From Paeniglutamicibacter sp. Y32M11 (GTDB lineage Bacteria > Actinomycetota > Actinomycetes > Actinomycetales > Micrococcaceae), in assembly GCF_019285735.1 (NCBI RefSeq), contig NZ_CP079107.1, positions 1,798,001 to 1,862,000 on the forward strand: a stretch of 64,000 nucleotides of DNA, given 5' to 3'. The stretch's first letter is position 1. The number at the start of each line of letters is the position of its first letter. The notes under the pieces are model-generated. The model ran no database searches. It saw nothing but the letters and a program-made list of their open reading frames with translations, and was not told the DNA's origin. Shown piece after piece: positions 1 to 64,000 of the stretch. Both the position numbers and the translations under genes were made by a program.

Positions 1-1
1 C

Positions 2-283
2 ACCGACGAGCTGGCGGCCGAGGGCCTGGCAAGAGATATGATCCGCGCCATTCAGTCCGCCCGCAAGGACGCGGACCTGTTGGTCTCTGATCGCATCCGC
101 ACACAGATCACCGCCGATGAGGCCACCGTGGCCGCGCTGCATGCCAACGCCGAACTGATCAAGGGGGAAACGCTGAGCCTCGGGCTGGTACTCATCAGCT
201 CCGCGGACGCAAAAGCCCCCGTCGTTTCCGTGGAAACCGTGGCATCCGCCGAAGCCGAGAAGGAAATGGGACCCAACGCATGA
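2..283 (+). CDS. ileS: Isoleucyl-tRNA synthetase, C-terminal end (partial)
   Basis: Only the last ~93 codons are in the window; the gene enters from the left in frame 2. The residues LAAEGLARDMIRAIQSARKD and the later GETLSLGLVL are typical of the C-terminal tRNA-binding part of class I isoleucyl-tRNA synthetase, the cytoplasmic enzyme charging tRNA-Ile. The TGA stop at 281-283 overlaps the ATG of folC (ATGA), so the two are probably co-transcribed and coupled. The catalytic core is outside the window, so the call rests on the tail and on the ileS-folC order seen in Micrococcaceae. ValS is the alternative, but the tail fits IleRS better. Confidence 0.82.
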   Translation, partial: TDELAAEGLARDMIRAIQSARKDADLLVSDRIRTQITADEATVAALHANAELIKGETLSLGLVLISSADAKAPVVSVETVASAEAEKEMGPNA

Positions 284-1644
284 GCGACACCTTTGACAAG
301 TTCTCCGTAGCCAGCGTGTACGCCGAACTTCTGGCCCGCGCGCCGGAAAACAAGATCGAACCACGCATGGGCCCGATGTTCCGGGCCATGGAGATCCTGG
401 GGGAGCCGAACAAGTCCTTCCCGATCATCCACATCACCGGCACCAACGGCAAGACCTCCACGGCGCGGATGATCGAATCCCTGTTGCGCGCCCACGACCT
501 GCGCACCGGACGGTATTCCTCCCCGCACCTGGTCTCGGTCACCGAACGCATCGCCATCGATGGGGAGCCGGTGGACGATGAGACCTTCGTGCGCATTTGG
601 GACGAGATCCGCCCCTACCTGCAGATCGTTGATGACGAGCTGAGCGCGGCCGGCGAAAATCGGCTGACCTACTTCGAAGCGCTCACGGTGCTGGGTTACG
701 CGATCTTCGCCGACACCCCGGTGGACGTGGCGATCATCGAGGTGGGCCTGGGTGGAATCACCGATGCCACCAATGTGGGCGATGGACAGGTCTCGGTCAT
801 CACCCCGATCTCCCTTGACCACGTGGAGCTCCTGGGTGATACCACGGAGCTGATCGCCCAAGAAAAGGCCGGCATCATCAAGCCCGGCGGCTTCCTGATT
901 TCCTCCGCACAGCCGGCCGATGCCGCGCAGGTGCTGCTGGAACGTGCCCGCGAACTTGAGGTGCCCTACCGCTTTGAGGGCATCGAATTTGGTGTCTCCT
1001 CACGGATTGTGGCCGTCGGCGGCCAACAGCTGGAGATTCAGGGTCTGGCCGGACGCTACACCGACATCCTGTTGCCGCTGCACGGAGAACACCAGGCGCA
1101 GAACGCGGCGGTGGCCCTGGCCGCTGTTGAGGCGTTCATCGGCGGTGGGGAACGCGAGCTGAATCAGGATTTGGTACGCACCGGCTTCGGCGCCACCACC
1201 AGCCCCGGCCGGCTCGAGGTCATCCGCAAGGCACCGACCGTGCTGCTGGATGCCGGACACAACCCCGATGGCATCCGTGCCTCGGCCGCCGCGGTGAAGG
1301 AGTCCTTCGGCTTCTCGAAGCTGGTCTTGGTCATCGGGATTCTGGCCGAGAAGGACGCCGAGGCGATGCTCGTTCAGCTCCGCGAGGCCTACCTGGACCT
1401 GGTGGATGACATTGCCATCACCCAATCCAACTCGCCGCGGGCCATCCCCGCCGGGGAACTGGCCACCATGGCCCTGGAAGCGGGCTTTAACGAAGAAGAC
1501 CTGTTCATCAGCGAACGCCTCGACGAGGCCCTGGAATGGGCGGTCGGGCGTGCCGAGTCCGGCGAGGACTTTGGCGGCGGCGTATTGGTCACCGGCTCGA
1601 TCACGCTGGTCGGCGAGGCCCGCATGTTGCTCGGAGGGCTCTAG
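280..1644 (+). CDS. folC: Bifunctional folylpolyglutamate / dihydrofolate synthase
   Basis: 454 aa, normal for FolC. It adds glutamate to dihydropteroate or folates with ATP, completing and retaining cytoplasmic folate. The Mur-ligase-type P-loop GTNGKTST is at residues 54-61, followed by YSSPHL, the Mg-binding region EVGLGGITDATN and ISLDHVELLG. The C-terminal ligase domain has LLDAGHNPDG (around residue 325). The ATG overlaps the ileS stop by 4 bp and is the only start that preserves the N-terminal helix. The next gene starts 5 bp after the stop, so ileS-folC-DUF4233 form a tight operon. Confidence 0.95.
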   Translation: MSDTFDKFSVASVYAELLARAPENKIEPRMGPMFRAMEILGEPNKSFPIIHITGTNGKTSTARMIESLLRAHDLRTGRYSSPHLVSVTERIAIDGEPVDDETFVRIWDEIRPYLQIVDDELSAAGENRLTYFEALTVLGYAIFADTPVDVAIIEVGLGGITDATNVGDGQVSVITPISLDHVELLGDTTELIAQEKAGIIKPGGFLISSAQPADAAQVLLERARELEVPYRFEGIEFGVSSRIVAVGGQQLEIQGLAGRYTDILLPLHGEHQAQNAAVALAAVEAFIGGGERELNQDLVRTGFGATTSPGRLEVIRKAPTVLLDAGHNPDGIRASAAAVKESFGFSKLVLVIGILAEKDAEAMLVQLREAYLDLVDDIAITQSNSPRAIPAGELATMALEAGFNEEDLFISERLDEALEWAVGRAESGEDFGGGVLVTGSITLVGEARMLLGGL

Positions 1645-1649
1645 TTACA

Positions 1650-2111
1650 ATGGCAAAAATGACCAAGGCGCAACGCGAATGGCGTCCGGGGCAACCCAAG
1701 AAACCGCGTTCCACGCGTGTGATGTTCGCCTCGACGGTGCTGAGTCTTGAGGCCTTTGTGGTGCTCTTCGCGACGCTGGCCATCTACGGGCTGAACCGTG
1801 AGACGCTCAATCCGGTGCTGATCATCGGTAGCGGTGTGCTGGTGGCTCTCATCTGCATTTTGACCTGTGCGCTGCTGAAAAAACCGCTGGGCTACGCGAT
1901 TGGCTGGCTGTTGCAGCTGCTGTTGATCTTCTCCGGTTTTTTGATCACCGAGATGTTTTTCATCGGCGCGGCCTTCGCCGTGACCTGGTGGTACGCGGTG
2001 AGTAAGGGCCACGCCATGGATGTGGAGAGCGCCCGCCGTCTCCGCGAACAGGCGGCCTGGGATGCGGCGCACCCGGAGTCGGATTCCGGCACCGGTGTAG
2101 CTCAACCGTAG
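1650..2111 (+). CDS. DUF4233 small membrane protein
   Basis: 153 aa with four hydrophobic segments (about residues 24-48, 53-75, 78-100 and 103-120) and a basic N-terminus (MAKMTKAQREWRPG). It matches DUF4233, an actinobacterial membrane family of unknown function regularly found between folC and ndk. I chose the ATG at 1650, five bases after the folC stop, because GGAGG (1633-1637) lies upstream; the frame stays open further into folC but has no reason to start there. The charged C-terminus (ARRLREQAAWDAAHPES) is probably cytoplasmic. Function unknown; position suggests co-expression with folate and nucleotide genes. Confidence 0.85.
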   Translation: MAKMTKAQREWRPGQPKKPRSTRVMFASTVLSLEAFVVLFATLAIYGLNRETLNPVLIIGSGVLVALICILTCALLKKPLGYAIGWLLQLLLIFSGFLITEMFFIGAAFAVTWWYAVSKGHAMDVESARRLREQAAWDAAHPESDSGTGVAQP

Positions 2112-2163
2112 AATCAAAGCAGCGAGAAATAACTTTCACCCACAACACTAAGGAGTCGCCCCC

Positions 2164-2580
2164 GTGGCTATCCAACGCACCCTGATCCTGGTAAAGCCCG
2201 ATGGCGTAAAGCGTCAGCTCACCGGCGTGATCCTGGCCCGCATCGAAGCCAAGGGCTACACGATCGCGGAATTGAAGCAGGTTTCGGCAACGCCGCAAAT
2301 GCTGGCCGAGCACTACGCCGAGCACGAGGGCAAGCCGTTCTACCAGCCGCTGGTTGACTTCATGCTTTCGGGCCCGGTCGTCGCGATCATCGCCGAGGGA
2401 CAGAACGTCATCACCGGCTTCCGCTCACTGGCCGGCACCACCGACCCGACCACCGCAGCCCCGGGAACCATCCGTGGGGACCTGGGCCGCGACTGGGGCC
2501 TGAAGGTGCAGCAGAACCTGGTTCACGGCTCCGACTCCGAAGAGTCGGCGGCTCGCGAAATCGGTATCTGGTTCGCCTAA
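2164..2580 (+). CDS. ndk: Nucleoside-diphosphate kinase
   Basis: 138 aa, full length. It transfers the gamma phosphate between NTPs and NDPs through a phosphohistidine, supplying (d)NTPs in the cytoplasm. The start RTLILVKPDG, the GTIRGD element (residues 101-106) and NLVHGSDS with catalytic His121 are all present, followed by the usual C-terminal helix and REIGIWF. It starts with GTG at 2164 behind a strong AAGGAG (2150-2155). It sits 52 bp after the DUF4233 gene and is followed by a strong hairpin, so it closes the ileS-folC-ndk unit. Confidence 0.97.
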   Translation: MAIQRTLILVKPDGVKRQLTGVILARIEAKGYTIAELKQVSATPQMLAEHYAEHEGKPFYQPLVDFMLSGPVVAIIAEGQNVITGFRSLAGTTDPTTAAPGTIRGDLGRDWGLKVQQNLVHGSDSEESAAREIGIWFA

Positions 2581-2607
2581 ATCTCTAGCGCCGCACAGGT
2601 GCTAAAA

Positions 2608-2672
2608 AGGGTCCGGCCCGCAGTTCTTTTCCCCTTGGCGGGAAGAAGCAACAGCGGGTCGGACCCTCTTGT
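2608..2672. terminator. Terminator hairpin between convergent ndk and DUF2809 gene
   Basis: AGGGTCCG (2608-2615) pairs with CGGACCCT (2660-2667), extended inward by GCCCGC/GCGGGT. TCTTGTTTG follows on the plus strand and TTTTTAGC on the minus strand, so it can serve both ndk and the convergent minus-strand pair. Confidence 0.75.
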
Positions 2673-2712
2673 TTGTGCGGTCAAGACCAGCGGTGGCCGG
2701 CTGCGGGCCGGC

Positions 2713-3117
2713 TTAGCTCCGCGAGCTAGACCGGCGAGAGAGGCCCAGGTCGATGCCCAGCGCCAGGGCCGCCCCCATGAGATAGGCCAGCAGATCACGT
2801 GGCGCGAATCCGGTGCCCAGCACCAGCGCGCTGGGGGAGAACACGCGGGCCAGCTCCGCGGGAATATTGGTGAGCTGCAGCAGTTCAATCAAGACACAGA
2901 ACACCAGTGCGATGGCAGCGTTGGAGAGCTGTGTGGCCCGTGGGCGCAGCACCGTGAGCAGCACATATATCAGCACCGCGTACAGCAGACCGCCGGACAC
3001 ATCGGCCAGTAGTCCCGAACCACCAAAACGCGCGAGCAACCCGATGCCGATGATCGGGAGAACCAGGGCGGCAGCCATCCAGCGGCGGGTCGTGGCCCTA
3101 GGCGCCAAAGAAGGCAC
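2713..3117 (-). CDS. DUF2809 membrane protein
   Basis: 134 aa with about four membrane segments: 13-31, 40-60, 66-84 and 100-126. GGLLYAVLIYVLL, ALVFCVLIELLQL and the C-terminal RDLLAYLMGAALALGIDL match DUF2809, small integral membrane proteins of unknown role. Its start overlaps the end of the upstream VKOR gene by 20 bp, so both are read from one mRNA. No enzyme motif is visible. Partnership with VKOR is inferred from the overlap only. Confidence 0.78.
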   Translation of the reverse strand: MPSLAPRATTRRWMAAALVLPIIGIGLLARFGGSGLLADVSGGLLYAVLIYVLLTVLRPRATQLSNAAIALVFCVLIELLQLTNIPAELARVFSPSALVLGTGFAPRDLLAYLMGAALALGIDLGLSRRSSSRS

Positions 3118-3727
3118 CGGGGAAGCGCAGAACGACGGTGGCGATGGTGATGATCAGCGCGACGATGACCACGACCCAGGTCCATTCGGCGGCGAAGCGG
3201 CGCAGTGCCGCCGGGGCCGGGATCACCGAGTGGATGATGTTGCGCGCGGTGGTGAAGAGGAACATCGGGATCATCATCGCCCAGACGATCATGCAGTACA
3301 GGCACAGGGCGTTGATTTCATACAGGGCCTGGGACCAGAGCCAGACGATGAACACCATGGCCACGGTGATCCCGACCTGGAGGCCGATCCAGAACCAGCG
3401 GGCGAAGCGGGCCCCGGCCAGCAGTGCCATGCCGATGGTGATCACCAGACCGAAGCCGACGACGCCCAACAGTGGGTTGGGGAAGCCCAGCAATTCGGCC
3501 TGGGCCGACTTCATGACGGTGCCGCAGGAAACCCAGGGGTTAAAGTCGCAGCTGGTGATGTAATTCGGGTTTTTGTAGAGGGCCAGGCGCTCGAGCACCA
3601 GGATCCCGGCGGCGATCCAGGACACCGCGGCGCTGAGCACCAAAAAAATTCCGAACGGACGATCCCGTGCCATGGCTGGCAGGATCGCTTCCCTGTCCCG
3701 GATCTGTGCTGCGTCGATGTGGCTCAT
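3098..3727 (-). CDS. Vitamin K epoxide reductase (VKOR) family protein
   Basis: 209 aa. Bacterial VKOR reoxidises DsbA-like proteins and passes electrons to menaquinone, driving disulfide formation outside the membrane. The loop cysteines C60 and C68 (TSCDFNPWVSC) and the membrane CLYC pair C142/C145 form the expected relay, and there are 4-5 membrane helices. I start at 3727 (MSHIDAAQIR) because GGGAG lies just upstream; an in-frame ATG 87 bp earlier lacks a binding site and would add a non-conserved Arg-rich stretch. No DsbA partner is in the window. Confidence 0.9.
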   Translation of the reverse strand: MSHIDAAQIRDREAILPAMARDRPFGIFLVLSAAVSWIAAGILVLERLALYKNPNYITSCDFNPWVSCGTVMKSAQAELLGFPNPLLGVVGFGLVITIGMALLAGARFARWFWIGLQVGITVAMVFIVWLWSQALYEINALCLYCMIVWAMMIPMFLFTTARNIIHSVIPAPAALRRFAAEWTWVVVIVALIITIATVVLRFPGAFFGA

Positions 3728-4281
3728 TCGTACTCCCTTGTGGCGCTGTGTATTCCCACGTGTTTGCGGGCCCTGTGGTGCCCGAGTTTCACCTCGGGCG
3801 AGCGGGAAAAGCATGCCCGTGGCCCTGTCTGAAGTCTAATGCTCGCACGCTGCCTCACCGTGCCCCAGCGCGCCGAGGGGTCGCGCCCCGCGGGCGGGGA
3901 ACCGCCGGGGTGTTCGGCGCGTCGTTTACCGGCGTGTCGATGTGAGACAATAGCTATGGTTGTTCGTGGATCCACAGTCTGCTTTCAACCCAACAACAGG
4001 CTTTCAAGCCCCATCGCGATGCATCTGCTGCCAAGAGACCGCCTATACGAAGGTCGAAGCGAATACCGCGATATGGTCGCCGCAACGTAAAGCGGCTTGC
4101 TTGGAAAAGCGTTGTTGGTCTTACACGGATGCCGCGCCCCGCACATGGTTGGCGCACCCGGGTAAGTCAGAAAATGACTTCCGCTGAGACACGTGGCCCA
4201 TTCGGCCCGGTCCAGCGAACTAACTAGGGAAGACGAGCTATCTGTGGGAGCCATCAACCCGCCGAGGAGCACTCTTTTAAC
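3728..4281. other. Long intergenic region and RNase E leader
   Basis: About 550 bp between the divergent VKOR and rne genes. I see no convincing ORF. A small hairpin with arms AAGTCA/TGACTT and an A-rich loop lies at 4161-4182, about 100 bp before the rne start. GAGGAG at 4264-4269 is the rne ribosome binding site. The long distance suggests a regulated 5' UTR (enterobacterial rne autoregulates through its leader), but I cannot place the transcription start. Confidence 0.5.
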
Positions 4282-7200
4282 ATGGCACTGAATCGCGACG
4301 AATCTAAGGCAGCGATGGGCCAGGGGCCAAAGGCCCGGACCCGCACGTCCCGCCCGCGCAAGAACTTTAACGAACAACCTCCGGCCAGCGTGCCGGTACG
4401 CCGGGCCATGACGCTTGCCGACCTCGACAACGCGGCAGCGGCTCCCTCCCGGACCCGCGCCAACGTTGCCCCCCGCAACGCCACCGCTCGTCGCGGAGCA
4501 GATAACCGCAACGCCCCGGCCAAGCGTGCCGCCGAGGCCACCGTTGAGTCGGTTGCCGCAGCAGCATCGGGCGAAGTCACCAACGCCCCGGCAAGCCGTT
4601 CCGCCAAGGCCGCCGTACAGGCCCCGGTTCTCACCGAGACCAAGACCGCAGTAGCTAAGGCACCGGCACGTCGTGGCCCACGCCGCGCCACCTCCGGAGT
4701 GACCTCCCCGGGTGCCGCAGCCAGCGAAGCAGCTCCGGCCATTGTGGCTCCCGCGGCAACACTCGCGGCCAAGGTGCACTCCACCATCGAGTCGGTTCAC
4801 GAGGCAGCACCCGAGCAGGAGCCGGCCGTAAAGGCCGGCACCCGTCGCCCGGCCCGCGGTCGTAGTCGCAAGGCCTCCGCACCGGCATCCAACGCAGCGC
4901 AGACGGCCGAGGCCGAAGCAGCCGTGCCGGTTGCCGCCGCTACCGAGGTAGCAGCCGAGAACACCGTGGCGGAAGCCGCCGAGCCGGCAAAGTCCTCACG
5001 CCGCCGTCCGGCCCGCAACTCTCGCGGTAACCGCAACGCGGCACCCGCCGACGAGCAGGTCGTTGAAGAGCAGGGCACCCCGGTAGCACCGGCGGCCGTG
5101 GTCAACGAAACCGCCACCGAAGACGTAGTTACGGAGCCCGAAGCGGTCACCATCTCCGATCCGTTCGCCATCCCGGAATCGGCACTCTCACTGATCTTCC
5201 AGGCTCCGAACCTGGCCGCGGCCGTGGAGCTCGAAGCGGCTGCCGACGAGGATGCCGCGGCATCTCGCCGCAACCGCAATGCCGCCTCCGAGGAGGAGTC
5301 GGGTGATGACTCGGGTGTTGTCTCGCGTCGTCGCCGTCGTCGGCGTCGTGGCGAGGCCGACCTGGAACTCAGTGGTGGAACCGAAAACGATCCGCCAAAC
5401 ACCATCACCCGGGTCCGCGCCCCACGCACCACCCTAGAACCGGTGGTTTCCAACAAGGTCACCGCCGTGCGTGGTTCCACCCGCCTCGAGGCCAAGCGTC
5501 AGCGCCGCCGCGATTCCCGCGAGTCGGGCCGTCGCCGTCAGGTCATCACCGAGGCCGAATTCCTGGCTCGCCGCGAATCCGTTGACCGCCAGATGATCGT
5601 GCGCCAGCGTGAAGACCGGATCCAGATCGGGGTGCTCGAAGATGGCATCCTGGCCGAGCACTTCGTCTCCAAGACGCAGCAGGATTCGCTGATCGGCAAC
5701 GTCTATGTCGGTAAGGTACAGAACGTACTGCCGTCCATGGAGGCCGCCTTCGTGGATATCGGACGCGGACGCAATGCCGTGCTCTACGCCGGTGAGGTTA
5801 ATTGGGACGTGGCCGGCCTTGACGGTCACCCGCGCCGCATCGAGCACGCACTGAAGTCCGGGGACACCGTCCTGGTGCAGGTCACCAAGGATCCGGTCGG
5901 CCACAAGGGCGCCCGCCTCACCAGCCAGATCTCCCTGCCGGGCCGCTACCTGGTCTACGTACCGGGTGGCTCGATGACCGGCATCTCACGCAAGCTTCCC
6001 GACGTGGAGCGCAACCGCCTGAAGAAGATCTTGAAGGATCACCTGCCGGAAAATGCCGGAGTCATCGTACGCACCGCCGCCGAGGGTGCTTCCGAAGAAG
6101 AGTTGATGAATGACATCAACCGCCTGCGCGCACAGTGGGAAGGCATCGAGGCCGCCTCGACCTCCACCAAGACCCTGGCTCCGGAATTGCTCTACGGGGA
6201 ACCGGATCTGACCATCAAGGTGGTCCGCGATGTCTTCAACGAGGACTTCACCAAGTTGATCGTCTCCGGCGACGACGCCTGGGACACCATCGAGGCCTAC
6301 GTGACCTACGTGGCCCCGGATCTGGTTTCACGCCTGGAAAAGTGGGAGTCGGAAGCGGACATCTTCACCGATTTCCGCATCGACGAGCAGATCCACAAGG
6401 CACTTGACCGCAAGGTCTTCCTGCCCTCGGGTGGTTCGCTGGTCATTGACCGCACCGAAGCGATGACCGTGGTTGACGTGAACACCGGTAAGTTCACCGG
6501 TTCGGGCGGCAACCTCGAGGAAACCGTCACCAAGAACAACCTGGAGGCGGCCGAAGAGGTCGTTCGCCAGCTGCGCCTGCGCGACATCGGTGGCATCATC
6601 GTCATCGACTTCATCGACATGGTTCTGGAATCCAACCGCGATCTGGTGCTCCGCCGATTGGTGGAGTGCCTGGGCCGCGACCGGACCAAGCACCAGGTTG
6701 CCGAGGTGACCTCGCTGGGGCTGATCCAGATGACCCGTAAGCGCATGGGCACCGGTTTGCTCGAAGTCTTCGGCGAAAACTGCGAGGCCTGCAACGGCCG
6801 CGGCGTCATCACCCATGACGAGCCGGTGGAACACCACCGCACGTTCAACTCGGCCGGCGAAGCACACGCCCCGAGCCAGCGCGCGGCCGAGAAGCCCTCG
6901 CGTGCCGAGCGTCGCCGTCGCAACCGTGGCTCCGAGGGAGACTCCGGAATCGATTCGGCTCCCGAGCTCAGCGAAGAGTCGCCCGCGGCGGTTCCCGCAG
7001 CACTTGAGGCAAAGGCCACCGCAACGCGTAATGCCTTTGCGAACATTGCCGCAGCAGCCCTGGCCGCCCACGAATTGGGACAGGTAGCACCGGAAGACGA
7101 GGGTGCTACGCTCACCGTTGCGGGGGAGTCCGTGGTGGTTCCCGCCGCGCGACGTAACCGTCGTGCCGGATCCGAGACTCCTGCCCCGTCGCTGACCCTG

Positions 7201-7683
7201 GAGACGCTGGAAGCGGCGCTTCCGGATCATTCCCCCGCGGATCAGGCAGTGGAAGGTGACGAGGGAAGCGAAAGCGGATCCTCACGCCCCGCACGTAGCC
7301 GCAGCCGTCGCAAGCCGCGCGCCAAGACTCAGGAGAGCGCTCCAGTGGTAGTTCCCTCTCCTGCCCCCGCCGCAGCCCCCGTCATCTCGGGTGTTGCCGG
7401 CCAAGCCTCCGACGAGGCGCCCGAACAGGCGTCAAGTCGCACGGCACCTAACAAGACTTCGGTCTCAGAGCCGGTGGCGCGCGTCAAGCGCAGCCGCCGT
7501 GCCATGAGCCCGCAAGGCGGTTCCGATTCTGCAGTTTCTGTGGCATCGGACACGCGAGCTACATCGGGCACATCCCATGTGGCTTCACTCGCTGACCAAA
7601 CGAAGTCCCCACAGCCGCAGAAAGCCGCGAATGCGCCGATCATGCTGGGTGTAGGGATGCCGGTCAACGAGTTGAAAGAGTAG
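4282..7683 (+). CDS. rne: Ribonuclease E/G family endoribonuclease
   Basis: 1133 aa. It cleaves single-stranded AU-rich RNA in mRNA decay and rRNA/tRNA maturation. The catalytic core lies in the middle: S1 domain from about residue 434 (RQMIVRQREDRIQIGVLEDG), metal-binding D732 in VVDVNTGKFTG, D776 in IVIDFIDM, and the Zn-link cysteines C834/C837 (CEAC). It is flanked by low-complexity arms: Ala/Pro/Arg-rich residues 1-430, including an RRRRRRRR-like run, and Arg/Glu/Ala-rich 860-1133. This core-in-the-middle layout is typical of actinobacterial RNase E; the arms probably bind RNA and degradosome partners. ATG at 4282 follows GAGGAG. Confidence 0.96.
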   Translation: MALNRDESKAAMGQGPKARTRTSRPRKNFNEQPPASVPVRRAMTLADLDNAAAAPSRTRANVAPRNATARRGADNRNAPAKRAAEATVESVAAAASGEVTNAPASRSAKAAVQAPVLTETKTAVAKAPARRGPRRATSGVTSPGAAASEAAPAIVAPAATLAAKVHSTIESVHEAAPEQEPAVKAGTRRPARGRSRKASAPASNAAQTAEAEAAVPVAAATEVAAENTVAEAAEPAKSSRRRPARNSRGNRNAAPADEQVVEEQGTPVAPAAVVNETATEDVVTEPEAVTISDPFAIPESALSLIFQAPNLAAAVELEAAADEDAAASRRNRNAASEEESGDDSGVVSRRRRRRRRGEADLELSGGTENDPPNTITRVRAPRTTLEPVVSNKVTAVRGSTRLEAKRQRRRDSRESGRRRQVITEAEFLARRESVDRQMIVRQREDRIQIGVLEDGILAEHFVSKTQQDSLIGNVYVGKVQNVLPSMEAAFVDIGRGRNAVLYAGEVNWDVAGLDGHPRRIEHALKSGDTVLVQVTKDPVGHKGARLTSQISLPGRYLVYVPGGSMTGISRKLPDVERNRLKKILKDHLPENAGVIVRTAAEGASEEELMNDINRLRAQWEGIEAASTSTKTLAPELLYGEPDLTIKVVRDVFNEDFTKLIVSGDDAWDTIEAYVTYVAPDLVSRLEKWESEADIFTDFRIDEQIHKALDRKVFLPSGGSLVIDRTEAMTVVDVNTGKFTGSGGNLEETVTKNNLEAAEEVVRQLRLRDIGGIIVIDFIDMVLESNRDLVLRRLVECLGRDRTKHQVAEVTSLGLIQMTRKRMGTGLLEVFGENCEACNGRGVITHDEPVEHHRTFNSAGEAHAPSQRAAEKPSRAERRRRNRGSEGDSGIDSAPELSEESPAAVPAALEAKATATRNAFANIAAAALAAHELGQVAPEDEGATLTVAGESVVVPAARRNRRAGSETPAPSLTLETLEAALPDHSPADQAVEGDEGSESGSSRPARSRSRRKPRAKTQESAPVVVPSPAPAAAPVISGVAGQASDEAPEQASSRTAPNKTSVSEPVARVKRSRRAMSPQGGSDSAVSVASDTRATSGTSHVASLADQTKSPQPQKAANAPIMLGVGMPVNELKE

Positions 7684-7697
7684 GGATCTTGACGCCC

Positions 7698-7734
7698 GCG
7701 GGGTCAAGTTGTATTTGCCCCCGCAGCGCTTTTT
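7698..7734 (+). terminator. Rho-independent terminator of rne
   Basis: GCGGGG (7698-7703) pairs with CCCCGC (7719-7724) and CAA with TTG inside, followed shortly by a short T run (7730-7734). It sits 15 bp after the rne stop and separates rne from rplU-rpmA. Confidence 0.75.
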
Positions 7735-7874
7735 AGCGTAGTCTAGATCCTCGGTGCGAACGCCAGCTATCGGATTCTTCCGCTCGGCGTGCCAGCACAG
7801 CGCAATCCTCAGTTTCATTGAGGTAGTGATGCGCAGCAAGACATATTGAACGTCGAGTAGAAGTGAGTACCCAC

Positions 7875-8183
7875 GTGGTGTACGCAATTGTCCGCGCTGG
7901 CGGCCGCCAGGAAAAGGTTTCTGTTGGAGACCTCGTAACCCTTGACCGTCTGAAGGCTGCCCCCGGCGCCTCCATCGAACTTCCGGCCCTGTTGCTGGTT
8001 GATGGCGAGAAGGTAACTTCTGCAGCCGACGAGCTCGCCAAGGTTACGGTGACCGCTGAGGTCATTGAGAACCTTCGCGGTCAGAAGATTGTCATTCAGA
8101 AGTTCAAGAACAAGACCGGTTACAAGAAGCGCCAGGGTTTCCGCGCTTCGTTGACCAAGGTCAAGGTCACCTCGATCGCTTAA
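7875..8183 (+). CDS. rplU: 50S ribosomal protein L21
   Basis: 102 aa, standard length. [18 protein letters not shown] at the start and [20 protein letters not shown] at the end are diagnostic of bL21, which binds 23S rRNA in the large subunit. An upstream in-frame GTG (7863) would add STHV; I prefer GTG at 7875, giving M-VYAIV, because AGAAGTGA (7858-7865) is well spaced from it and homologues begin there. rpmA follows after 48 bp, the usual L21-L27 pair. Confidence 0.96.
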
Positions 8184-8231
8184 TTGCGGTTGTATCCAAG
8201 AATTCTCATTACCTGAAGGTAGGCACATTCA

Positions 8232-8486
8232 ATGGCACATAAGAAGGGCGCGAGTTCCTCTCGCAACGGTCGTGATTCCAACGCCCAGTACCTGGGCGTA
8301 AAGCGTTTCGGTGGTCAGGTTGTTTCGGCAGGCGAAATCATCGTTCGCCAGCGCGGCACCCGCTTCCACCCGGGCGCCGGCGTGGGAATCGGCAAGGACG
8401 ACACCCTGTTCGCACTCGAAGCTGGAGCTGTCGAATTCGGCACTCGTCGCGGCCGCAAAGTCGTGAACATCGTTACCGCTGGCTAA
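8232..8486 (+). CDS. rpmA: 50S ribosomal protein L27
   Basis: 84 aa. [20 protein letters not shown] and [20 protein letters not shown] identify bL27, whose N-terminal tail reaches the peptidyl-transferase centre. There is no N-terminal propeptide of the kind cleaved in Firmicutes. The binding site is GAAGGTAG just upstream. It ends the rplU-rpmA unit, followed by a strong terminator, with obg after it in the usual order. Confidence 0.97.
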
Positions 8487-8515
8487 TTAGCGCGTAACCG
8501 CATTCATTACACTGG

Positions 8516-8553
8516 AGAGGGTGGGCCGCACGGCTCACCCTCTTTGTGTTTTT
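8516..8553 (+). terminator. Rho-independent terminator after rpmA
   Basis: A 12-bp stem with one G-U pair, AGAGGGTGGGCC (8516-8527) with GGCTCACCCTCT (8532-8543), closes a GCAC loop and is followed by TTGTGTTTTT. Confidence 0.88.
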
Positions 8554-8636
8554 CCAAAACCCCTAGGTGTTTACCCCTTTTAGCCGCAACTGTGCGGCAT
8601 CGGAAACACCATCTTTTTTGCTAGGAGCTTTCAACC

Positions 8637-10208
8637 GTGGCAGCCTTCATCGACCGAGTGGTCCTCCATGTCTCCGGTGGTACCGGTGGGCACGGCTGTG
8701 TCTCCATCAAACGAGAAAAATTCAAGCCGCTGGGTGGTCCAGACGGTGGCAGTGGCGGTGACGGTGGCAACGTGGTTTTGCGCGTAGACGCCCAGACCAC
8801 CACGCTGCTGTCCTACCACCACTCACCGCACCGCCACGCCGGAAACGGTGAAGGCGGCAAGGGCGATCTACGCCCGGGCAAAAACGGCGAATCGCTGGTC
8901 CTGCCGGTGCCCGAGGGCACCGTTGTCAAGACCCGCGACGGGGTAATCCTCGCTGACCTCATCGGCGATGGCACCGAATACGTTGTTGCCGCAGGTGGCC
9001 TCGGTGGCCTGGGCAACGCCGGACTTTCCAGCCAACGCCGCAAGGCGCCCGGCTTCGCCCTGTTGGGTACCCCGGGCACCGCCGCCGAGGTCGTCCTTGA
9101 ACTCAAGTCCGTTGCCGACGTAGCCCTAGTGGGCTACCCATCGGCCGGCAAGTCCTCGCTGATCGCCGCGCTCTCCGCAGCACGTCCGAAGATCGCCGAC
9201 TACCCGTTCACCACTCTGGTCCCGAACCTCGGTGTGGTTCAGGCCGGCGAAGTGCGTTACACCGTGGCGGATGTTCCGGGTTTGATCCCCGGCGCCTCAC
9301 AGGGTCGCGGCCTGGGTCTGGAATTCCTGCGCCACGTAGAACGCTGCGCAGCCCTGGTCCACGTGCTTGACTGCGGTGCCCTGGAAACCGATCGAGATCC
9401 CGTCTCGGACCTGGAGACCATCCAGGCCGAACTCGACGCCTACGAGGTTGACTCCTCCTTTGCCGGTGCCGACGGACAGATCATCCCGTTGAACGAACGC
9501 CCGCGTCTGGTGGCCCTGAACAAGGTCGACATGCCAGATGGCCGGGATATGGCCGAATTTGTGCGCCCGGAACTGGAGAAGCGTGGCTACCGCGTCTTCG
9601 AGGTCTCGGCCATGAGCCGCGAGGGATTGCGTGAGCTCTCCTTCGCCATGTCCGAACTGGTCACCGAGGCCCGCGCCAAGATCGAGGCAGCTCCGTTGCC
9701 CGTTGCCGTGGAGGTGCTGCGTCCGCGCGCCACCAAGGCCAGCAAGGCCGGGTTCGTGATCCGCAAGGAAGAGCGTAACCTCGAGCCGCTCTTCCGCGTC
9801 ATCGGCGAAAAGCCGGAGCGCTGGATCATGCAGACCGACTTCCGCAATGATGAGGCTGTGGGCTACCTGGCGGACCGCTTGGCCAAGCTGGGTGTTGAAA
9901 ACCAGCTGTACAAGCTGGGCGCACGTCCCGGCGATGCCGTGGTCATCGGCTCCGAGGTTGATGCAGTGGTCTTCGACTGGGAGCCGACGATGGCTGCCGG
10001 TGCCGAACTGCTCGGTTCACGCCGTGGTCAGGACGAGCGCCTGGCCGAATTTGGTGCCCGTCCCTCCCGTGAGGAGAAGAAGGCCCAGCACGAGGCACGT
10101 AAGGACGCGAAGAGTGCTGCCCGCGAGGACCTGGAAGCCGAACGCAAGGCCGGAATCTGGACGGAGTCCGTGAACTACAAGCACCAGCTACCTAAGGCAG
10201 GGGAGTAA
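8637..10208 (+). CDS. obg: Obg/CgtA GTPase
   Basis: 523 aa. Obg is a ribosome-associated GTPase needed for 50S assembly and stress control. The glycine-rich Obg fold spans residues 1-160 ([30 protein letters not shown]). The G domain starts with G1 GYPSAGKSS (166-174), then [20 protein letters not shown] and NKVDMPD. The C-terminal OCT domain (about 350-430) is followed by a charged tail. GTG at 8637 follows AGGAG. The ~90-residue Glu/Arg/Lys-rich tail is typical of actinobacterial Obg. proB begins 9 bp after the stop. Confidence 0.97.
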
Positions 10209-10217
10209 CCCAGCATC

Positions 10218-11357
10218 GTGAAAGCCACTAACCAGCCCTCGGGCATTACCCAGAGAACAGACCTGCCGCGTGCCTCACGCATCGTGGTAAAGGTCGGTTC
10301 CTCATCGCTCACCACCTTGTCCGGTGGCATCTCCGAGGAGGCGCTGAGCTCTCTGGTTGATCGCCTGGCTGCGGTGCACACATCGGGAATCGAGCTGATC
10401 CTCGTATCCTCCGGTGCCATTGCCGCAGGACTGGCTCCGCTGGATTTGGGACGTCGCCCAAGGGATCTTGCCACTCAGCAGGCCGCCGCCTCGGTGGGCC
10501 AAGGTCTGCTGATGGCCAGGTACACCCAAGCGTTTTCCGCCCATGGTGTGACGGTCGGACAGGTTCTGCTTTCCGCCGATGACCTGATCCGGCGTCGGCA
10601 GTACGCCAATGCGTTCCGCGCGTTGAACCGGCTACTGGCCCTGGGCGTGGTGCCCATCGTGAACGAAAACGACACGGTGGCCACCCACGAGATCCGTTTT
10701 GGTGACAATGATCGGCTCGCGGCCCTGGTGGCGCACCTGGTCAAGGCGGATGCCTTGGTGCTGCTCTCGGATGTTGATGCCGTGTATGACGCTCCGCCAA
10801 ATGCTGGGGGAGTGCGGGTGCCGCGCGTAGATCGCAGCGAAGACCTGGTCTCGGTGCGGGTTGGAAGCACCGGGGGAGCGGGGCTTGGCACCGGCGGCAT
10901 GGCCACCAAGATTGAGGCAGCCACCATGAGTGCGGAATCTGGTATTCCGGCGCTGGTGACCTCGACGGCCAACGCCGCCGCGGCACTGGCCGGTGAGGAC
11001 GTGGGAACCTGGTTCTCCGCCCGTGGTGTCCGCCGTTCCACCCGCATGCTGTGGCTGGCACACCTCGCCTCCACGCGCGGGCGGTTGGAGCTTGATGCCG
11101 GAGCCGTTCGGGCGATCAGTGCCGGGACCGCGTCGCTGCTGCCGGCGGGGATCATCGGTGTCAGCGGGTCCTTCGAGGCCGGAGATGCGGTGGAAATTTC
11201 CGATGCGGCCGGTGCGATCATCGCCCGCGGTCTGGTGAATTTCTCCTCCGCGGAACTTCCGCAGATGCTCGGTCGCACCACCCAGGACCTGGGCGAGGAC
11301 CTGGGGTCACAGTTTGAACGATCAGTCGTTCACGTTGATGATTTGGTGCTTGTCTAA
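10218..11357 (+). CDS. proB: Glutamate 5-kinase with PUA domain
   Basis: 379 aa. First step of proline synthesis: ATP-dependent phosphorylation of glutamate. The amino-acid-kinase domain shows RIVVKVGSSSLT, ILVSSGAIAAG, VPIVNENDTVA, FGDNDRLAALVA and the GTGGMATKIEAA nucleotide-binding stretch; the last ~95 residues form a PUA domain (GRLELDAGAVRAI, LLPAGIIGVSG). GTG at 10218 follows AGGGGAG. It lies immediately after obg, an arrangement common in Actinobacteria, and is separated from proA by a hairpin. Confidence 0.96.
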   Translation: MKATNQPSGITQRTDLPRASRIVVKVGSSSLTTLSGGISEEALSSLVDRLAAVHTSGIELILVSSGAIAAGLAPLDLGRRPRDLATQQAAASVGQGLLMARYTQAFSAHGVTVGQVLLSADDLIRRRQYANAFRALNRLLALGVVPIVNENDTVATHEIRFGDNDRLAALVAHLVKADALVLLSDVDAVYDAPPNAGGVRVPRVDRSEDLVSVRVGSTGGAGLGTGGMATKIEAATMSAESGIPALVTSTANAAAALAGEDVGTWFSARGVRRSTRMLWLAHLASTRGRLELDAGAVRAISAGTASLLPAGIIGVSGSFEAGDAVEISDAAGAIIARGLVNFSSAELPQMLGRTTQDLGEDLGSQFERSVVHVDDLVLV

Positions 11358-11374
11358 CATTTTTTCGTATCGCG

Positions 11375-11418
11375 ACGGCCCGCATACCCGATGTTGCTTA
11401 ACATAGGAGGCGGGCCGT
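11375..11418 (+). terminator. Hairpin between proB and proA
   Basis: A perfect 9-bp stem, ACGGCCCGC (11375-11383) with GCGGGCCGT (11410-11418), encloses an inner hairpin ATGTT-GCTT-AACAT. No good T run follows, so it may be a weak terminator or an attenuator before proA. Confidence 0.5.
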
Positions 11419-11431
11419 GGTGTATCCACCG

Positions 11432-11437
11432 TAGAAT
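11432..11437 (+). promoter_or_regulatory. Candidate -10 box for leaderless proA
   Basis: TAGAAT ends 8 nt before the proA ATG, and no ribosome binding site lies between, so transcription would begin at or next to the start codon. No clear -35 is visible. Confidence 0.5.
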
Positions 11438-11445
11438 GGCTAACC

Positions 11446-12765
11446 ATGAGCCAGAACACCAGCACAGCACAGAATTTCACCGACGTTACCGCACAAACCG
11501 GTGGTATTGAGGGTGCCACGGTGGCCGTGGGCAGACTGGCAGACCGGGCCCGCGCGGCTTCGCGCGTGCTGGCCCGAGCCGATAGGAATTGGAAGGATCG
11601 GGCACTGCTGGCCATCGCCGCGTCCCTGAACGCTCATCGTGCCGCGATCATCACGGCAAACGCCAAGGATTTAGAGGTCGGCCGGGCCAACGGGACCACC
11701 GATGCGCTCCTTGACCGGTTGAAGCTTAATGATTCCCGCGTTGATGCGCTGATCTCGGCCCTCGAGGAACTGGCAGGCTTGCCCGATCCGGTGGGTACGG
11801 TTTTACGGGGCCAGACCCTGCCCAACGGGTTGCGCCTGCGCCAGGTTCACGTGCCCATGGGCGTGATCGGTGCCATTTATGAGGCTCGTCCCAACGTCAC
11901 GGTGGACATCGCCGGGCTGGCGCTCAAGAGCGGAAACGCCGTGCTCTTGCGCGGTGGCAGTGCCGCGGCACATTCCAATGTGGCCTTGCTGGCGCTGATC
12001 CGTGATGCACTCGAATCGGTGGGCCTGCCCGCCGACGCCGTGGCTTCGGTTGATGCGTGGGGCCGCGATGGAGCCGACGCGATGATGGCCGCCCGCGGCA
12101 AGATCGACGTACTGATTCCGCGCGGTGGCCGCGAACTGATCCAGCGCGTGGTCAGTACCGCGAAGGTTCCGGTCATCGAGACCGGCGAGGGTAATGTGCA
12201 CATTTATCTGGATGAGTCGGCCGATGCTTCCATGGCGGCGCCGATCCTGCTGAACGCCAAAACTCAGCGCCCCTCGGTGTGCAATACCGTCGAGACCCTG
12301 CTGCTGCACGCCAACGCGAAGGCAGCCGGAGAGGTCTTGGCAGCCCTGCACAAGGCGGGAGTGCGCCTGCATGTTGACGCGCGGGCCAAGGTGTTCGCCG
12401 GTGCGATCCCGACCATCGATGCGCAGGAGTCCGATTGGGACACCGAGTACATGGATCTTGATCTGGCGGTGGCCGTGGTTGATGACCTCGATGGTGCCAT
12501 CGCTCACATCCGTCGACACAGTACCGGGCACACCGAAGCGATCCTGACCAATGATCTGGCCCACGCCGAACGCTTTATTGCCGAGGTTGATTCGGCTGCG
12601 GTCATCGTGAATGCCTCCACCCGCTTCACCGACGGCGGGCAACTGGGCCTCGGTGCTGAGGTCGGCATCTCAACGCAGAAGATGCACGCTCGGGGCCCGA
12701 TGGGCCTGCGCGAACTCACCACCACCAAGTGGATTGTGCAGGGCGATGGGCATGTTCGTTCGTAG
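11446..12765 (+). CDS. proA: Gamma-glutamyl phosphate reductase
   Basis: 439 aa. NADPH-dependent reduction of glutamyl-5-phosphate to the semialdehyde, second step of proline synthesis. GVIGAIYEARPNVTVD is the family signature; catalytic Cys279 sits in RPSVCNTVETLL; the C-terminal TDGGQLGLGAEVGISTQK and HARGPMGLRELTT are intact. The first ~25 residues (NTSTAQNFTDVTAQT) are an extra, poorly conserved extension. The start has a TAGAAT box 8 nt upstream and no ribosome binding site, so it may be leaderless and separately transcribed from proB. Confidence 0.96.
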   Translation: MSQNTSTAQNFTDVTAQTGGIEGATVAVGRLADRARAASRVLARADRNWKDRALLAIAASLNAHRAAIITANAKDLEVGRANGTTDALLDRLKLNDSRVDALISALEELAGLPDPVGTVLRGQTLPNGLRLRQVHVPMGVIGAIYEARPNVTVDIAGLALKSGNAVLLRGGSAAAHSNVALLALIRDALESVGLPADAVASVDAWGRDGADAMMAARGKIDVLIPRGGRELIQRVVSTAKVPVIETGEGNVHIYLDESADASMAAPILLNAKTQRPSVCNTVETLLLHANAKAAGEVLAALHKAGVRLHVDARAKVFAGAIPTIDAQESDWDTEYMDLDLAVAVVDDLDGAIAHIRRHSTGHTEAILTNDLAHAERFIAEVDSAAVIVNASTRFTDGGQLGLGAEVGISTQKMHARGPMGLRELTTTKWIVQGDGHVRS

Positions 12766-12868
12766 CCACGTGCCAAGGTGGGTACGATAGAAGGTAACAA
12801 GGCAAACAGCTAGATGACCGTGTCGGATGCCCCCGGGCATGCCGAACACATTAACACCCTGGAGAGAC

Positions 12869-13087
12869 ATGTTTACTCAGTCCCTAAACGCAGCCATTCT
12901 GGCATCCGAGAGCACCGGTATGTCGACCCAAACCCACGCGATCATCGTCGGTGGCTGCATCTTCTTGGGCTTCATGTTGCTGCTGCTGATCACCATGTCT
13001 TACACCAACGTTGGCAACCGCCACGAGATCAAGGCAGAGGCCGAAGACACGCACCGCACGCACACCAACAACCACGGCCATCACTAG
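12869..13087 (+). CDS. Small single-span membrane protein
   Basis: 72 aa with one hydrophobic helix (about residues 26-46, [20 protein letters not shown]), a polar N-terminus and a His/Thr-rich C-terminal tail ([11 protein letters not shown]). ATG at 12869 follows CTGGAGAG. Equivalent short membrane ORFs lie between proA and nadD in related Micrococcaceae as far as I recall; no function is known. The His-rich tail could bind metal, which is only a guess. It overlaps the longest reading of nadD. Confidence 0.6.
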
Positions 13088-13721
13088 TCGTCTGACGGCC
13101 GAAAGAACGGACCGCCCATTTCGCCTTGGTGTGATGGGCGGGACATTCGATCCAATTCACCACGGCCACTTGGTGGCGGCGAGCGAAGTTGCTTCGGTAT
13201 TCGACCTTGATGAGGTTGTCTTTGTTCCCACCGGGGAACCGTGGCAGAAATCGGACCGCGACGTCGCCGAGGCCGAACATCGTTACCTGATGACGGTGAT
13301 TGCCACAGCGGCTAACCCACGTTTCACCGTCAGCCGAGTAGATATCGATCGTCCGGGTCCCACCTATACGATCGATACACTGCGGGATTTGCGGGCGCAA
13401 CGTCCGGACGCCGAATTGTTCTTCATCACCGGCGCCGACGCGATGGCTCAGATTCTGGGTTGGAAGGACGCCGAGGAACTGTGGTCGCTGGCCCATTTTG
13501 TGGGAGTCACCAGACCGGGTCACGAGTTGCCGGTGCTTGATCGCAGCGGTGTGTCGTTGATGGAAGTTCCCGCGATGTCGATCTCCTCGACGGATTGCCG
13601 GGAACGAGTACGCACTGGGCATCCGGTGTGGTATTTGGTACCGGACGGCGTGGTGCAGTACATCGGCAAGTACAGGCTGTATAACAACAAGAACAACGCA
13701 GTAAACAACGGCCAGGGTTAA
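13011..13721 (+). CDS. nadD: Nicotinate-nucleotide adenylyltransferase
   Basis: Converts NaMN and ATP to deamido-NAD in NAD synthesis. [20 protein letters not shown] is the nucleotidyltransferase HxGH signature; [22 protein letters not shown] and the [11 protein letters not shown] motif complete the family pattern. The start is unclear: the only canonical in-frame codons are TTG 13011, GTG 13131 and ATG 13134, and the last two would delete the first beta strand (FRLGV). I give 13011, although it overlaps the preceding gene by 77 bp and has no evident binding site. Confidence 0.85.
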
Positions 13722-13732
13722 CCGGGCCGGGA

Positions 13733-15394
13733 ATGGACAAGATGAGCGACGAGACCGGGCCCGCGCTCAGCAGGCGTGCCCTGCGGGAGGCGCGACGTGC
13801 CGAGGCCGAAGCCCAGCTTGCCAAGGATGCAACGGCACTGGGCGATCAGCAAGACGCTGCCGTCAAACCCAAGGCCGCCACCAATTCCGTTTCCGCGCCC
13901 AAGAGCCAACCGCCGGTGCCCACCAAGCCCGCGGCTCCGGCCAAGCCGGCAACGTCTGCAGCGGCTGCGCCTAAGGCTCAGGCCCAAACCAAGGCTCCGG
14001 CCGCTACGCCGGTGCAGAAGCCAGCCGCGGCACCCAAAGCTGCTGCAAAACCCGTCGCAGCCAAGCCCGCGGCCAAGGTCGAGCCGAAGCCGGCCGTGGT
14101 TAAGCCGGTTGCTGTCAAACCAGTTGTTCAGGCAGAGTCGAAGCCTGAGGTGGCGAAGCCGGTTGTCAAGACAGAGCCGAAGTCAGAGGCTGCCGTCGAG
14201 GCTGATCCAGAAGCCCCTTCGCGCAGTCGCCGTGCTGCTGCCGGAGAGGTTGACGCGCTATCGACGCGCACCGAACGTTCCTCGTTGCAGCGTGCCCGCG
14301 ACCGCGATGCGTTGCGTACTCGCCGTCGGCTTGAGGCCGAGGTATCGGAACTTTCGGTGAAAAACCCGGCCCCCGCAGAGGATCCAGCCCCGCTGACGCG
14401 TAAGCAGATGCGCCTGCAGACCTTGGGAGCCGCCAAAGACGCAGCCAAGCCGGGCAATTCCGAGCCCGAACCGCGTGCTGCCCAGATTCCGGCTCAACAA
14501 GCCAAGAATGCTGCACCGTCACCCGAGGCAAAGCCTGCCGTTGACCCGGCGGCTTCGGCCACCGACGCGGCCGCCGCACGGCTCAGCGTTGAAGAGGCAC
14601 TGGCCCTGCGTCGACGTTCAGGCGGCGCGGTGGGTATTGAGCCGTTGCTCTTGGCCCCCGAAGAAGATCTCGCGGAGGTCGATCTTGAGGTCCTGGCCCA
14701 GCAGCGTGAACTAGCTGCGCGAGCCGCCATCATTTCTCGTCGTGCCGCCGAGCGTCTTCGCCTTGAGGAAGAAAACACTCAGCGTGCCGGCTCTCGTCGT
14801 TCGGATCCCTTCACCGGGGCCATGAACCACCTGCGTGATGAAGAGATCGAGAAGAAACTGGTTAATACCGGTGTTTCCGGTCCCCTCACGCGAGGTTACA
14901 ACCTGGCGATGACCGACCAGGGAACCATCGTTGATTCCCTGAAGAACCCCGCGGCCCCTGCCGCAAAGACTCCGGCATCGGCGCCCGCAACGCCGAAGCC
15001 GATGACCCCGGCTGCGAAAGCCCCGGCGGTCACACCTGCGCAAAAGCCGAAGGCTGCTACTCCGGCCCCGGCACCGGCTCGTGACTCCACGTCACCAGCC
15101 GCTTCACCAGCTGCCGCAGCAGCACCGGCGCGGAAGGTCGCGGAGAAGTCCGCTACCGCCGCTCCGAAGGCGGTGGCAGTTCCCGATCCTGGGGATGCCA
15201 TGGCCGAGAATGTTGTCACTGCACCTGCCGGACCGCCTGTGCGTGCCGTGCGTGCTCAGGGGCTCGAACCCCTGGACGTGCAGACCGCGGGTATGCGCCG
15301 TGCCAACAACATGTATTTGATGGTCATCGCGGCTTTGTCCGTTGGAGGTGCGGCGCTTGTTGCCGGCCTCATTATGTTCCTGAACTCCATTTAG
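13733..15394 (+). CDS. Ala/Pro/Lys-rich C-terminally anchored membrane protein
   Basis: 553 aa. An Arg/Glu-rich start (SRRALREARRAEAEAQ) leads into long Ala-Pro-Lys repeats, more charged segments with coiled-coil character (residues 280-360), a second Ala/Pro repeat region, and one hydrophobic helix at the C-terminus (MYLMVIAALSVGGAALVAGL, then IMFLNSI), giving a tail-anchored layout. No enzyme domain is visible. It lies between nadD and rsfS, where Micrococcaceae commonly carry a variable low-complexity protein. ATG at 13742 (MSDETG) is an alternative start. Function unknown. Confidence 0.7.
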   Translation: MDKMSDETGPALSRRALREARRAEAEAQLAKDATALGDQQDAAVKPKAATNSVSAPKSQPPVPTKPAAPAKPATSAAAAPKAQAQTKAPAATPVQKPAAAPKAAAKPVAAKPAAKVEPKPAVVKPVAVKPVVQAESKPEVAKPVVKTEPKSEAAVEADPEAPSRSRRAAAGEVDALSTRTERSSLQRARDRDALRTRRRLEAEVSELSVKNPAPAEDPAPLTRKQMRLQTLGAAKDAAKPGNSEPEPRAAQIPAQQAKNAAPSPEAKPAVDPAASATDAAAARLSVEEALALRRRSGGAVGIEPLLLAPEEDLAEVDLEVLAQQRELAARAAIISRRAAERLRLEEENTQRAGSRRSDPFTGAMNHLRDEEIEKKLVNTGVSGPLTRGYNLAMTDQGTIVDSLKNPAAPAAKTPASAPATPKPMTPAAKAPAVTPAQKPKAATPAPAPARDSTSPAASPAAAAAPARKVAEKSATAAPKAVAVPDPGDAMAENVVTAPAGPPVRAVRAQGLEPLDVQTAGMRRANNMYLMVIAALSVGGAALVAGLIMFLNSI

Positions 15395-15435
15395 CGTCCA
15401 CATGCGACGCCCCCAATTACTCAAGGAGAACCCCT

Positions 15436-15849
15436 ATGAGCGCCCATGAACATTCCATCAACATGATCAAGACTGCCGCCCTCGCCGCGGCAGAAAAGCA
15501 GGCAGAGAACCTGGTTGCACTTGACGTTTCCGAACGCCTTGGTGTCACCGACGCCTTCCTGATCGCTTCGGCTGCCTCCGAGCGCCAGGTCAACTCCATC
15601 GTCGATGAGATCGAAGATGAAATTGATGCCAAGTTCGACGTGCGCCCGGTACGTCGCGAAGGCCGCGGCCAGGGCCGCTGGGTTCTGCTGGACTACTCGG
15701 ATGTTGTCATCCACGTTCAGCACAACGAAGACCGCGTCTTCTACGCTCTTGAGCGCCTCTGGGGCGACTGCCCGGTCATCGAATTGCCGACCACCGGCGA
15801 GCCGGCCACCGATATGTCGCACATCGAAACGCTTCCCGACGTCCTTTAA
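15436..15849 (+). CDS. rsfS: Ribosomal silencing factor RsfS
   Basis: 137 aa. RsfS binds uL14 on the 50S subunit and blocks subunit joining when nutrients are low. NLVALDVSERLGVTDAFLIA, SIVDEIEDEI, GRWVLLDYSDVVIHVQH and FYALERLWGDCPVIEL follow the family pattern throughout. CAAGGAG lies 9 nt before the ATG. Its position after nadD is conserved across bacteria. Confidence 0.95.
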   Translation: MSAHEHSINMIKTAALAAAEKQAENLVALDVSERLGVTDAFLIASAASERQVNSIVDEIEDEIDAKFDVRPVRREGRGQGRWVLLDYSDVVIHVQHNEDRVFYALERLWGDCPVIELPTTGEPATDMSHIETLPDVL

Positions 15850-15860
15850 CACCCTTCGAT

Positions 15861-15890
15861 TTGCACCACACGTTTTGTGTGGCCTATGAT
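15861..15890 (+). promoter_or_regulatory. Promoter of tRNA-Ala
   Basis: TTGCAC (15861-15866), an 18-nt spacer and TATGAT (15885-15890) give a near-consensus housekeeping promoter about 30 nt before the tRNA. The spacer contains an inverted repeat, CCACAC-GTTTT-GTGTGG (15866-15882), which may also act as a weak end for rsfS. Confidence 0.65.
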
Positions 15891-15922
15891 GGTTGAGTTG
15901 CCCGAAAGGGCGGCTCTCATTT

Positions 15923-15998
15923 GGGGGTATGGCGCAGTTGGTAGCGCGTCTGCATGGCATGCAGAAGGTCAGGGGTTCGAATCCCCTTACCTCCACCA
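15923..15998 (+). tRNA. tRNA-Ala (anticodon GGC)
   Basis: Cloverleaf read by eye: acceptor GGGGGTA with TACCTCC (one G-U), a D arm containing GCGCAGTTGGTAGCGC, anticodon stem TCTGC/GCAGA around loop ATGGCAT (anticodon GGC, decoding GCC and GCU), and T arm AGGGGTTCGAATCCCCT. The discriminator is A at 15995 and CCA is encoded (15996-15998). A promoter lies ~30 nt upstream and a hairpin terminator ~20 nt downstream. Confidence 0.95.
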
Positions 15999-16017
15999 AA
16001 ATTAAGAATATAGCTTA

Positions 16018-16050
16018 GGTCTCCGACTCCGGTCGGGGGCCTTTGCTGTT
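16018..16050 (+). terminator. Terminator after tRNA-Ala
   Basis: GGTCTCCGAC (16018-16027) pairs with GTCGGGGGCC (16032-16041, two wobble pairs) around a short loop, followed by TTTGCTGTTT. Confidence 0.75.
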
Positions 16051-16246
16051 TCCGCACGCAGAACCGCAATTGGGGCCCATCCGGGCTCTGGGTTATTCCC
16101 CTGACTCGCCAATATGCCCTCGAAGAACGTCAGCGACCGTAGCTGAATGCCGACAAGTCGAGATGGTCGGTTTGCGGATATTTCGTTGCTTTCGGAATCT
16201 CGAAGCTGGCATCGCTGTTGCCGTCACCTTCCGACAATGCCTGAAA

Positions 16247-16312
16247 CTTGTATGGATTGATACAAGCTCTAAACATTGTGCAGAATGATACAAGGCTGTA
16301 GTTTTGTATCAT
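16247..16312 (+). promoter_or_regulatory. Two-dyad operator over a leaderless promoter (satD-like gene)
   Basis: Dyad 1 is CTTGTAT-N6-ATACAAG (16247-16266). Dyad 2 is ATGATACAA-N10-TTGTATCAT (16285-16312) with perfect 9-bp arms; its last two bases are the start of the ATG. The dyad centres are 42 bp apart, about four helix turns. A possible -35 TTGTGC (16276-16281), 17-nt spacer and -10 TAGTTT (16299-16304) put transcription start at the ATG (16311), so a protein on dyad 2 would cover the promoter. The downstream protein has a C-terminal helix-turn-helix and is a candidate for binding here. Confidence 0.65.
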
Positions 16313-16916
16313 GATTGTCATCACCATTGATCAACGCAAGTCTCGCTCGGGGCCGGACAAGGTTGAATCCTTACTGAGTCGGCTAGCTAGCGACTACGAC
16401 GCGACGCGAGGTTTTGAAAGAACCGCGGGTGATGAGATTCAAGGGGTATTCGAGGACGGAACCGTCGCCGTCTTGTTGGCCCTTGACGTTGCACATACCG
16501 GGGAATGGAGTGTGGGAATCGGAGTCGGTTCCGTGCAAATTCCGCTGCCTCGGGAAACCCGTGCAGGGAGAGGCCCAGCCTTCGAATTTGCCCGCGATGC
16601 GGTCGAACGGGCAAAAAATACCAGTGGCTCCTTGGCGCTCTCTGGCCCCGGAAACGAAGCCGAACGGCTCGAGGCCGAATTGCAAATTCTCGCGTTGGTC
16701 AATGCGCGGCGGACCGAATCGTCGGCCGAAGCTGGCATATTGGTATCCAAGGGGCTGACTCAGCGGCAAGTCGCCGCCACCCTTGAGATCTCACAACAGG
16801 CCGTCTCGGCGCGCCTAGCCTCGGGCCTTTGGTACGAGGCCGCTAGGCTCGCGGACGTAGCGGGACGGGCATTGGACAGCTATTCGATGACAATGGACGA
16901 AGGGGGGCCTGCATGA
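16311..16916 (+). CDS. SatD-like protein with C-terminal helix-turn-helix
   Basis: 201 aa. The N-terminus (MIVITIDQRKSR, then GDEIQGVF around residue 43) resembles the SatD family, first named in Streptococcus and often next to a membrane gene. An HTH is seen near residues 146-175 (LTQRQVAATLEISQQAVSAR). No ribosome binding site precedes the ATG, and an operator-like dyad overlaps it, suggesting leaderless transcription and autoregulation. The stop overlaps the next ATG by 4 bp (ATGA). The family role is poorly known; phage or stress sensing is a guess. Confidence 0.7.
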   Translation: MIVITIDQRKSRSGPDKVESLLSRLASDYDATRGFERTAGDEIQGVFEDGTVAVLLALDVAHTGEWSVGIGVGSVQIPLPRETRAGRGPAFEFARDAVERAKNTSGSLALSGPGNEAERLEAELQILALVNARRTESSAEAGILVSKGLTQRQVAATLEISQQAVSARLASGLWYEAARLADVAGRALDSYSMTMDEGGPA

Positions 16917-17464
16917 ACTGGATTGCCTGGGTACTGCTGATACTTGTCATTCCCCTGGGCGCCCCACGTTACTTTGCCGATTCCGGCCTACGCTGGCCAC
17001 TCAAGCAGTCGACCACCAGCTACCTGCTTGTCTCCGTGCTGGCGCTGGCCGGGATCGCCGCGGCTATCGGTAGCCACCTTCCCGCTGCAGCTTCGATCCC
17101 GCATGAGCTGGTGATCGTGGCTAGTGTTGCCGCGGCAACACTAGGTGGAGGGCCCGTCACCGAGACGGTGTTCAGGCTTGCGGCATTCAAAGGTAAATTA
17201 GGGGCGCCCAATGCTTCAGAGGATGAGGGGCCGAGTCCGCTGCGTGGAGGAATGTGGATCGGGCTGCTGGAGCGTGCTGCTATAGCTTCGACGCTCTGGG
17301 CCTCATGGCCCGAGGGGCTAGCGGTGGTCCTTGCGGTCAAGGGGCTCGGTCGATTCTCGGAACTGAAGCAACATGCCGCCGCCGAGCAATTCATCCTGGG
17401 GACGTTTGTCAGTGTCTTGTGGGCTTGTGCAGCTGTCGGCGTCGGCAGAGTCATCGGTTTCTAG
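16913..17464 (+). CDS. Multi-pass membrane protein paired with SatD-like protein
   Basis: 183 aa with about five hydrophobic helices: 1-20, 38-60, 67-90, 118-150 and 157-183. GLLERAAIASTLWASWPEGLAVVLAVKGLGRF and EQFILGTFVSVLWACAAVGVG resemble the membrane half of proteins that accompany SatD-like genes (the DUF3307 neighbourhood in other bacteria). The Glu in LLER and the KGLGRF loop look conserved rather than random. It overlaps the SatD-like stop by 4 bp, so the two are translated together and probably act together. Confidence 0.6.
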   Translation: MNWIAWVLLILVIPLGAPRYFADSGLRWPLKQSTTSYLLVSVLALAGIAAAIGSHLPAAASIPHELVIVASVAAATLGGGPVTETVFRLAAFKGKLGAPNASEDEGPSPLRGGMWIGLLERAAIASTLWASWPEGLAVVLAVKGLGRFSELKQHAAAEQFILGTFVSVLWACAAVGVGRVIGF

Positions 17465-17680
17465 CCCACCGGTTGGTAATCCGTGGCCGCAGCGTGTGGA
17501 ATCTCTATGAATCATGACTGGCATTTAGCATCCTGTTCTCGTTCCCACTCTTTACCGGCCAAGCCGCGCTCCTGAACTGGGTTGTCGATGCGGTACCTGC
17601 ACGGTCTTGTTTTAGACCCATAGGAGACCCGAATCTGGGGCCCGACGGCGTTCCGGCCTCAGAGGGTAGACCCAACCCAC

Positions 17681-17686
17681 TAGAAT
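17681..17686 (+). promoter_or_regulatory. Candidate -10 box, leaderless YjdM-like gene
   Basis: TAGAAT is exactly 7 nt before the ATG at 17694, with no ribosome binding site between. No clear -35 is present. Confidence 0.5.
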
Positions 17687-17693
17687 GAGGCCT

Positions 17694-18044
17694 ATGAGTG
17701 ACGTTCTGCCATCGTGCCCCCAGTGTTCAAGCCCCTATACATACGAAATGGGTGCCTTGCTGGTGTGCCCCGAGTGCGCCCATGAGTGGTCCGCTGAAGC
17801 GGATGTCGTGGAGGAGCCACAGGAAAAAGTCATCAAGGATTCGGTTGGTAAGGTCCTGAACGACGGCGACACCGTCACCATCGTGAAAGACCTGAAGGTC
17901 AAGGGGCAAGCCCAGTCCATCAAGGTCGGCACCAAGGTACGCAACATCCGCCTGGTCAACGGCACCGATGGTCACGATATTGACTGCAAGGTAGATGGCT
18001 TTGGTCCCATGCAGCTGAAGTCTTCGGTCGTCAAAAAGGTCTAA
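17694..18044 (+). CDS. YjdM/PhnA-like zinc ribbon protein
   Basis: 116 aa. An N-terminal zinc ribbon (CPQC at residues 8-11 and CPEC around 25-28) is followed by a small beta-rich domain ([20 protein letters not shown] ... [20 protein letters not shown]). This is the YjdM family, historically labelled PhnA (alkylphosphonate utilisation); most members are not phosphonoacetate hydrolases and the function is unknown. It stands alone here with no phosphonate genes nearby. The start at 17694 is supported by a TAGAAT box 7 nt upstream. Confidence 0.85.
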
Positions 18045-18068
18045 CAAACTACCTTCTGCATTAGCTAT

Positions 18069-18110
18069 GCGCCGCCCTTCCCCAACACGGAGGGGTGGCG
18101 CTTTCTTTTT
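18069..18110 (+). terminator. Rho-independent terminator after YjdM-like gene
   Basis: GCGCC and CCCTTCC pair with GGAGGG and TGGCGC across a short loop, followed by TTTCTTTTT. Confidence 0.75.
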
Positions 18111-18307
18111 GCCTTGGGACCTTCGACGGAGTTGATCGCCATCCCTGCTCTATTAAGATTTTGGCGGTGGTCAAAATGATCAATCGCCGTGTTTCTACGA
18201 TGAGGACGGGAACTAATGACGATTCCCCCTGAATTGAAGCTCCTGCCCATCAGCACACGCGTATTCTGATGAAAGGGGGGCACCGAAGTTGGACACGAGG
18301 AGCCGTC

Positions 18308-19432
18308 ATGGAAAATCAAACGTTCGACTTCTCAACGATCATCGTGGGCGCTGGCCAATGTGGATTGGCGATGGCTCACGAATTGGTGAAGCGGGGCGAA
18401 GATTTTCTCGTGCTTGAGGCAGGCCCGGCTCCTGGGAACTCGTGGCGTTCGCGTTGGGATTCTTTGGAACTGTTCACTCCCGCGGCTCATGATGCGTTAC
18501 CTGGCAGCAAGTTCCCGGATAATCGAAGTTCCTACCCGACCGCAGGGGCTGTGGCGGATTATCTGGAAACCTACGCGAAGGCTAAGGGCGTCCCCGTTCG
18601 GACCTCAACAACCGTCACCGATGTGCGGATTAGCACCGACGGTGGTTTCTTGGTTCGGACAGCAGATGGAGCGTTCACGGCCCGTCGGGTAGTTGTTGCG
18701 ACGGGCGTTCACCAACGTCCCAAAATTCCAGCGCTAGCGGCGCAAATCTCCGCCGAGACGAGGCAGCTGCATTCGAGCGAGTATCGGAATCCTGCCATGG
18801 TTGCCGATGGTCCGGTTGCCGTGGTCGGTTTCGGAACATCTGGTGCCCAAATTGCCTGTGAATTGGTTGTCAGTCACCCGGTGGCCCTCTGTGGAAACCC
18901 CACGCCTCATGTACCAAGAACTCTCATCCGCTTTGCACCAGCGCTCTATTGGCTGCTGGTCCACAGGATGCTGACTCGCTCGACGCCCATGGGTCGCAAA
19001 GTCGCCGCGGGATTCTTTACCCGAGGTGCGCCGCTCATCCGAGTCTCGGTCAAGGACGTTCAAACGGCCGGAGTACAGACGGCTGGGCGAGTGGAATCAA
19101 TACACGGTGGGAAGCTGACGACGAAGGACGGCACCCCCATCGAGGCATCCACCATCATTTGGGCTACCGGGTATCGCCCAGACTATTCGTGGATTGATGG
19201 ACTGCGGCTTGATGAGCTCGGCTACCCACTGCATCGCCGGGGGAACAGCACGCAGATTCCTGGGCTCGGATTCCTCGGGATTCCTTTTCTCTACGGGTTA
19301 ACGTCCGGAATTATCGGGGGAGTAGGTCGAGATTCTCGCTACCTGGCTCGTCATTTGCATCCGTACAAGGAAGCTGGGTCCGCTGCGGACACACCGTTTG
19401 GTTTGAACACGAGTGCAGGGGATCACGAGTAG
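18308..19432 (+). CDS. Flavin-containing monooxygenase-like NAD(P)/FAD oxidoreductase
   Basis: 374 aa. FAD-binding GAGQCGLA (residues 15-22) at the N-terminus, a substrate/FAD loop WRSRWDSLELFTP, a second dinucleotide fold VAVVGFGTSGAQIA near residue 174, and a late ATG-type motif (IWATGYRPDYSW). This is the CzcO / group B flavoprotein monooxygenase type, using NADPH and O2. The substrate cannot be read. ATG at 18308 follows CGAGGAG; an upstream in-frame ATG (18269) has a weaker context. It stands alone between an unrelated gene and yggS. Confidence 0.85.
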   Translation: MENQTFDFSTIIVGAGQCGLAMAHELVKRGEDFLVLEAGPAPGNSWRSRWDSLELFTPAAHDALPGSKFPDNRSSYPTAGAVADYLETYAKAKGVPVRTSTTVTDVRISTDGGFLVRTADGAFTARRVVVATGVHQRPKIPALAAQISAETRQLHSSEYRNPAMVADGPVAVVGFGTSGAQIACELVVSHPVALCGNPTPHVPRTLIRFAPALYWLLVHRMLTRSTPMGRKVAAGFFTRGAPLIRVSVKDVQTAGVQTAGRVESIHGGKLTTKDGTPIEASTIIWATGYRPDYSWIDGLRLDELGYPLHRRGNSTQIPGLGFLGIPFLYGLTSGIIGGVGRDSRYLARHLHPYKEAGSAADTPFGLNTSAGDHE

Positions 19433-19534
19433 GCAGCGGCCCCGACATGCTAAGTTGGCCGTGGCGCGCGGTCTTTCGAAAGCGATCGGCTCGCGCCTTC
19501 GAAGTTCCTATTCGTGAAAGATTCTTACCCCGCC

Positions 19535-20299
19535 ATGACACTTCCGTTGAACGCTTCCAGCCCGGCCGCCACGCACGCCAACTCCACAGAGGATTTTGCG
19601 CGAAACCTTGCTTCCATCAAGACTCGCATCGATGTTGCCGCCCGAAAGGCCGGGCGTGACCCCGCTTCGATTCGGCTGTTGCCGGTCAGCAAGACAGTGC
19701 CGGAAGATCGCCTCCGTTTGGCGATCGCAGCGGGGATGGATTTCCTCGGAGAAAATAAAGTCCAAGAGGTTGCTCGTAAGGCAGAACTTCTTGCCGACAT
19801 TCCTGGTCTGAAGTTCTCGGTTATCGGAAGCTTACAAACGAACAAGGCGAAGTACGTGGCGAAATTTGCCGACGAATTTCAGGCCCTTGAAAACGTTCGC
19901 CAAGCAGCCGCCCTTCAGAACCGTCTTGAGATCGAAGATCGTCAGCTAGATGTCTTCGTTCAGGTCAATACGTCCGATGAGGATAGCAAGTCGGGGCTCG
20001 CTCCGGCCGACGTGCAGGCATTTGTCGAGGAGCTCCCGCAATTCGACCGACTCCACGTTAAGGGCCTGATGACCTTGGCACTGTTCAGCGATGACAAGGA
20101 TGCGGTGCGAGCATGCTTCGTGCGCCTTCGGGAGCTGCGCGACATGCTGCGCGATAGCGCTCCGGCAGGAATGCATATCGAGGAACTCTCCATGGGCATG
20201 AGTGGTGACTTCGAGCTTGCCATTGAGGAAGGCTCGACGGTGGTTCGCGTGGGCCAGGGCATTTTTGGCGCCCGCGAACTTCCAATCATCAATAATTGA
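19535..20299 (+). CDS. YggS/PLPBP family pyridoxal phosphate homeostasis protein
   Basis: 254 aa from ATG 19535 (a GTG at 19514 is in frame). Members bind PLP through a lysine, here in RLLPVSKTVPEDRLR, and buffer free PLP rather than catalyse a reaction. FLGENKVQEV, FSVIGSLQTNKAKYV, LDVFVQVNTSDEDSKSGL, LMTLALF and LSMGMSGDFELAIEEGSTVV are the expected family blocks, so the protein is complete. It normally lies in the cell-division cluster; here it is isolated. A clean terminator follows. Confidence 0.93.
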   Translation: MTLPLNASSPAATHANSTEDFARNLASIKTRIDVAARKAGRDPASIRLLPVSKTVPEDRLRLAIAAGMDFLGENKVQEVARKAELLADIPGLKFSVIGSLQTNKAKYVAKFADEFQALENVRQAAALQNRLEIEDRQLDVFVQVNTSDEDSKSGLAPADVQAFVEELPQFDRLHVKGLMTLALFSDDKDAVRACFVRLRELRDMLRDSAPAGMHIEELSMGMSGDFELAIEEGSTVVRVGQGIFGARELPIINN

Positions 20300-20306
20300 C
20301 TCGGAG

Positions 20307-20330
20307 GCCCCTCGGATAACACCGAGGGGC
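20307..20330 (+). terminator. Terminator hairpin after yggS-type gene
   Basis: A perfect 9-bp stem GCCCCTCGG (20307-20315) with CCGAGGGGC (20322-20330), loop ATAACA. No T run follows, so strength is uncertain. Confidence 0.6.
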
Positions 20331-20654
20331 AATGGCCTTGCGGCCAAACGCAATATCAGTGACTTGCGGCTCCACATCGAGGGGATAAGCGACGTGCCAA
20401 CCGTGCTTCGTCCATCGGCACGGCCATAGCTGTATCCGTGCGGGGAACAGTTCTCGTCCCAGGGCAAATTTGTCAAATGACCCCATTTCGCCATTTGCTA
20501 CGACCTTGTGCGGGAAAGTGCCGAATCGGGAACTGTCCGACCCCACCAGTAGTGTTTCCCTAGGAGTTGCCGAACCACATCTAGTGGTTGGCGCCAATTC
20601 CATCGACACGCCGTGCTCAACGACACGCCAGATCTTTAAACGCCGCCCGAACGC

Positions 20655-20672
20655 TCCACAGGTTGTGGATAG
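20655..20672. promoter_or_regulatory. Inverted pair of DnaA-box-like sites
   Basis: TCCACA-GGT-TGTGGA is a perfect dyad, and TGTGGATAG (20664-20672) is a DnaA box on the minus strand with one mismatch to the TTATCCACA consensus. Confidence 0.5.
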
Positions 20673-20714
20673 ATTTTCGAATTTACCGGATTCGCGGGGT
20701 TTAAAGAGGGACTG

Positions 20715-20723
20715 TTATCCACA
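20715..20723 (+). promoter_or_regulatory. Consensus DnaA box
   Basis: TTATCCACA matches the 9-mer DnaA consensus exactly and lies 281 bp before nrdH. A further partial match, TGTGGACGA, follows at 20729-20737. Enterobacterial nrd operons are controlled by DnaA, so a similar link is plausible. Confidence 0.6.
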
Positions 20724-20795
20724 AGGGGTGTGGACGAGTGGGAAGTTAAACCACAAGGGTGTAATACATCATGTTGGGGTCTACCTCCCCATTGC

Positions 20796-20811
20796 CTACT
20801 AGATGTAGTAT
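20796..20811. promoter_or_regulatory. Candidate NrdR box
   Basis: CTACTAGATGTAGTAT contains ACTA-N4-TAGT and agrees with about 12 of 16 positions of the NrdR consensus acaCwAtATaTwGtgt. NrdR boxes usually come in pairs 21 or 31-32 bp apart; I found no good second copy at those distances (a weaker one is centred 35 bp upstream), so this is tentative. Confidence 0.35.
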
Positions 20812-20995
20812 TGAATCAGCTGGTGAGACCTAGTGCTCCAACTCCTTGAATGGGGAAATAAGTACGATCTCCACCTCTTTTAGGCATCATGGCTAACGAG
20901 AAAAATCAGTTCATGTGCTTTCCCCGGATTCGGGGGCGGGCATAGGGAGCCAGCACCAACACATACAAAGTTTTTGCACGAGGGGATCAACGGAA

Positions 20996-21241
20996 ATGAC
21001 CGTCACGGTTTACACGAAGCCAGCATGCGTTCAGTGCAACGCGACCTACCGAGCTCTTGATAAAAAGGGCATCGTCTACCAAAGCGTAGACATCTCGCAG
21101 GATCCGGCTGCTTTGGAGCGTGTGCGCGCCCTGGGGTACATGCAGGCACCGGTTGTTATCACCGACGCCGATCACTGGTCGGGGTTCCGCCCAGACAAGA
21201 TTGAAGAACTGGCCCTGGCCCAGAGCGCATCCGTCGCCTAA
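20996..21241 (+). CDS. nrdH: Glutaredoxin-like NrdH
   Basis: 81 aa. The redox pair C11/C14 (CVQC) sits in VTVYTKPACVQCNATYRALD. NrdH is reduced by thioredoxin reductase and supplies electrons to the class Ib ribonucleotide reductase encoded downstream. SGFRPDKIEEL is the usual C-terminal motif. I start at ATG 20996 with AGGGG upstream; the open frame further 5' is not conserved. It begins the nrdHIEF operon. Confidence 0.96.
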   Translation: MTVTVYTKPACVQCNATYRALDKKGIVYQSVDISQDPAALERVRALGYMQAPVVITDADHWSGFRPDKIEELALAQSASVA

Positions 21242-21289
21242 CCAGCCACCAGAAGCCTTCACGATTCTAGTAATTTAGAGGCGATCGCA

Positions 21290-21772
21290 ATGCCCACTTC
21301 AGCGTTGGCAAGATCACGGGTGCACGACAACGCCATTGCGGCGGAAGTGCACACCAAGAATAATTTGATCTACTTCTCTTCGGCTTCCGGGTATACCCAC
21401 CGCTTTGCAGAGAAGCTGGATCTGGAATGCGCGCGCATTCCGTTGAAGAGCCATGAACCTCATCTCGTGGCCGACGAACCATTTGTGCTATTGCTTCCGA
21501 CCTATGGAGGCGAAAAAGGCGAACGTTCCATCCCGCCACAGGTCGTCAAGTTTCTCAATGACGCGCGCAACCGGCATCTGATAGCAGGCGTTATCGGCGC
21601 CGGAAACACAAACTTTGGAACGGCATACTGCTTAGCTGCACGCAAGATCGCGGCTAAATGCAACGTTCCGCTTCTGTATAAATTTGAATTGATGGGCACA
21701 CCAGAAGATGTGACCCGCGTTCACCAAGGATTGGAAGTCTTTTGGACACGAAAGTCGCAGAACCTGAAATGA
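21290..21772 (+). CDS. nrdI: Flavodoxin-like NrdI
   Basis: 160 aa. NrdI binds FMN and generates the oxidant that activates the Mn2-tyrosyl cofactor of NrdF. The phosphate loop is [43 protein letters not shown] and [14 protein letters not shown] are standard blocks. The first ~25 residues ([19 protein letters not shown]) extend beyond most homologues, so the true start could lie further in. The stop overlaps the presumed nrdE ATG by 4 bp. Confidence 0.94.
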
Positions 21773-23910
21773 AGCAAAACGCCAAAGAAATGCCGGCAGC
21801 TTTTCAGGGACTGGGTTATCACGAACTGAACGCCATGCTGAACCTGTACGGGGCAGATGGTCGTATCCAGTTCGAGGCCGACCGCGCCGCAGCCAACCAG
21901 TACTTCCTGGAACACGTGAACAACAACACCGTGTTCTTCCATGACTTGGATGAGAAGCTCGAGTACCTGGTCAAGCATGAGTACTACGAGCGCGAGACGC
22001 TCGATCAGTACACCATGAACTTCATTCGCGATCTCTACCGCGGTGCCTACGCCAAGAAGTTCCGCTTTGAGACTTTCTTGGGCGCCTTCAAGTTCTACAC
22101 CTCGTACACCTTGAAGACCTTTGACGGCAAGCGTTACCTCGAACGCTACGAAGACCGTGTCTGCATGGTTGCCTTGCACTTGGCTCGTGGCAACGAAGAG
22201 ATGGCAGTCTCCCTAGTCGACGAGATCATTGAGGGCCGCTTCCAGCCGGCCACCCCCACGTTCCTCAACGCTGGCAAGGCCCAGCGTGGCGAGCTCGTTT
22301 CCTGCTTCTTGCTTCGTATCGAAGACAACATGGAATCGATCTCCCGTGGCATCAACTCCTCGCTGCAGCTTTCCAAGCGCGGCGGCGGCGTCGCACTTTC
22401 GCTGACCAACGTCCGCGAACACGGTGCTCCGATCAAGCAGATCGAGAACCAGTCCTCGGGCGTCATCCCCGTGATGAAGCTTCTCGAAGACAGCTTCTCC
22501 TACGCCAACCAGCTCGGCGCACGCCAGGGTGCCGGTGCCGTGTACCTGAACGCCCACCACCCGGACATCCTGCGGTTCTTGGACACCAAGCGTGAAAACG
22601 CTGATGAGAAGATCCGCATCAAGACCCTTTCCCTGGGCGTTGTCGTTCCGGATATCACCTTCGACTTGGCGCGCAAGAACGAGGACATGTACCTCTTCTC
22701 GCCGTACGACGTCCAGAAGGTCTACGGAGTTCCTTTCAGCGACATCTTCGTCTCGGAAAAGTACTACGAAATGGTCGACGATGCTCGCATCAAGAAGACC
22801 AAGATCAACGCGCGTGAATTCTTCCAGACTCTGGCAGAGATCCAGTTCGAATCCGGTTACCCGTACATCATGTTCGAGGACACCGTAAACCGAGCCAACC
22901 CCATCAAGGGCAAGATCTCGATGAGCAACTTGTGCTCGGAGATCCTCCAGGTGTCGACCGCTTCGGAATACAACGAGGACCTGAGCTACCAGACCGTGGG
23001 CAAGGACATCTCTTGCAACCTCGGCTCGATGAACATCGCCAAGGCGATGGACGGCAAGAACCTTGGTGCCTCGATCGAAACCGCCATCCGTGCGCTCTCG
23101 GCCGTCTCGGACATGTCGTACATCAACTCCGTTCCTTCGATTGCCCAGGGCAACGCGAAGACTCACGCCATTGGCTTGGGACAGATGAACCTCCACGGTT
23201 TCCTGGCTCGCGAGCGTATCCACTACGGTTCGGAAGAAGGGTTGGACTTCACCAACATCTACTTCTACACCGTCGTGTTCCACGCGCTGAGCGCCTCGAA
23301 CAAGTTGGCCATCGAAACCGGAACGTCCTTCGACGGGTTTGCCGATTCGAAGTACGCCTCGGGCGAGTACTTCGAGAAGTACACCGATCAGGAATGGGTT
23401 CCGGCCACCGAGCGTGTGCGTGAACTCTTCGCCGGCATCGACATCCCGACTCAGGACGACTGGCGTGCGCTGAAGGCCTCGGTCATGGAGCACGGCATCT
23501 ACAACCAGAACCTGCAGGCAGTCCCGCCAACCGGCTCGATTTCCTACATCAACAACTCGACCTCCTCCATCCACCCGGTGGCTGCGAAGATCGAGATCCG
23601 CAAGGAAGGCAAGATCGGACGGGTTTATTACCCGGCCCCGTACCTGACCAACGACAACCTGGAGTTCTACCAGGATGCGTATGAAATTGGTTACGAAAAG
23701 GTCATTGACACCTATGCGGTTGCCACCCAGCACGTGGATCAGGGCCTGTCCCTGACGCTGTTCTTCAAGGACACCGCCACCACGCGTGACATCAACAAGG
23801 CGCAGATCTACGCATGGCGCAAGGGCATCAAGACGCTCTACTACATCCGCCTGCGCCAGATGGCACTTGAGGGAACCGAAGTCGAAGGTTGCGTTTCCTG
23901 CGCACTCTAA
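21769..23910 (+). CDS. nrdE: Class Ib ribonucleotide reductase alpha subunit
   Basis: 713 aa from ATG 21769, which overlaps the nrdI stop as ATGA; a TTG at 21742 would add nine residues. The enzyme reduces NDPs to dNDPs. Core motifs are present: [15 protein letters not shown] (active-site Cys), [40 protein letters not shown], and the C-terminal shuttle pair CVSCAL that is re-reduced by NrdH. No N-terminal ATP cone of the NrdA type, as expected for NrdE. nrdF follows after a long perfect hairpin. Confidence 0.97.
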
Positions 23911-23960
23911 GCGCTGCCGATTCACCACAGGTTGCAAGGTAGCGATACCCTAGCAACCGA

Positions 23961-24000
23961 GTACGTACGACGACGGGTGTGAACCCGTCGTCGTACGTAC
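23961..24000. other. Perfect 18-bp hairpin between nrdE and nrdF
   Basis: GTACGTACGACGACGGGT (23961-23978) pairs perfectly with 23983-24000 around GTGA, a GNRA-type tetraloop. No T run follows (ACCCGCTTT). It may stabilise the nrdHIE message, attenuate read-through, or be a processing site. Confidence 0.85.
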
Positions 24001-24022
24001 ACCCGCTTTAACCAAAACTTGA

Positions 24023-25018
<996 letters not shown>

Positions 25019-25043
25019 GTCCTGATCTAACGACTTCTGCCCA

Positions 25044-25088
25044 AGGGCGTCAGCATCCCACCACGGGAAGCTGGCGCCCTTTGCTGTT
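25044..25088 (+). terminator. Terminator after nrdF
   Basis: AGGGCGTCAGC (25044-25054) pairs with GCTGGCGCCCT (25070-25080, one wobble) and is followed by TTGCTGTTG. Confidence 0.75.
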
Positions 25089-25130
25089 GCCAGCTACCGG
25101 GTTGAACCATTGCCACGACGATGGCAATAT

Positions 25131-25535
25131 CTACGCGTCCAAGTCCGCTACGCTGGTAGCCGCATAATTCGGAGTGAGCGCGGAAAACGCGCACAGCCAG
25201 CCGGACGAGCGACGAATGAAGGTTTCTGTCACCCATTCATCGGCGGTGAACGGGACGCCGCGCCAGCTGCCCTGATTGGTGCCATGGGCCAGGACCACCG
25301 CCACGTCACCATAGACACGCGCCTCAAGGACCTCAAAGGCCATTTCGGAGTGGCTCAGCTGTCCAGATTCGACCGCCGCCAAGAAATCGGCCCGTTTCCC
25401 AGGGCCTCCTTCCGGCGTGACCATGACCCAGTCCGGCTCGGCGAATGACCCGATAAGCGGTGCATCGTTGGCCACGATCGCTTTGGCCCACCGATCGAGA
25501 AGATCTTGGAATGATGTGAGGCTATCAGTTTCCAT
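25131..25535 (-). CDS. SnoaL/NTF2-like (DUF4440-type) protein
   Basis: 134 aa. FQDLLDRWAKAIVANDAPLI at the start, DWVMVTPEGG, and the beta sheet VYGDVAVVLAHGTNQGSW ... WVTETFIRRSSGWLCAFSALT form a cone-shaped NTF2-like fold of the DUF4440 type. Such proteins may be small enzymes, dimer partners or ligand binders; no catalytic residues can be assigned. It is convergent with nrdF and lies downstream of the XRE-cupin regulator on the same strand (gap about 50 bp), so it may be co-transcribed with it. Confidence 0.75.
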   Translation of the reverse strand: METDSLTSFQDLLDRWAKAIVANDAPLIGSFAEPDWVMVTPEGGPGKRADFLAAVESGQLSHSEMAFEVLEARVYGDVAVVLAHGTNQGSWRGVPFTADEWVTETFIRRSSGWLCAFSALTPNYAATSVADLDA

Positions 25536-25585
25536 GTGATCATTATGGGCTGGGCATGGGGCCCGGGCAATGCTGTGTGCAGTGA

Positions 25586-26185
25586 TTAGTTGGTGCTTGA
25601 CTTCTTGCTTGGCCTGGCGCGTACATGCATTCGTTCTCCCTGCGGGCCAAAGAGAGTCAGGAATTCCACGGCATGATCGTCAGCCCGCCCGAACCAGTGC
25701 GGGGTGCGGGTATTAAACTCGGCCGCCTCGCCGGCGGGCAAAACGATGTCATGTTCGCCGAGGCACAGTCGTAGCTTTCCCTTAAGCACATAGATCCACT
25801 CGTAGCCTTCGTGGACTTGCAGGTCGGGAACCGAGCGACTAGTGCCGGCATGAAGTACGTTCTTGAAGGCCTGTAGGCCTCCGCCCGAATCCTTGCTCAG
25901 CGGCAAGATCGTCATGCCGTGGCGTTCGATGGGCTTGATGTGGATGCGAGGGTCTCCCGTCTGTGGTGCTCCCACCAGATCGTCGAGGGGAACCCCGTGG
26001 GCACGCGCCAAGGGAAGTAGTTGCTCGAGGGTGGGGCGGCGTTGACCCGATTCCAGACGCGAGAGTGTGCTTAGTGAGATGCCACTGAGTGCCGAGAGCT
26101 CCTGAAGCGTCAGATTGTTTCCGGTACGCAGCGCTTTCAAGCGGGGTCCAACGCGGGAGAGAGTGTCATCGATGTCCTGATCCAT
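25586..26185 (-). CDS. XRE-family regulator with C-terminal cupin domain
   Basis: 199 aa. HTH_3 domain at residues 10-65 (LKALRTGNNLTLQELSALSG, ISLSTLSRLESGQRRPTLEQ) and a cupin_2 domain at 105-190 (EWIYVLKGKLRLCLGEHDIVL, LPAGEAAEFNTRTPHWFG). These regulators sense small molecules through the cupin barrel. I start at MDQDIDDTLS (26185); the frame stays open upstream but that part looks non-coding. It is divergent from the thioredoxin-reductase-like gene (111-bp gap) and probably controls it. Confidence 0.88.
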   Translation of the reverse strand: MDQDIDDTLSRVGPRLKALRTGNNLTLQELSALSGISLSTLSRLESGQRRPTLEQLLPLARAHGVPLDDLVGAPQTGDPRIHIKPIERHGMTILPLSKDSGGGLQAFKNVLHAGTSRSVPDLQVHEGYEWIYVLKGKLRLCLGEHDIVLPAGEAAEFNTRTPHWFGRADDHAVEFLTLFGPQGERMHVRARPSKKSSTN

Positions 26186-26296
26186 GGGTCCATTTTGCCA
26201 CATCAGCAAAAATGCTTGCCGTCTTTTGTTAGTCGGGTGCAAGCTTGAAGAGCACAAGCACGGAGCTTGGCGCGCGAGGCAATTGGAGAAAATCCC

Positions 26297-27259
26297 ATGA
26301 ACACGAACAAGAACTTTTATGATGTGGCCATCATTGGCGGGGGATCGGCGGGGCTGGCTGCGGCCCAAGCGCTGGGCCGCTCACGTCGCAGCGTCGTGGT
26401 GATTGATGCGGGCCAGCCACGCAACGCTGTGGCGAAGGGCGTCCACAATTTCCTGACGCGCGATGGGGTTCCCCCGCTCGAATTGCTCCGCCTGGGGCGT
26501 GAGGAACTAGCGCCCTACGGGACCGAGTTCCGCTTTACCCGAGCCACGAGTTACTCCCGGGGCGTAGAGAACTTCGAGATCACCCTCGAAGAGGGTGCAG
26601 CAGTCACCGCGGGGCGCATCATTTTGGCCGCTGGCGTCCGCGACACCCTGCCAGAGATTGACGGCCTGGAGGCCTTCTGGGGCAAAAATGTGCTCCATTG
26701 CCCCTACTGCCACGGCTGGGAAGTCCAGGACCAAAACATCGCCGTCCTTGACAGTGAGTTCGCGATCCACCAGGCCCTGATGTTTAGGCAGCTCAGCGAG
26801 AGCATCACCCTCTACACGGCTCCGGGTCGGGAGATCGAGGCGAGTGAGCTTGAAAAGCTGAATGCCCGTGGCATCAAGATCGTAGAACGGGAGATCGTTG
26901 CGGTCCGCGGTAGCGATAACCACCTAACCCACCTTGTTTTTGCCGACGGCACCGAGGACCAGGTGGATGCCCTGGTGATCATGCCGCGCTTCAGCGCAGA
27001 AATCCCCGGCCTCACCGAGCTGGGACTTCAAGCGACGGCTCACCCATCGGGGATTGGCACCTATGTGTCAACCGATGAGTTTGGCAAGACCGAGGTGCCG
27101 GGTCTTTGGGTAGCCGGCAGTTTGCGTGATCCCATGGCACAAGTGATCCTGGCCGCGGGGGATGGCCTGCGGGTCGGGGCAATGGTGAACGCGGATATCA
27201 TCGAATCCGATATTCAGCGGGACATCACCGCACATCGGGCAGCTCTGCCGGTCAGCTAA
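26297..27259 (+). CDS. Thioredoxin-reductase-like FAD oxidoreductase
   Basis: 320 aa. N-terminal FAD motif GGGSAGLAAAQALGRSRR (residues 14-31), redox pair C135/C138 in HCPYCHGWE, a second nucleotide-binding region, and the C-terminal FAD motif PGLWVAGSLRDPMAQVILAAGDG. The CPYC pair and overall length match the TrxB superfamily, but the fold is closer to stand-alone TrxR-like proteins next to XRE-cupin regulators than to housekeeping TrxB. GGAGA precedes the ATG. It is divergent from, and probably controlled by, the XRE-cupin protein. The electron acceptor is unknown. Confidence 0.88.
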   Translation: MNTNKNFYDVAIIGGGSAGLAAAQALGRSRRSVVVIDAGQPRNAVAKGVHNFLTRDGVPPLELLRLGREELAPYGTEFRFTRATSYSRGVENFEITLEEGAAVTAGRIILAAGVRDTLPEIDGLEAFWGKNVLHCPYCHGWEVQDQNIAVLDSEFAIHQALMFRQLSESITLYTAPGREIEASELEKLNARGIKIVEREIVAVRGSDNHLTHLVFADGTEDQVDALVIMPRFSAEIPGLTELGLQATAHPSGIGTYVSTDEFGKTEVPGLWVAGSLRDPMAQVILAAGDGLRVGAMVNADIIESDIQRDITAHRAALPVS

Positions 27260-27302
27260 GGCGCGGTGCCGACGCCAAGCCCCTGGCGAAAGCACCACAC
27301 CG

Positions 27303-29027
27303 TTAGAAGAGCTGGCGCCAGTTGGTGGCTGCCAGATCCAGCAGTTCGTCGCCCTTCCCGGACATCACTGTGCGCACGGCATAGAGCGCAAAGCCCTTGG
27401 CCTGCTCGGCGCTGATGGCTGGTGGCATCGAGAGCTCCTGCCGATCGGTCACCACATCGATGAGGGCCGGCCCATCGTGGGCCAGCGCCTGAGTCAAGGT
27501 GGACTTCAGATTTTTTGAGTCCTCCACCCGGAAGCCACGGATCCCCATGGCCGTGGCGACATCGGCGAAGTTCGGGTTGGCCAGATCGGTGGCGAAGGTG
27601 ACGAACCCCGCTGCCTTCATCTCCAACTCCACGAAGTTCAATGAGGAGTTGTTAAAGACCACGATCTTCACCGGCAGCTTGGATTGCACCAGGGTGAGCA
27701 AATCACCCATGAGCATGGCCAGGCCTCCATCACCGGAAAGGGTGATCACCTGGCGCTGCGGGTCCGAGGCCTGGACGCCGATGGCTTGCGGGATGGAATT
27801 GGCCATGGTGCCGTGATTAAAGGATCCGAGTAGTCGACGCTTGCCGTTCATGCTCAGGTAGCGGGCGGCCCAGACCACCGGGGAGCCCACGTCGGCCAGG
27901 AATACCGCGTCCTCCTGAGCCAGCTCGTCCAGCGTGCGCGCCAGATATTGTGGGTGAATTTTTGCCCCCTTGCGTGCGGGGGTGGCCAGCTCATCAAGCT
28001 TCTCGCGGGTCTTGCGGTAGTGCTTCTGTGCATCCTCAAGATGCGAGGTCTTACCCTTGGGCTCCAGTAGTGGGGTTAATACGTCCAGGGTGTCAGCGAC
28101 GGTGCCTACCAACCCGATGTCGATGGGTGTCCGCCTGCCCAGCTGCTCACCGCGGACATCCACCTGGATGATCTTGGCATCCTTGGGGTAAAACTGTTGG
28201 TACGGGAAATCTGTCCCCAGCAGCACGATGGTATCCGCGGCGTCCATGGCCCGGTAGCCGGAGGCAAAACCGAGCAACCCGGTCATCCCGACGTCGTAGG
28301 GATTGTTGTATTCGATGTGTTCCTTGCCGCGCAGGGCGTGCACAATCGGAGCGCCGAGGCGCTGCGCGAAGTTCACCACCTGGGTGTGTGCTCCCGCTAC
28401 TCCGGCGCCGGCCATGATGGTGACGCGCTTGGCGGCATTGAGCAGGGTTGCCGCCCGTGCCAGGTCTTCGGGGTGCGGCAGCACCGCCGAGCGGCTGGGC
28501 GTGATCACCGAAACCGCGGTGCTCTTGGCCTCGGCCAGGGCGACGTCGCCGGGCATGATCAGTACCGCAACTCCGCGCCGCTCGATGGCAGTGCGCATGG
28601 CAATTTCTAAGAGCCGCGGCATCTGTTCAGGGGATGAGACGGTCTCGCAGAACACGCTGGCCTCGCGGAAAAGTTCGGCCGGGTGCGTTTCTTGGAAATA
28701 GTTGCTGCCAATTTCCGAGGTGGGGATGTGTGCGGCGATGGCCAGGACCGGTACACGGTTGCGGTTCGCATCGTAGAGTCCGTTGATCAGGTGCAGGTTT
28801 CCGGGCCCACAGCTGCCCGCGCAGACCGTGAGGTTCCCGGTCATTTCCGCCTCGGCGCCGGCGGCGAAGGCAGCCGTCTCCTCATGCCTGACGCCCAGCC
28901 AGGAGATGGACCCGTCCTTACGCATGGCGTCGGTGAGCCCGTTCAGGGAATCACCGGCCACACCATAGATCCGCTTGACCCCGTTGGCCTTGAGCGTGGC
29001 AATCATGGTTTCGGCAATCGTGGTCAT
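27303..29027 (-). CDS. poxB: Pyruvate dehydrogenase (quinone) / pyruvate oxidase, TPP-dependent
   Basis: 574 aa. Decarboxylates pyruvate to acetate and passes electrons to FAD and quinone at the membrane. The N-terminal TPP domain shows ANGVKRIYGVAGDSLNGL, RHEETAAFAAGAEAE and CAGSCGPGNLHLINGLYDA; the C-terminal TPP motif is GDGGLAMLMGDLLTLVQ with the later NNSS. Length matches PoxB (572 in E. coli). The C-terminal ~25 residues, which bind membrane in E. coli, are present but different. It is convergent with the preceding oxidoreductase gene. Confidence 0.93.
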   Translation of the reverse strand: MTTIAETMIATLKANGVKRIYGVAGDSLNGLTDAMRKDGSISWLGVRHEETAAFAAGAEAEMTGNLTVCAGSCGPGNLHLINGLYDANRNRVPVLAIAAHIPTSEIGSNYFQETHPAELFREASVFCETVSSPEQMPRLLEIAMRTAIERRGVAVLIMPGDVALAEAKSTAVSVITPSRSAVLPHPEDLARAATLLNAAKRVTIMAGAGVAGAHTQVVNFAQRLGAPIVHALRGKEHIEYNNPYDVGMTGLLGFASGYRAMDAADTIVLLGTDFPYQQFYPKDAKIIQVDVRGEQLGRRTPIDIGLVGTVADTLDVLTPLLEPKGKTSHLEDAQKHYRKTREKLDELATPARKGAKIHPQYLARTLDELAQEDAVFLADVGSPVVWAARYLSMNGKRRLLGSFNHGTMANSIPQAIGVQASDPQRQVITLSGDGGLAMLMGDLLTLVQSKLPVKIVVFNNSSLNFVELEMKAAGFVTFATDLANPNFADVATAMGIRGFRVEDSKNLKSTLTQALAHDGPALIDVVTDRQELSMPPAISAEQAKGFALYAVRTVMSGKGDELLDLAATNWRQLF

Positions 29028-29225
29028 CGGTATCTCTTCCTAAAGGTCCGGACGATTCTTCTTCACCCTACGTGTCCCGGCGCGGGCGCGGCTAGAGGGA
29101 AAGGACGGGCCGTGATGTGTGTCGTGTAGCACTGCTGATGGTGATGTGTCTCGCATTGGCCACTAGGCTGGCTTCAGACATACCAGTGCGGCAGTACCGC
29201 ACAAGAGCAACAAGGAACGGAAATC

Positions 29226-30056
29226 ATGACGCACACCTCGACGGGGCAGAATCTTGACGAACTCGCGGTGGGCGATTTCTACTACGAAGCAACGGGAGAG
29301 CAGACTTACCGTTCCACCGTGCATGCGCAGGGTGCGTGGAATGCCCATGAACAACATATGGCCCCGGCCACGGGCATTCTGGTACACGCCCTGGAGAGTT
29401 TCTCCCCGCGGCCGGATATGCGGATGGCACGGGTGAGCCTAGACATTCTAGGGATCATCGCTGGCGGCGAATTTGAGGTGCAAACCCGGATGATCCGCCC
29501 GGGACGAACCATCGAGCTCATCGAGGCGCAAATGATCTCCGGCGGGCGGACCTGCATCATTGCCCGGGCCTGGCGCCTGGCCACGCTGGACAGCTCGGAA
29601 GTGGCAGCCATCGAGGATGCGGCGGTGATCCATCCCGAAGAGCTGGAAACCTTCGCCGGGATGTCGCCGTGGCCCGGGGGCTACATTCGGGGACTAGAGT
29701 TCCGCTCTGCCCAAGGGCATCGCCCGGGCAAGGGTGTGGTGTGGATGCGCAATGACTTCGAGATGGTCGCCGGCACTCCGACCTCGGACCTCACACGGTT
29801 GCTGGGGATGGTGGATACCGCCAACGGGGTCGCTCCGCGTGTGGCTCCGGGTCCCAACTCGTGGATGTTCCCCAACGTAGATCTGCAGATTCACCTGCAT
29901 CGGGCTCCGGTAGGCAAATGGCTGGGTGTTGATGTGCAACAGAGTTACGGCACCGACGGCATCGGGTTAACCAGCGCGGTGTTGCACGATGTGCACGGAC
30001 CATTTGGGCGCAGCGAACAAATCCTCACGGTGCGCCCCGTGGCGGCACTGAAGTAA
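29226..30056 (+). CDS. Acyl-CoA thioesterase-like (double hotdog) protein
   Basis: 276 aa. Two hotdog halves: HMAPATGILVHALESF, RMARVSLDILGIIAGGEFEVQ and VIRPGRTIELIEAQM-type strands (here MIRPGRTIELIEAQMISGGR), then a second half ending DVQQSYGTDGIGLTSAVLHD and GRSEQILTVRP. These motifs fit the actinobacterial TesB-like thioesterase family that hydrolyses acyl-CoAs. A good binding site (AAGGAACGG) precedes the ATG. It stands alone between poxB and a kinase gene. Confidence 0.82.
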   Translation: MTHTSTGQNLDELAVGDFYYEATGEQTYRSTVHAQGAWNAHEQHMAPATGILVHALESFSPRPDMRMARVSLDILGIIAGGEFEVQTRMIRPGRTIELIEAQMISGGRTCIIARAWRLATLDSSEVAAIEDAAVIHPEELETFAGMSPWPGGYIRGLEFRSAQGHRPGKGVVWMRNDFEMVAGTPTSDLTRLLGMVDTANGVAPRVAPGPNSWMFPNVDLQIHLHRAPVGKWLGVDVQQSYGTDGIGLTSAVLHDVHGPFGRSEQILTVRPVAALK

Positions 30057-30074
30057 CCCTTGGCCACCGCCCGG

Positions 30075-30689
30075 TTAAGCCGAGGTGGTTCTCACCAGTA
30101 GCTCCTTGAGCAGTCGCTTCTTCATCGGGGTGAAACCGGCTTCCAGATGCCGGGCGCGGATCTGGCGGTCCGCCCGGTAGAGCGCATAACCGCGTTGGAG
30201 CAAGAAAATAATGGGCTTGCGCCGTTCACGCACATCACGCACAAAGCGGCGAATGGCCGTGGTGAGGGCCGAAACCTCGATGTAGTAGGCCTGCACCGGA
30301 ACATCGAGGCGCTTGAGCGGAGCCAAGATTTCCGAGACGAAGATTCCCTCGGCCAGCAGTGGGCCGCCATTAAGTTCCACGGGATGAGTGCCATCGTAGC
30401 TGGAGGTACTGATCGAGTAATTGGGCACCTGGGTTGTCCCGGATTCCAACAATTCGATCAGTGCGTCAACCGCGGTATCGCAATTCCAGGTTCCGGCGTG
30501 ATCCCAGTCGACCTCCCCGTAGTCGGTACGCGGTAGTGGCGTGGCTGCGGAGTCCTCGGAGAGTTCACGGTAGAAATTATCGAGCTCCATATGGGGACGG
30601 CCGAAGCGGTCGGCAAGGTACGACTTTCCGGATCCGGAGGCCCCGCCCAGCAAAATGAGGGGTGTATGTTGTTTCGGCACGACATCCAT
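30075..30689 (-). CDS. Uridine-kinase-like P-loop ATPase
   Basis: 204 aa. Walker A GGASGSGKS (residues 15-23) after a short leader, HMELDNFYREL as the acceptor-site strand, DWDHAGTWN, and a LID-like Arg-rich stretch (RRFVRDVRERRKP). This is the Udk/panK-like fold; members phosphorylate small molecules, but the substrate here is not readable and many actinobacterial copies are annotated only as ATP-binding proteins. It is divergent from the LplA-like gene, whose start is only 38 bp away. Confidence 0.78.
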   Translation of the reverse strand: MDVVPKQHTPLILLGGASGSGKSYLADRFGRPHMELDNFYRELSEDSAATPLPRTDYGEVDWDHAGTWNCDTAVDALIELLESGTTQVPNYSISTSSYDGTHPVELNGGPLLAEGIFVSEILAPLKRLDVPVQAYYIEVSALTTAIRRFVRDVRERRKPIIFLLQRGYALYRADRQIRARHLEAGFTPMKKRLLKELLVRTTSA

Positions 30690-30713
30690 TATTCACCGCG
30701 GGGCATCCGGACC

Positions 30714-30719
30714 TAGAAT
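30714..30719 (+). promoter_or_regulatory. Candidate -10 box, leaderless LplA-like gene
   Basis: TAGAAT lies exactly 7 nt before the ATG at 30727, with no ribosome binding site, the same spacing as at 17681. Confidence 0.5.
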
Positions 30720-30726
30720 CGAGTCC

Positions 30727-31464
30727 ATGAGTCTCTGGAATTCCGATGCCGATCACGCCTTGAATATTCGCATCGCCGAACCCTCCGGAGACCCAGAAGC
30801 CGATTTGTTGGCTGGCATCACCTTGCTCGAATCCGTACGTGATGCCCACGCGCCAGCTACGCTGCGGATTTATCGGCCGGATCCGACCCTAGCCTTTGGA
30901 CAACGCGATGTCCGTCTGGACGGTTACGACCAAGCGGTTCAACGTGCGCGCCACCATGGGTTTGTCCCGGTGGTCCGTAAGGCAGGGGGCCGCGCCGCGG
31001 CATATCACCGCGGAACGGTGATTGTTGATCATGTGGAGCCTGCCTCCGAGGCCATGCTGGGCCACCAGCTGCGCTTTAAGGCCTTGGGGACGCTATATGC
31101 CGACGCCCTGCGCCGCGGGGGAATCGATGCCCGGGTGGGCGAGATTCCGGGGGAGTACTGTGCCGGGGAATACAGCGTGCACGGCGTGCCTGGCTTGGCC
31201 TCCCCGACGCAGCATCGCATCAAGCTGGTGGGCACCGCCCAACGGGTGGTCTCCGGGGCCTGGTTGTTTTCCAGCGTGTTCGTGATTGAAGATTCCACAC
31301 CCATCCGTCAGGTGCTGGATGATGTTTATCAGCACCTAGGAATCGAGATGGATCCGGCCACCGCTGGTGCCGCCGAGGACCTCGTGCCGGACTATAAATC
31401 GGAATCGTTTATCACCGATCTGTTGGCCGAGTATGCGATGCACACGGAGCTGAGCTACAGCTAG
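30727..31464 (+). CDS. Lipoate-protein ligase A family protein (LplA/LipB fold)
   Basis: 245 aa. ATLRIYRPDPTLAFGQRD, VVRKAGGRAAAYHRGTVIVD, AGEYSVHG and HRIKLVGTAQRVVSGAWLF follow the biotin/lipoate ligase fold with the conserved lysine in the RIKLVGTAQR segment. Actinobacterial proteins of this type are usually called lipoate-protein ligase A family; whether this one attaches lipoate or is an octanoyltransferase cannot be decided from sequence alone. The ATG at 30727 is favoured by a TAGAAT box 7 nt upstream. Confidence 0.82.
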   Translation: MSLWNSDADHALNIRIAEPSGDPEADLLAGITLLESVRDAHAPATLRIYRPDPTLAFGQRDVRLDGYDQAVQRARHHGFVPVVRKAGGRAAAYHRGTVIVDHVEPASEAMLGHQLRFKALGTLYADALRRGGIDARVGEIPGEYCAGEYSVHGVPGLASPTQHRIKLVGTAQRVVSGAWLFSSVFVIEDSTPIRQVLDDVYQHLGIEMDPATAGAAEDLVPDYKSESFITDLLAEYAMHTELSYS

Positions 31465-31484
31465 AAATTGGTCCCTGATGAGTT

Positions 31485-31784
31485 TTAGCGCTGGCGCTTG
31501 CCCAGCCGTAATCCCGCCCAAAACGCTGCCGCGCAACACGCGATGGCCAGAAGCAGGTAGCCGGCGATCTCCGCGGGAGCAAGAAAATACAGGCCAGATA
31601 GGAAGGTCGTGTCACTCAGTGGTGCGTAGCCAACGAAGCCAAAGTCTACTTCCTTGCCCCGCGTTGTCCATAGGGTCACCAGACCTGCCACCAGAGCCAC
31701 CACCGCGATGATTCCGGCGAGCGCGGGGAGGCGGCGTCTAGGGGAGTGCTGATGCGGTGTTGGTGGGGTCTGAGAATCGTCCAT
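31485..31784 (-). CDS. Small two-span membrane protein
   Basis: 99 aa. A Pro/His-rich polar start (DDSQTPPTPHQHSPRRR), helix 1 around 22-41 (ALAGIIAVVALVAGLVTLW), an external loop (GKEVDFGFVGYAPLSDTTFL), helix 2 around 68-88 (IAGYLLLAIACCAAAFWAGL) and a basic end. The layout looks like a real actinobacterial protein of unknown function. ATG at 31784 is preferred; the longer open frame 5' has no conserved look. It is convergent with the LplA-like gene and faces the first copy of the 165-bp repeat. Confidence 0.6.
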   Translation of the reverse strand: MDDSQTPPTPHQHSPRRRLPALAGIIAVVALVAGLVTLWTTRGKEVDFGFVGYAPLSDTTFLSGLYFLAPAEIAGYLLLAIACCAAAFWAGLRLGKRQR

Positions 31785-31867
31785 GGGGATGAGTATGTCA
31801 CGCAGGTGTGCGCAAAGGTGCTGGTGGGTCCTCGTTTCTCGGTTTCTTCCGGTTGCCGTGTGGCCGC

Positions 31868-32032
31868 GCACACCCGGTCTGCAGGATTGTGCATTGCGTT
31901 GTGCCCCGCTGCGGTTAACGTTCGGCCCCAGACATCGTGCACGAGGCTGAGCAATGGAGGTGGAACACCTGGCCGAGAATTTGACACCCACCCGCTATCC
32001 GCCGCGGACCACCCCGGTGCGTCATGAGCTGC
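31868..32032 (+). repeat. 165-bp element, copy 1 (decayed)
   Basis: Matches 37795-37958 over its whole length with one gap: the first 41 bases and nearly all of the last 60 are identical, and the middle ~68 are about 75-80% alike. The homology continues to a remnant of the alcohol dehydrogenase start (TGATGCGAGCC, against TGATGCGCGCAGCC in copy 2). The hairpin seen in copy 2 is no longer well paired here. Confidence 0.85.
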
Positions 32033-32064
32033 AGCCAGCCGATGATTTGATGCGAGCCGAGTAA
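31954..32064 (+). pseudogene. Copy of the small leader ORF, decayed
   Basis: Reads MEVEHL then AENLTPTRYPPRTTPVRHEL and a different tail (QPADDLMRAE). It parallels the intact peptide at 37880/37895-37978. The second in-frame ATG, which has a GGAGG 8 nt upstream in copy 2, is CTG here (31969), and the downstream dehydrogenase is missing, so this is probably a remnant of a second leader-dehydrogenase locus. Confidence 0.55.
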
Positions 32065-32423
32065 AGGTAAGGCCGTGGCTAGCGTGTCCTCGCGCATGGG
32101 TGCCTAGGAGAACCGACCGCATCCGGGCCAGCTATCCGTCGCCCGCTACTAGAGTCGCCACACCTACCAGGCTACTGCCGGAACCCGGACGGTATTTTTC
32201 CGCGGTGTATGTCGTTGATCGCCACTTGATGCTTGACCCGATTTCGATGTATCGCTGATGCGTTTCTGTCTACCCGGCGCAATCATCAGGACCACATTGG
32301 CGTGCTTATCGTTGCGGCTTTCGTCGTCGAACTGGATGATCATCGATCGACTGAAGAGTGTGGCCTGTAACATGCTACTGTGTGTGAGAACACAAAACAC
32401 CCCCTACTTGAAAGGTGCTGCCC
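32065..32423. other. Region upstream of the permease, no gene seen
   Basis: About 360 bp with no convincing ORF. A minus-strand frame near 32164-32400 has no family resemblance. The right end holds the operator at 32363-32381 and the AAAGGTG ribosome binding site of the permease. Confidence 0.45.
32363..32381. promoter_or_regulatory. Operator shared with the dehydrogenase promoter
   Basis: CCTGTAACATGCTACTGTG matches the site at 34797-34815 (CCTGTAACATGTTACTCTG) at 17 of 19 positions. The core GTAACATGYTAC is palindromic and of the kind bound by GntR/FCD regulators; such a gene (34004-34732) lies in this cluster. Confidence 0.7.
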
Positions 32424-33767
32424 ATGGGCGTGCTGGCACTTGGCGTTTTTATCGCAGTTACAGTACTTATCAACGTCGTCTTGAAACGACGGATCTCGGA
32501 AGCCCTCATTATTGCCTTGATTTCATGCGCACTGGTTGGGGGAGCTCAAGCGCCGAAGCTGCTGATGGATGCCGTCAGGGAAGGCTTTCAGTCCGAGGTC
32601 ACGTTTGCTGGTCTGGCCTTCGTTTTCATGGGCGTTATCGTAGCCTCAACCGGATTGATCGAACGGCTGATCCACATTCTGAACTCCATGTTCGGGAGGG
32701 TGCGCGGAGGATCGGCATATGTCTCGACACTTGGGTCGGCCGCGATTGGCCTGGTGGCGGGTTCCACCGCTGGCAACACCGCCACTGTGGGATCGGTGAC
32801 CATCCCATGGATGAAGGAAAATGGGTGGTCCTCCACGCGCAGCGCGACTCTGGTGGCGGGCAACTCGGGCCTCGGTGTTTCGTTGCCTCCCAACAGCACG
32901 ATGTTCATCCTGCTAGCCATGCCTGCGGCAGTTGGTGTTGCCACCGGCCAGGTGTACGTTGCTCTGGCGGTTGCCGGTGCCTACTGCGTGCTGTACCGCA
33001 TGCTGTTGGTCTTTTTCTGGACCCGTAAGGACGGCATCCCGCGCCCTGATACGACGAATCTGGCTCCGCTCCGCACAGCGCTGCGCGAAGGATGGCGCTC
33101 GTTGCTGATATTTGTTGGCATCGCTGTTCCGGTGGCTGTGACTTTCGGTCCGCTCTACAACTTCCTTGTCACCGAGAACGTCATTGGCAAGTCCAACATG
33201 TCTGCGATCTCCATCATCGTGTGGGTGCCAATCCTCATTTCGGTGATTGCGCTGATCGAGGGGCGAAAGCGACTCTTTGCCAACAAGGCCGCGTTTAAGA
33301 AGCTGTTGAACAAGGAAATTCCGCAATTTGCCACCGTTGGCGTTTCGTTGTTTGCTGCCCTGAGCGCATCCAACATCATGGAAGCGCTCGGAGTGGGTCC
33401 CCAGCTCAGTGACTTCCTCGGTGGACTGACCCTGCCCAAGGCGGCCATCGTCGCGATCGTCTGCATTATGGCAGTCATTGTTGCGACGCCGTTGTCATCG
33501 ACAGCGAGCGCCGCGGCCATCGGAGCACCTGCCGTGATGGCACTGACCTCCGTGGGAGTCCACCCAGTGGTAGCCATCATCACGGTGCTGATCTGCACTT
33601 CAACCGAAGGGGCTTCACCGCCAGTGGGCGCGCCGATCTACTTGGCTGCTGGTTTGGCCGAGGCCAATCCCACCAAGATGTTCATGCCGCTGATTACCTA
33701 TTTTGTGATCCCCATCGTGGTGATTGCCTGGCTGTTGGGCATGGGCTGGTTGCCCATCCCGTTCTAA
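32424..33767 (+). CDS. TRAP-type (DctM-like) large permease
   Basis: 447 aa with 11-12 membrane segments. GGSAYVSTLGSAAIGLVAGSTAGNTATVGS is a DctM-type discontinuous hairpin, and the second repeat ends TEGASPPVGAPIYLAAGLAE. DctM imports C4-dicarboxylates or other carboxylates with Na+. No periplasmic binding protein (DctP) and no normal DctQ are nearby; only a 74-aa membrane protein follows. Neighbourhood with a GntR/FCD regulator and a 2-hydroxyacid dehydrogenase suggests uptake of a hydroxy acid such as lactate or 2-hydroxyglutarate. ATG 32424 follows AAAGGTG. Confidence 0.8.
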   Translation: MGVLALGVFIAVTVLINVVLKRRISEALIIALISCALVGGAQAPKLLMDAVREGFQSEVTFAGLAFVFMGVIVASTGLIERLIHILNSMFGRVRGGSAYVSTLGSAAIGLVAGSTAGNTATVGSVTIPWMKENGWSSTRSATLVAGNSGLGVSLPPNSTMFILLAMPAAVGVATGQVYVALAVAGAYCVLYRMLLVFFWTRKDGIPRPDTTNLAPLRTALREGWRSLLIFVGIAVPVAVTFGPLYNFLVTENVIGKSNMSAISIIVWVPILISVIALIEGRKRLFANKAAFKKLLNKEIPQFATVGVSLFAALSASNIMEALGVGPQLSDFLGGLTLPKAAIVAIVCIMAVIVATPLSSTASAAAIGAPAVMALTSVGVHPVVAIITVLICTSTEGASPPVGAPIYLAAGLAEANPTKMFMPLITYFVIPIVVIAWLLGMGWLPIPF

Positions 33768-33782
33768 GACGAAGGAGACACC

Positions 33783-34007
33783 ATGAAATTCATCAAGGTT
33801 CTATTTTTACTGTTTCTTGCAGCATTCATGCTCGGTGGCCTCATTTTGGTCACCGGCCAAGTCGTGGGGGTGCTGACGCTTAATGGCGCACTTGTGAGTG
33901 GCAGCAAGGCCGCCCTGTCTGGGGCTACGTTTGCCGCGGCAACGGCCGCTGGACTCTGCGCGTTCGTATTGCAGTACTCCAAGGCGGCAGCGACAGACGA
34001 AGGCTAG
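33783..34007 (+). CDS. 74-aa two-span membrane protein next to permease
   Basis: Helix 1 at residues 4-30 (IKVLFLLFLAAFMLGGLILV) and helix 2 about 44-64 (ALSGATFAAATAAGLCAFVL). It begins 15 bp after the permease stop behind GAAGGAG, so it is in the same operon. It is too short for a four-helix DctQ subunit but sits where DctQ would be; I infer a small accessory subunit. Its end overlaps the convergent GntR stop by 4 bp. Confidence 0.6.
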   Translation: MKFIKVLFLLFLAAFMLGGLILVTGQVVGVLTLNGALVSGSKAALSGATFAAATAAGLCAFVLQYSKAAATDEG

Positions 34008-34732
34008 TATCCCTGGGTTAGGTCCTGCCATAACCGATCGGGATCTAGATCCAGGCCCTGCCCGGTGATGGCCTGAGCAACAAGAAGTCGCCCGGTCCGT
34101 GTGAGGTGATCCCGCATGGCCGTGGCGGCTTCTGAGCTCTGGCCAGCCTTGACGGCTTCGATAATGGGGGAGTGCTCCACTACGATATCGGCCAGAGTGC
34201 GCTGCTTGCCCGCCGTTGAGACGCCAAGCAGGCGAGTTGCCACACGAAGTCGGTTGACGATGTCGCGTCCGCGGTTCGACCGTGCCGCACCCAAGATCAG
34301 GTCGTGCAGTTGCTGGTCTAATGCGAAGAATTCTTCCTCGGCATCGGCCGCTGCGGCGGCACGCATCTTTTTCTCCAGTTCCACCAATTCTTCGCTGAGT
34401 TCCGGCGTGCATGCGGTTGCTGCGCGTGAAGCAGCGGGAACTTCCAGTGCTAAACGGAGGGAAAAGATTTCCGCCACGTCGTATGGGCTGGTGGGGATGA
34501 TGCGGAAACCGCGGTTACGCGCGAATTCCACCAGACCGGCCTCTTCGAGGCGCAGGAGTCCGTCGCGGACGGGCGAGCGAGATATGCCCAGAAGATCGGC
34601 GATTTGGTACACGCTATAGAGCTTGCCCGTTTCGAGTTCGCCGGAAATCACCGCGGCGCGCACGAAATTCATGACCTGGTCGGTCAGAGTCGCCCCACGC
34701 TGCGGCAATGGGGATGAGGCAGGACTAGTCAT
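34004..34732 (-). CDS. GntR/FCD-family transcriptional regulator
   Basis: 242 aa. The winged HTH at residues 15-80 (ELETGKLYSVYQIADLLGIS, RSPVRDGLLRLEEAGLVEF) is followed by an all-helical FCD domain (EIFSLRLALEVPAA, LDQQLHDLILGAA, VEHSPIIEAVKAG and the C-terminal AMRDHL). FCD proteins bind carboxylate ligands with His/Asp residues and a metal. It sits between the permease and the dehydrogenase, divergent from the latter, and identical-type operators lie before both. A repressor released by the hydroxy acid substrate is the likely role. Confidence 0.9.
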   Translation of the reverse strand: MTSPASSPLPQRGATLTDQVMNFVRAAVISGELETGKLYSVYQIADLLGISRSPVRDGLLRLEEAGLVEFARNRGFRIIPTSPYDVAEIFSLRLALEVPAASRAATACTPELSEELVELEKKMRAAAAADAEEEFFALDQQLHDLILGAARSNRGRDIVNRLRVATRLLGVSTAGKQRTLADIVVEHSPIIEAVKAGQSSEAATAMRDHLTRTGRLLVAQAITGQGLDLDPDRLWQDLTQGY

Positions 34733-34796
34733 GCCCCGATTCTCTCATCTACGTCGCGTACTCGCTGCTTCATTTCGCCCACGGCATCTTTCAATC

Positions 34797-34815
34797 ACCT
34801 GTAACATGTTACTCT
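34797..34815. promoter_or_regulatory. Operator between GntR regulator and dehydrogenase
   Basis: CCTGTAACATGTTACTCTG contains the perfect 12-bp palindrome GTAACATGTTAC (34801-34812) in the divergent promoter region, so the regulator may control both its own gene and the dehydrogenase. Confidence 0.75.
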
Positions 34816-34846
34816 GGTTTCAATTGCCCTACGAGAGGTCCATCTC

Positions 34847-37762
34847 ATGGAAACCCTTCCGCTTACATCCGATCCGACACCGGCGAGCGCCGAGCTGCGC
34901 TCACGACTGCGAACCGACATGACGACGAGAGCCGCCTACATTTCCGATGCTTCGGTCTTTCGCCGTGTGCCAGCCGCGGTACTGGAGGTGCGAAGCGAAG
35001 CTGATGTTGCCGAAGCATTGGGATACGCAGTGGAGAAGGGCCTAAGCGTCACCACGCGTGGCGGTGGGACTTCCGTGGCGGGCAACGCAATCGGCGAGGG
35101 CCTGGTTTTGGACACTTCTCGCTACTTCAACAAGATCCTTGAGATTGATCCGGTTGCGCGAACTGCCCGCATCCAGCCCGGGGTGATCTGTGATGAACTG
35201 CGTGATGCGGCGGCCGAATTCGGATTGACTTATGGTCCGGACCCGTCCACACATAGTCGCTGCACCGTGGCCGGCATGGTGGCGAACAACGCCTGCGGGT
35301 CGCACTCGCTGGCCTGGGGGACGGCAGCGGACAACGTCGAATCGGTTAAGGTCATGCGGGCCGACGGTTCCACCGTGATCCTCGGACAAAATGGCACCGA
35401 TGACCACGAGCTCAACGTTGAACTGAAAAAATTGCGGGATGCCAGCCTGTCGACACTGCGCACCGAATTGGGGCGCTTCCCTCGCCAGGTCTCGGGATAC
35501 GGGTTGCACTACCTGTTGCCGGAAAACGGGTTCAACACTGCCCGCGCCTTCGCCGGCACGGAGGGTACCTGCGGAGTGATTACCGAGCTCACCGTGAAGC
35601 TGGTGGAAAAACCACTGGCTACCGCCCTAGCAGTGCTTGCGTTTGAAACCGTCTTTGATGCGGCAGCTGCGGCATCCACGATGCGCCGACCGGGCGTTAC
35701 TACCGCCGAGGGCATGGGTGGAGACCTGCTTGACGCGCTACGTTCGCGCCCCGGCCAGGAACTGGCTGGATCCGAGCTCCCGGGCATGAGCGGTCCCTAC
35801 GGATCGATCGATCGCGCAGGCGGCTGGCTCTTCTGTGAAACCGCAGGGGAAACCCCTGGAGAAGCGCTCGCTCTTGCCGAGTCACTGACCGCCGAATACC
35901 TGGCGGCGGACTCCGTCGCCGCCATCGACGCAGTGGTCGTTACCGATCAGGCCTCGGCCCGTGCATTGTGGCGCATCCGCGAGGCCTCTGCCGGCATCGT
36001 GACCAGGCTCCCGGATGGGGGCGAGGCCTGGCCGTCCTGGGAGGACTCGGCCGTTCCGCCCGAGCACCTGGCCGACTACCTGCGCGATCTCTACGCACTG
36101 ATGGCCGAACACGACCTGCGCGGTATCCCCTTTGGGCACTTCGGCGAGGGATGCGTGCACGTCCGGATCTCCTTCACGTTGGGGACCGAGGAAGGCGTTG
36201 CTGTCTTCCGTTCGTTCATGGAGGCCGCGGCCGAGACGGTCGCCCGCTACGGAGGATCGCTCTCCGGGGAACACGGGGACGGACGGGCCCGCTCCGAGCT
36301 GCTGGACCGCATGTACAGCCCCGAGGCCATGAATGCGTTTAAGCGCTTCAAGAAGATCTTCGACCCCACCGGCCTGTTCAATCCCGGGGTGCTCATCGAC
36401 CCGGAAAAAATTGACGACAGGTTGCGCCCCGGTCCCGGGCAGCGCAAGCACGAGCTGCTGCCGGTCCACGTGCTCTCCCGCGACAAGGGGTCCTTGGTCA
36501 ACGGCGTGAACCGCTGCGTCGGGGTGGGACTGTGCCGCTCGGACGAGGGGGCAATGTGCCCCTCCTTTCAGGGAACCGGCGACGAGGTGCACTCGACTCG
36601 GGGCCGTGCCCGGGTGCTTTCGGAGATGTTCCGCGGCGAATCGCTGCCCTCGGCCTACAAATCCGAAGAAGTCAAGGAGGCGCTAGATCTCTGTCTGTCC
36701 TGTAAGGCCTGCGCTTCCGAATGCCCGGTGAACGTGGACATGGCCACCTACAAGTCGGAGTTTTTGCACCGCTTCTACGAGAAACGGCTCCGTCCCATGG
36801 CCCACTACACCATGGGTTGGCTGCCGGTCCTCACCAGGATCCTGCATTTGGTCCCGGGTGCTGCCACTGCCGCCAATGCGCTGTTGCGCCTGAAGCCGGT
36901 CGAACGGCTGGTCAAGAAGCTCGGCGGGATCGAACCGACACGCAAGATGATCTCCTTCGCCCCCGAGTCCTTGCAGTCTTGGTCCCGTAAACGCACCAGC
37001 GCCCCTATGGATAAGCACACGACCGTAGTGCTCTGGCCCGACTCTTTTAATAACCACCTTGATACCGGCCCCGGCAAGGCGGCCGTCGAGGTGCTCGAGG
37101 CACTCGGATACACGGTCATCATCCCCGACGGATTCGTTTGCTGCGGACTCACCTGGCATTCCACCGGACAGCTGGATGCGGCCCGCAAAGTCATCGTGCA
37201 CACGCTGAAGGTCATGGAGCCGCTGCTCAAAGCCGGCTACCCGGTCATCGGGCTCGAACCCTCCTGCACCGTGATGCTCGGCCACGAAATCACCGAACTT
37301 GTCCCCAACGATCCACGGGCAGCAGCCTTGGCGGCCGCGGTGGTGCCCTTCGGCGAACTCGTGGCGAAGCACGTGCCCATCGACGGCAAGCCGAGCGCGG
37401 CGTGGCCCTTTGGCACACTGGACGTCGGCGCCGTATCCCAAGTGCACTGCCACGAACGTTCCCAGGGCGACCATTCATCATCGGCCAAGGTATTCGCCAC
37501 CGTGGGCATCGATGAGCGAGAGATCCAGACGGGTTGCTGCGGGCTGGCAGGAAACTGGGGATTCGAGCCCGGACACGCCGAACTCTCCCGCACCCTCGGC
37601 GAGCGCGAGCTCTTCCCGGCGATCCGTGGCCGGGCGACGGGTGATTTGGTGCTGGCAGACGGCTTCTCCTGCCGAACGCAGATTTCCGAGGGAACCGATG
37701 CGTCGGGCTTGCACCTGGCCCAGGTTCTTGCCGCCGCACGTCTGGATTTCACGCTGTCCTAG
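34847..37762 (+). CDS. FAD/Fe-S 2-hydroxyacid dehydrogenase (YdiJ / D-lactate dehydrogenase type)
   Basis: 971 aa. Residues ~30-240 form a PCMH FAD domain (RGGGTSVAGNAIGEG, GMVANNACGSHSLAWG); ~300-530 the FAD-linked oxidase C-domain (GHFGEGCVHVRI, GSLSGEHGDGRARSELL). Two 4Fe-4S motifs follow: C557/C562 with a later MCP, and C616-C619-C622-C626 (CLSCKACASEC). Two CCG motifs sit near 765 and 897. This matches FAD plus Fe-S fusions that oxidise D-2-hydroxyacids and feed quinone. Substrate (D-lactate, 2-hydroxyglutarate, glycolate) cannot be decided. ATG 34847 follows GAGAGG. Confidence 0.9.
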   Translation: METLPLTSDPTPASAELRSRLRTDMTTRAAYISDASVFRRVPAAVLEVRSEADVAEALGYAVEKGLSVTTRGGGTSVAGNAIGEGLVLDTSRYFNKILEIDPVARTARIQPGVICDELRDAAAEFGLTYGPDPSTHSRCTVAGMVANNACGSHSLAWGTAADNVESVKVMRADGSTVILGQNGTDDHELNVELKKLRDASLSTLRTELGRFPRQVSGYGLHYLLPENGFNTARAFAGTEGTCGVITELTVKLVEKPLATALAVLAFETVFDAAAAASTMRRPGVTTAEGMGGDLLDALRSRPGQELAGSELPGMSGPYGSIDRAGGWLFCETAGETPGEALALAESLTAEYLAADSVAAIDAVVVTDQASARALWRIREASAGIVTRLPDGGEAWPSWEDSAVPPEHLADYLRDLYALMAEHDLRGIPFGHFGEGCVHVRISFTLGTEEGVAVFRSFMEAAAETVARYGGSLSGEHGDGRARSELLDRMYSPEAMNAFKRFKKIFDPTGLFNPGVLIDPEKIDDRLRPGPGQRKHELLPVHVLSRDKGSLVNGVNRCVGVGLCRSDEGAMCPSFQGTGDEVHSTRGRARVLSEMFRGESLPSAYKSEEVKEALDLCLSCKACASECPVNVDMATYKSEFLHRFYEKRLRPMAHYTMGWLPVLTRILHLVPGAATAANALLRLKPVERLVKKLGGIEPTRKMISFAPESLQSWSRKRTSAPMDKHTTVVLWPDSFNNHLDTGPGKAAVEVLEALGYTVIIPDGFVCCGLTWHSTGQLDAARKVIVHTLKVMEPLLKAGYPVIGLEPSCTVMLGHEITELVPNDPRAAALAAAVVPFGELVAKHVPIDGKPSAAWPFGTLDVGAVSQVHCHERSQGDHSSSAKVFATVGIDEREIQTGCCGLAGNWGFEPGHAELSRTLGERELFPAIRGRATGDLVLADGFSCRTQISEGTDASGLHLAQVLAAARLDFTLS

Positions 37763-37794
37763 TCGCCGGACACCGGCTGAGCGTGCACGGCAAT

Positions 37795-37958
37795 GCACAC
37801 CCGGTCTGCAGGATTGTGCATTGCGTTGTGCCCCGGGGCGGGTAATACTCGGCCTCATGCATTGTGCATGAGCCGAGTAATGGAGGCAGAACACATGGCC
37901 GAGAATTTGACACCCACCCGCTATCCAACGCGGACCACCCCGGTGCGTCATGAGCTGC
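37795..37958 (+). repeat. 165-bp element, copy 2 (intact)
   Basis: Same element as 31868-32032, in the same orientation. It starts with GCACACCCGGTCTGCAGGAT, has a 12-nt-spaced direct repeat TTGTGC (37814 and 37826), then the hairpin at 37847-37878, a GGAGG site and the small ORF. A weak promoter may be TTGCGT (37821) with TAATAC (37843). The two copies bracket the permease-regulator-dehydrogenase module. Confidence 0.85.
37847..37878 (+). other. Leader hairpin before small ORF
   Basis: ACTCGG-C-CTCATGCA pairs with TGCATGAG-CCGAGT around TTG: 14 bp with one bulged C. It ends two bases before the first possible ATG (37880) and four before the GGAGG, so it could control access to the ribosome. 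Confidence 0.7.
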
Positions 37959-37978
37959 CCGGCCGGTGCATCGCCTGA
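37895..37978 (+). CDS. 27-aa conserved leader peptide coupled to alcohol dehydrogenase
   Basis: 27 codons containing AENLTPTRYPTRTTPVRHEL. GGAGG at 37882-37886 sits 8 nt before ATG 37895; an in-frame ATG at 37880 would add MEAEH. The stop TGA overlaps the dehydrogenase ATG in a TGATG junction, the classic form of translational coupling. Codon differences against the copy near 32 kb (A/V, M/L, T/P and few others) keep the frame open, which supports translation. It may be a regulatory uORF; I know no named family. Confidence 0.6.
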   Translation: MAENLTPTRYPTRTTPVRHELPGRCIA

Positions 37979-39099
37979 TGCGCGCAGCCATCCTGCGCGA
38001 GCTGCCGGGGCCCGGAACCGGCAGCTTTGCCCACAGCCGACCGCTGGTCATCGAGGAAATGCCCACCCCGGCCCCGCGAACCGGGGAGGTGGGTGTGGAC
38101 ATCAGCTATTCCTCGCTGTGCCACTCGGACCTCTCGGTGATCAATGGGTCGCGGCCCCGCCCGCTGCCCATGGCCCTAGGTCACGAGGCGGTCGGACGGA
38201 TCACCGCGTTGGGTGAGGGCGTGGAGCACCTGAAGATCGGCGACAAGGTAGTGCTGGTCTTTGTGCCGGGCTGCGGGGAATGTCGCGCCTGCCAAGCCGG
38301 GCGCCCGGCCCTGTGTCACCGTGCAGCGGTGAGCAATACCGCCGGGGATTTGCTCCATGGTCCGGCGCTGCTGCGTGGGGCAGGCGGGGAGCGGATCAAC
38401 CACCACCTAGGAGTTTCGGCCTTTGCCGACCACGCGGTGGTGGCCGCCGAATCGGTGGTACCGATCGACGAGGACGTGCCCGACGAAGTGGCGGCCATGT
38501 TCGGCTGTGCGGTGCTCACCGGCATCGGGGCCATTCGGCACACCGCCGGGCTAGCCGCGGGTCAATCGGTGATTGTTTATGGGCTCGGCGCCGTGGGGTT
38601 GGCAGCGATCATGGGTGCGGTGCTGGTGGGTGCGGGAATCATCATCGCCATTGACCCCAATACGGCCAAGCACGAACTCGCCCTGGCTGCCGGGGCCACC
38701 GCGGTCGGAACACCCGAGCAGGCGCGGGAGCTGGTGGCCGTGGCCACCGGCGACGGGGTTGACGTGGCGATCGAGGCCTCGGGATCAGCCCGGGTGATCG
38801 CTGAGGCACTGGAGATGCTCACGCGTGGCGGGGCGGTCATCTGTGTGGGGCTGCCGCATCCGGAGGCCGAACTCACGGTGCCGGCGTTAACGTTCGCGGG
38901 GGCGGGCAAACGCCTGCTGGGCTCCTATATGGGAGACGCCCAACCCGCTGCGGACATCGCCTTCTTTATTGACGCCTGGCGTGCCGGAAAGCTGCCGGTG
39001 CACCTGCTGCACAGCGACACCCGCCCGTTGGAGGACATCAATCAAGCCCTGGACGCGCTCGCCGAGGGCCACGTTATTCGGCGGCTGCTCAAGCCCTGA
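37978..39099 (+). CDS. Zinc-dependent alcohol dehydrogenase (class III-like MDR)
   Basis: 373 aa. Catalytic zinc site around SLCHSDLS and GHEAVG; structural zinc CGECRACQAGRPALC; NAD fold VYGLGAVGLAAIMG. The class III layout (RGAGGERINHHLGVSAFADH and ADYAVVAE-like strand) points to an alcohol or aldehyde dehydrogenase. ATG 37978 overlaps the stop of the leader peptide. An upstream GTG (37966) is in frame but would miss the coupling. It is preceded by the hydroxyacid module and followed by a long bidirectional terminator. Substrate not determined. Confidence 0.88.
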   Translation: MRAAILRELPGPGTGSFAHSRPLVIEEMPTPAPRTGEVGVDISYSSLCHSDLSVINGSRPRPLPMALGHEAVGRITALGEGVEHLKIGDKVVLVFVPGCGECRACQAGRPALCHRAAVSNTAGDLLHGPALLRGAGGERINHHLGVSAFADHAVVAAESVVPIDEDVPDEVAAMFGCAVLTGIGAIRHTAGLAAGQSVIVYGLGAVGLAAIMGAVLVGAGIIIAIDPNTAKHELALAAGATAVGTPEQARELVAVATGDGVDVAIEASGSARVIAEALEMLTRGGAVICVGLPHPEAELTVPALTFAGAGKRLLGSYMGDAQPAADIAFFIDAWRAGKLPVHLLHSDTRPLEDINQALDALAEGHVIRRLLKP

Positions 39100-39103
39100 A
39101 ATG

Positions 39104-39151
39104 CCGGTGGGCGGTGAGGGAACGGTTTCCCATTCCCTCACCGCCCACCGG
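39104..39151. terminator. Bidirectional terminator, 19-bp perfect stem
   Basis: Bases 39104-39122 pair perfectly with 39133-39151 across a 10-nt loop, between the convergent alcohol dehydrogenase and MBL genes. No long T run follows in either direction. Confidence 0.75.
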
Positions 39152-39167
39152 TCATCACCGCGTGTCA

Positions 39168-39797
39168 CTAGTGTCCGCGCGTGATCCACTCATCCAGGTT
39201 CGGTGCCTCGGCGCCGATGGTGGTGGCATCCCCATGACCGGTGTTCACCACGGTGTCACTCGGTAGGGTGAGCAGGCGTTCGCGGATCGAGTCGATGATG
39301 GTCTCGAAGCTCGAGTAGCTGCGCCCGGTAGCGCCCGGTCCGCCGTGGAACAGCGTATCGCCGGAGAACAGGGTGTTCAGGTCCTCGGCGTAAAAGCAGG
39401 TCGATCCGGGGGAGTGCCCGGGAGTGTGCAACGCCACCAGGGTGGTGCCAGCAATCTCGAACGTATCCCCGTCGTTGATCTCATGATCGGCGGTGGTGCC
39501 CGGGAAAACTGCTTCCCAGAGCATCGTATCGGCCGGGTTCAGATGCACGGGTGCCTCGACGATGTCCGCGAATTCGCGGGCGTAACGGATGTGGTCATCG
39601 TGCCCGTGGGTCAGCAGCACGGCCTTGACCGCGCGGTTGCCGACCGCTTCCTTGATCTTCGCCGGCTCGTGAGCGGGGTCGATCACGTAGACCTCGTTTT
39701 CGTCCCCCACGATCCACACGTTGTTATCCACATCCCAGGTGCCCCCATCTAGGGAGAAGGTACCGGAGGTGACCAGGTTTTGGATCTGTGCCGGCAT
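39168..39797 (-). CDS. MBL-fold metallohydrolase of the mycothiol formaldehyde pathway
   Basis: 209 aa. Metal motif THGHDDHI (H-x-H-x-D-H), HTPGHSPGSTCFY, FSGDTLF and the later VNTGHGD. It is the glyoxalase II-like hydrolase always paired with mscR in Actinobacteria and thought to release the acid from the S-formyl-mycothiol product. Its ATG overlaps the mscR stop as TAATG, so the two are translationally coupled. Expected to act in the cytoplasm. Confidence 0.9.
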   Translation of the reverse strand: MPAQIQNLVTSGTFSLDGGTWDVDNNVWIVGDENEVYVIDPAHEPAKIKEAVGNRAVKAVLLTHGHDDHIRYAREFADIVEAPVHLNPADTMLWEAVFPGTTADHEINDGDTFEIAGTTLVALHTPGHSPGSTCFYAEDLNTLFSGDTLFHGGPGATGRSYSSFETIIDSIRERLLTLPSDTVVNTGHGDATTIGAEAPNLDEWITRGH

Positions 39798-40882
39798 TAG
39801 AGTTCCACCACCGAGCGCAGGACCTTGCCCTCGCCCATCTTGGTGAAGGCAGCCTCAATGTCGCCCAACTCGATGCGCTCGGAGACAAACGCATCCAGAT
39901 CCAAACGGCCCAGCTTGTACTGCTCCACCAGCATCGGGAAGTCGCGGCTCGGCAGGCAGTCCCCATACCAGGAGGACTTCAGCGATCCGCCGTGGCCAAA
40001 GATATCCAGCAGCGGCAGCTCCAGCTTCATCTCCGGCGTCGGGACACCCACCAACACCACGCGGCCGGCCAGGTCGCGGGCGTAGAACGCCTGCTTGTAG
40101 GTTTCCGGACGACCCACGGCCTCGATGACCACATCGGCGCCGAAGCCGCCGGTGACGGCCTTGATGCCCTCAACGGCATCGGAGGTCTTGGAGTTCACGG
40201 TGTGCGTGGCCCCCATTTTGGTGGCCATGGCCAGCTTGTCATCATCGATGTCTACGGCGACGATGGTGGTCGCGCCGGCCAGCTTAGCCCCGGCGATCGC
40301 GGCGATGCCTACCCCGCCACAACCGATCACTGCCACGGACTCGCCACGCTTGACCTCGCCGGTGTTCATGGCAGCACCGATGCCGGCCATCACGCCGCAG
40401 CCCAGCAGGCCCACGGCGGCCGCGTCGACGTCTTCATCAACCTTGGTGCACTGTCCCGCAGCGACAAGGGTTTTCTCGGCGAACGCGCCAATACCCAGGG
40501 CGGGGGAAAGCTCGGTGCCGTCCTCCAGGGTCATCTTTTGCGACGCGTTGGCGGTGTTGAAGCAGTACTGCGGGGTGCCCTTGGCGCAGGCGCGGCACTG
40601 GCCGCAGACCGCGCGCCAGTTCAGGATGACGCGGTCTCCGACGGCGACGTTGTTCACGCCCTCGCCGATCTTGGAGACCACTCCGGTGGCCTCGTGACCC
40701 AAGAGGTATGGGTAGTCGTTGCCGATACCACCGAGCTTGTAATGCAGATCTGTGTGGCAGACACCGCAGGTCAGGATGTCAACCACTGCCTCGCCGGCGG
40801 CCGGTTCGGGGATGATGATGGTCACCGTCTCAACGGGGGCATCCTTGGCTCGGACGATTACTGCCTGGACCTTTTGTGACAT
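39797..40882 (-). CDS. mscR: S-(hydroxymethyl)mycothiol dehydrogenase
   Basis: 361 aa. A zinc-dependent MDR that oxidises the formaldehyde-mycothiol adduct with NAD; it may also act on S-nitrosomycothiol. [38 protein letters not shown] and NAD fold [20 protein letters not shown] are intact. [14 protein letters not shown]-like start is present as [17 protein letters not shown]. It overlaps the downstream MBL gene by one base (TAATG). Adjacent mycoredoxin supports a mycothiol redox cluster. Confidence 0.93.
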
Positions 40883-40940
40883 GTCACTCCAATTCTTACG
40901 GGGCGGTCGCGCAAGCGCGCGACAAAAAACTTAACGTGAA

Positions 40941-40976
40941 AGGGGTGCCGCCTACCTTTCGGCAGGTGGCACCCCT
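40941..40976 (-). terminator. Terminator of mycoredoxin gene
   Basis: AGGGGTGCC (40941-40949) pairs with GGCACCCCT (40968-40976) plus an inner CCT/AGG. On the minus strand it is followed by TTTCACGTTAAGTTTTTT. Confidence 0.7.
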
Positions 40977-40996
40977 CCATCCAAGCACAGCGTCGG

Positions 40997-41269
40997 CTAG
41001 ACGCGCTCGAGGACTTCCTCAATCCGCGGATTTGTTGCGGCAGTTCCGTCCGGGAAGATCAGCGTGGGAACGGTCTGGTTCCCACCGTTGAAGGCCTCGA
41101 CCAGTTCGGCGGTACCCTCAACTTCTTCGATGTTTACTTCGGTGTAGCCGATTCCCTTGGCGTCCATCAGGCGCTTGAGGTTGCGGCAATAGCCGCACCA
41201 CGAGGTGGTGAACATCGTGACGCTGCCGGCCTCGGGAATGTACGGGGCAAGTTTTTCTGTTTCGCTCAT
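40997..41269 (-). CDS. mrx1: Mycoredoxin (Mrx1-type glutaredoxin fold)
   Basis: 90 aa. CGYC active site (C25/C28) in VTMFTTSWCGYCRNLKRLMD, then the TVPTLIFPDG cis-proline and TNPRIEEVL. CGYC is the mycoredoxin signature; the protein removes mycothiol from mixed disulfides. It is encoded on the minus strand just before mscR, in a unit likely read separately, and divergent from the SRAP gene across only 35 bp. Confidence 0.9.
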   Translation of the reverse strand: MSETEKLAPYIPEAGSVTMFTTSWCGYCRNLKRLMDAKGIGYTEVNIEEVEGTAELVEAFNGGNQTVPTLIFPDGTAATNPRIEEVLERV

Positions 41270-41271
41270 AT

Positions 41272-41293
41272 CTCATGTAACCACGGACATGAG
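41272..41293. promoter_or_regulatory. Dyad in the mrx1/SRAP divergent promoter
   Basis: CTCATGT (41272-41278) and ACATGAG (41287-41293) form perfect 7-bp arms with an 8-bp spacer in the 35-bp gap between the two divergent starts. It may bind a shared regulator. Confidence 0.45.
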
Positions 41294-41304
41294 AGTCTTA
41301 TTTC

Positions 41305-42060
41305 ATGTGTGGACGATATGTGATGGCCAAGGCAATCGGGGATCTGGTGGCCGAGGCGGAAGCCGAAGCCGATGCAAACCTTGAACTGCGCCAATCCTGG
41401 AATGTTGCCCCGACCACCGACGTGCCGATCGTGCTCGAGCGGCTTGTCGAAGGTGAAGTCCACCGGCAGGTGCATGTTGCCAAGTGGGGGCTGGTACCGG
41501 GATGGGCCAAGGACCCGGCCGTGGGGGTGCGTGCCTTTAACGCCCGCAGCGAGACGGTCATCGAAAAGCCGACCTTCCGCGCCGCGGTAAAGGCCCGGCG
41601 TTGCGCCGTTCCCGCCGAGGGATATTACGAATGGTTGGCCGGAGACACCCCCAAGGCCAAGAAGCGCCCGTTCTATGTTCACCCGGCCGATGAATCGTTG
41701 ATCTTCTTCGCCGGACTCTACGAATGGTGGAAGGATCCGTCCAAGGACGACGGAGATCCGGGGCAATGGCTGCTCTCCACCTCGATCCTCACGTGCCCGT
41801 CACCAGCTGCGGATTCCGAATCGCCGGTCCTGCGGGAACTGCACGGGCTGCATGACCGGTTACCGATCCCGCTGGCCAAGGACTCCATGGACGAATGGCT
41901 GGACCCGGAAAATAAGAATGCCGCCGAACTGGTGGACAGGGTGCGCTCAGGTGCCTTCGACGTTGCGTCCATGTGGGCCCTGCGCGAGGTCGATGCGGCG
42001 GTGGGCAATGTGCGTAATGACGGACCCGAGCTCATCGAGGAACACTCGGGGCTGTTCTAG
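41305..42060 (+). CDS. SRAP (HMCES/YedK) abasic-site DNA-crosslinking protein
   Basis: 251 aa. MCGRYVMAK: Cys2 forms the thiazolidine crosslink with abasic sites after Met removal. WNVAPTTDVPIVL, WGLVPGWAKD, FNARSETVIEKPTFR, RRCAVPAEGYYEW and the later H in LHDRLPIPLA are the core motifs. It protects abasic sites in single-stranded DNA. The gene is divergent from mrx1 and convergent with the exonuclease VII-like gene; the two stops overlap by 4 bp. Confidence 0.93.
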   Translation: MCGRYVMAKAIGDLVAEAEAEADANLELRQSWNVAPTTDVPIVLERLVEGEVHRQVHVAKWGLVPGWAKDPAVGVRAFNARSETVIEKPTFRAAVKARRCAVPAEGYYEWLAGDTPKAKKRPFYVHPADESLIFFAGLYEWWKDPSKDDGDPGQWLLSTSILTCPSPAADSESPVLRELHGLHDRLPIPLAKDSMDEWLDPENKNAAELVDRVRSGAFDVASMWALREVDAAVGNVRNDGPELIEEHSGLF

Positions 42061-43499
42061 GAATCGGTGGCTTCGGGACCGGCCGGACGGTGCCGCTGAA
42101 GTTTTCGTAGGCGGTGGACGGTTCGGACAGTCATTATCGCAGCCATCCATTCAGCTGTCGTGGGTGGGACCCGCAGTGGTCTTGCCGCAGGAGACTTGAT
42201 CTTCTGGCGAGCTAGCTCGAGTCTCCATGTGATGAACCAAGCCGCAAGGATTGCCGTGCAGCGTGTGACCAGAAGCGCACGAAATGATGGTTCCATTCCG
42301 AAGAATTCTAGAAATCCACTAGCCCCAAAGAATATGGCAACTGCCAAAACTACGGCAACGGCGGTGGCCAGTCGGGAGTATCCGCGGACTCGTCGCCTGG
42401 CCATGTCTAGTAGCGTTTGAATGTGACGCTTCTCCTGCTCCGTTGCGCTCCTCTGTAATGTTCCGATGGTCTTATTGGCTTCGGCGATATTGGTTTGGAG
42501 ATCAGCGATTAGCCGCGAGTCTTGGCGCTGAGTGTTCTGTGTTTGCGCAGCCTTTCGTTCATCGCGGGCCTTGTAGGCCTGGGACTTCTGAGCTCTGAAA
42601 GTCGCAGTGATGGCTGCTGCAACGGCACTGGGAGTGATGTACGAAGCTACAGCTGCCCGGTCTGCCAGCGAAACGTCTTCGGCATGGCCTACCGCGGTTA
42701 CCACCGGCACGTCAGCATTCATGATGAGGTCGGCAAGCTCCCGGCTTTCGAAGGCCTGCATCCCGGCCCAATGACCGCCGCCACGGACAAGGACAATCAG
42801 TCCATGGCCTTTGTGTTTTGCTGTCCGAATGAGTTGGCCGAAATGCGCGAGCGCGCCATCATGATGCCAGTTGATGCTTTGGTAGTCGATGGTACGGGGC
42901 CTGTTGTTTTTGCCTTTCATTTCGAACCGCACGTCGTTCTTTCCTTGGGAACGCTCCGGCGCGATGACCATTATGCTCTTGAGCTTGTCGGCGGGAACGG
43001 GAACACCTTGCTCGGAGTTCTGATGGACTTTCCAAGGTTTAAGGACCGCGCGAGGATTGCTCGGATAGCTTGCGGAAAAATCATCCAATCTCTGTATCGC
43101 TTCACAGTACAACTTGCCCGTCTGGCTAAACTCAGGACGGATGCGCGAAACATTAAACTTCAGCGAATTTCCCCACATGGAGGTTTCGCCCTGCACCTTC
43201 AAGCTCATACCGTCGACCACTGCCGCGGCTAGTTCTGAGCCTTGAGAAATAAGGTATCTATCAATATTGCTCGCGTCAGATTCCCAAATTCGGCAGGGGA
43301 CGATGAATATCTCTTCGCCCTGCCCGCGGCGCGATTCCTTGGTAACCAAGTCGAAATTCCACACGTTTTTAGCGCTTTTCCAGGCGTCTTTACACTCGCC
43401 GGTCACCCAGTACTGCTGTTTGGAGCAAGCATCCTCAATCTTTTGGCTGAGGGCTCCTGCAGAGATGGTTTCTATCCTGGAGCTTGATGAACGATTCAT
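42057..43499 (-). CDS. Membrane-anchored exonuclease VII large-subunit (XseA) homologue
   Basis: 480 aa. N-terminal OB fold at 10-120 (YWVTGECKDAWKSAKNVWNF). Catalytic domain ~170-300 with RGGG (239-242), GHAED (271-275; GHETD in E. coli) and TPSA (289-292). A coiled coil (301-370) follows, then two membrane helices (377-397, 406-426) and a basic tail. Standard XseA has no such helices. No xseB is adjacent. The local GC is lower than in neighbours (26 of 60 at 42301-42360). GAGAGG lies 8 nt before ATG 43499; an ATG at 43529 lacks a site. Possibly a defence or membrane-associated DNA-degrading system; untested. Confidence 0.8.
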   Translation of the reverse strand: MNRSSSSRIETISAGALSQKIEDACSKQQYWVTGECKDAWKSAKNVWNFDLVTKESRRGQGEEIFIVPCRIWESDASNIDRYLISQGSELAAAVVDGMSLKVQGETSMWGNSLKFNVSRIRPEFSQTGKLYCEAIQRLDDFSASYPSNPRAVLKPWKVHQNSEQGVPVPADKLKSIMVIAPERSQGKNDVRFEMKGKNNRPRTIDYQSINWHHDGALAHFGQLIRTAKHKGHGLIVLVRGGGHWAGMQAFESRELADLIMNADVPVVTAVGHAEDVSLADRAAVASYITPSAVAAAITATFRAQKSQAYKARDERKAAQTQNTQRQDSRLIADLQTNIAEANKTIGTLQRSATEQEKRHIQTLLDMARRRVRGYSRLATAVAVVLAVAIFFGASGFLEFFGMEPSFRALLVTRCTAILAAWFITWRLELARQKIKSPAARPLRVPPTTAEWMAAIMTVRTVHRLRKLQRHRPAGPEATDS

Positions 43500-43756
43500 T
43501 GACGGGCCCTCTCGCCGGTTAACAGACATTGTTGGTTGCGAGTGTCCGATTGAGGCTAGCGCCCAGACCCGTCAATTTGAAATTCATGAACCAGTCGACC
43601 ATACGTACGAATGTGGCCAACACGCAGCAGCTGCAGCGAGATCGTTGGGTCCCGTTAGATGTCATAACATGTCGGTTCGTTATCGCGGCGAATACCGCAC
43701 CGCAGGATACGGATGGGGTTTGCCCGTATCGGTCGATCCGACCGCCCGGCGGCACA

Positions 43757-44827
43757 TCATCTGCCGCACGCCATGGCCACTAGCGCGCTACGGCTTTGCA
43801 CCGCGCACTTGCCGAAGAGTGACTTGAATTGATCCTGCACGGTATACCGGCCGATACCCAAGGCGTGCGCTAGAGCAGCGGTGTCCAGTCCGGTCGCTGC
43901 AAGTTCAAGCAATTGGCACTCACCCGGGCTTAGCGCGAAGCACCGCTCAAAGACCTCGATGCGTTCGGAGGGCAACGCATCCTGAATGGTCACCGCGATG
44001 GGTGCCATGCCGTGGTCAAAAGGCGTGGTCATGCGCGTGGCCGACAAGCGTGCCCACACTCCTTCACCCACATGGACCAGTGAGCTGGCCGAATGCGCGT
44101 CAACGCCATGCTCAACAGCCAGCAATTGCGCGGCTACATTAAGCACCTCGGCAGGGATGCCGTGGTGCGGGTGAGGACCGGGCTGCAAGAGATCCAGCCA
44201 GCGGGTGGCCGACCCCGTCTGGCTGATGATGCCCAAATCGTTGGCCAGCGCCAATACCGCCTGGTCATGATTTGGTACCCCTACTGTGCTCGCCATCTGG
44301 AACTGGCGCGCTGAACAATGTCGCAAGCCGGTGGTGATCACCGGCGCTAAGGCCGAGAGCTCTTCGGCTTCCTGCTCGGTGAAGGTGCCAGCACCGTCGC
44401 CGCGCCACAAGTCGAGCCATCCCCAGATGCCCCACCTGTCGGCAAAAACTAGCGAGAGGACATCGGTGATTGCGTACCGGCGCAGCACCCGTGCCCACGA
44501 TTCACTGCGGGACAACTCTCCGGCGCTCACCGCGGCCAGCGAGAGTGCACGGGCCGGATTGACCGGCAGCGAGGTCCACCGGTTTAAGGTCGTGGAGTAC
44601 TTGAGGGTGATGAGCAGCGGCAGTTCCTGAGGGCATGGAGTGTTGGCCATCGGGGAGATTCCGACGGTAGTGATTGGATCGGCCAGTGGCCACACCCAAG
44701 CATCGTGCCCGATGAAACCTGCGATTTCCCGAAGAACTGCGCCCCGGAATTCGTGGCTCTCGACTCGCGCATCATCGAGGGCGGCAATCCGCTCCATACA
44801 GCGGCCTCGGGCCCAGCTGCTTGCCAT
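43757..44827 (-). CDS. LuxR-family regulator with GAF-like sensor
   Basis: 356 aa from ATG 44827. An N-terminal sensor-like domain (VLREIAGFIGHDAWVWPLADP ... RWGIWGWLDLWRGDGAGTFT) resembles GAF, and the C-terminal LuxR HTH reads FALSPGECQLLELAATGLDT, ALAHALGIGRYTVQDQFKSL. CATACT (44834-44839 on the minus strand) lies 6 nt before the ATG, hinting at a leaderless start. It is divergent from the small gene at 44968, and a dyad (44877-44894) lies between. Ligand unknown. Confidence 0.82.
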   Translation of the reverse strand: MASSWARGRCMERIAALDDARVESHEFRGAVLREIAGFIGHDAWVWPLADPITTVGISPMANTPCPQELPLLITLKYSTTLNRWTSLPVNPARALSLAAVSAGELSRSESWARVLRRYAITDVLSLVFADRWGIWGWLDLWRGDGAGTFTEQEAEELSALAPVITTGLRHCSARQFQMASTVGVPNHDQAVLALANDLGIISQTGSATRWLDLLQPGPHPHHGIPAEVLNVAAQLLAVEHGVDAHSASSLVHVGEGVWARLSATRMTTPFDHGMAPIAVTIQDALPSERIEVFERCFALSPGECQLLELAATGLDTAALAHALGIGRYTVQDQFKSLFGKCAVQSRSALVAMACGR

Positions 44828-44876
44828 ATGGCCAGTATGCGCGCACACCTCGCGCGTGTGGGCGTAGCCCTGGGGT

Positions 44877-44894
44877 ATCCCAGAAAAATGGGAT
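44877..44894. promoter_or_regulatory. LuxR-type dyad, divergent promoter
   Basis: ATCCCA-GAAAAA-TGGGAT is a perfect 6-6-6 dyad between the LuxR gene and the divergent 98-aa gene, a plausible LuxR operator. Confidence 0.6.
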
Positions 44895-44921
44895 GGTGGC
44901 AGGTCGCTCGTCGCGCCTAGG

Positions 44922-44953
44922 CTCAAGGCATCGGCCACAGAAGTGGCCTTGAG
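44922..44953 (+). other. Leader hairpin before 98-aa gene
   Basis: CTCAAGG pairs with CCTTGAG (44947-44953), or inner GGCCAC-AGAA-GTGGCC pairs instead. The stem ends two bases before the AAAGGA (44955-44960) binding site, so it may shape ribosome access. Confidence 0.5.
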
Positions 44954-44967
44954 GAAAGGACCACGTG

Positions 44968-45264
44968 ATGTACACGCTCCAAATAGAACACGGCATTAAA
45001 GACTTTGGGATGTGGATGGGCGCCTACGGCGCAGACCCGCTGGGACGGGTCGAATCCGGCGTTCTCGCCGAGCGGATTTACCGCCCGGTCGACGATGAGC
45101 ACTATGTTGTGCTGGATCTGGATTTTGCCTCCCGTGTGGAAGCCGCCGCCTTCTTAGATCGGCTTCGGTCCAACGTTTGGTCCGCGCCCTCGGCTTCCCC
45201 CGCACTGGCCTCGGGGCCAAAAACTCGCATTGTGGAGCAGCTGAACGGTGCCCACCGAGAATAA
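44968..45264 (+). CDS. Small ABM/dabb-like hypothetical protein
   Basis: 98 aa. YTLQIEHGIKDFGMWMGAYG, YVVLDLDFASRVEAAAFLD and a Pro/Ser-rich end suggest a small alpha+beta dimeric barrel, but the family call is weak. AAAGGA precedes ATG 44968 (GTG 44965 is adjacent). It is the only target in the LuxR-controlled divergent unit. Function unknown. Confidence 0.6.
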   Translation: MYTLQIEHGIKDFGMWMGAYGADPLGRVESGVLAERIYRPVDDEHYVVLDLDFASRVEAAAFLDRLRSNVWSAPSASPALASGPKTRIVEQLNGAHRE

Positions 45265-45281
45265 GCCAAGGGGTGCTGGTC

Positions 45282-45446
45282 ATGGATTTGATGGTTCTTG
45301 TGTCGGAGCCAGTGCCTTCTTACCTTGTGCGGCCCGACGGTGACAGGCGAACCGGGAGGGTGTCCCATATCTGTGTGCCCGCCCGTACGCTTAGGGAAAC
45401 GGATCACCGCTCGGAAGCTCGCGATTTCCTGAGAGTGCGCCGGTAA
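45282..45446 (+). CDS. Possible 54-aa ORF (low confidence)
   Basis: MDLMVLVSEPVPSYLVRPDG to the RVRR end. No family match and the start has only a weak GGTG upstream. It fills part of the 300-bp gap before the acetyltransferase; the rest of that gap shows nothing recognisable. Confidence 0.25.
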   Translation: MDLMVLVSEPVPSYLVRPDGDRRTGRVSHICVPARTLRETDHRSEARDFLRVRR

Positions 45447-45564
45447 AGGTGGCCCCGGAGCGTGCCGGTTTGCGCAGCGGCATCCATCCTCAAGGCGCTG
45501 ACCCGCTGATCACAGTGTGAAATGGTGGGCGCAACTCTTGCCGACACTCGAACGAAGGAAAATC

Positions 45565-46134
45565 ATGGAACTGGCAGAACTGCTTGAAGACCTGGATGCA
45601 GGGCGCACCATCACGGGGGACTCGCCCATGCATGGCCTCATGCACCGGATCAGTCAAGAAGCCCTGCGCATCACCGGCGAACTCAACGCGGGATATCAGG
45701 AGCCCGCACGGGTGCGCGAGCTGCTGGCCCGACTGATCGGCAAGCCGGTGGATGAAACCGTGACGCTCTTCCCGCCGTTTAACGCCGACTTCGGAAAGAA
45801 CATCACCTTGGGCCAGCGGGTCTTCATCAACGCCGGGTGCAAGTTCCAAGATCAGGGTGGGGTGGTTATCGGGAACGACACCCTCATTGGGCACAACGTG
45901 GTGATCGCGACCCTGAACCACGACCTTGCCCCGAGCAGGCGCGCGGATATGCATCCGGCTCCGGTTCATATTGGCCGCAATGTGTGGATCGGCTCAAACG
46001 CCACGATCCTGCCGGGGGTGACAATCGGGGATGATGCAGTGGTGGCTGCCGCCTGCGTCGTGACGAAGGATGTACCGGCGGGCGCCGTTGTGGTGGGTTC
46101 CCCCGCTCGGGTGGTGCGCTCGGTGACCGAGTAA
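45565..46134 (+). CDS. Sugar O-acetyltransferase (LacA/NodL/Maa type)
   Basis: 189 aa. Left-handed beta helix of hexapeptide repeats: GKNITLGQRVFINAGCKFQD, GVVIGNDTLIGHNVVIATLNHD, HIGRNVWIGSNATILPGVTI, GDDAVVAAACVVTKDVPAGA and VVVGSPARVVR. The His in LNHDLAP is the usual catalytic base. Transfers acetyl from CoA to a sugar; specific acceptor unknown. GAAGGAAAATC precedes the ATG. The last 141 bp lie antisense to the longest reading of the MFS gene. Confidence 0.9.
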   Translation: MELAELLEDLDAGRTITGDSPMHGLMHRISQEALRITGELNAGYQEPARVRELLARLIGKPVDETVTLFPPFNADFGKNITLGQRVFINAGCKFQDQGGVVIGNDTLIGHNVVIATLNHDLAPSRRADMHPAPVHIGRNVWIGSNATILPGVTIGDDAVVAAACVVTKDVPAGAVVVGSPARVVRSVTE

Positions 46135-47445
46135 CCACCCCCGGGGGTCCACTTCCTTGGGCTCACCTTTTGATCTTGAAACAGTGCCCTTATCGGCCCC
46201 GTTCCGTCCTTCGGCGGTAGCAGGCACCACGTGCTCGGGCTCAAGCGTGGTCTGGAGCATGGAGTGGGCACAGCCGGCGATCACCAGCCCGGCAATCAGC
46301 ATGAGCCAGCGATAGTCCACCACGGCCACCAAGAGCGCGCCCACGGCAATCGATGCCAATTGTGGGATATTGAGCACCAGATTGGTGGCAGCTGCGGTCC
46401 TGCCCTGCAACCGGGCCGGAGTCAGGCGCTGCCGGGTTGTCACGAGCGCAACAAAGATCCAAGGGATGCCCACCCCGGCCAGGAAGAGCGCCGGGAGAAC
46501 GACCGCCGGCAACAATTCCTGCGTGGCGACAAACGGTAGTAGGTCGGTGGCGGCGGCTAGGGCTGCCAGCCCAAACAGGCCCAGCCCGAAGCCCACGGCT
46601 CGGACGGGGCCAACCCTACGCATCAGCATCGCCGCGGTGAGACCGCCGAGGATGCTTCCGGCTCCCTGCAGGCTCATGAGTATCCCGAAGAATTCGGGGT
46701 CCTTACCCAGGCCCTTGTCGATCAGTTCGAAGAGTGTTGAGTTGAACATGCCGATGACGCCCAGGGCTATGGCCGTCACGACCACCATCCGCCACAGTAC
46801 GGGAATGCTGTTTAAGTGCCGGAATCCGGCGGAGTTTTCGTGCCACCATCCGCCGCGTTCGGAGGCAGATTCCGGCGCCGATTCTTGGACGGGCACCGTG
46901 AGTAGAAGTCCGGCGGTGAGCAGTAAGGCACCGGCGACTCCCACGGCAAGTGCGCCCCCGCCCCACAGCGTGTACAGCGCGGCGCCCAGCAGCGGAGTGA
47001 AGATCCGCAGTCCCTGGTCAATGGTGGAGAGTAAACCGTTGGCACTGTCCAGATGTTCGTCCTGAAGCATGTCACGCACCAACCCGGATTGAGCGGCTCC
47101 GTTGAGGATCCCCAGTAGCCCGTAGATGAAGGCCACCACGTAGATTAGCCAGAGGCCATCCGGGCCTGCGATCACGAGAAGTAGTAGCGCGCTGCCGGCC
47201 GAGACCGCGTTTCCCAAGATCAACAGCCTGCGACGGGGGAATCTGTCGGCGAGTGCGCCCACGAACGGGGAGAAGACGATGGGAAGTCCCAGCGCCAGGA
47301 AAACCATGCCTGCAGCGCTGGAAGAGCCCGAGAGATCCTTGACCCAGATGGAAAGCGTCAAGAATAGGGCACTGTCGGCAAGGTTTCCGATGGTCCAGGC
47401 TCCGGCGAACCTGCGGAACATTGGGATGGCGAGCAGGGCCTTCAT
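45994..47445 (-). CDS. MFS transporter (exporter type), C-terminus abnormal
   Basis: 483 aa. MFS motif A in GALADRFPRRRLLILG after the second helix, 12 helices ending near ..GLVIAGCAHSMLQ. DHA3-like efflux or a fluoroquinolone/macrolide exporter by motif. The start overlaps the ArsR-type stop (ATGA), so the two are an operon. The last ~50 residues (GWLLGHRAHHPSGG onward) are antisense to the acetyltransferase and look unlike transporter sequence; a stop has probably been lost or shifted near 46140. Confidence 0.82.
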   Translation of the reverse strand: MKALLAIPMFRRFAGAWTIGNLADSALFLTLSIWVKDLSGSSSAAGMVFLALGLPIVFSPFVGALADRFPRRRLLILGNAVSAGSALLLLVIAGPDGLWLIYVVAFIYGLLGILNGAAQSGLVRDMLQDEHLDSANGLLSTIDQGLRIFTPLLGAALYTLWGGGALAVGVAGALLLTAGLLLTVPVQESAPESASERGGWWHENSAGFRHLNSIPVLWRMVVVTAIALGVIGMFNSTLFELIDKGLGKDPEFFGILMSLQGAGSILGGLTAAMLMRRVGPVRAVGFGLGLFGLAALAAATDLLPFVATQELLPAVVLPALFLAGVGIPWIFVALVTTRQRLTPARLQGRTAAATNLVLNIPQLASIAVGALLVAVVDYRWLMLIAGLVIAGCAHSMLQTTLEPEHVVPATAEGRNGADKGTVSRSKGEPKEVDPRGWLLGHRAHHPSGGTHHNGARRYILRHDAGGSHHCIIPDCHPRQDRGV

Positions 47446-48011
47446 GACCCCGCGTCCTTGGGCATCAGATCGTGGGCCAGTGTGGCAGCCATGAAGACGC
47501 GGATGGGGGCAGCTGCCTCGGGGCGCTGCGCCGGATCGGTGATGCGTTCCAGATAGGGGGCAATGAGCTGGCGGTAGTTTTCGGAAAAGGCATCGGCTTC
47601 CTCGGGGGTGAGGAACAAAGTTGAACCGACCTCGAACAGGTGGCCCTTCCAGGTGTCGGGGACCGGCAGGTGCCTACCCGCTCGCATTCGTTCGAATTCC
47701 CATGATTGGATCTGGTCGCCGAGTGCCACGGCTGCCATTTGAGTATCGGGGCCGGCCTGATTCCTGTCGATGTGTTGGATGATATCGATGATTTGCCAGG
47801 GTCTGTCACGCCCGGTGGCCCCGGGTGCGCGTTCGATGTAGCCGTGCTGGGCCAGTGTGCGTAGGTGGAAGGAACAGTTGGCCGGGCTCTCTCCGACATA
47901 TTCGCTGGCTCGGGCGGCGGTGATCGGGCCCTGTGTGCCGACAACTTCAAGGAGGCGGATACGCAGGGGGTGGGCCAGTGCCCGCATGGCCTTGGCGTCA
48001 GTGATGTCCAT
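47442..48011 (-). CDS. ArsR-type winged-helix regulator
   Basis: 189 aa. DITDAKAMRALAHPLRIRLLEVVGTQGPIT, then ARASEYVGESPANCSFHLRT and LAQHGYIER form a winged HTH. The C-terminal half has EEADAFSENYRQLIAPYLER and a basic end. I start at ATG 48011: the longer reading to 48047 would be translated from the operator itself. It is in one unit with the MFS gene (ATGA) and a 36-bp perfect palindrome lies just upstream, so it likely represses its own exporter operon. Confidence 0.86.
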   Translation of the reverse strand: MDITDAKAMRALAHPLRIRLLEVVGTQGPITAARASEYVGESPANCSFHLRTLAQHGYIERAPGATGRDRPWQIIDIIQHIDRNQAGPDTQMAAVALGDQIQSWEFERMRAGRHLPVPDTWKGHLFEVGSTLFLTPEEADAFSENYRQLIAPYLERITDPAQRPEAAAPIRVFMAATLAHDLMPKDAGS

Positions 48012-48025
48012 GGGCCACACGCTAC

Positions 48026-48061
48026 TATCGAAAGAACTCTTTCGCAAGAGTTCTTTCGATA
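48026..48061. promoter_or_regulatory. 36-bp operator of the ArsR-type regulator
   Basis: TATCGAAAGAACTCTT (48026-48041) and its exact complement (48046-48061) form 16-bp arms around TCGC. A near palindrome CGAAAGAACTCTTTCG is nested in the left half. It sits immediately before the start at 48011, consistent with autorepression. Confidence 0.85.
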
Positions 48062-48171
48062 CGGTTCACAGGTGCGGTTATGGCTGCTTTCGGCTGCAAT
48101 ACCCGCCCGAGCTTATGGGGCGGCAGGTAGCGGGCATGTCGCACCGCGACGGCGCTGATAACCTCAATTCC

Positions 48172-48585
48172 ATGAAGCCGTACGAGCTCGAGATGCTCAC
48201 CGCACTGCGCCGGGCCAAGGACATGATTGATCGCGACTACGCGCTACCCCTTGACGTTCCCACGATGGCAGCTAGGGCGCTCATGTCGCCCGCGCACTTT
48301 TCACGGCAGTTCAGGGCCGCCTATGGACAGAGCCCATACGCCTACCTGATGACCCGACGCATTGAGCGATCCATGGCATTGCTGCGCTCCGGAGTCACTG
48401 TCACCGATGCCTGCATGGCAGTTGGCTGTACCTCCCTGGGCTCCTTCAGCACAAGCTTTACCCAGATTACCGGGGAGAGTCCGAGCGGGTATCGGATGCG
48501 TGATCATGCAGCGGTAGAAGCCATGCCGGCGTGCATCGCCAAGTCTGTCACCCAGCCCAAAAGCACAAAAACGCCGCGCTATTAG
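48172..48585 (+). CDS. AraC-family transcriptional regulator
   Basis: 137 aa from ATG 48172. Two HTHs: LTALRRAKDMIDRDYALPLD, VPTMAARALMSPAHFSRQFR and the second VTDACMAVGCTSLGSFSTSF. The domain is DNA-binding only, lacking a ligand arm. An ATG at 48136 (MSHRDG) is an alternative. A VOC gene follows after 158 bp on the same strand, a pairing seen often in Actinobacteria. Confidence 0.88.
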   Translation: MKPYELEMLTALRRAKDMIDRDYALPLDVPTMAARALMSPAHFSRQFRAAYGQSPYAYLMTRRIERSMALLRSGVTVTDACMAVGCTSLGSFSTSFTQITGESPSGYRMRDHAAVEAMPACIAKSVTQPKSTKTPRY

Positions 48586-48743
48586 GTCCGGTGAAGCTCC
48601 CGAGCCAGACTCAGACGTTCCAGCGCTCGCCGACCACGGGGGCAAAGACCCCTGTGCTTGGTTAGGCAGAGTTCACCGGCAGGCAGCAGGCATTGAGCAG
48701 GATTCGAGAAGCGGGTCGGGGGTCGATTGCCTAGTCTGGAGTC

Positions 48744-49151
48744 ATGGACATTTCATTGCAGTATTCACACATCACCGTCAATGACGTCGACGAAGCCATC
48801 GCGTTCTACCGCGACGGTTTGGGTCTAACGGTGGAGAACGACGTGGCCTCGGGCGAACACCGCTGGGTCACCCTGGGCACGGCCACCCAGCCGGGACTGG
48901 GCATCGTGCTCTCCAATCCACACGCGGGCCGCTCTGAGGCGGACGGCGACATCATGCAGGAACTACTGGCCAAGGGTGTGCTGCCCATGACGGTCTTTAG
49001 CACCAATGACCTGGATGGGCTCTTCGAGCAAGTTCGCGCCACCGGTGTTGAGGTGCTTCAAGAGCCCATTGAGCAGCCGTGGGGCCCGAAAGACTGCGCA
49101 TTCCGAGATCCTTCGGGAAACATGATCCGACTTAACCAACGCCAGGGATAA
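48744..49151 (+). CDS. VOC-superfamily protein
   Basis: 135 aa. Two beta-alpha-beta-beta-beta halves: YSHITVNDVDEAIAFYRDGL and AFRDPSGNMIRLNQ. The metal ligands and substrate cannot be assigned with certainty; likely a glyoxalase/bleomycin-resistance type protein, perhaps controlled by the AraC gene upstream. TAGTCT-GGAGTC-ATG may serve either as -10 box or SD (GGAG). ATG at 48744 is the only good start. Confidence 0.85.
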   Translation: MDISLQYSHITVNDVDEAIAFYRDGLGLTVENDVASGEHRWVTLGTATQPGLGIVLSNPHAGRSEADGDIMQELLAKGVLPMTVFSTNDLDGLFEQVRATGVEVLQEPIEQPWGPKDCAFRDPSGNMIRLNQRQG

Positions 49152-49172
49152 GAGTCCGCACCTCAAGACGTC

Positions 49173-49211
49173 AGTGGCCGGTCATCCTCTTTGTGGGGAC
49201 GACCGGCCACT
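49173..49211. terminator. Bidirectional hairpin between VOC and Pro-rich gene
   Basis: AGTGGCCGGTC (49173-49183) pairs perfectly with GACCGGCCACT (49201-49211). It lies between the convergent genes ending at 49151 and 49229. Confidence 0.7.
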
Positions 49212-49228
49212 AGTTTCGGTAGCAGTGT

Positions 49229-49408
49229 CTACCTAATAGGTGGGATGGGCCCGATGGGTTCGGGCTCATCGGGCGGGTAGGGGTGCTGGGGGTCCGGCGG
49301 ATGCGGGATGGGTCCGGGATCCGCCGGAGGGTCGAAGGGCGGAACGGGAGGGACAGCATCGGGATCGGTCGGCCGGTGCGGCGGTACTGGAGGCTGTGGG
49401 ATTGCCAT
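49229..49408 (-). CDS. 59-aa proline-rich peptide
   Basis: About 44% proline: AIPQPPVPPHRPTDP, DPPADPGPIPHPPDPQHPYP and PDEPEPIGPIPPI. It has a strong ribosome site (AAGGTGAG upstream of ATG 49408), which argues for translation. Such a peptide is disordered; role unknown. A GTG six bases upstream is a possible start. Confidence 0.55.
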   Translation of the reverse strand: MAIPQPPVPPHRPTDPDAVPPVPPFDPPADPGPIPHPPDPQHPYPPDEPEPIGPIPPIR

Positions 49409-49685
49409 GGCCACTCACCTTCTTTCGATAGTGGATGCAGGCCCAGTGTATGACGTGCCGTGCGGTCGTGGAACCCCCCTTTTGCCCCGTAGTTACGTCG
49501 GCACGCTACCACTAATCTTCGCCGGCAGGTCTGGAGCCGTTGGCAGGCTTGACGTTGATCTGTCGTGATGTTTCGTTTCTCTCATCGATAATCACCGGGG
49601 AGAAGCCGGTCACCCTGGGCTGATCGCTGATCGGGCAGTTCACCTCGGCGGGTCAGGTCATCGAGTAGCTGGGTATGTGGAGGCA

Positions 49686-50315
49686 TCAGCGTGCCCCTTT
49701 TTCGACGAGGCGCGCCCGCACCGCGAGACCCGCGCAGAGGATAACAGCAACGCCTCCGGCGATCGTTTGCCAGGTCAGGAGTTCGTGAAGGAGGAGTCCT
49801 GCCCACAGGATGCTCATGACTGGCTGCGCGAGCTGAACCTGACTGACCTGGGTCATCGGGCCGATGGCCAGCCCACGGTACCAGGCGAAGAATCCAAGGA
49901 ACAGGCTCACCACGCCTAGGTACAGGAACGCCATCCACTGGATGGGCGTTCCTGTCTGTGGCTGTTCGATGAGCGCAACAATGGTCAGCACAATCATGAG
50001 CGGGGCAGCAAGGACCAGTGCCCACGAAACCGTTTGCCAGGCACCCAGCTCGCGGGCCAGCAGGCCGCCCTCCGCGTAGCCAACAGCGGCCGCGAGCACT
50101 GCCCCAAACAGCAGTAGATCGGACCATGTCAGGTTTCCAAAACCGCTGCCTTGCAGCCCGGCGAAAAACACGGCGGCAACCGCACCGAGAATCGCGTAGA
50201 TCCAGAATGACGGTGCGGGGCGTTCCTTGGTTCGCAACACGACCATGATGGCCGTCGCGGCCGGGAGGAGGGCGATCACTATCGCGCCGTGACTTGCTGG
50301 TGCGGTAGTCAGTAA
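49686..50315 (-). pseudogene. EamA-family transporter, N-terminal domain lost
   Basis: Only about 200 residues survive, where EamA exporters have about 290-300 with two domains. LLPAATAIMVVLRTKERPAP and SILWAGLLLHELLTWQ (both EamA signatures) are present, and the frame upstream reads ..TTAPASHGAIVIA before an in-frame stop (50316-50318). GTG 50279 is the first possible start. It is therefore either a truncated half transporter or a decayed gene. A second short frame in the gap to 49582 may be a neighbour remnant. Confidence 0.7.
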
Positions 50316-50615
50316 CTACTCGGGTAGCGCTCCGGAGCGGTTTCCCGAGGCAACGCGCATACTTCAGTCCGCTCTTGATCTACAACGCGGAAGCTAACGC
50401 CGAGCCCGCTCAGGCGCCGAATCGCGGGAGAGCATCGTGTAACCCGCACGCGGCTTCACCGTGTGACAGCCCCAGCCCGTGGGGCATGAGGTTTCACAAA
50501 TATTAGCTGAGTCAGGACATTCATTTCCCACCTTGAGGATCGAGGAGCTAAACCTCTTTTTCGTGGCCGCGGACGTAAACTGAGAGTGCACGTTTCCTAC
50601 CACGGATGGATTCCG

Positions 50616-51002
50616 ATGTCCCTCTCAAACAGCCCCCTGACTACCATTATTCCCGTTACCGATACGCAGCGCTCACAGAAGTTCTATGAGGATTTGTTGG
50701 GACTTTCCTATCGGGGCCGGGCCGCGGATGGCAACCTACTTTTTGCCCTCGACGGCACTGGTACATTGGCTCTGCTCTCGGACCCCGAAGCCAAGGCCTC
50801 CGTCCACACCGCAGCAAGTTTCGAAGTCAACGACATCTCGGGGGTCATCACCGAGCTCTCCGGCCGGGGCGTGGTCTTCGAAGACTATGACCTGCCCGAT
50901 TTAAAGACCACCGAGCATGTCTGTGTCCTTGGATCGGAAAAGGCCGCCTGGTTTAGAGATCCCGACGGAAACATTCTCTGCCTCCACGAGAATCTTGGGT
51001 AG
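50616..51002 (+). CDS. VOC-superfamily protein
   Basis: 128 aa. TTIIPVTDTQRSQKFYEDLL and FEVNDISGVITELSGRG plus FRDPDGNILCLHE match VOC. Metal ligands uncertain. ATG 50616 follows GGATGG. The stop is followed after 66 bp by arfB. Substrate unknown. Confidence 0.83.
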   Translation: MSLSNSPLTTIIPVTDTQRSQKFYEDLLGLSYRGRAADGNLLFALDGTGTLALLSDPEAKASVHTAASFEVNDISGVITELSGRGVVFEDYDLPDLKTTEHVCVLGSEKAAWFRDPDGNILCLHENLG

Positions 51003-51068
51003 AACACGTGCTGCGTAGCCGTACCGCCGCTGGTGGAGAGCATCCGAGCCACGTGGGATGCTTGGAGT

Positions 51069-51491
51069 ATGGATCTGGAGATTTCGCCCGCGCTGACGAT
51101 TCCGTCCTCCGAGCTCGACTGGCGGTTTTCTCGTTCCTCCGGCCCGGGCGGACAACGCGTTAATACTTCCGATAGCCGCGTCGAGCTTTCCTGGAATATT
51201 CCTGCCTCACGCATACTCTCAGATGCTCAGCGACAGCGGCTATTAAGTCGTCTTCGGTCCCGGCTGATCGCCGGGGTACTGACCGTTTCCGCATCCGAAC
51301 AGCGCTCCCAATTGCGTAATCGGGAAACTGCGTTGATCAAGCTCGCCGAACTGGTGGACACCGCGCTGGCGCCAGATGGGCCAACACGACGTGCCACAAA
51401 ACCAACCAAGGGATCACAGCGTCGTCGACTGGCAGCCAAGGGGCGCCGTTCGCTCACCAAACAGCACCGCCAACGGCCGCACGCAGAATAA
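51069..51491 (+). CDS. arfB: Alternative ribosome-rescue factor ArfB
   Basis: 140 aa. GGQ at residues 27-29 in SSGPGGQRVNTSDSRVEL marks the peptidyl-tRNA hydrolysis motif, and the basic C-terminal tail (KPTKGSQRRRLAAKGRR, SLTKQ) enters the mRNA channel of stalled ribosomes, as in YaeJ/ArfB. ATG 51069 follows GGAG. It stands between two VOC genes, with no operon partner evident. Confidence 0.9.
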   Translation: MDLEISPALTIPSSELDWRFSRSSGPGGQRVNTSDSRVELSWNIPASRILSDAQRQRLLSRLRSRLIAGVLTVSASEQRSQLRNRETALIKLAELVDTALAPDGPTRRATKPTKGSQRRRLAAKGRRSLTKQHRQRPHAE

Positions 51492-51516
51492 CCTTCAACT
51501 CACGGTGTAGTAGAGC

Positions 51517-51912
51517 TCAGGAACCACATTGGAAGCGCAGCTCGTGCCCATCCGGATCCTTAACATGCGGTAGTACCCAGCCGATAGCGCCGGGGTGGAC
51601 GCCGGGATGAATTTCACCCAATGCGGTTAATCTGGAGGCTAAGGCTTCAAGCGCTTCTCGGTTCGGGGCGCCGAAGGCAAAGTAGTCGAAGCCCGCGGCA
51701 GCAAGTGCCCTTTCCGGGTCAAGCCACAGACCAAGTTCCGGGCCTCCGTGGGGATGGTGCATCACCAATCCTGCGATCTTTTCCCCGTCACCGACTTCCA
51801 AAACCAGCTTGTAGCCGAGCCGTGATTCGTACCAGGAACGACTGGAATCCAAGTTTGTCACCGGGAGCTTCAGGTGGTGAACTCCTGCCAACTCCGGCAT
51901 TTCGAGATTCAT
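51517..51912 (-). CDS. VOC-superfamily protein
   Basis: 131 aa from ATG 51912. VHHLKLPVTNLDSSRSWYES and VLPHVKDPDGHELRFQ. The HHLKLP and KDPDGHE blocks carry possible metal ligands (H and E). An upstream ATG (51918) is too close to the AAAGG for good translation. Convergent with arfB. Substrate unknown. Confidence 0.82.
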   Translation of the reverse strand: MNLEMPELAGVHHLKLPVTNLDSSRSWYESRLGYKLVLEVGDGEKIAGLVMHHPHGGPELGLWLDPERALAAAGFDYFAFGAPNREALEALASRLTALGEIHPGVHPGAIGWVLPHVKDPDGHELRFQCGS

Positions 51913-52100
51913 GAGCATTGCCTTTCGTTGGTGGGCAGTTCCACGATAGGCCCGCCCCTGTCAAAAGCACAGGGGCGCTGTGGGTGGCCTTTGTTCACCC
52001 GTGCCGCCTCGCCACGAAGAATCTGAGCTGGCCGCTGCGTGTGACGGTGAAAAGACGAAAGAATGGGAGGATATTATCAATGGTTCGAGGCCCCTGCTAG

Positions 52101-52943
52101 GTGGTCCACTCAAGGGGGAAACACATCAAGAAGGAACTGGAAGATGTCGCCGGAGCGGCCGAAACGGCCTCGAATTCACGGGCCTTTGTGATCGTGGCGC
52201 GGGCGGGCTTTGCCGTCAGTGGGATCTTGCATGTGTTGATTGGCGTCATCGCGATCCGATTGGCCCTCGGGGAGTCCGGAGACGCAGAACAGAGCGGTGC
52301 GATTGCTCAGCTGGCTGCCCAGCCCGCGGGCCTGGCCATGATCTGGATTGGTGCTGCCGCGTGCCTCGGGCTGGGACTATGGCAGGTGAGCGAGATGCTC
52401 TTTGGGTACAGCAACGCACCGACGAAAACGCGCTGGGGCAAGAAGCTCTCCGCCGCCGGACAGGGCATCGTGTTCTTTGCGATGGCGCTGAGCTTCGGAT
52501 CCTTTGGCCTAGGTAACCGTCGGGACAGTGGCGAGTCCACCAGTGACACCTCAGCTCAGATCTTGCAGGCTCCTGGAGGAGCTGCACTGTTACTCGCCAT
52601 TGGTCTCGGCATTGCCGTGACCGGTTGCGTTTTTGGGGTCAGGGGCATCAGGCGGTCCTTCACCAAGACCCTGAACCTACCGTCGTCAACGCCGTTGCGA
52701 CGCGGCACCCTTGCGCTGGGGATCCTCGGCTATGCGGCCAAGGGAATCACCCTCGTTCTTGTAGGGCTCTTGTTTATTGTGGCCACCTTGCAGGCGCGTC
52801 CGGAGGAGTCTACGGGGCTTGACGGGGCACTCAGGGCCTTGCGCGCCCAACCCTTTGGTAGCTACTTGCTCATCTTCATCGGTGTCGGGCTGGGATGCTA
52901 CGGAATTTACCTGATCACGAAGTCGCGATTGGCGCGGATGTGA
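52101..52943 (+). CDS. DUF1206 membrane protein
   Basis: 280 aa with six to eight membrane segments. RAGFAVSGILHVLIGVIAIR, RRGTLALGILGYAAKGITL and GSYLLIFIGVGLGCYGIYL follow the DUF1206 repeat pattern. The family is widespread in Actinobacteria; function unknown. GTG 52101 is used; a strong AGGGGG lies downstream, six bases before an in-frame ATC (52126), so the true start may differ. The hydrophobic core is intact. No partner is evident beside it. Confidence 0.8.
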   Translation: MVHSRGKHIKKELEDVAGAAETASNSRAFVIVARAGFAVSGILHVLIGVIAIRLALGESGDAEQSGAIAQLAAQPAGLAMIWIGAAACLGLGLWQVSEMLFGYSNAPTKTRWGKKLSAAGQGIVFFAMALSFGSFGLGNRRDSGESTSDTSAQILQAPGGAALLLAIGLGIAVTGCVFGVRGIRRSFTKTLNLPSSTPLRRGTLALGILGYAAKGITLVLVGLLFIVATLQARPEESTGLDGALRALRAQPFGSYLLIFIGVGLGCYGIYLITKSRLARM

Positions 52944-53015
52944 TTCGGGATTCTTGGGTGTCTTAGGTCGGGCGCGACCGAAGCGCTGATCCTGCCCAAA
53001 CCCGGTAAAAGAGGC

Positions 53016-53021
53016 TAGCGT
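53016..53021 (+). promoter_or_regulatory. Candidate -10 box for small leaderless gene
   Basis: TAGCGT lies exactly 7 nt before ATG 53029, the same spacing as at 17681 and 30714. No clear -35 is visible. Confidence 0.4.
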
Positions 53022-53028
53022 TGGGAAT

Positions 53029-53214
53029 ATGAGCAAAGACATCGAGGACTCAACCGCGGGGGAAGAAATCGTCCACTCCCATCATCACCTGACACACAAC
53101 ACCGATGAGCGTGAGGTGAGTGATAAGCAGCTCTCCAAGTGGAAGAGCGAAGGCGGGGCGCTCCCGGCAGACTACGACCCGGACGTTGATGAGGATGAGC
53201 CATCGGGCGAGTAG
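53029..53214 (+). CDS. 61-aa acidic small protein
   Basis: MSKDIEDSTAGEEIVHSHHH to PDVDEDEPSGE, highly acidic with an HHH cluster and DEREVSDKQLSKWK in the middle. No family is recognised. It begins 86 bp after the DUF1206 stop. The start is supported by TAGCGT 7 nt upstream. Confidence 0.5.
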   Translation: MSKDIEDSTAGEEIVHSHHHLTHNTDEREVSDKQLSKWKSEGGALPADYDPDVDEDEPSGE

Positions 53215-53300
53215 TTGAACCCTAAGAGCTGAGGGAAAGCCGGTTCCTTGGCCACCGCTATGACATGGCGAAGGTGTCCTTCGGGTAGGTGTTGCCGTCG

Positions 53301-54020
53301 CTATAGGCGTCGCAGATAGCGTTCCGGCGCGTTCATGAAGGACCGCCAGTTGATCACCAGGTCAAGATCTTCCCAGTCGCTGGGCCGCAATCCCCATGGG
53401 CCAACCTCGTAGATGGTGGCACCGGGTAGGGAAGCGAGCAATGGTGAGTGCGTCGAGAGGATCACTTGTGAATCCCCCTCCGCCACCAGATCCTTCAAAA
53501 TGCCCAGCAACGCCAGGCAACCGGAGAAGGACAATGCCGATTCGGGCTCGTCAAGCACCCATAAGCCGCCCTCGCGAAACCTATCGGTGATGAGCTCGAG
53601 GAATGACTCTCCGTGACTCATGGTGTGGAACGACAGATCCTGACGCCGCATGGAGGGGTGATCTTCCAGATAGGTGTAGAGGCCATGCATGGTCTCGGCG
53701 CGCAGGAAGTATCCTCTGCGGCTCGCACCAACATTGCGCACCAGCTGCAGATGTTCCTCCAACCCCGATTCGGTGGCCCGAGTGCTGTGTTGGGCGCCGG
53801 TGGACCCACCCTCGGGAGAGAGCCCGTAACTCAGGGCGATGGCTTCGATGAGGGTGGACTTCCCCGAACCGTTTTCGCCCACTAAGACGGTCGCGGCTCC
53901 GAAATCCATGCCCTCCTCGAGCAGCTGGAGTACCGGCGGAAGCGTTTGGGGCCATTGGTTGCGGGGCGCGGGAGAAAGTTGATGCTCGGTGATGCGACGG
54001 ATCGGCAGCTGGGAGAACAT
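53301..54020 (-). CDS. AAA family ATPase (ABC/OLD-like)
   Basis: 239 aa. Walker A GENGSGKST (48-56), signature-like MSHGES, Walker B LWVLDEPES and the H-loop region ILSTHSPLLASLP. This is the single-domain ABC-type ATPase seen in stand-alone AAA proteins (and fused in OLD nucleases); no nuclease domain is fused here. Its role is not clear; candidates include DNA repair or defence. No partner gene of known function is adjacent. Confidence 0.82.
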   Translation of the reverse strand: MFSQLPIRRITEHQLSPAPRNQWPQTLPPVLQLLEEGMDFGAATVLVGENGSGKSTLIEAIALSYGLSPEGGSTGAQHSTRATESGLEEHLQLVRNVGASRRGYFLRAETMHGLYTYLEDHPSMRRQDLSFHTMSHGESFLELITDRFREGGLWVLDEPESALSFSGCLALLGILKDLVAEGDSQVILSTHSPLLASLPGATIYEVGPWGLRPSDWEDLDLVINWRSFMNAPERYLRRL

Positions 54021-54038
54021 TATCGGTGCGAGACGGGG

Positions 54039-54479
54039 TTAGACGCCGGTGACAGTGCCGTCATCGTCGATGGAGAAGGACGGATTGTGCACAAAGTCCC
54101 AGCGGAAGCCGTCGGGGTCCGCCACGCAGGCGCTGGTGCCGCCCCACGGTCGCTTGGTGGGTGCGGTGATCGAGGTGGCGCCGGAGGCGAGCGCTCGCGT
54201 GTAGAGTTCCTGAACTTCTTCGACGCTGGTGGTGTTGTGTCCCAGCGACAGCGGTGGGGCAAGCTCGCCGTGCCCCACCTGTCCGTATTCGCTGGGCATC
54301 GATTCGACATTCCACAATGCGAGCATGAGCCCATAGCCCGCCTGAACGAACACTATTTCGCCCGGAACATGGTTGATTTCGCGAAAACCTAGCCCGGTGA
54401 CGTAGAAATCGCGTGAGCGCTGGACATTATGCACGCCCAGGGTCAGAGCTGTGACGGCGGGTATCTGGGGGGAAGTCAT
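54039..54479 (-). CDS. VOC-superfamily protein (glyoxalase-like)
   Basis: 146 aa. ALTLGVHNVQRSRDFYVTGL, YGLMLALWNVESMPSEYGQV and WGGTSACVADPDGFRWDFVH show a full VOC fold. I start at ATG 54479, where TATGCT lies 7 nt upstream, rather than the longer frame to 54530. It is divergent from the DUF6504 gene across ~200 bp that contains an SOS-like box. Confidence 0.83.
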   Translation of the reverse strand: MTSPQIPAVTALTLGVHNVQRSRDFYVTGLGFREINHVPGEIVFVQAGYGLMLALWNVESMPSEYGQVGHGELAPPLSLGHNTTSVEEVQELYTRALASGATSITAPTKRPWGGTSACVADPDGFRWDFVHNPSFSIDDDGTVTGV

Positions 54480-54486
54480 GACCATA

Positions 54487-54492
54487 AGCATA
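54487..54492 (-). promoter_or_regulatory. Candidate -10 box for leaderless VOC gene
   Basis: On the minus strand TATGCT is followed by seven bases and ATG 54479, with no ribosome binding site, the same arrangement as at 17681, 30714 and 53016. Confidence 0.45.
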
Positions 54493-54563
54493 GGCCCACG
54501 TCGAATCCAGACGAGAGTGACCGCCAGCAAATTGTCGTAGATACGTTCTAACCTCTCCTTGTA

Positions 54564-54579
54564 TAGAACGTATTTTCTA
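54564..54579. promoter_or_regulatory. LexA/SOS-like box before DUF6504
   Basis: TAGAACGTATTTTCTA resembles the actinobacterial SOS box TCGAAC-N4-GTTCGA at 9 of 12 fixed positions. It is nested with a second dyad, ATACGTTCTA (54541-54550) and TAGAACGTAT (54564-54573), with 13-bp spacing. A similar box precedes dnaE2. Confidence 0.5.
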
Positions 54580-54682
54580 ATAAAATGGTTGAGTGTATGG
54601 GTAGCTCCCGTGAGCGCCGTCGCCTCTTAGTGGGGTGTGCCGGCGGGAGGGCTGGGCTATGCGAAGGGAAAGTGGGGAGCGA

Positions 54683-54994
54683 ATGGGAATCTTTACCCAG
54701 TCGATCGAGGTTGACTGCACACCGGCAGGGGTGCCGATCCGCATGCGCTGGCAAGGTCGCGAGTATAGGTTGGCGGCCGAGCCGGTGCGCTGGTTTGAGC
54801 GACGCAAATGGTGGAAAGAGGAATTGCGCGCCGAACGCGGACGCGGGCCGGGGCTGGTGGACTACGAGGTCTGGCAATTACAGGTCAAGCTTGCCGGAGT
54901 GGGCCCCCTGCGTACCTTCGAGGTTTCCCGTCAGGTCGACACCGGACGCTGGCGCATCATTCGTATGCCCGAGGCCTACCAGGAAAGCGCCTAA
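54683..54994 (+). CDS. DUF6504 family protein
   Basis: 103 aa. GIFTQSIEVDCTPAGVPIRM, RWQGREYRLAAEPVRWFERR and KWWKEELRAERGRGPGLVDY match DUF6504, found in Actinobacteria beside the ImuB-like Y-family polymerase and dnaE2. Here neither the polymerase nor ImuA is adjacent; dnaE2 is 3.5 kb away. ATG 54683 follows GGGGAG. An SOS-like box is about 100 bp upstream. Role in damage-tolerance is inferred by context. Confidence 0.78.
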   Translation: MGIFTQSIEVDCTPAGVPIRMRWQGREYRLAAEPVRWFERRKWWKEELRAERGRGPGLVDYEVWQLQVKLAGVGPLRTFEVSRQVDTGRWRIIRMPEAYQESA

Positions 54995-55124
54995 GTGAAC
55001 GCCGAACACCTAGCGTGCGTCAATCTCTTGTCCGGGTGCACTGGCCGTTGGCGAGGTGGGGTGCAAGGCTGGAGCCAAGCGCCCCCGGTGACGAGGGCTG
55101 GATCGCAAACAAGGAAGTGTGCCA

Positions 55125-56489
55125 ATGGACGAGGTATTTGATGTGGCAATCATCGGAATGGGTCCCGGGGGTGAGGTTGCTGCCGACCGGTTGCTCACTG
55201 GTGGTAAAAAAGTCATAGCGTTTGAGTCCGAACTCATTGGCGGGGAGTGCGCCTATTGGGCTTGCATCCCCTCCAAGACGGTACTGCGCGGGCCGGAGGT
55301 GAAGCTCGAAGCCGCTCGCACCGCTGGCGTCGGTGCGAGCGAGCTGAACTGGGAACAAGCCAGAGACTATCGCGACTATATGGCCCGGAACCTTGATGAT
55401 AGTGCCCAGCTAGCAGGGTATATCCAGCGCGGGGCACAGGTAGTTCGAGGAAGGGCAAGCATCGCCGGCCCGGGACGCGTGCGGGCCAATGGGCAGGAGT
55501 ATCTGGCCCACCACATCATTATTGCTACGGGAACCGAACCGGTGATCCCGGATTTCCCGGGTGTAGGAGACATTACCGCGTGGAGTAATCGTGAGGTGTA
55601 CACGCTCACGGAGCTTCCGACTTCGGTGGCCATCGTGGGGGCAAGTGCGGTCGCGTTGGAGACCGCCAGCTTCCTCACCGGGTTCGGTGTTGAGGTGACC
55701 CTCATCAATCGGAGCGACAGGCTGCTGCGGCGCGAGGAGCCAGAAGTTTCGGCGCTCGCCGAAAAATACGTGCGCGAGCTGGGCGTTACGGTACTGGCAC
55801 ACACCTCGGTGGTCGGTGGGAAGCGCGGGCACCTCGGGGAAAGTGAATTGGAGTTAAGTAATGGCACCAGCCTTAAGGTTGATGCCGTCATCTTCGCCAC
55901 CGGACGCACGCCGCGCACCGGCGAACTGGATGCGGCACGGGCAGGGGCGACCCTTGATGGTCGGGGGAACGTGCGCATTGATGAACACTGCTGGGCGGCC
56001 GAGGGGCTCTGGGCCATTGGGGACGTTACCGGGGTTATGCCCTTCACCCATGTGGCCAAGTACCAGGGGCGCGTAGTTGCCGACTGCATCCTGGGCGCAG
56101 ACCGGATCGCGAGTTACGACGGAATTCCACGCGTGGTGTTTGCCAACCCGGAAATCGCCGCCGTGGGACTTACCCGTGAACAGGCCGAAAGTCGCGGGAT
56201 TAACGCCGCGAGTATCCACGTAAACCTGCCCGAGACGCTCGCCCGGCCCTGGACCTACGAACAGGAACCCCGTGGGGACCTCGGCATCCTGGTGGACAGG
56301 CATCGTCGAGTGCTTCTCGGGGCCTGGGCAGTTGCGCCACTGGCGGGGGAATGGATCCACCAGGCATCCCTAGCCATCAGGGGAGAGTTGTCCCTGGAGG
56401 TCCTACGCGACAGCGTGGCGCAATTCCCCAGCTACAACGAGGCCTACCTCGTGGCCCTGGACCGGTTGGGCAGCGCCGAAGGGATCTAG
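55125..56489 (+). CDS. Dihydrolipoamide dehydrogenase-like flavoprotein
   Basis: 454 aa. FAD motif GMGPGGEVAADRL (residues 11-23), redox pair C-x4-C in GGECAYWACIPSK, NAD fold VAIVGASAVALETASFLTGF, and the FAD segment GLWAIGDVTGVMPFTHVAKY. The usual C-terminal HPTxSE catalytic dyad is replaced here by FPSYNEAY, so the His of true LPD/GR is missing. It probably reduces another thiol, quinone or metal substrate. ATG 55125 follows AAGGAAG. It lies between the SOS-linked genes with no clear partner. Confidence 0.84.
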   Translation: MDEVFDVAIIGMGPGGEVAADRLLTGGKKVIAFESELIGGECAYWACIPSKTVLRGPEVKLEAARTAGVGASELNWEQARDYRDYMARNLDDSAQLAGYIQRGAQVVRGRASIAGPGRVRANGQEYLAHHIIIATGTEPVIPDFPGVGDITAWSNREVYTLTELPTSVAIVGASAVALETASFLTGFGVEVTLINRSDRLLRREEPEVSALAEKYVRELGVTVLAHTSVVGGKRGHLGESELELSNGTSLKVDAVIFATGRTPRTGELDAARAGATLDGRGNVRIDEHCWAAEGLWAIGDVTGVMPFTHVAKYQGRVVADCILGADRIASYDGIPRVVFANPEIAAVGLTREQAESRGINAASIHVNLPETLARPWTYEQEPRGDLGILVDRHRRVLLGAWAVAPLAGEWIHQASLAIRGELSLEVLRDSVAQFPSYNEAYLVALDRLGSAEGI

Positions 56490-56610
56490 TCGCGCCGCAG
56501 GCTTGCCGAAGGTCTGCCACGGGCTGCGATTGATGCCGAGGTGATCGTGGGGTGACACTGGTGGGACCCGGCCCGACGGGGCCGGGTCCAACCAGTGTTT
56601 CAGTCGGTCT

Positions 56611-58144
56611 CTAGTCGGTCTGCACGGTGAACGCCGTGCTGCTTGAAAGACCGCGGTCGGTCAGCTTGGCCGTCAGGCGGTGAATGCCGACCTGGGCATC
56701 GGCTGGCACACTGATGCGAGCGGTGGCTGTTTTGTTTTCGCCCGGGAGGATCCGGGGTGCAGTGCTTGACTCGAGAACCCATCCCGCGGGCAGATCGAAC
56801 TGCAGATCGGCCTGCGGAAGTGCCCGCCCGGTCTGGTTGGTGATTGAAACGCTGAGATCGACCGTGCCCCCGGCGGTGGCAGTGGTTGTCTCGACATTCA
56901 ACGGTGCGGCGAGGCCTCCGAGCCAGGCAAGGTTGAAGGCGGCGTACCGGATGCCGCCGAAGCCTGCCTCGGGCTCGTAGAGCAGTCCGATGTCGCCGTT
57001 GGGCAACGTGGCCAGCGTGGAATACGACATCCCCTCGGGTTGGAAGACCTTGGATGCCGGCCAAGTTTTCCCGTCGTCGAAGCTCATGCGAATGGTGCCG
57101 TTGACGCGTTGCCCGGGGATGTTTGAGGCCGCGTTCGAGAACAGCAGGACCTTCGCATTGGCGGAGCCTTCCCGCGCGTTTGGGTAGGCCCGAACGATGG
57201 AGGCATTGTTCGCGGGGTCCGGCAGTTCACGGTCGACGGTCACGGGGCCGTAGGCGATGCCGCCGTCCTCGGAGATGGCCACTTTGCGGTACCCGCTGCG
57301 TTTGGAGTCGCGCGAGTTCAACATGACGCGGCCGTCGGAGAGCTCGACCGTCTTGTTCTCGTCCATGCCCACGCCAACGGGCTCGCCGGCCTGCCAATTC
57401 TGGCCGTGGTCGTCGGAGTAGACGGAGACCGCTTGGAAGTCGCCGGCGCCGTTGATGATGGTGTATTGCTGGATCAGACGGCCGGCGTGCTCGCCGTACT
57501 TGAGCTGGATGCCTTGGCCGGAGGCGGCGAACCGGGACCGCCAGCCCGGATCGGAGGTGATGTCGGAGGTGATGACATCATGCTCCCAGGTATGTCCGTT
57601 GTCCCGGGAGAAACTGACCTCTGCTTGGATGACGTTGCGGTTGTTGGGGTCCACCCCCGGCTGGGAGTTGATGAACCCGCGGTCAAAGGACTTGACGTGG
57701 AAATTGAAGATATCGCCGGTCTCCCGATCAACGATGTAGCTCGGATCGGAATATCCCACGATCGGGACTTCCGTCTTGCCCTGTTGGATCAGTGTTTGTT
57801 CCTCCCACGTGATGCCCCCCGTCGGTGGATCTGCGCTGCAGGATGGAGTTCGGACCGGGAGAGTCTTTCGCCGTCGGTCGGCCGTCGTAGGAGGCGAGGA
57901 TGTCGCCCTCATTGGTGACAGCCAGTGCCGTTATCCGGTAGTTCGCGAACCCGTTCTCACCGTTTGTCGCCAGTTGATGCTCGGTGTAGAACGGCTGGCC
58001 AGCCTGCGGCGGCTTGGCGTCATAATTGGGAAACCGATCGGAATTAGCTTGGGCGGGTGCCGGCAATGAAGCGATCAAGCCGATCGTAAGGGCCATGCTC
58101 GCGAGGCCGGCCAGGCGGTTTCGCGCTGGTGACGTGGTAGTCAT
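56611..58144 (-). pseudogene. Secreted sialidase (GH33), one-base frameshift
   Basis: The N-terminal part has a signal peptide (residues 1-33, ends LPAPAQA) and YRITALAVTNEGDILASYDG, the RIP-like strand; then the first Asp box is broken. On the minus strand GAC is followed by six G before CATCACG; five would give GGG GGC ATC ACG TGG (GGITW). Downstream, more Asp boxes (SFSRDNGHTW, SDDHGQNW, SFDDGKTW) and a C-terminal NEW3-like beta domain are intact. Two readings of 138 and 433 codons cover the gene. Phase variation or a sequencing error are alternatives to a true pseudogene. Confidence 0.88.
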
Positions 58145-58405
58145 GTGTGTCCTTTCGTAGGGGGAACGTCTGTCCCCGGTCGATCATACGACGTGGGACG
58201 TCCTATGTGAAGGGCATCACAATATTCGGGCGGGGGAGTGATTCTCAGGTGCTCACGTTCCCGTGCCCTAGGGATTTCCCTGCACCCTTGCCTCAGCCTG
58301 GCTGCAGGTGGGCATTCTCACCGCCGAGCTCTTGTTGCAGGTCAGCCACGAAGTCCTCGGCCGCGCGCGCGAGGGGATGGGGCGATTTGGTTCCAAGCAC
58401 TTGAT

Positions 58406-58421
58406 TCGAATACATATTCTA
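58406..58421. promoter_or_regulatory. LexA/SOS-like box before dnaE2
   Basis: TCGAATACATATTCTA matches the actinobacterial SOS consensus TCGAAC-N4-GTTCGA at 9 of 12 fixed positions and lies 122 bp before dnaE2. It resembles the box before DUF6504. Confidence 0.6.
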
Positions 58422-58543
58422 ATATGATGGTCTTGAGCCCTCCACCGGGCCCGACGCCAGCCTTAAGGGCGTCCTCCCGAAACCACCACGGCACCCGCCG
58501 CGCATACCAAACGGAGCGAAAAGGCGGAAGCCGAGGGGGAGAG

Positions 58544-61500
58544 ATGAGCTTCACCCACCTGCATGTCTCCTCGGCATTTAGCGCCCACTATGGAGTCTCC
58601 TGGCCCGAGGACCTCGTTGCCGCAGCGATCGCCGACGGGGCGGACGCCCTAGCGATCACCGACCGTGACGGGCTCTACGGAAGCGTCAAACACCTCAAGG
58701 CCTGCATCGAAAACGGCATAGACCCCATCCTCGGAGTTGACCTAGCCCTCTTAGAGCCAAGCGCGGGCCCGGTCATCCACGGTAAAACCAAGGAGCTGCG
58801 CACCGCTGGCCGCATCATCGCTCTGGCCAAGGGGCACAGCGATGGCGCCGGATATGCAGCCCTCTGCCACCTCATCACCGCGGCACATCAACTCACCACC
58901 AGTACGGGGATACACAAACCAAACATCGGCATTACCCGCGAGGAGCTTGCCACCTACGTGAAAGCGCCCAACGGGGAGGTGCTGCTCACCATCATGCTCG
59001 GAGCCGGATCCGACGTTGGCCTAGCCACCGGGCACCGCCAGTACAACCAGGCACGCACCTTATTACGCGACTGGCGCTCCTTGCTGGGAGTCGACGCACT
59101 ACGGGTAGAGATCACCACACACCTGAGCAACCCAGGAGAGAAGCTCAGCACGGCTCACGCCATCCGCATGCTGCGCTGCGCAATAACTGTAGGCATCGCC
59201 CCGGTGCTAACCAACGCCGTGCGGTATGCCGAACCCGATGGGGCAGCAACGGCCGATGTCCTAGACTCCGCACGGGCATTGAGCTCACTCTCAACCCTCA
59301 ACGACATTCAACCCAACGGGCAAGGCTGGCTTAAACCCGCAGAACACATGCACCACCTCGCCACCGAGATCGCACGATCCGCCACAGACACCTCCCTGAC
59401 ACCCACCCTGCTGCGCAACACCGCCGCGCTCGCCGACTGGGCACGCCTTGACCCGGGACCAGACACGGGATGGGGAAACCCCGTGGTCCCCGAGTCTCAC
59501 ATCATCGGTATCACTGCGGATCCCAACACCGAGCTAGCCGCCCGCTCGGAGGCAGGCATTACCCGCCTGCTCCCGCACGAGATCAACAACCCCCTACTGC
59601 GTGAGCGCCTCGAAGCCGAACTCTCCACCATCGCCGACCTCGGATTCGCCCCCTACTTCCTCACCGTCGCGGAAGTCAGCTCCATGATCACCGATATGGG
59701 GATACGCTCAGCGGCCCGCGGATCCGGCGCCTCCTCACTGGTGAACTACCTCATCGGCATCAGCCAGGTAAACCCCCTGACCCACGACCTACTCTTCGAA
59801 CGCTTCCTCTCCCGCGACCGCGCCACCCTGCCCGACATCGACATCGACGTCGAATCCGCCCGACGCCACGAGATCTACCGCAAAATCTTCGACCGCTTCG
59901 GAGCCCAACGAGTCTCGCTCATGAGCATGCAAAATGGTTACCGCGCTAGGGGAGCGGTACGCGACGCCGGAACAGCCCTGGGCATGGAAGAAGCCGACAT
60001 CGATGTGATTGCCAAACAACTCTGGCGCTTCTCCGCCTCGTCCTTCCGCGACGCCCTGGCCGAAAAACCAGAACTTGCCCCCTTCGCCGACCGTCTCGGC
60101 ACCGAAAAACAACTCGACCTCCTCGTGGACCTCACCGAACGCCTCGACAGGCTACCGCGCCACATCTCCATGCACCCCTGCGGAGTCATCCTCTCCGATA
60201 ACACCCTGCGCGACCGCACCCCCATGGAACCCAGCGGAATCACCCTGCCCATGAGCCAATTCGACAAGCACGACATGGACCCCATGGGAATGCTCAAGCT
60301 CGATGTCCTGGGGGTACGCATGCAATCGGCCATCACCTACTCCCTGGCCGAAATCGCCCGCATCCACCCCAGCGCACAAGCCGTCGCCACGGCAGGGGGA
60401 CACCTCAGCGGTAAGCCCGCCTCCATCCCCGGTTACATCCAACCCAACGGAGCCATCGACCTCGCCCTGGTCCCACTGGATGATGAGCCCACCTTCGAAC
60501 TCATCCGCTCCACCCACACCCTGGGCTGCTTCCAAATCGAATCACCCGGACAACGCGAACTCATCGGCAAACTCGCCCCCACCGAATTCAACGACCTCAT
60601 CATCGATATCTCCCTCTTCCGCCCCGGACCCATGAAATCCAACATGGTCAAGCCCTACCTGGAAAACCGCCACGGCTTCGCACCGGAAAAATACCCCCAC
60701 CCGGACCTCGCGCCCGCGCTCGCCGAGACCCATGGGGTCACCGTCTTCCACGAGCAGGTGCTACGGATCTTTGACGTGATGACAGACTGCGGGTTGGCCA
60801 AGGCCGATGTTTACCGCCGACTGCTGGGTAACCCGAAGGCCGAGCCAGCGGTGGAGTCCCTCTTCCGCTCGAAGGCGCTGCGGCGCGGCTATTCGCTGGC
60901 GGTCATCGATGAGGTGTGGGGAACGCTGTCCGCCTTCGGGTCCTTCGGATTTTGTAAGGCCCATGGTGCTGCCTTTGCCGTGCCCACCTACCATTCGGCC
61001 TGGCTTAAGGCGCACCACCCCGAGGCCTTCCTGGCCGGGATCTGGGAACACGATCCGGGTATGTATCCCAAACGGCTTCTGGTGGCCGAGGCCAGACGGA
61101 TGGGCATCAAGATTCTGCCATTGGACATCAACCGTTCCGCCCTGGGCTACAAGGTAGAAAAGCTTGACGGGCTACTGCCTCCCGCGCAGCTTCCGGTGGT
61201 GCCACGCGCGGTGGGCGCCATGCCCCCGGGACGGTACGGGATCAGGCTCTCGCTGCGGGGGATCCGTTCGGTCTCCGAACGCGAGGTCACCCGGGTGGCG
61301 GCCGGGCAACCCTATGATTCGATCGCCGATGTACGAGCGCGCTCCGGACTCACACGCACCTCACTGAACCACTTTGCCGCACTCGGTGCCTTCGATTCCC
61401 TGCAGGCAGGTATCGGGCGGGGCAACCGTGCGGATTTGGTGGAGCACCTGCGCGCCGGCTCCAGCAAGCCCGTGCCCCAGCGTCATCGACCGATTCCCGG

Positions 61501-62116
61501 ACAGCTGTCATTGCCGCTGGGGGATATTGACCTTTCCACCATGCTCATCGGGGCGGAGCAAACCCCGCTCGATGAGGTGGTGCGCACCGAACTTGATCTG
61601 ATGTCTCTGGATGTCAGCGCGCACCTGATGGAATCCCACGGGCCGCTCTTGGACGCTTTGGGTGTCTCTCGCGCGCAGGACCTGCTGGCGATGCGCAATG
61701 GCACCGAGGTCTTGGTGGCCGGGGTGCGGGTGGCTACCCAGACCCCGCCGATGCGCGGTGGACGGCGGGTCGTGTTTATCTCGGTGGACGATGGAACCGG
61801 CTGTGTTGATGCGACGTTCTTCCATGAGGCCCAGCAGCGTTGTGGCCCGCTGCTCTTCTCCACCCGGTTGCTGCTCATCCACGGACTCACCCGCCGTACC
61901 GGGCCCCGGGGCATCAGCCTGCAGGCCCTAGATGCCTGGGATCTCTCGGCCAAGTCCACACTGCCGGCCTCGGGCTATCTGGCCGATCCCGCAAGGGCGC
62001 GGAACCAGAGCTTCGGGTCTTCCGCCCTGAACCCAGCGGCGAAGAACTCGGCCGTGAGCCTGGCTCAACGGATGGCCGCCGAGGATCTGGACACCCGCGG
62101 CTACCTGGGCGCCTGA
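58544..62116 (+). CDS. dnaE2: Error-prone DNA polymerase DnaE2
   Basis: 1190 aa. PHP domain at the start (FTHLHVSSAFSAHYGVSWPE, ALAITDRDGLYG), then the alpha-subunit palm with GSGASSLVNYLIGISQVNPL and PDIDIDVES (catalytic Asp), RPGPMKSNMVKPYLENRHG and, near the end, an OB domain (LVAGVRVATQTPPMRGGRRV). DnaE2 is the SOS-induced polymerase of the ImuB mutasome. Strand composition flips near 60.72 kb inside the gene: 27 C/13 G at 59821-59880 but 17 C/25 G at 61681-61740. ATG 58544 follows GAGGGGGAGAG. Confidence 0.93.
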   Translation: MSFTHLHVSSAFSAHYGVSWPEDLVAAAIADGADALAITDRDGLYGSVKHLKACIENGIDPILGVDLALLEPSAGPVIHGKTKELRTAGRIIALAKGHSDGAGYAALCHLITAAHQLTTSTGIHKPNIGITREELATYVKAPNGEVLLTIMLGAGSDVGLATGHRQYNQARTLLRDWRSLLGVDALRVEITTHLSNPGEKLSTAHAIRMLRCAITVGIAPVLTNAVRYAEPDGAATADVLDSARALSSLSTLNDIQPNGQGWLKPAEHMHHLATEIARSATDTSLTPTLLRNTAALADWARLDPGPDTGWGNPVVPESHIIGITADPNTELAARSEAGITRLLPHEINNPLLRERLEAELSTIADLGFAPYFLTVAEVSSMITDMGIRSAARGSGASSLVNYLIGISQVNPLTHDLLFERFLSRDRATLPDIDIDVESARRHEIYRKIFDRFGAQRVSLMSMQNGYRARGAVRDAGTALGMEEADIDVIAKQLWRFSASSFRDALAEKPELAPFADRLGTEKQLDLLVDLTERLDRLPRHISMHPCGVILSDNTLRDRTPMEPSGITLPMSQFDKHDMDPMGMLKLDVLGVRMQSAITYSLAEIARIHPSAQAVATAGGHLSGKPASIPGYIQPNGAIDLALVPLDDEPTFELIRSTHTLGCFQIESPGQRELIGKLAPTEFNDLIIDISLFRPGPMKSNMVKPYLENRHGFAPEKYPHPDLAPALAETHGVTVFHEQVLRIFDVMTDCGLAKADVYRRLLGNPKAEPAVESLFRSKALRRGYSLAVIDEVWGTLSAFGSFGFCKAHGAAFAVPTYHSAWLKAHHPEAFLAGIWEHDPGMYPKRLLVAEARRMGIKILPLDINRSALGYKVEKLDGLLPPAQLPVVPRAVGAMPPGRYGIRLSLRGIRSVSEREVTRVAAGQPYDSIADVRARSGLTRTSLNHFAALGAFDSLQAGIGRGNRADLVEHLRAGSSKPVPQRHRPIPGQLSLPLGDIDLSTMLIGAEQTPLDEVVRTELDLMSLDVSAHLMESHGPLLDALGVSRAQDLLAMRNGTEVLVAGVRVATQTPPMRGGRRVVFISVDDGTGCVDATFFHEAQQRCGPLLFSTRLLLIHGLTRRTGPRGISLQALDAWDLSAKSTLPASGYLADPARARNQSFGSSALNPAAKNSAVSLAQRMAAEDLDTRGYLGA

Positions 62117-62136
62117 ACGTGGCCGGGTCTCGTTGG

Positions 62137-63246
62137 TTAGGCTAAGCGTTCGCCGTTGCGCAGGTGCTCGCGTAATCCCGGGAGCGCGAAACTCACTTCT
62201 CCGCGTCCGGCCGGCTCAATCAATCCGGCCTCGATAAGGCGGGCGCGATAGTTTGCTGCCAGCTGCAGGGAGGCCTTCATGCGCGTGGCCACCGCCGCGG
62301 TGCTGGAGGGTCCGCTGTCGAAGGACATGGCGCGCAGGTAGTCCATGTCTCGGTCCGAGGCCTTGGAGATGGCCGGTCCGACAACCATGCGGATGTTTCG
62401 CTTTAAGGCCGCAGCAACTGCCTTCTGCGCCGATTCCCGGTCAACAGTGCCATGCCCTCTTTCGGCTTCCTTCCACAGGAAGTAGCCGATCAGCTGGATG
62501 AGGAACGGGTAGCCGAAGGTCGCCTCGGCAGCTTCGTCCAGGAACCCGTCCGGAAGGTGGATCCCGGCCGCCGAGAATTGCCGCGCGTAGGAGGCCCTGA
62601 CATCCCGAACATCCACGGAGTGCAGGTCGATCTTGTCGGCTCGTCGAAGGAAGGTCGCCACGCCTTCGTTGAGGATGTCGGAAATCGCCGCCGGTAGGCC
62701 AGCGCAGACGAAGCTAATGGGCAGCCCGTCTCGTACCCAGTGTTGGATGACCGCTGCTAGCTGCAGTAATTCACTGCGGTCGGCGTCCTGGATTTCATCC
62801 AGCGTGATCAGTAGCCCGGTGCCGTTGTCGTCCAGGCGTTGTAGGAGTTTCGCCCCCAGATTGCGGAATTCAACCTGACGCTCCCGTGGAAGCTGCGTGG
62901 TGACACCAAAGCCTGCGGCCGAGAACGCAAGAATTTTCCGCGGCGGGGGGCCCTCGCCCAACTCCTCATCAAGCAGGCGTGCGGAGTCGGCAATCCTTGC
63001 CAAGAAACCTGCGGTGGATGTCTCGGAGATGACCGCCCAGCCCTGCTCCTGGGCCAGGCCTTGGGCCTCGTTGAGCATGACGGTCTTCCCGACTCCTCGG
63101 GCACCGGTGATGATGGTGAGCAAGCCCAAGACGCCGGAGCGGATGCGCAGACCATATTCGAACTCCTCCAGGGTGCCGTTGCGGTCGATCAGCTCCGGGG
63201 GAGTCCTGCCGAAGGTTGGCCGGAAGGGATTCTGCATCTCGGGCAT
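62137..63246 (-). CDS. AAA ATPase of the Orc1/Cdc6-like / ATP-binding type
   Basis: 369 aa. Walker A GARGVGKT (48-55), Walker B LLITLDEIQDAD and a C-terminal winged-helix region (LAANYRARLIEAGLIEPAGR). It looks like the AAA ATPases with a DNA-binding tail that resemble archaeal Orc1/Cdc6. A GTGAATA dyad lies just upstream, suggesting autoregulation. The adjacent recombinase fragment may point to a former mobile region. Function not established. Confidence 0.78.
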   Translation of the reverse strand: MPEMQNPFRPTFGRTPPELIDRNGTLEEFEYGLRIRSGVLGLLTIITGARGVGKTVMLNEAQGLAQEQGWAVISETSTAGFLARIADSARLLDEELGEGPPPRKILAFSAAGFGVTTQLPRERQVEFRNLGAKLLQRLDDNGTGLLITLDEIQDADRSELLQLAAVIQHWVRDGLPISFVCAGLPAAISDILNEGVATFLRRADKIDLHSVDVRDVRASYARQFSAAGIHLPDGFLDEAAEATFGYPFLIQLIGYFLWKEAERGHGTVDRESAQKAVAAALKRNIRMVVGPAISKASDRDMDYLRAMSFDSGPSSTAAVATRMKASLQLAANYRARLIEAGLIEPAGRGEVSFALPGLREHLRNGERLA

Positions 63247-63270
63247 CGGGTCTCCTGTCGGTGAAGTGCT

Positions 63271-63308
63271 GTGAATAGTATTTATTCACACTTTACACAT
63301 CTATTCAC
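63271..63308. promoter_or_regulatory. GTGAATA operator cluster before ATPase gene
   Basis: GTGAATA-GTATT-TATTCAC (63271-63289) is a 7-5-7 dyad, and another TATTCAC lies at 63302-63308, 19 bp from the previous half site. All are just upstream of the minus-strand ATPase start. Confidence 0.6.
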
Positions 63309-63606
63309 AGTGAGACTGCTCTGATCGGGTTGGAGGATGATCGGTGCGGAAGGTCGAGCAAGTCGATCGATGGCAAGAGAGTGCTCCGGTGAACGGGCGC
63401 CGGGGCATGCGTGTGGCTAGTCGAGTATGTGGGACACCAAAAGTTCTGTGATTCCAAAGACTCAAGTCAACGTTTGGATAGTTTTGTCAGAGGGCCGGTT
63501 TCATTCAGAGTGCGATCGTTCTGTCCGGGCTGAAACTCCTAGCGTGAATCTCCGTAGCGCTCATCGTGGGCCCTCGGCTTATGTGGAAGGGCCACCCCGT
63601 GGTCAG
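63309..63606. other. Region without a recognisable gene
   Basis: About 300 bp between the ATPase promoter and the recombinase remnant; I see no family resemblance in any frame. It may contain the eroded remainder of the recombinase unit. Confidence 0.4.
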
Positions 63607-63913
63607 TTAGGAAAGATTGGCCCGAACCTTGGATTCCAGAATCTTCTTCACCATTGCCGGATACCACCGCACGCCACCCCCGTGTCGTTGATGTTCCGTC
63701 CTCGGCCAGCCCCTTGGCAATCGCAGTAGTTGCGCCCGGCAACGTTAGGCCTTGATCCGCTTCACTACCGCAACGGGGAGCTCCCAAATTCATCTCGGTG
63801 AGCGCCATCGCCCATCCATCGCGCCGTGCCCTAACCAGGAGCCCGGCAAAATCTTCGACGCTGCGACTAATCCGATCGAGCCGAATAGCCGGCACCCCTT
63901 GGGCTAGCATCAT
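63607..63913 (-). pseudogene. Serine recombinase remnant (deleted and frameshifted)
   Basis: IRLDRISRSVEDFAGLLVRA, then RRDGWAMALTEMNLGA, matches the middle of serine recombinases. After a deletion, GLAEDGTSTTRG continues in one frame and, one base later, GVRWYPAMVKKILESKVRAN to a stop at 63607. These are the two halves of a resolvase/integrase C-terminal region. Only a fragment survives, so it cannot be active. It marks a former mobile element next to the AAA gene. Confidence 0.75.
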
Positions 63914-63938
63914 CCAAAAGTAGTATTTACATCGTATT

Positions 63939-63987
63939 TTGATACGCGATACGGTCGAATTGTAAGATCATCAACACGTTCAAGGAG
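63939..63987 (+). promoter_or_regulatory. Promoter and ribosome site leading out of window
   Basis: TTGATA (63939-63944), 18-nt spacer, TAAGAT (63963-63968) and AAGGAG (63982-63987) precede a gene that starts at or just past 64000. The gene itself is outside the window. Confidence 0.45.
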
Positions 63988-64000
63988 AAGTCCACGCGTC

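Follow-up and report, generated by a model that had tools for sequence, protein, structure and literature searches.

The 480-residue protein encoded beside the SRAP gene of the window (the whole 64-kb stretch of DNA analysed here) is, judging from its sequence, an orphan paralogue of the exonuclease VII large subunit, XseA. This enzyme is ancient and common among bacteria; it is regarded as a soluble nuclease of two subunits, with the canonical activity of a metal-independent, ssDNA-specific exonuclease. The window protein shares with XseA (PF02601, TIGR00237, structure 8txr) the order of OB and catalytic domains, the RGGG and GHxxD motifs and a TPSA/TPTA-like motif, but no xseB adjoins its gene, and a predicted membrane hairpin and a basic tail stand in place of the canonical C-terminal part. 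It is apparently an undescribed architecture of a known family, since the titles and beginnings of abstracts seen for part of the literature matches held no description of a membrane-anchored, XseB-less XseA-type protein. Such a lineage offers a testable case for the roles of the coiled coil and XseB, and also for a membrane-side ssDNA barrier, a kind missing from the PADLOC catalogue.

The features of the locus are collected in Table 1. The 480-a.a. reading frame begins at ATG 43499, and an in-frame ATG further upstream, at 43529, would give 490 a.a. We preferred the shorter start because a GAGAGGG-like ribosome-binding site precedes it and a comparable stretch lies before the start in the four relatives from the same genus.

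Table 1 Features of the nuclease locus, in window positions.
Feature	Position	Strand	Basis
Orphan homologue of the exonuclease VII large subunit, 480 a.a., with a predicted membrane anchor	42057..43499	(-)	Pfam, profile alignment
OB-fold region, residues about 10-125	43125..43472	(-)	Profile alignment to canonical-type XseA; PF13742 below cut-off
Exonuclease VII catalytic domain, residues 171-300	42600..42989	(-)	PF02601; alignment to 8txr
D189, facing E. coli XseA D155	42933..42935	(-)	Alignment
RGGG 239-242, R239 facing E. coli R205	42774..42785	(-)	Alignment
GHAED 271-275; H272 and D275 facing E. coli 238 and D241	42675..42689	(-)	Alignment
Coiled-coil-like segment, residues 301-365	42405..42599	(-)	Call of the first-pass annotation and place in XseA
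Membrane helix 1 (379-397), predicted	42309..42365	(-)	Kyte-Doolittle
Membrane helix 2 (406-424), predicted	42228..42284	(-)	Kyte-Doolittle
Basic C-terminal tail, family motif W...VRT..RLR.LQR	42060..42227	(-)	Alignment
SRAP (SOS-response-associated peptidase) gene, convergent, 4-bp overlap with nuclease gene	41305..42060	(+)	Pfam

The homology to XseA, proposed earlier from the letters of the DNA, was borne out by three comparisons. PF02601 (Exonuc_VII_L) matched residues 174-371 (E 2.4e-22; 80.3 bits against a curated cut-off of 35.9), and the cut-off was also exceeded at the homologous places in all 11 other carriers described below. An hhalign comparison with 13 canonical-type XseA proteins (99.9%, E 1.5e-37) was colinear over residues 16-305, across the OB and catalytic domains, confirming that the two follow one another as in XseA. 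The family profile covered residues 6-342 of the E. coli XseA structure 8txr (E 2.9e-31), and all four positions facing E. coli D155, R205, H238 and D241, which we take to be the catalytic residues, are intact (D189, R239, H272 and D275). The 8txr chain itself has alanine at position 238, which would fit a catalytic mutant. The RGGG, GHAED and TPSA motifs lie where the first-pass annotation had placed them, the last at residues 289-292.

The likeness ends before the C-terminus. The PF02601 match stops at profile position 214 of 315 and the hhalign match at 277 of 426, indicating that the canonical C-terminal part of XseA is missing from the 480-a.a. protein. The scores for TIGR00237 (xseA; 97.4 bits) and for the OB domain PF13742 (17.6 bits) fall under the 180-bit equivalog cut-off and the 27-bit cut-off, respectively. 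As far as profiles can tell, the protein is thus a member of the PF02601 superfamily and not of the canonical two-subunit exonuclease VII.

In the region that replaces the canonical C-terminus, the Kyte-Doolittle maxima over 19 residues were 2.32 (379-397) and 1.47 (406-424), so that the second helix of the window protein is weak on this scale. The charges flanking the two segments (+4, loop −2, +3) are consistent with a predicted in-out-in hairpin with both ends in the cytoplasm. We compared the 14 aligned family proteins (the window protein and 13 homologues) with 47 canonical-type controls, namely XseA-like proteins drawn from the searches of the family and of the phylum, without an adjacent xseB confirmed for each; a control that was too short (L055) and a second record of the same gene as L051 (L021) were left out. 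A segment reaching 1.6 past the catalytic domain was found in 13 of the 14 family proteins, the exception (L049) peaking at 1.22, and in 0 of the 47 controls, whose highest value was 1.38. This difference rules out that the helices are an artefact of prediction. Two segments of at least 1.6 were present in 6 of the 14. Each of the aligned proteins starts with an OB region and a catalytic domain; a stretch that varies between members comes next, then the hydrophobic helices and finally a basic tail. The tail ends in a W...RTPRRLR-like motif, which some of the proteins match only loosely, and the architecture is kept down to 17-26% identity. The helices and tail foreign to XseA, as originally described, therefore recur in the 13 homologues.

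Two kinds of protein resemble this one in part. In SLATT-type conflict effectors, a membrane module of two helices is joined to a protein related to nucleotides or nucleic acids, and the likeness to them (Pfam SLATT_1) is one of layout alone; membership was ruled out, as the best result was a sub-threshold SLATT_1 match in 1 of the 14 members (E 0.22). XseA-like proteins also occur in phage and plasmid records, namely PHROG 9454, the Microvirga plasmid pMVF16-5 and the Moraxella phage Mcat6. The latter two have no adjacent xseB annotated, the phage record being unannotated there, and, unlike the window protein, they have no strongly hydrophobic segment. The Mcat6 protein is an XseA-like ORF (L040, 5812-7362) that is itself unannotated in the record.

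We then asked where XseA and XseB are encoded in the carriers. In the source genome, a single contig of 4.17 Mb, a separate canonical xseA lies about 0.88 Mb away, and the only xseB match of the genome adjoins it. In each of the 11 other carriers, likewise, a single xseB match exceeds the cut-off and adjoins a strong match to canonical xseA (199-218 bits), while the homologues of the window gene (57-105 bits) are located elsewhere without xseB. The absence of an adjacent XseB, noted initially for the window alone, thus extends to 12/12 carriers, which argues against genes always paired with XseB at housekeeping loci. The presence of canonical xseA and xseB in all 12 also means that the housekeeping job is covered. 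A recent duplication of the host xseA was ruled out, since the window protein did not group with the host xseA in a catalytic-domain tree. Support for the deep branches of this tree is low (36-48) and L051 is placed beside the canonical group; the tree is therefore no proof that the family is one clade.

The gene is patchily distributed. A protein search of 295 genomes of the same family gave some match in 258, mostly canonical xseA, and a homologue with the hairpin architecture in 12: the source, four of its genus (72, 54, 48 and 48% identity to the window protein) and seven of other genera. One carrier from another genus (G069), whose score falls among those of canonical proteins, was recognised by its layout; the count may therefore lack other weak carriers. 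An anchor profile built from the same 12 carriers found no further strong carrier in 290 family genomes, with nine weak matches (E 5e-5 to 8e-4), and in a class search it matched the source genome alone (1/394 at E 1e-6). The whole-family profile returned mostly canonical-type XseA from the phylum, and among the matches listed only that of the source genome passed position 408 of 489. A search of genome contigs with the single protein found none, and three pattern scans of viral contigs found no relative. Outside the family, full-length copies are carried by five large Rhodococcus plasmids and partial copies by two more.

Conservation within the alignment bears on whether the members cut DNA. 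The GH of GHxxD is present in 14/14 members, the RGGG arginine in 13/14 and the aspartate at D189 in 13/14 (glutamate in one), whereas the aspartate at the D275 position is replaced by histidine or asparagine in 4/14; not all members need therefore be nucleases. These replacements, including the one RGGG arginine, would suit a membrane-bound derivative of XseA that has no catalytic activity and binds ssDNA or acts as a scaffold. We consider this improbable, given the near-complete conservation of the other positions and the four intact ones in the window protein.

The SRAP gene is the neighbour that invites a functional link, since SRAP binds abasic sites in ssDNA. The nuclease could accordingly be an accessory DNA-repair enzyme of the cell that trims damaged ssDNA near the membrane, working with SRAP. 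In all five carriers of the genus the nuclease gene is convergent with SRAP and overlaps its end, and one Rhodococcus plasmid has a different SRAP gene 2.5 kb off. However, the two genes are convergent and form no operon, and SRAP occurs in 15/15 genus genomes whereas the nuclease gene occurs in 5/15, which rules out SRAP as an obligate partner. No SRAP is annotated nearby on three other Rhodococcus plasmids (four of the five being covered, with an incomplete gene table), and a search for an SOS-box-like site near the nuclease gene found none. SRAP is probably a conserved neighbour, not a partner, and we regard the repair role as unlikely.

The same site records part of the history of the gene. 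The closest sampled relative, G074 (SRAP 96%), lacks the gene, and its last 63 bp remain beside SRAP at 89% identity; because of this scar, G074 most likely lost it. In three other non-carriers (G050, G126 and G141), SRAP is directly followed by the block found beyond the gene in G111. The scar and the direct junctions indicate that the gene behaves as a one-gene presence/absence unit. They account for 4 of the 10 non-carriers in the genus; the sequence following SRAP in the remaining six is different or too short for a judgement.

The composition of the gene had been taken as foreign, on the basis of GC counts of 26/60 within it and 41/60 in SRAP. Both counts are exact, but they are chosen extremes: over its whole length the nuclease gene has 54.8% GC, against 62.7% for SRAP and 61.3% for the window, and 28 of 1252 segments of equal length (step 50) have a GC content no higher than that of the gene. 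The lower GC thus stands, although the deviation is moderate, and recent import would be too simple an account of a gene that has one fixed site in the genus and was most likely lost from at least one relative. GC is also low in a second and longer part of the window, 15501-25500 (56.9% against 61.3%), where five ORFs produced a single weak PADLOC match (C3a186, E 1.3e-5).

We compared the rate of change of the gene with those of its neighbours. Between the window and G190, dN and dS were 0.18 and 0.63 for the nuclease, 0.07 and 0.85 for SRAP and 0.02 and 0.38 for ADH2. The nuclease gene is therefore under purifying selection on average, with much faster protein evolution than its neighbours, and the coiled-coil-like segment is the least conserved part of the protein within the genus. 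Between the window and G156, synonymous change was saturated in the OB and catalytic parts (SRAP 0.76, ADH2 0.51), whereas the anchor was less diverged (dS 1.27, dN 0.18). At synonymous sites the anchor differed less than the remainder of the gene in two of six pairs (p 0.009 and 0.002; the pairs are not independent); the other four showed no such difference, and the trend between the window and G190 was opposite. Because the direct test was significant in 2/6 pairs, mosaic allele exchange by recombination in the gene is suggestive only. That the gene is a decaying duplicate of the host xseA with a chance hydrophobic end is very improbable: the scar standing alone in one relative and the two partial plasmid copies are what decay might leave, but the frame is intact, dN is below dS, the architecture persists at the low identities given above, and the tree shows no grouping with the host xseA.

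Our preferred reading, held tentatively and at somewhat less than even confidence, is that the protein is an ssDNA nuclease tethered to the membrane and directed against foreign DNA. We favour it because exonuclease VII is already present in the carriers, because the additional gene is patchy, partly plasmid-borne and fast-evolving, and because an ssDNA-specific activity at the membrane would suit DNA that enters by conjugation or transformation. In this reading the OB and catalytic domains would face the cytoplasm, and the protein would work without XseB, perhaps oligomerising through its coiled-coil-like stretch, and degrade ssDNA at the inner face of the membrane. Its targets could be such entering DNA, or phage DNA during replication or processing, which would be single-stranded near the membrane, and it might act as a one-gene barrier or as an abortive system. 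A more specific version, which we put forward as a fainter possibility, is a one-gene system of Micrococcaceae and Rhodococcus plasmids, in which an XseB-free exonuclease VII, held by its hairpin at the cytoplasmic face of the membrane, would destroy incoming plasmid or phage ssDNA, its nuclease and coiled-coil part diversifying and its anchor being under tighter constraint. Relaxed constraint, acting on an accessory gene, could likewise account for the patchiness and fast evolution.

Comparison with catalogued defence systems did not strengthen the role in defence suggested initially. No PADLOC model matched the 14 members convincingly (best E 0.026). Among 20 window proteins including the nearest neighbours, three matches reached E <=0.001, all weak (regulator-type Csa3 twice, E 1e-5; desaturase-type C3a186, 1.3e-5), and no defence island was seen. 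The scattered and variable presence of the gene among genomes is a hint of such a role, not a proof.

The plasmid-borne copies raise the alternative of a plasmid or mobile-element gene, serving entry exclusion, plasmid competition or the processing of the element's own single strands, that settled in chromosomes as well. Besides these copies, a 436-a.a. ORF with a weak HTH match directly precedes the nuclease gene on both Rhodococcus plasmids checked (L035 and L036, 8519-9829), where it is absent from the gene table, and the helix-free orphan XseA of the Microvirga plasmid (L039, 9500-11008) lies near repA and repC. In the Micrococcaceae loci, by contrast, the neighbours, some of which were identified by Pfam, included no recognised transposase, integrase or replication gene, and we judge this origin to be about as unlikely as a role in repair. 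One of the partial copies, on the Rhodococcus plasmid pLP1 (L134, 4001-4666), comprises the first 197 a.a. and lies near an IS110 transposase and an SMI1/KNR4-family gene.

Across the loci read, no recurring partner gene was found. The identified contexts outside the window are mostly housekeeping, the gene adjoining pnp in three other genera (one by Pfam, two by matching N-terminal sequence) and a helicase gene in one. One homologue from another genus (G008) lies about 4 kb from an mREase_IV-type (type IV restriction-like) gene, and of the loci read this is the only one with a restriction-type gene close by. Near the homologue from another genus, L046 (11559-16896) encodes an SNase-domain protein and a PLD-helicase-DUF3427 protein, the latter matching a type IV restriction model with 715 bits.
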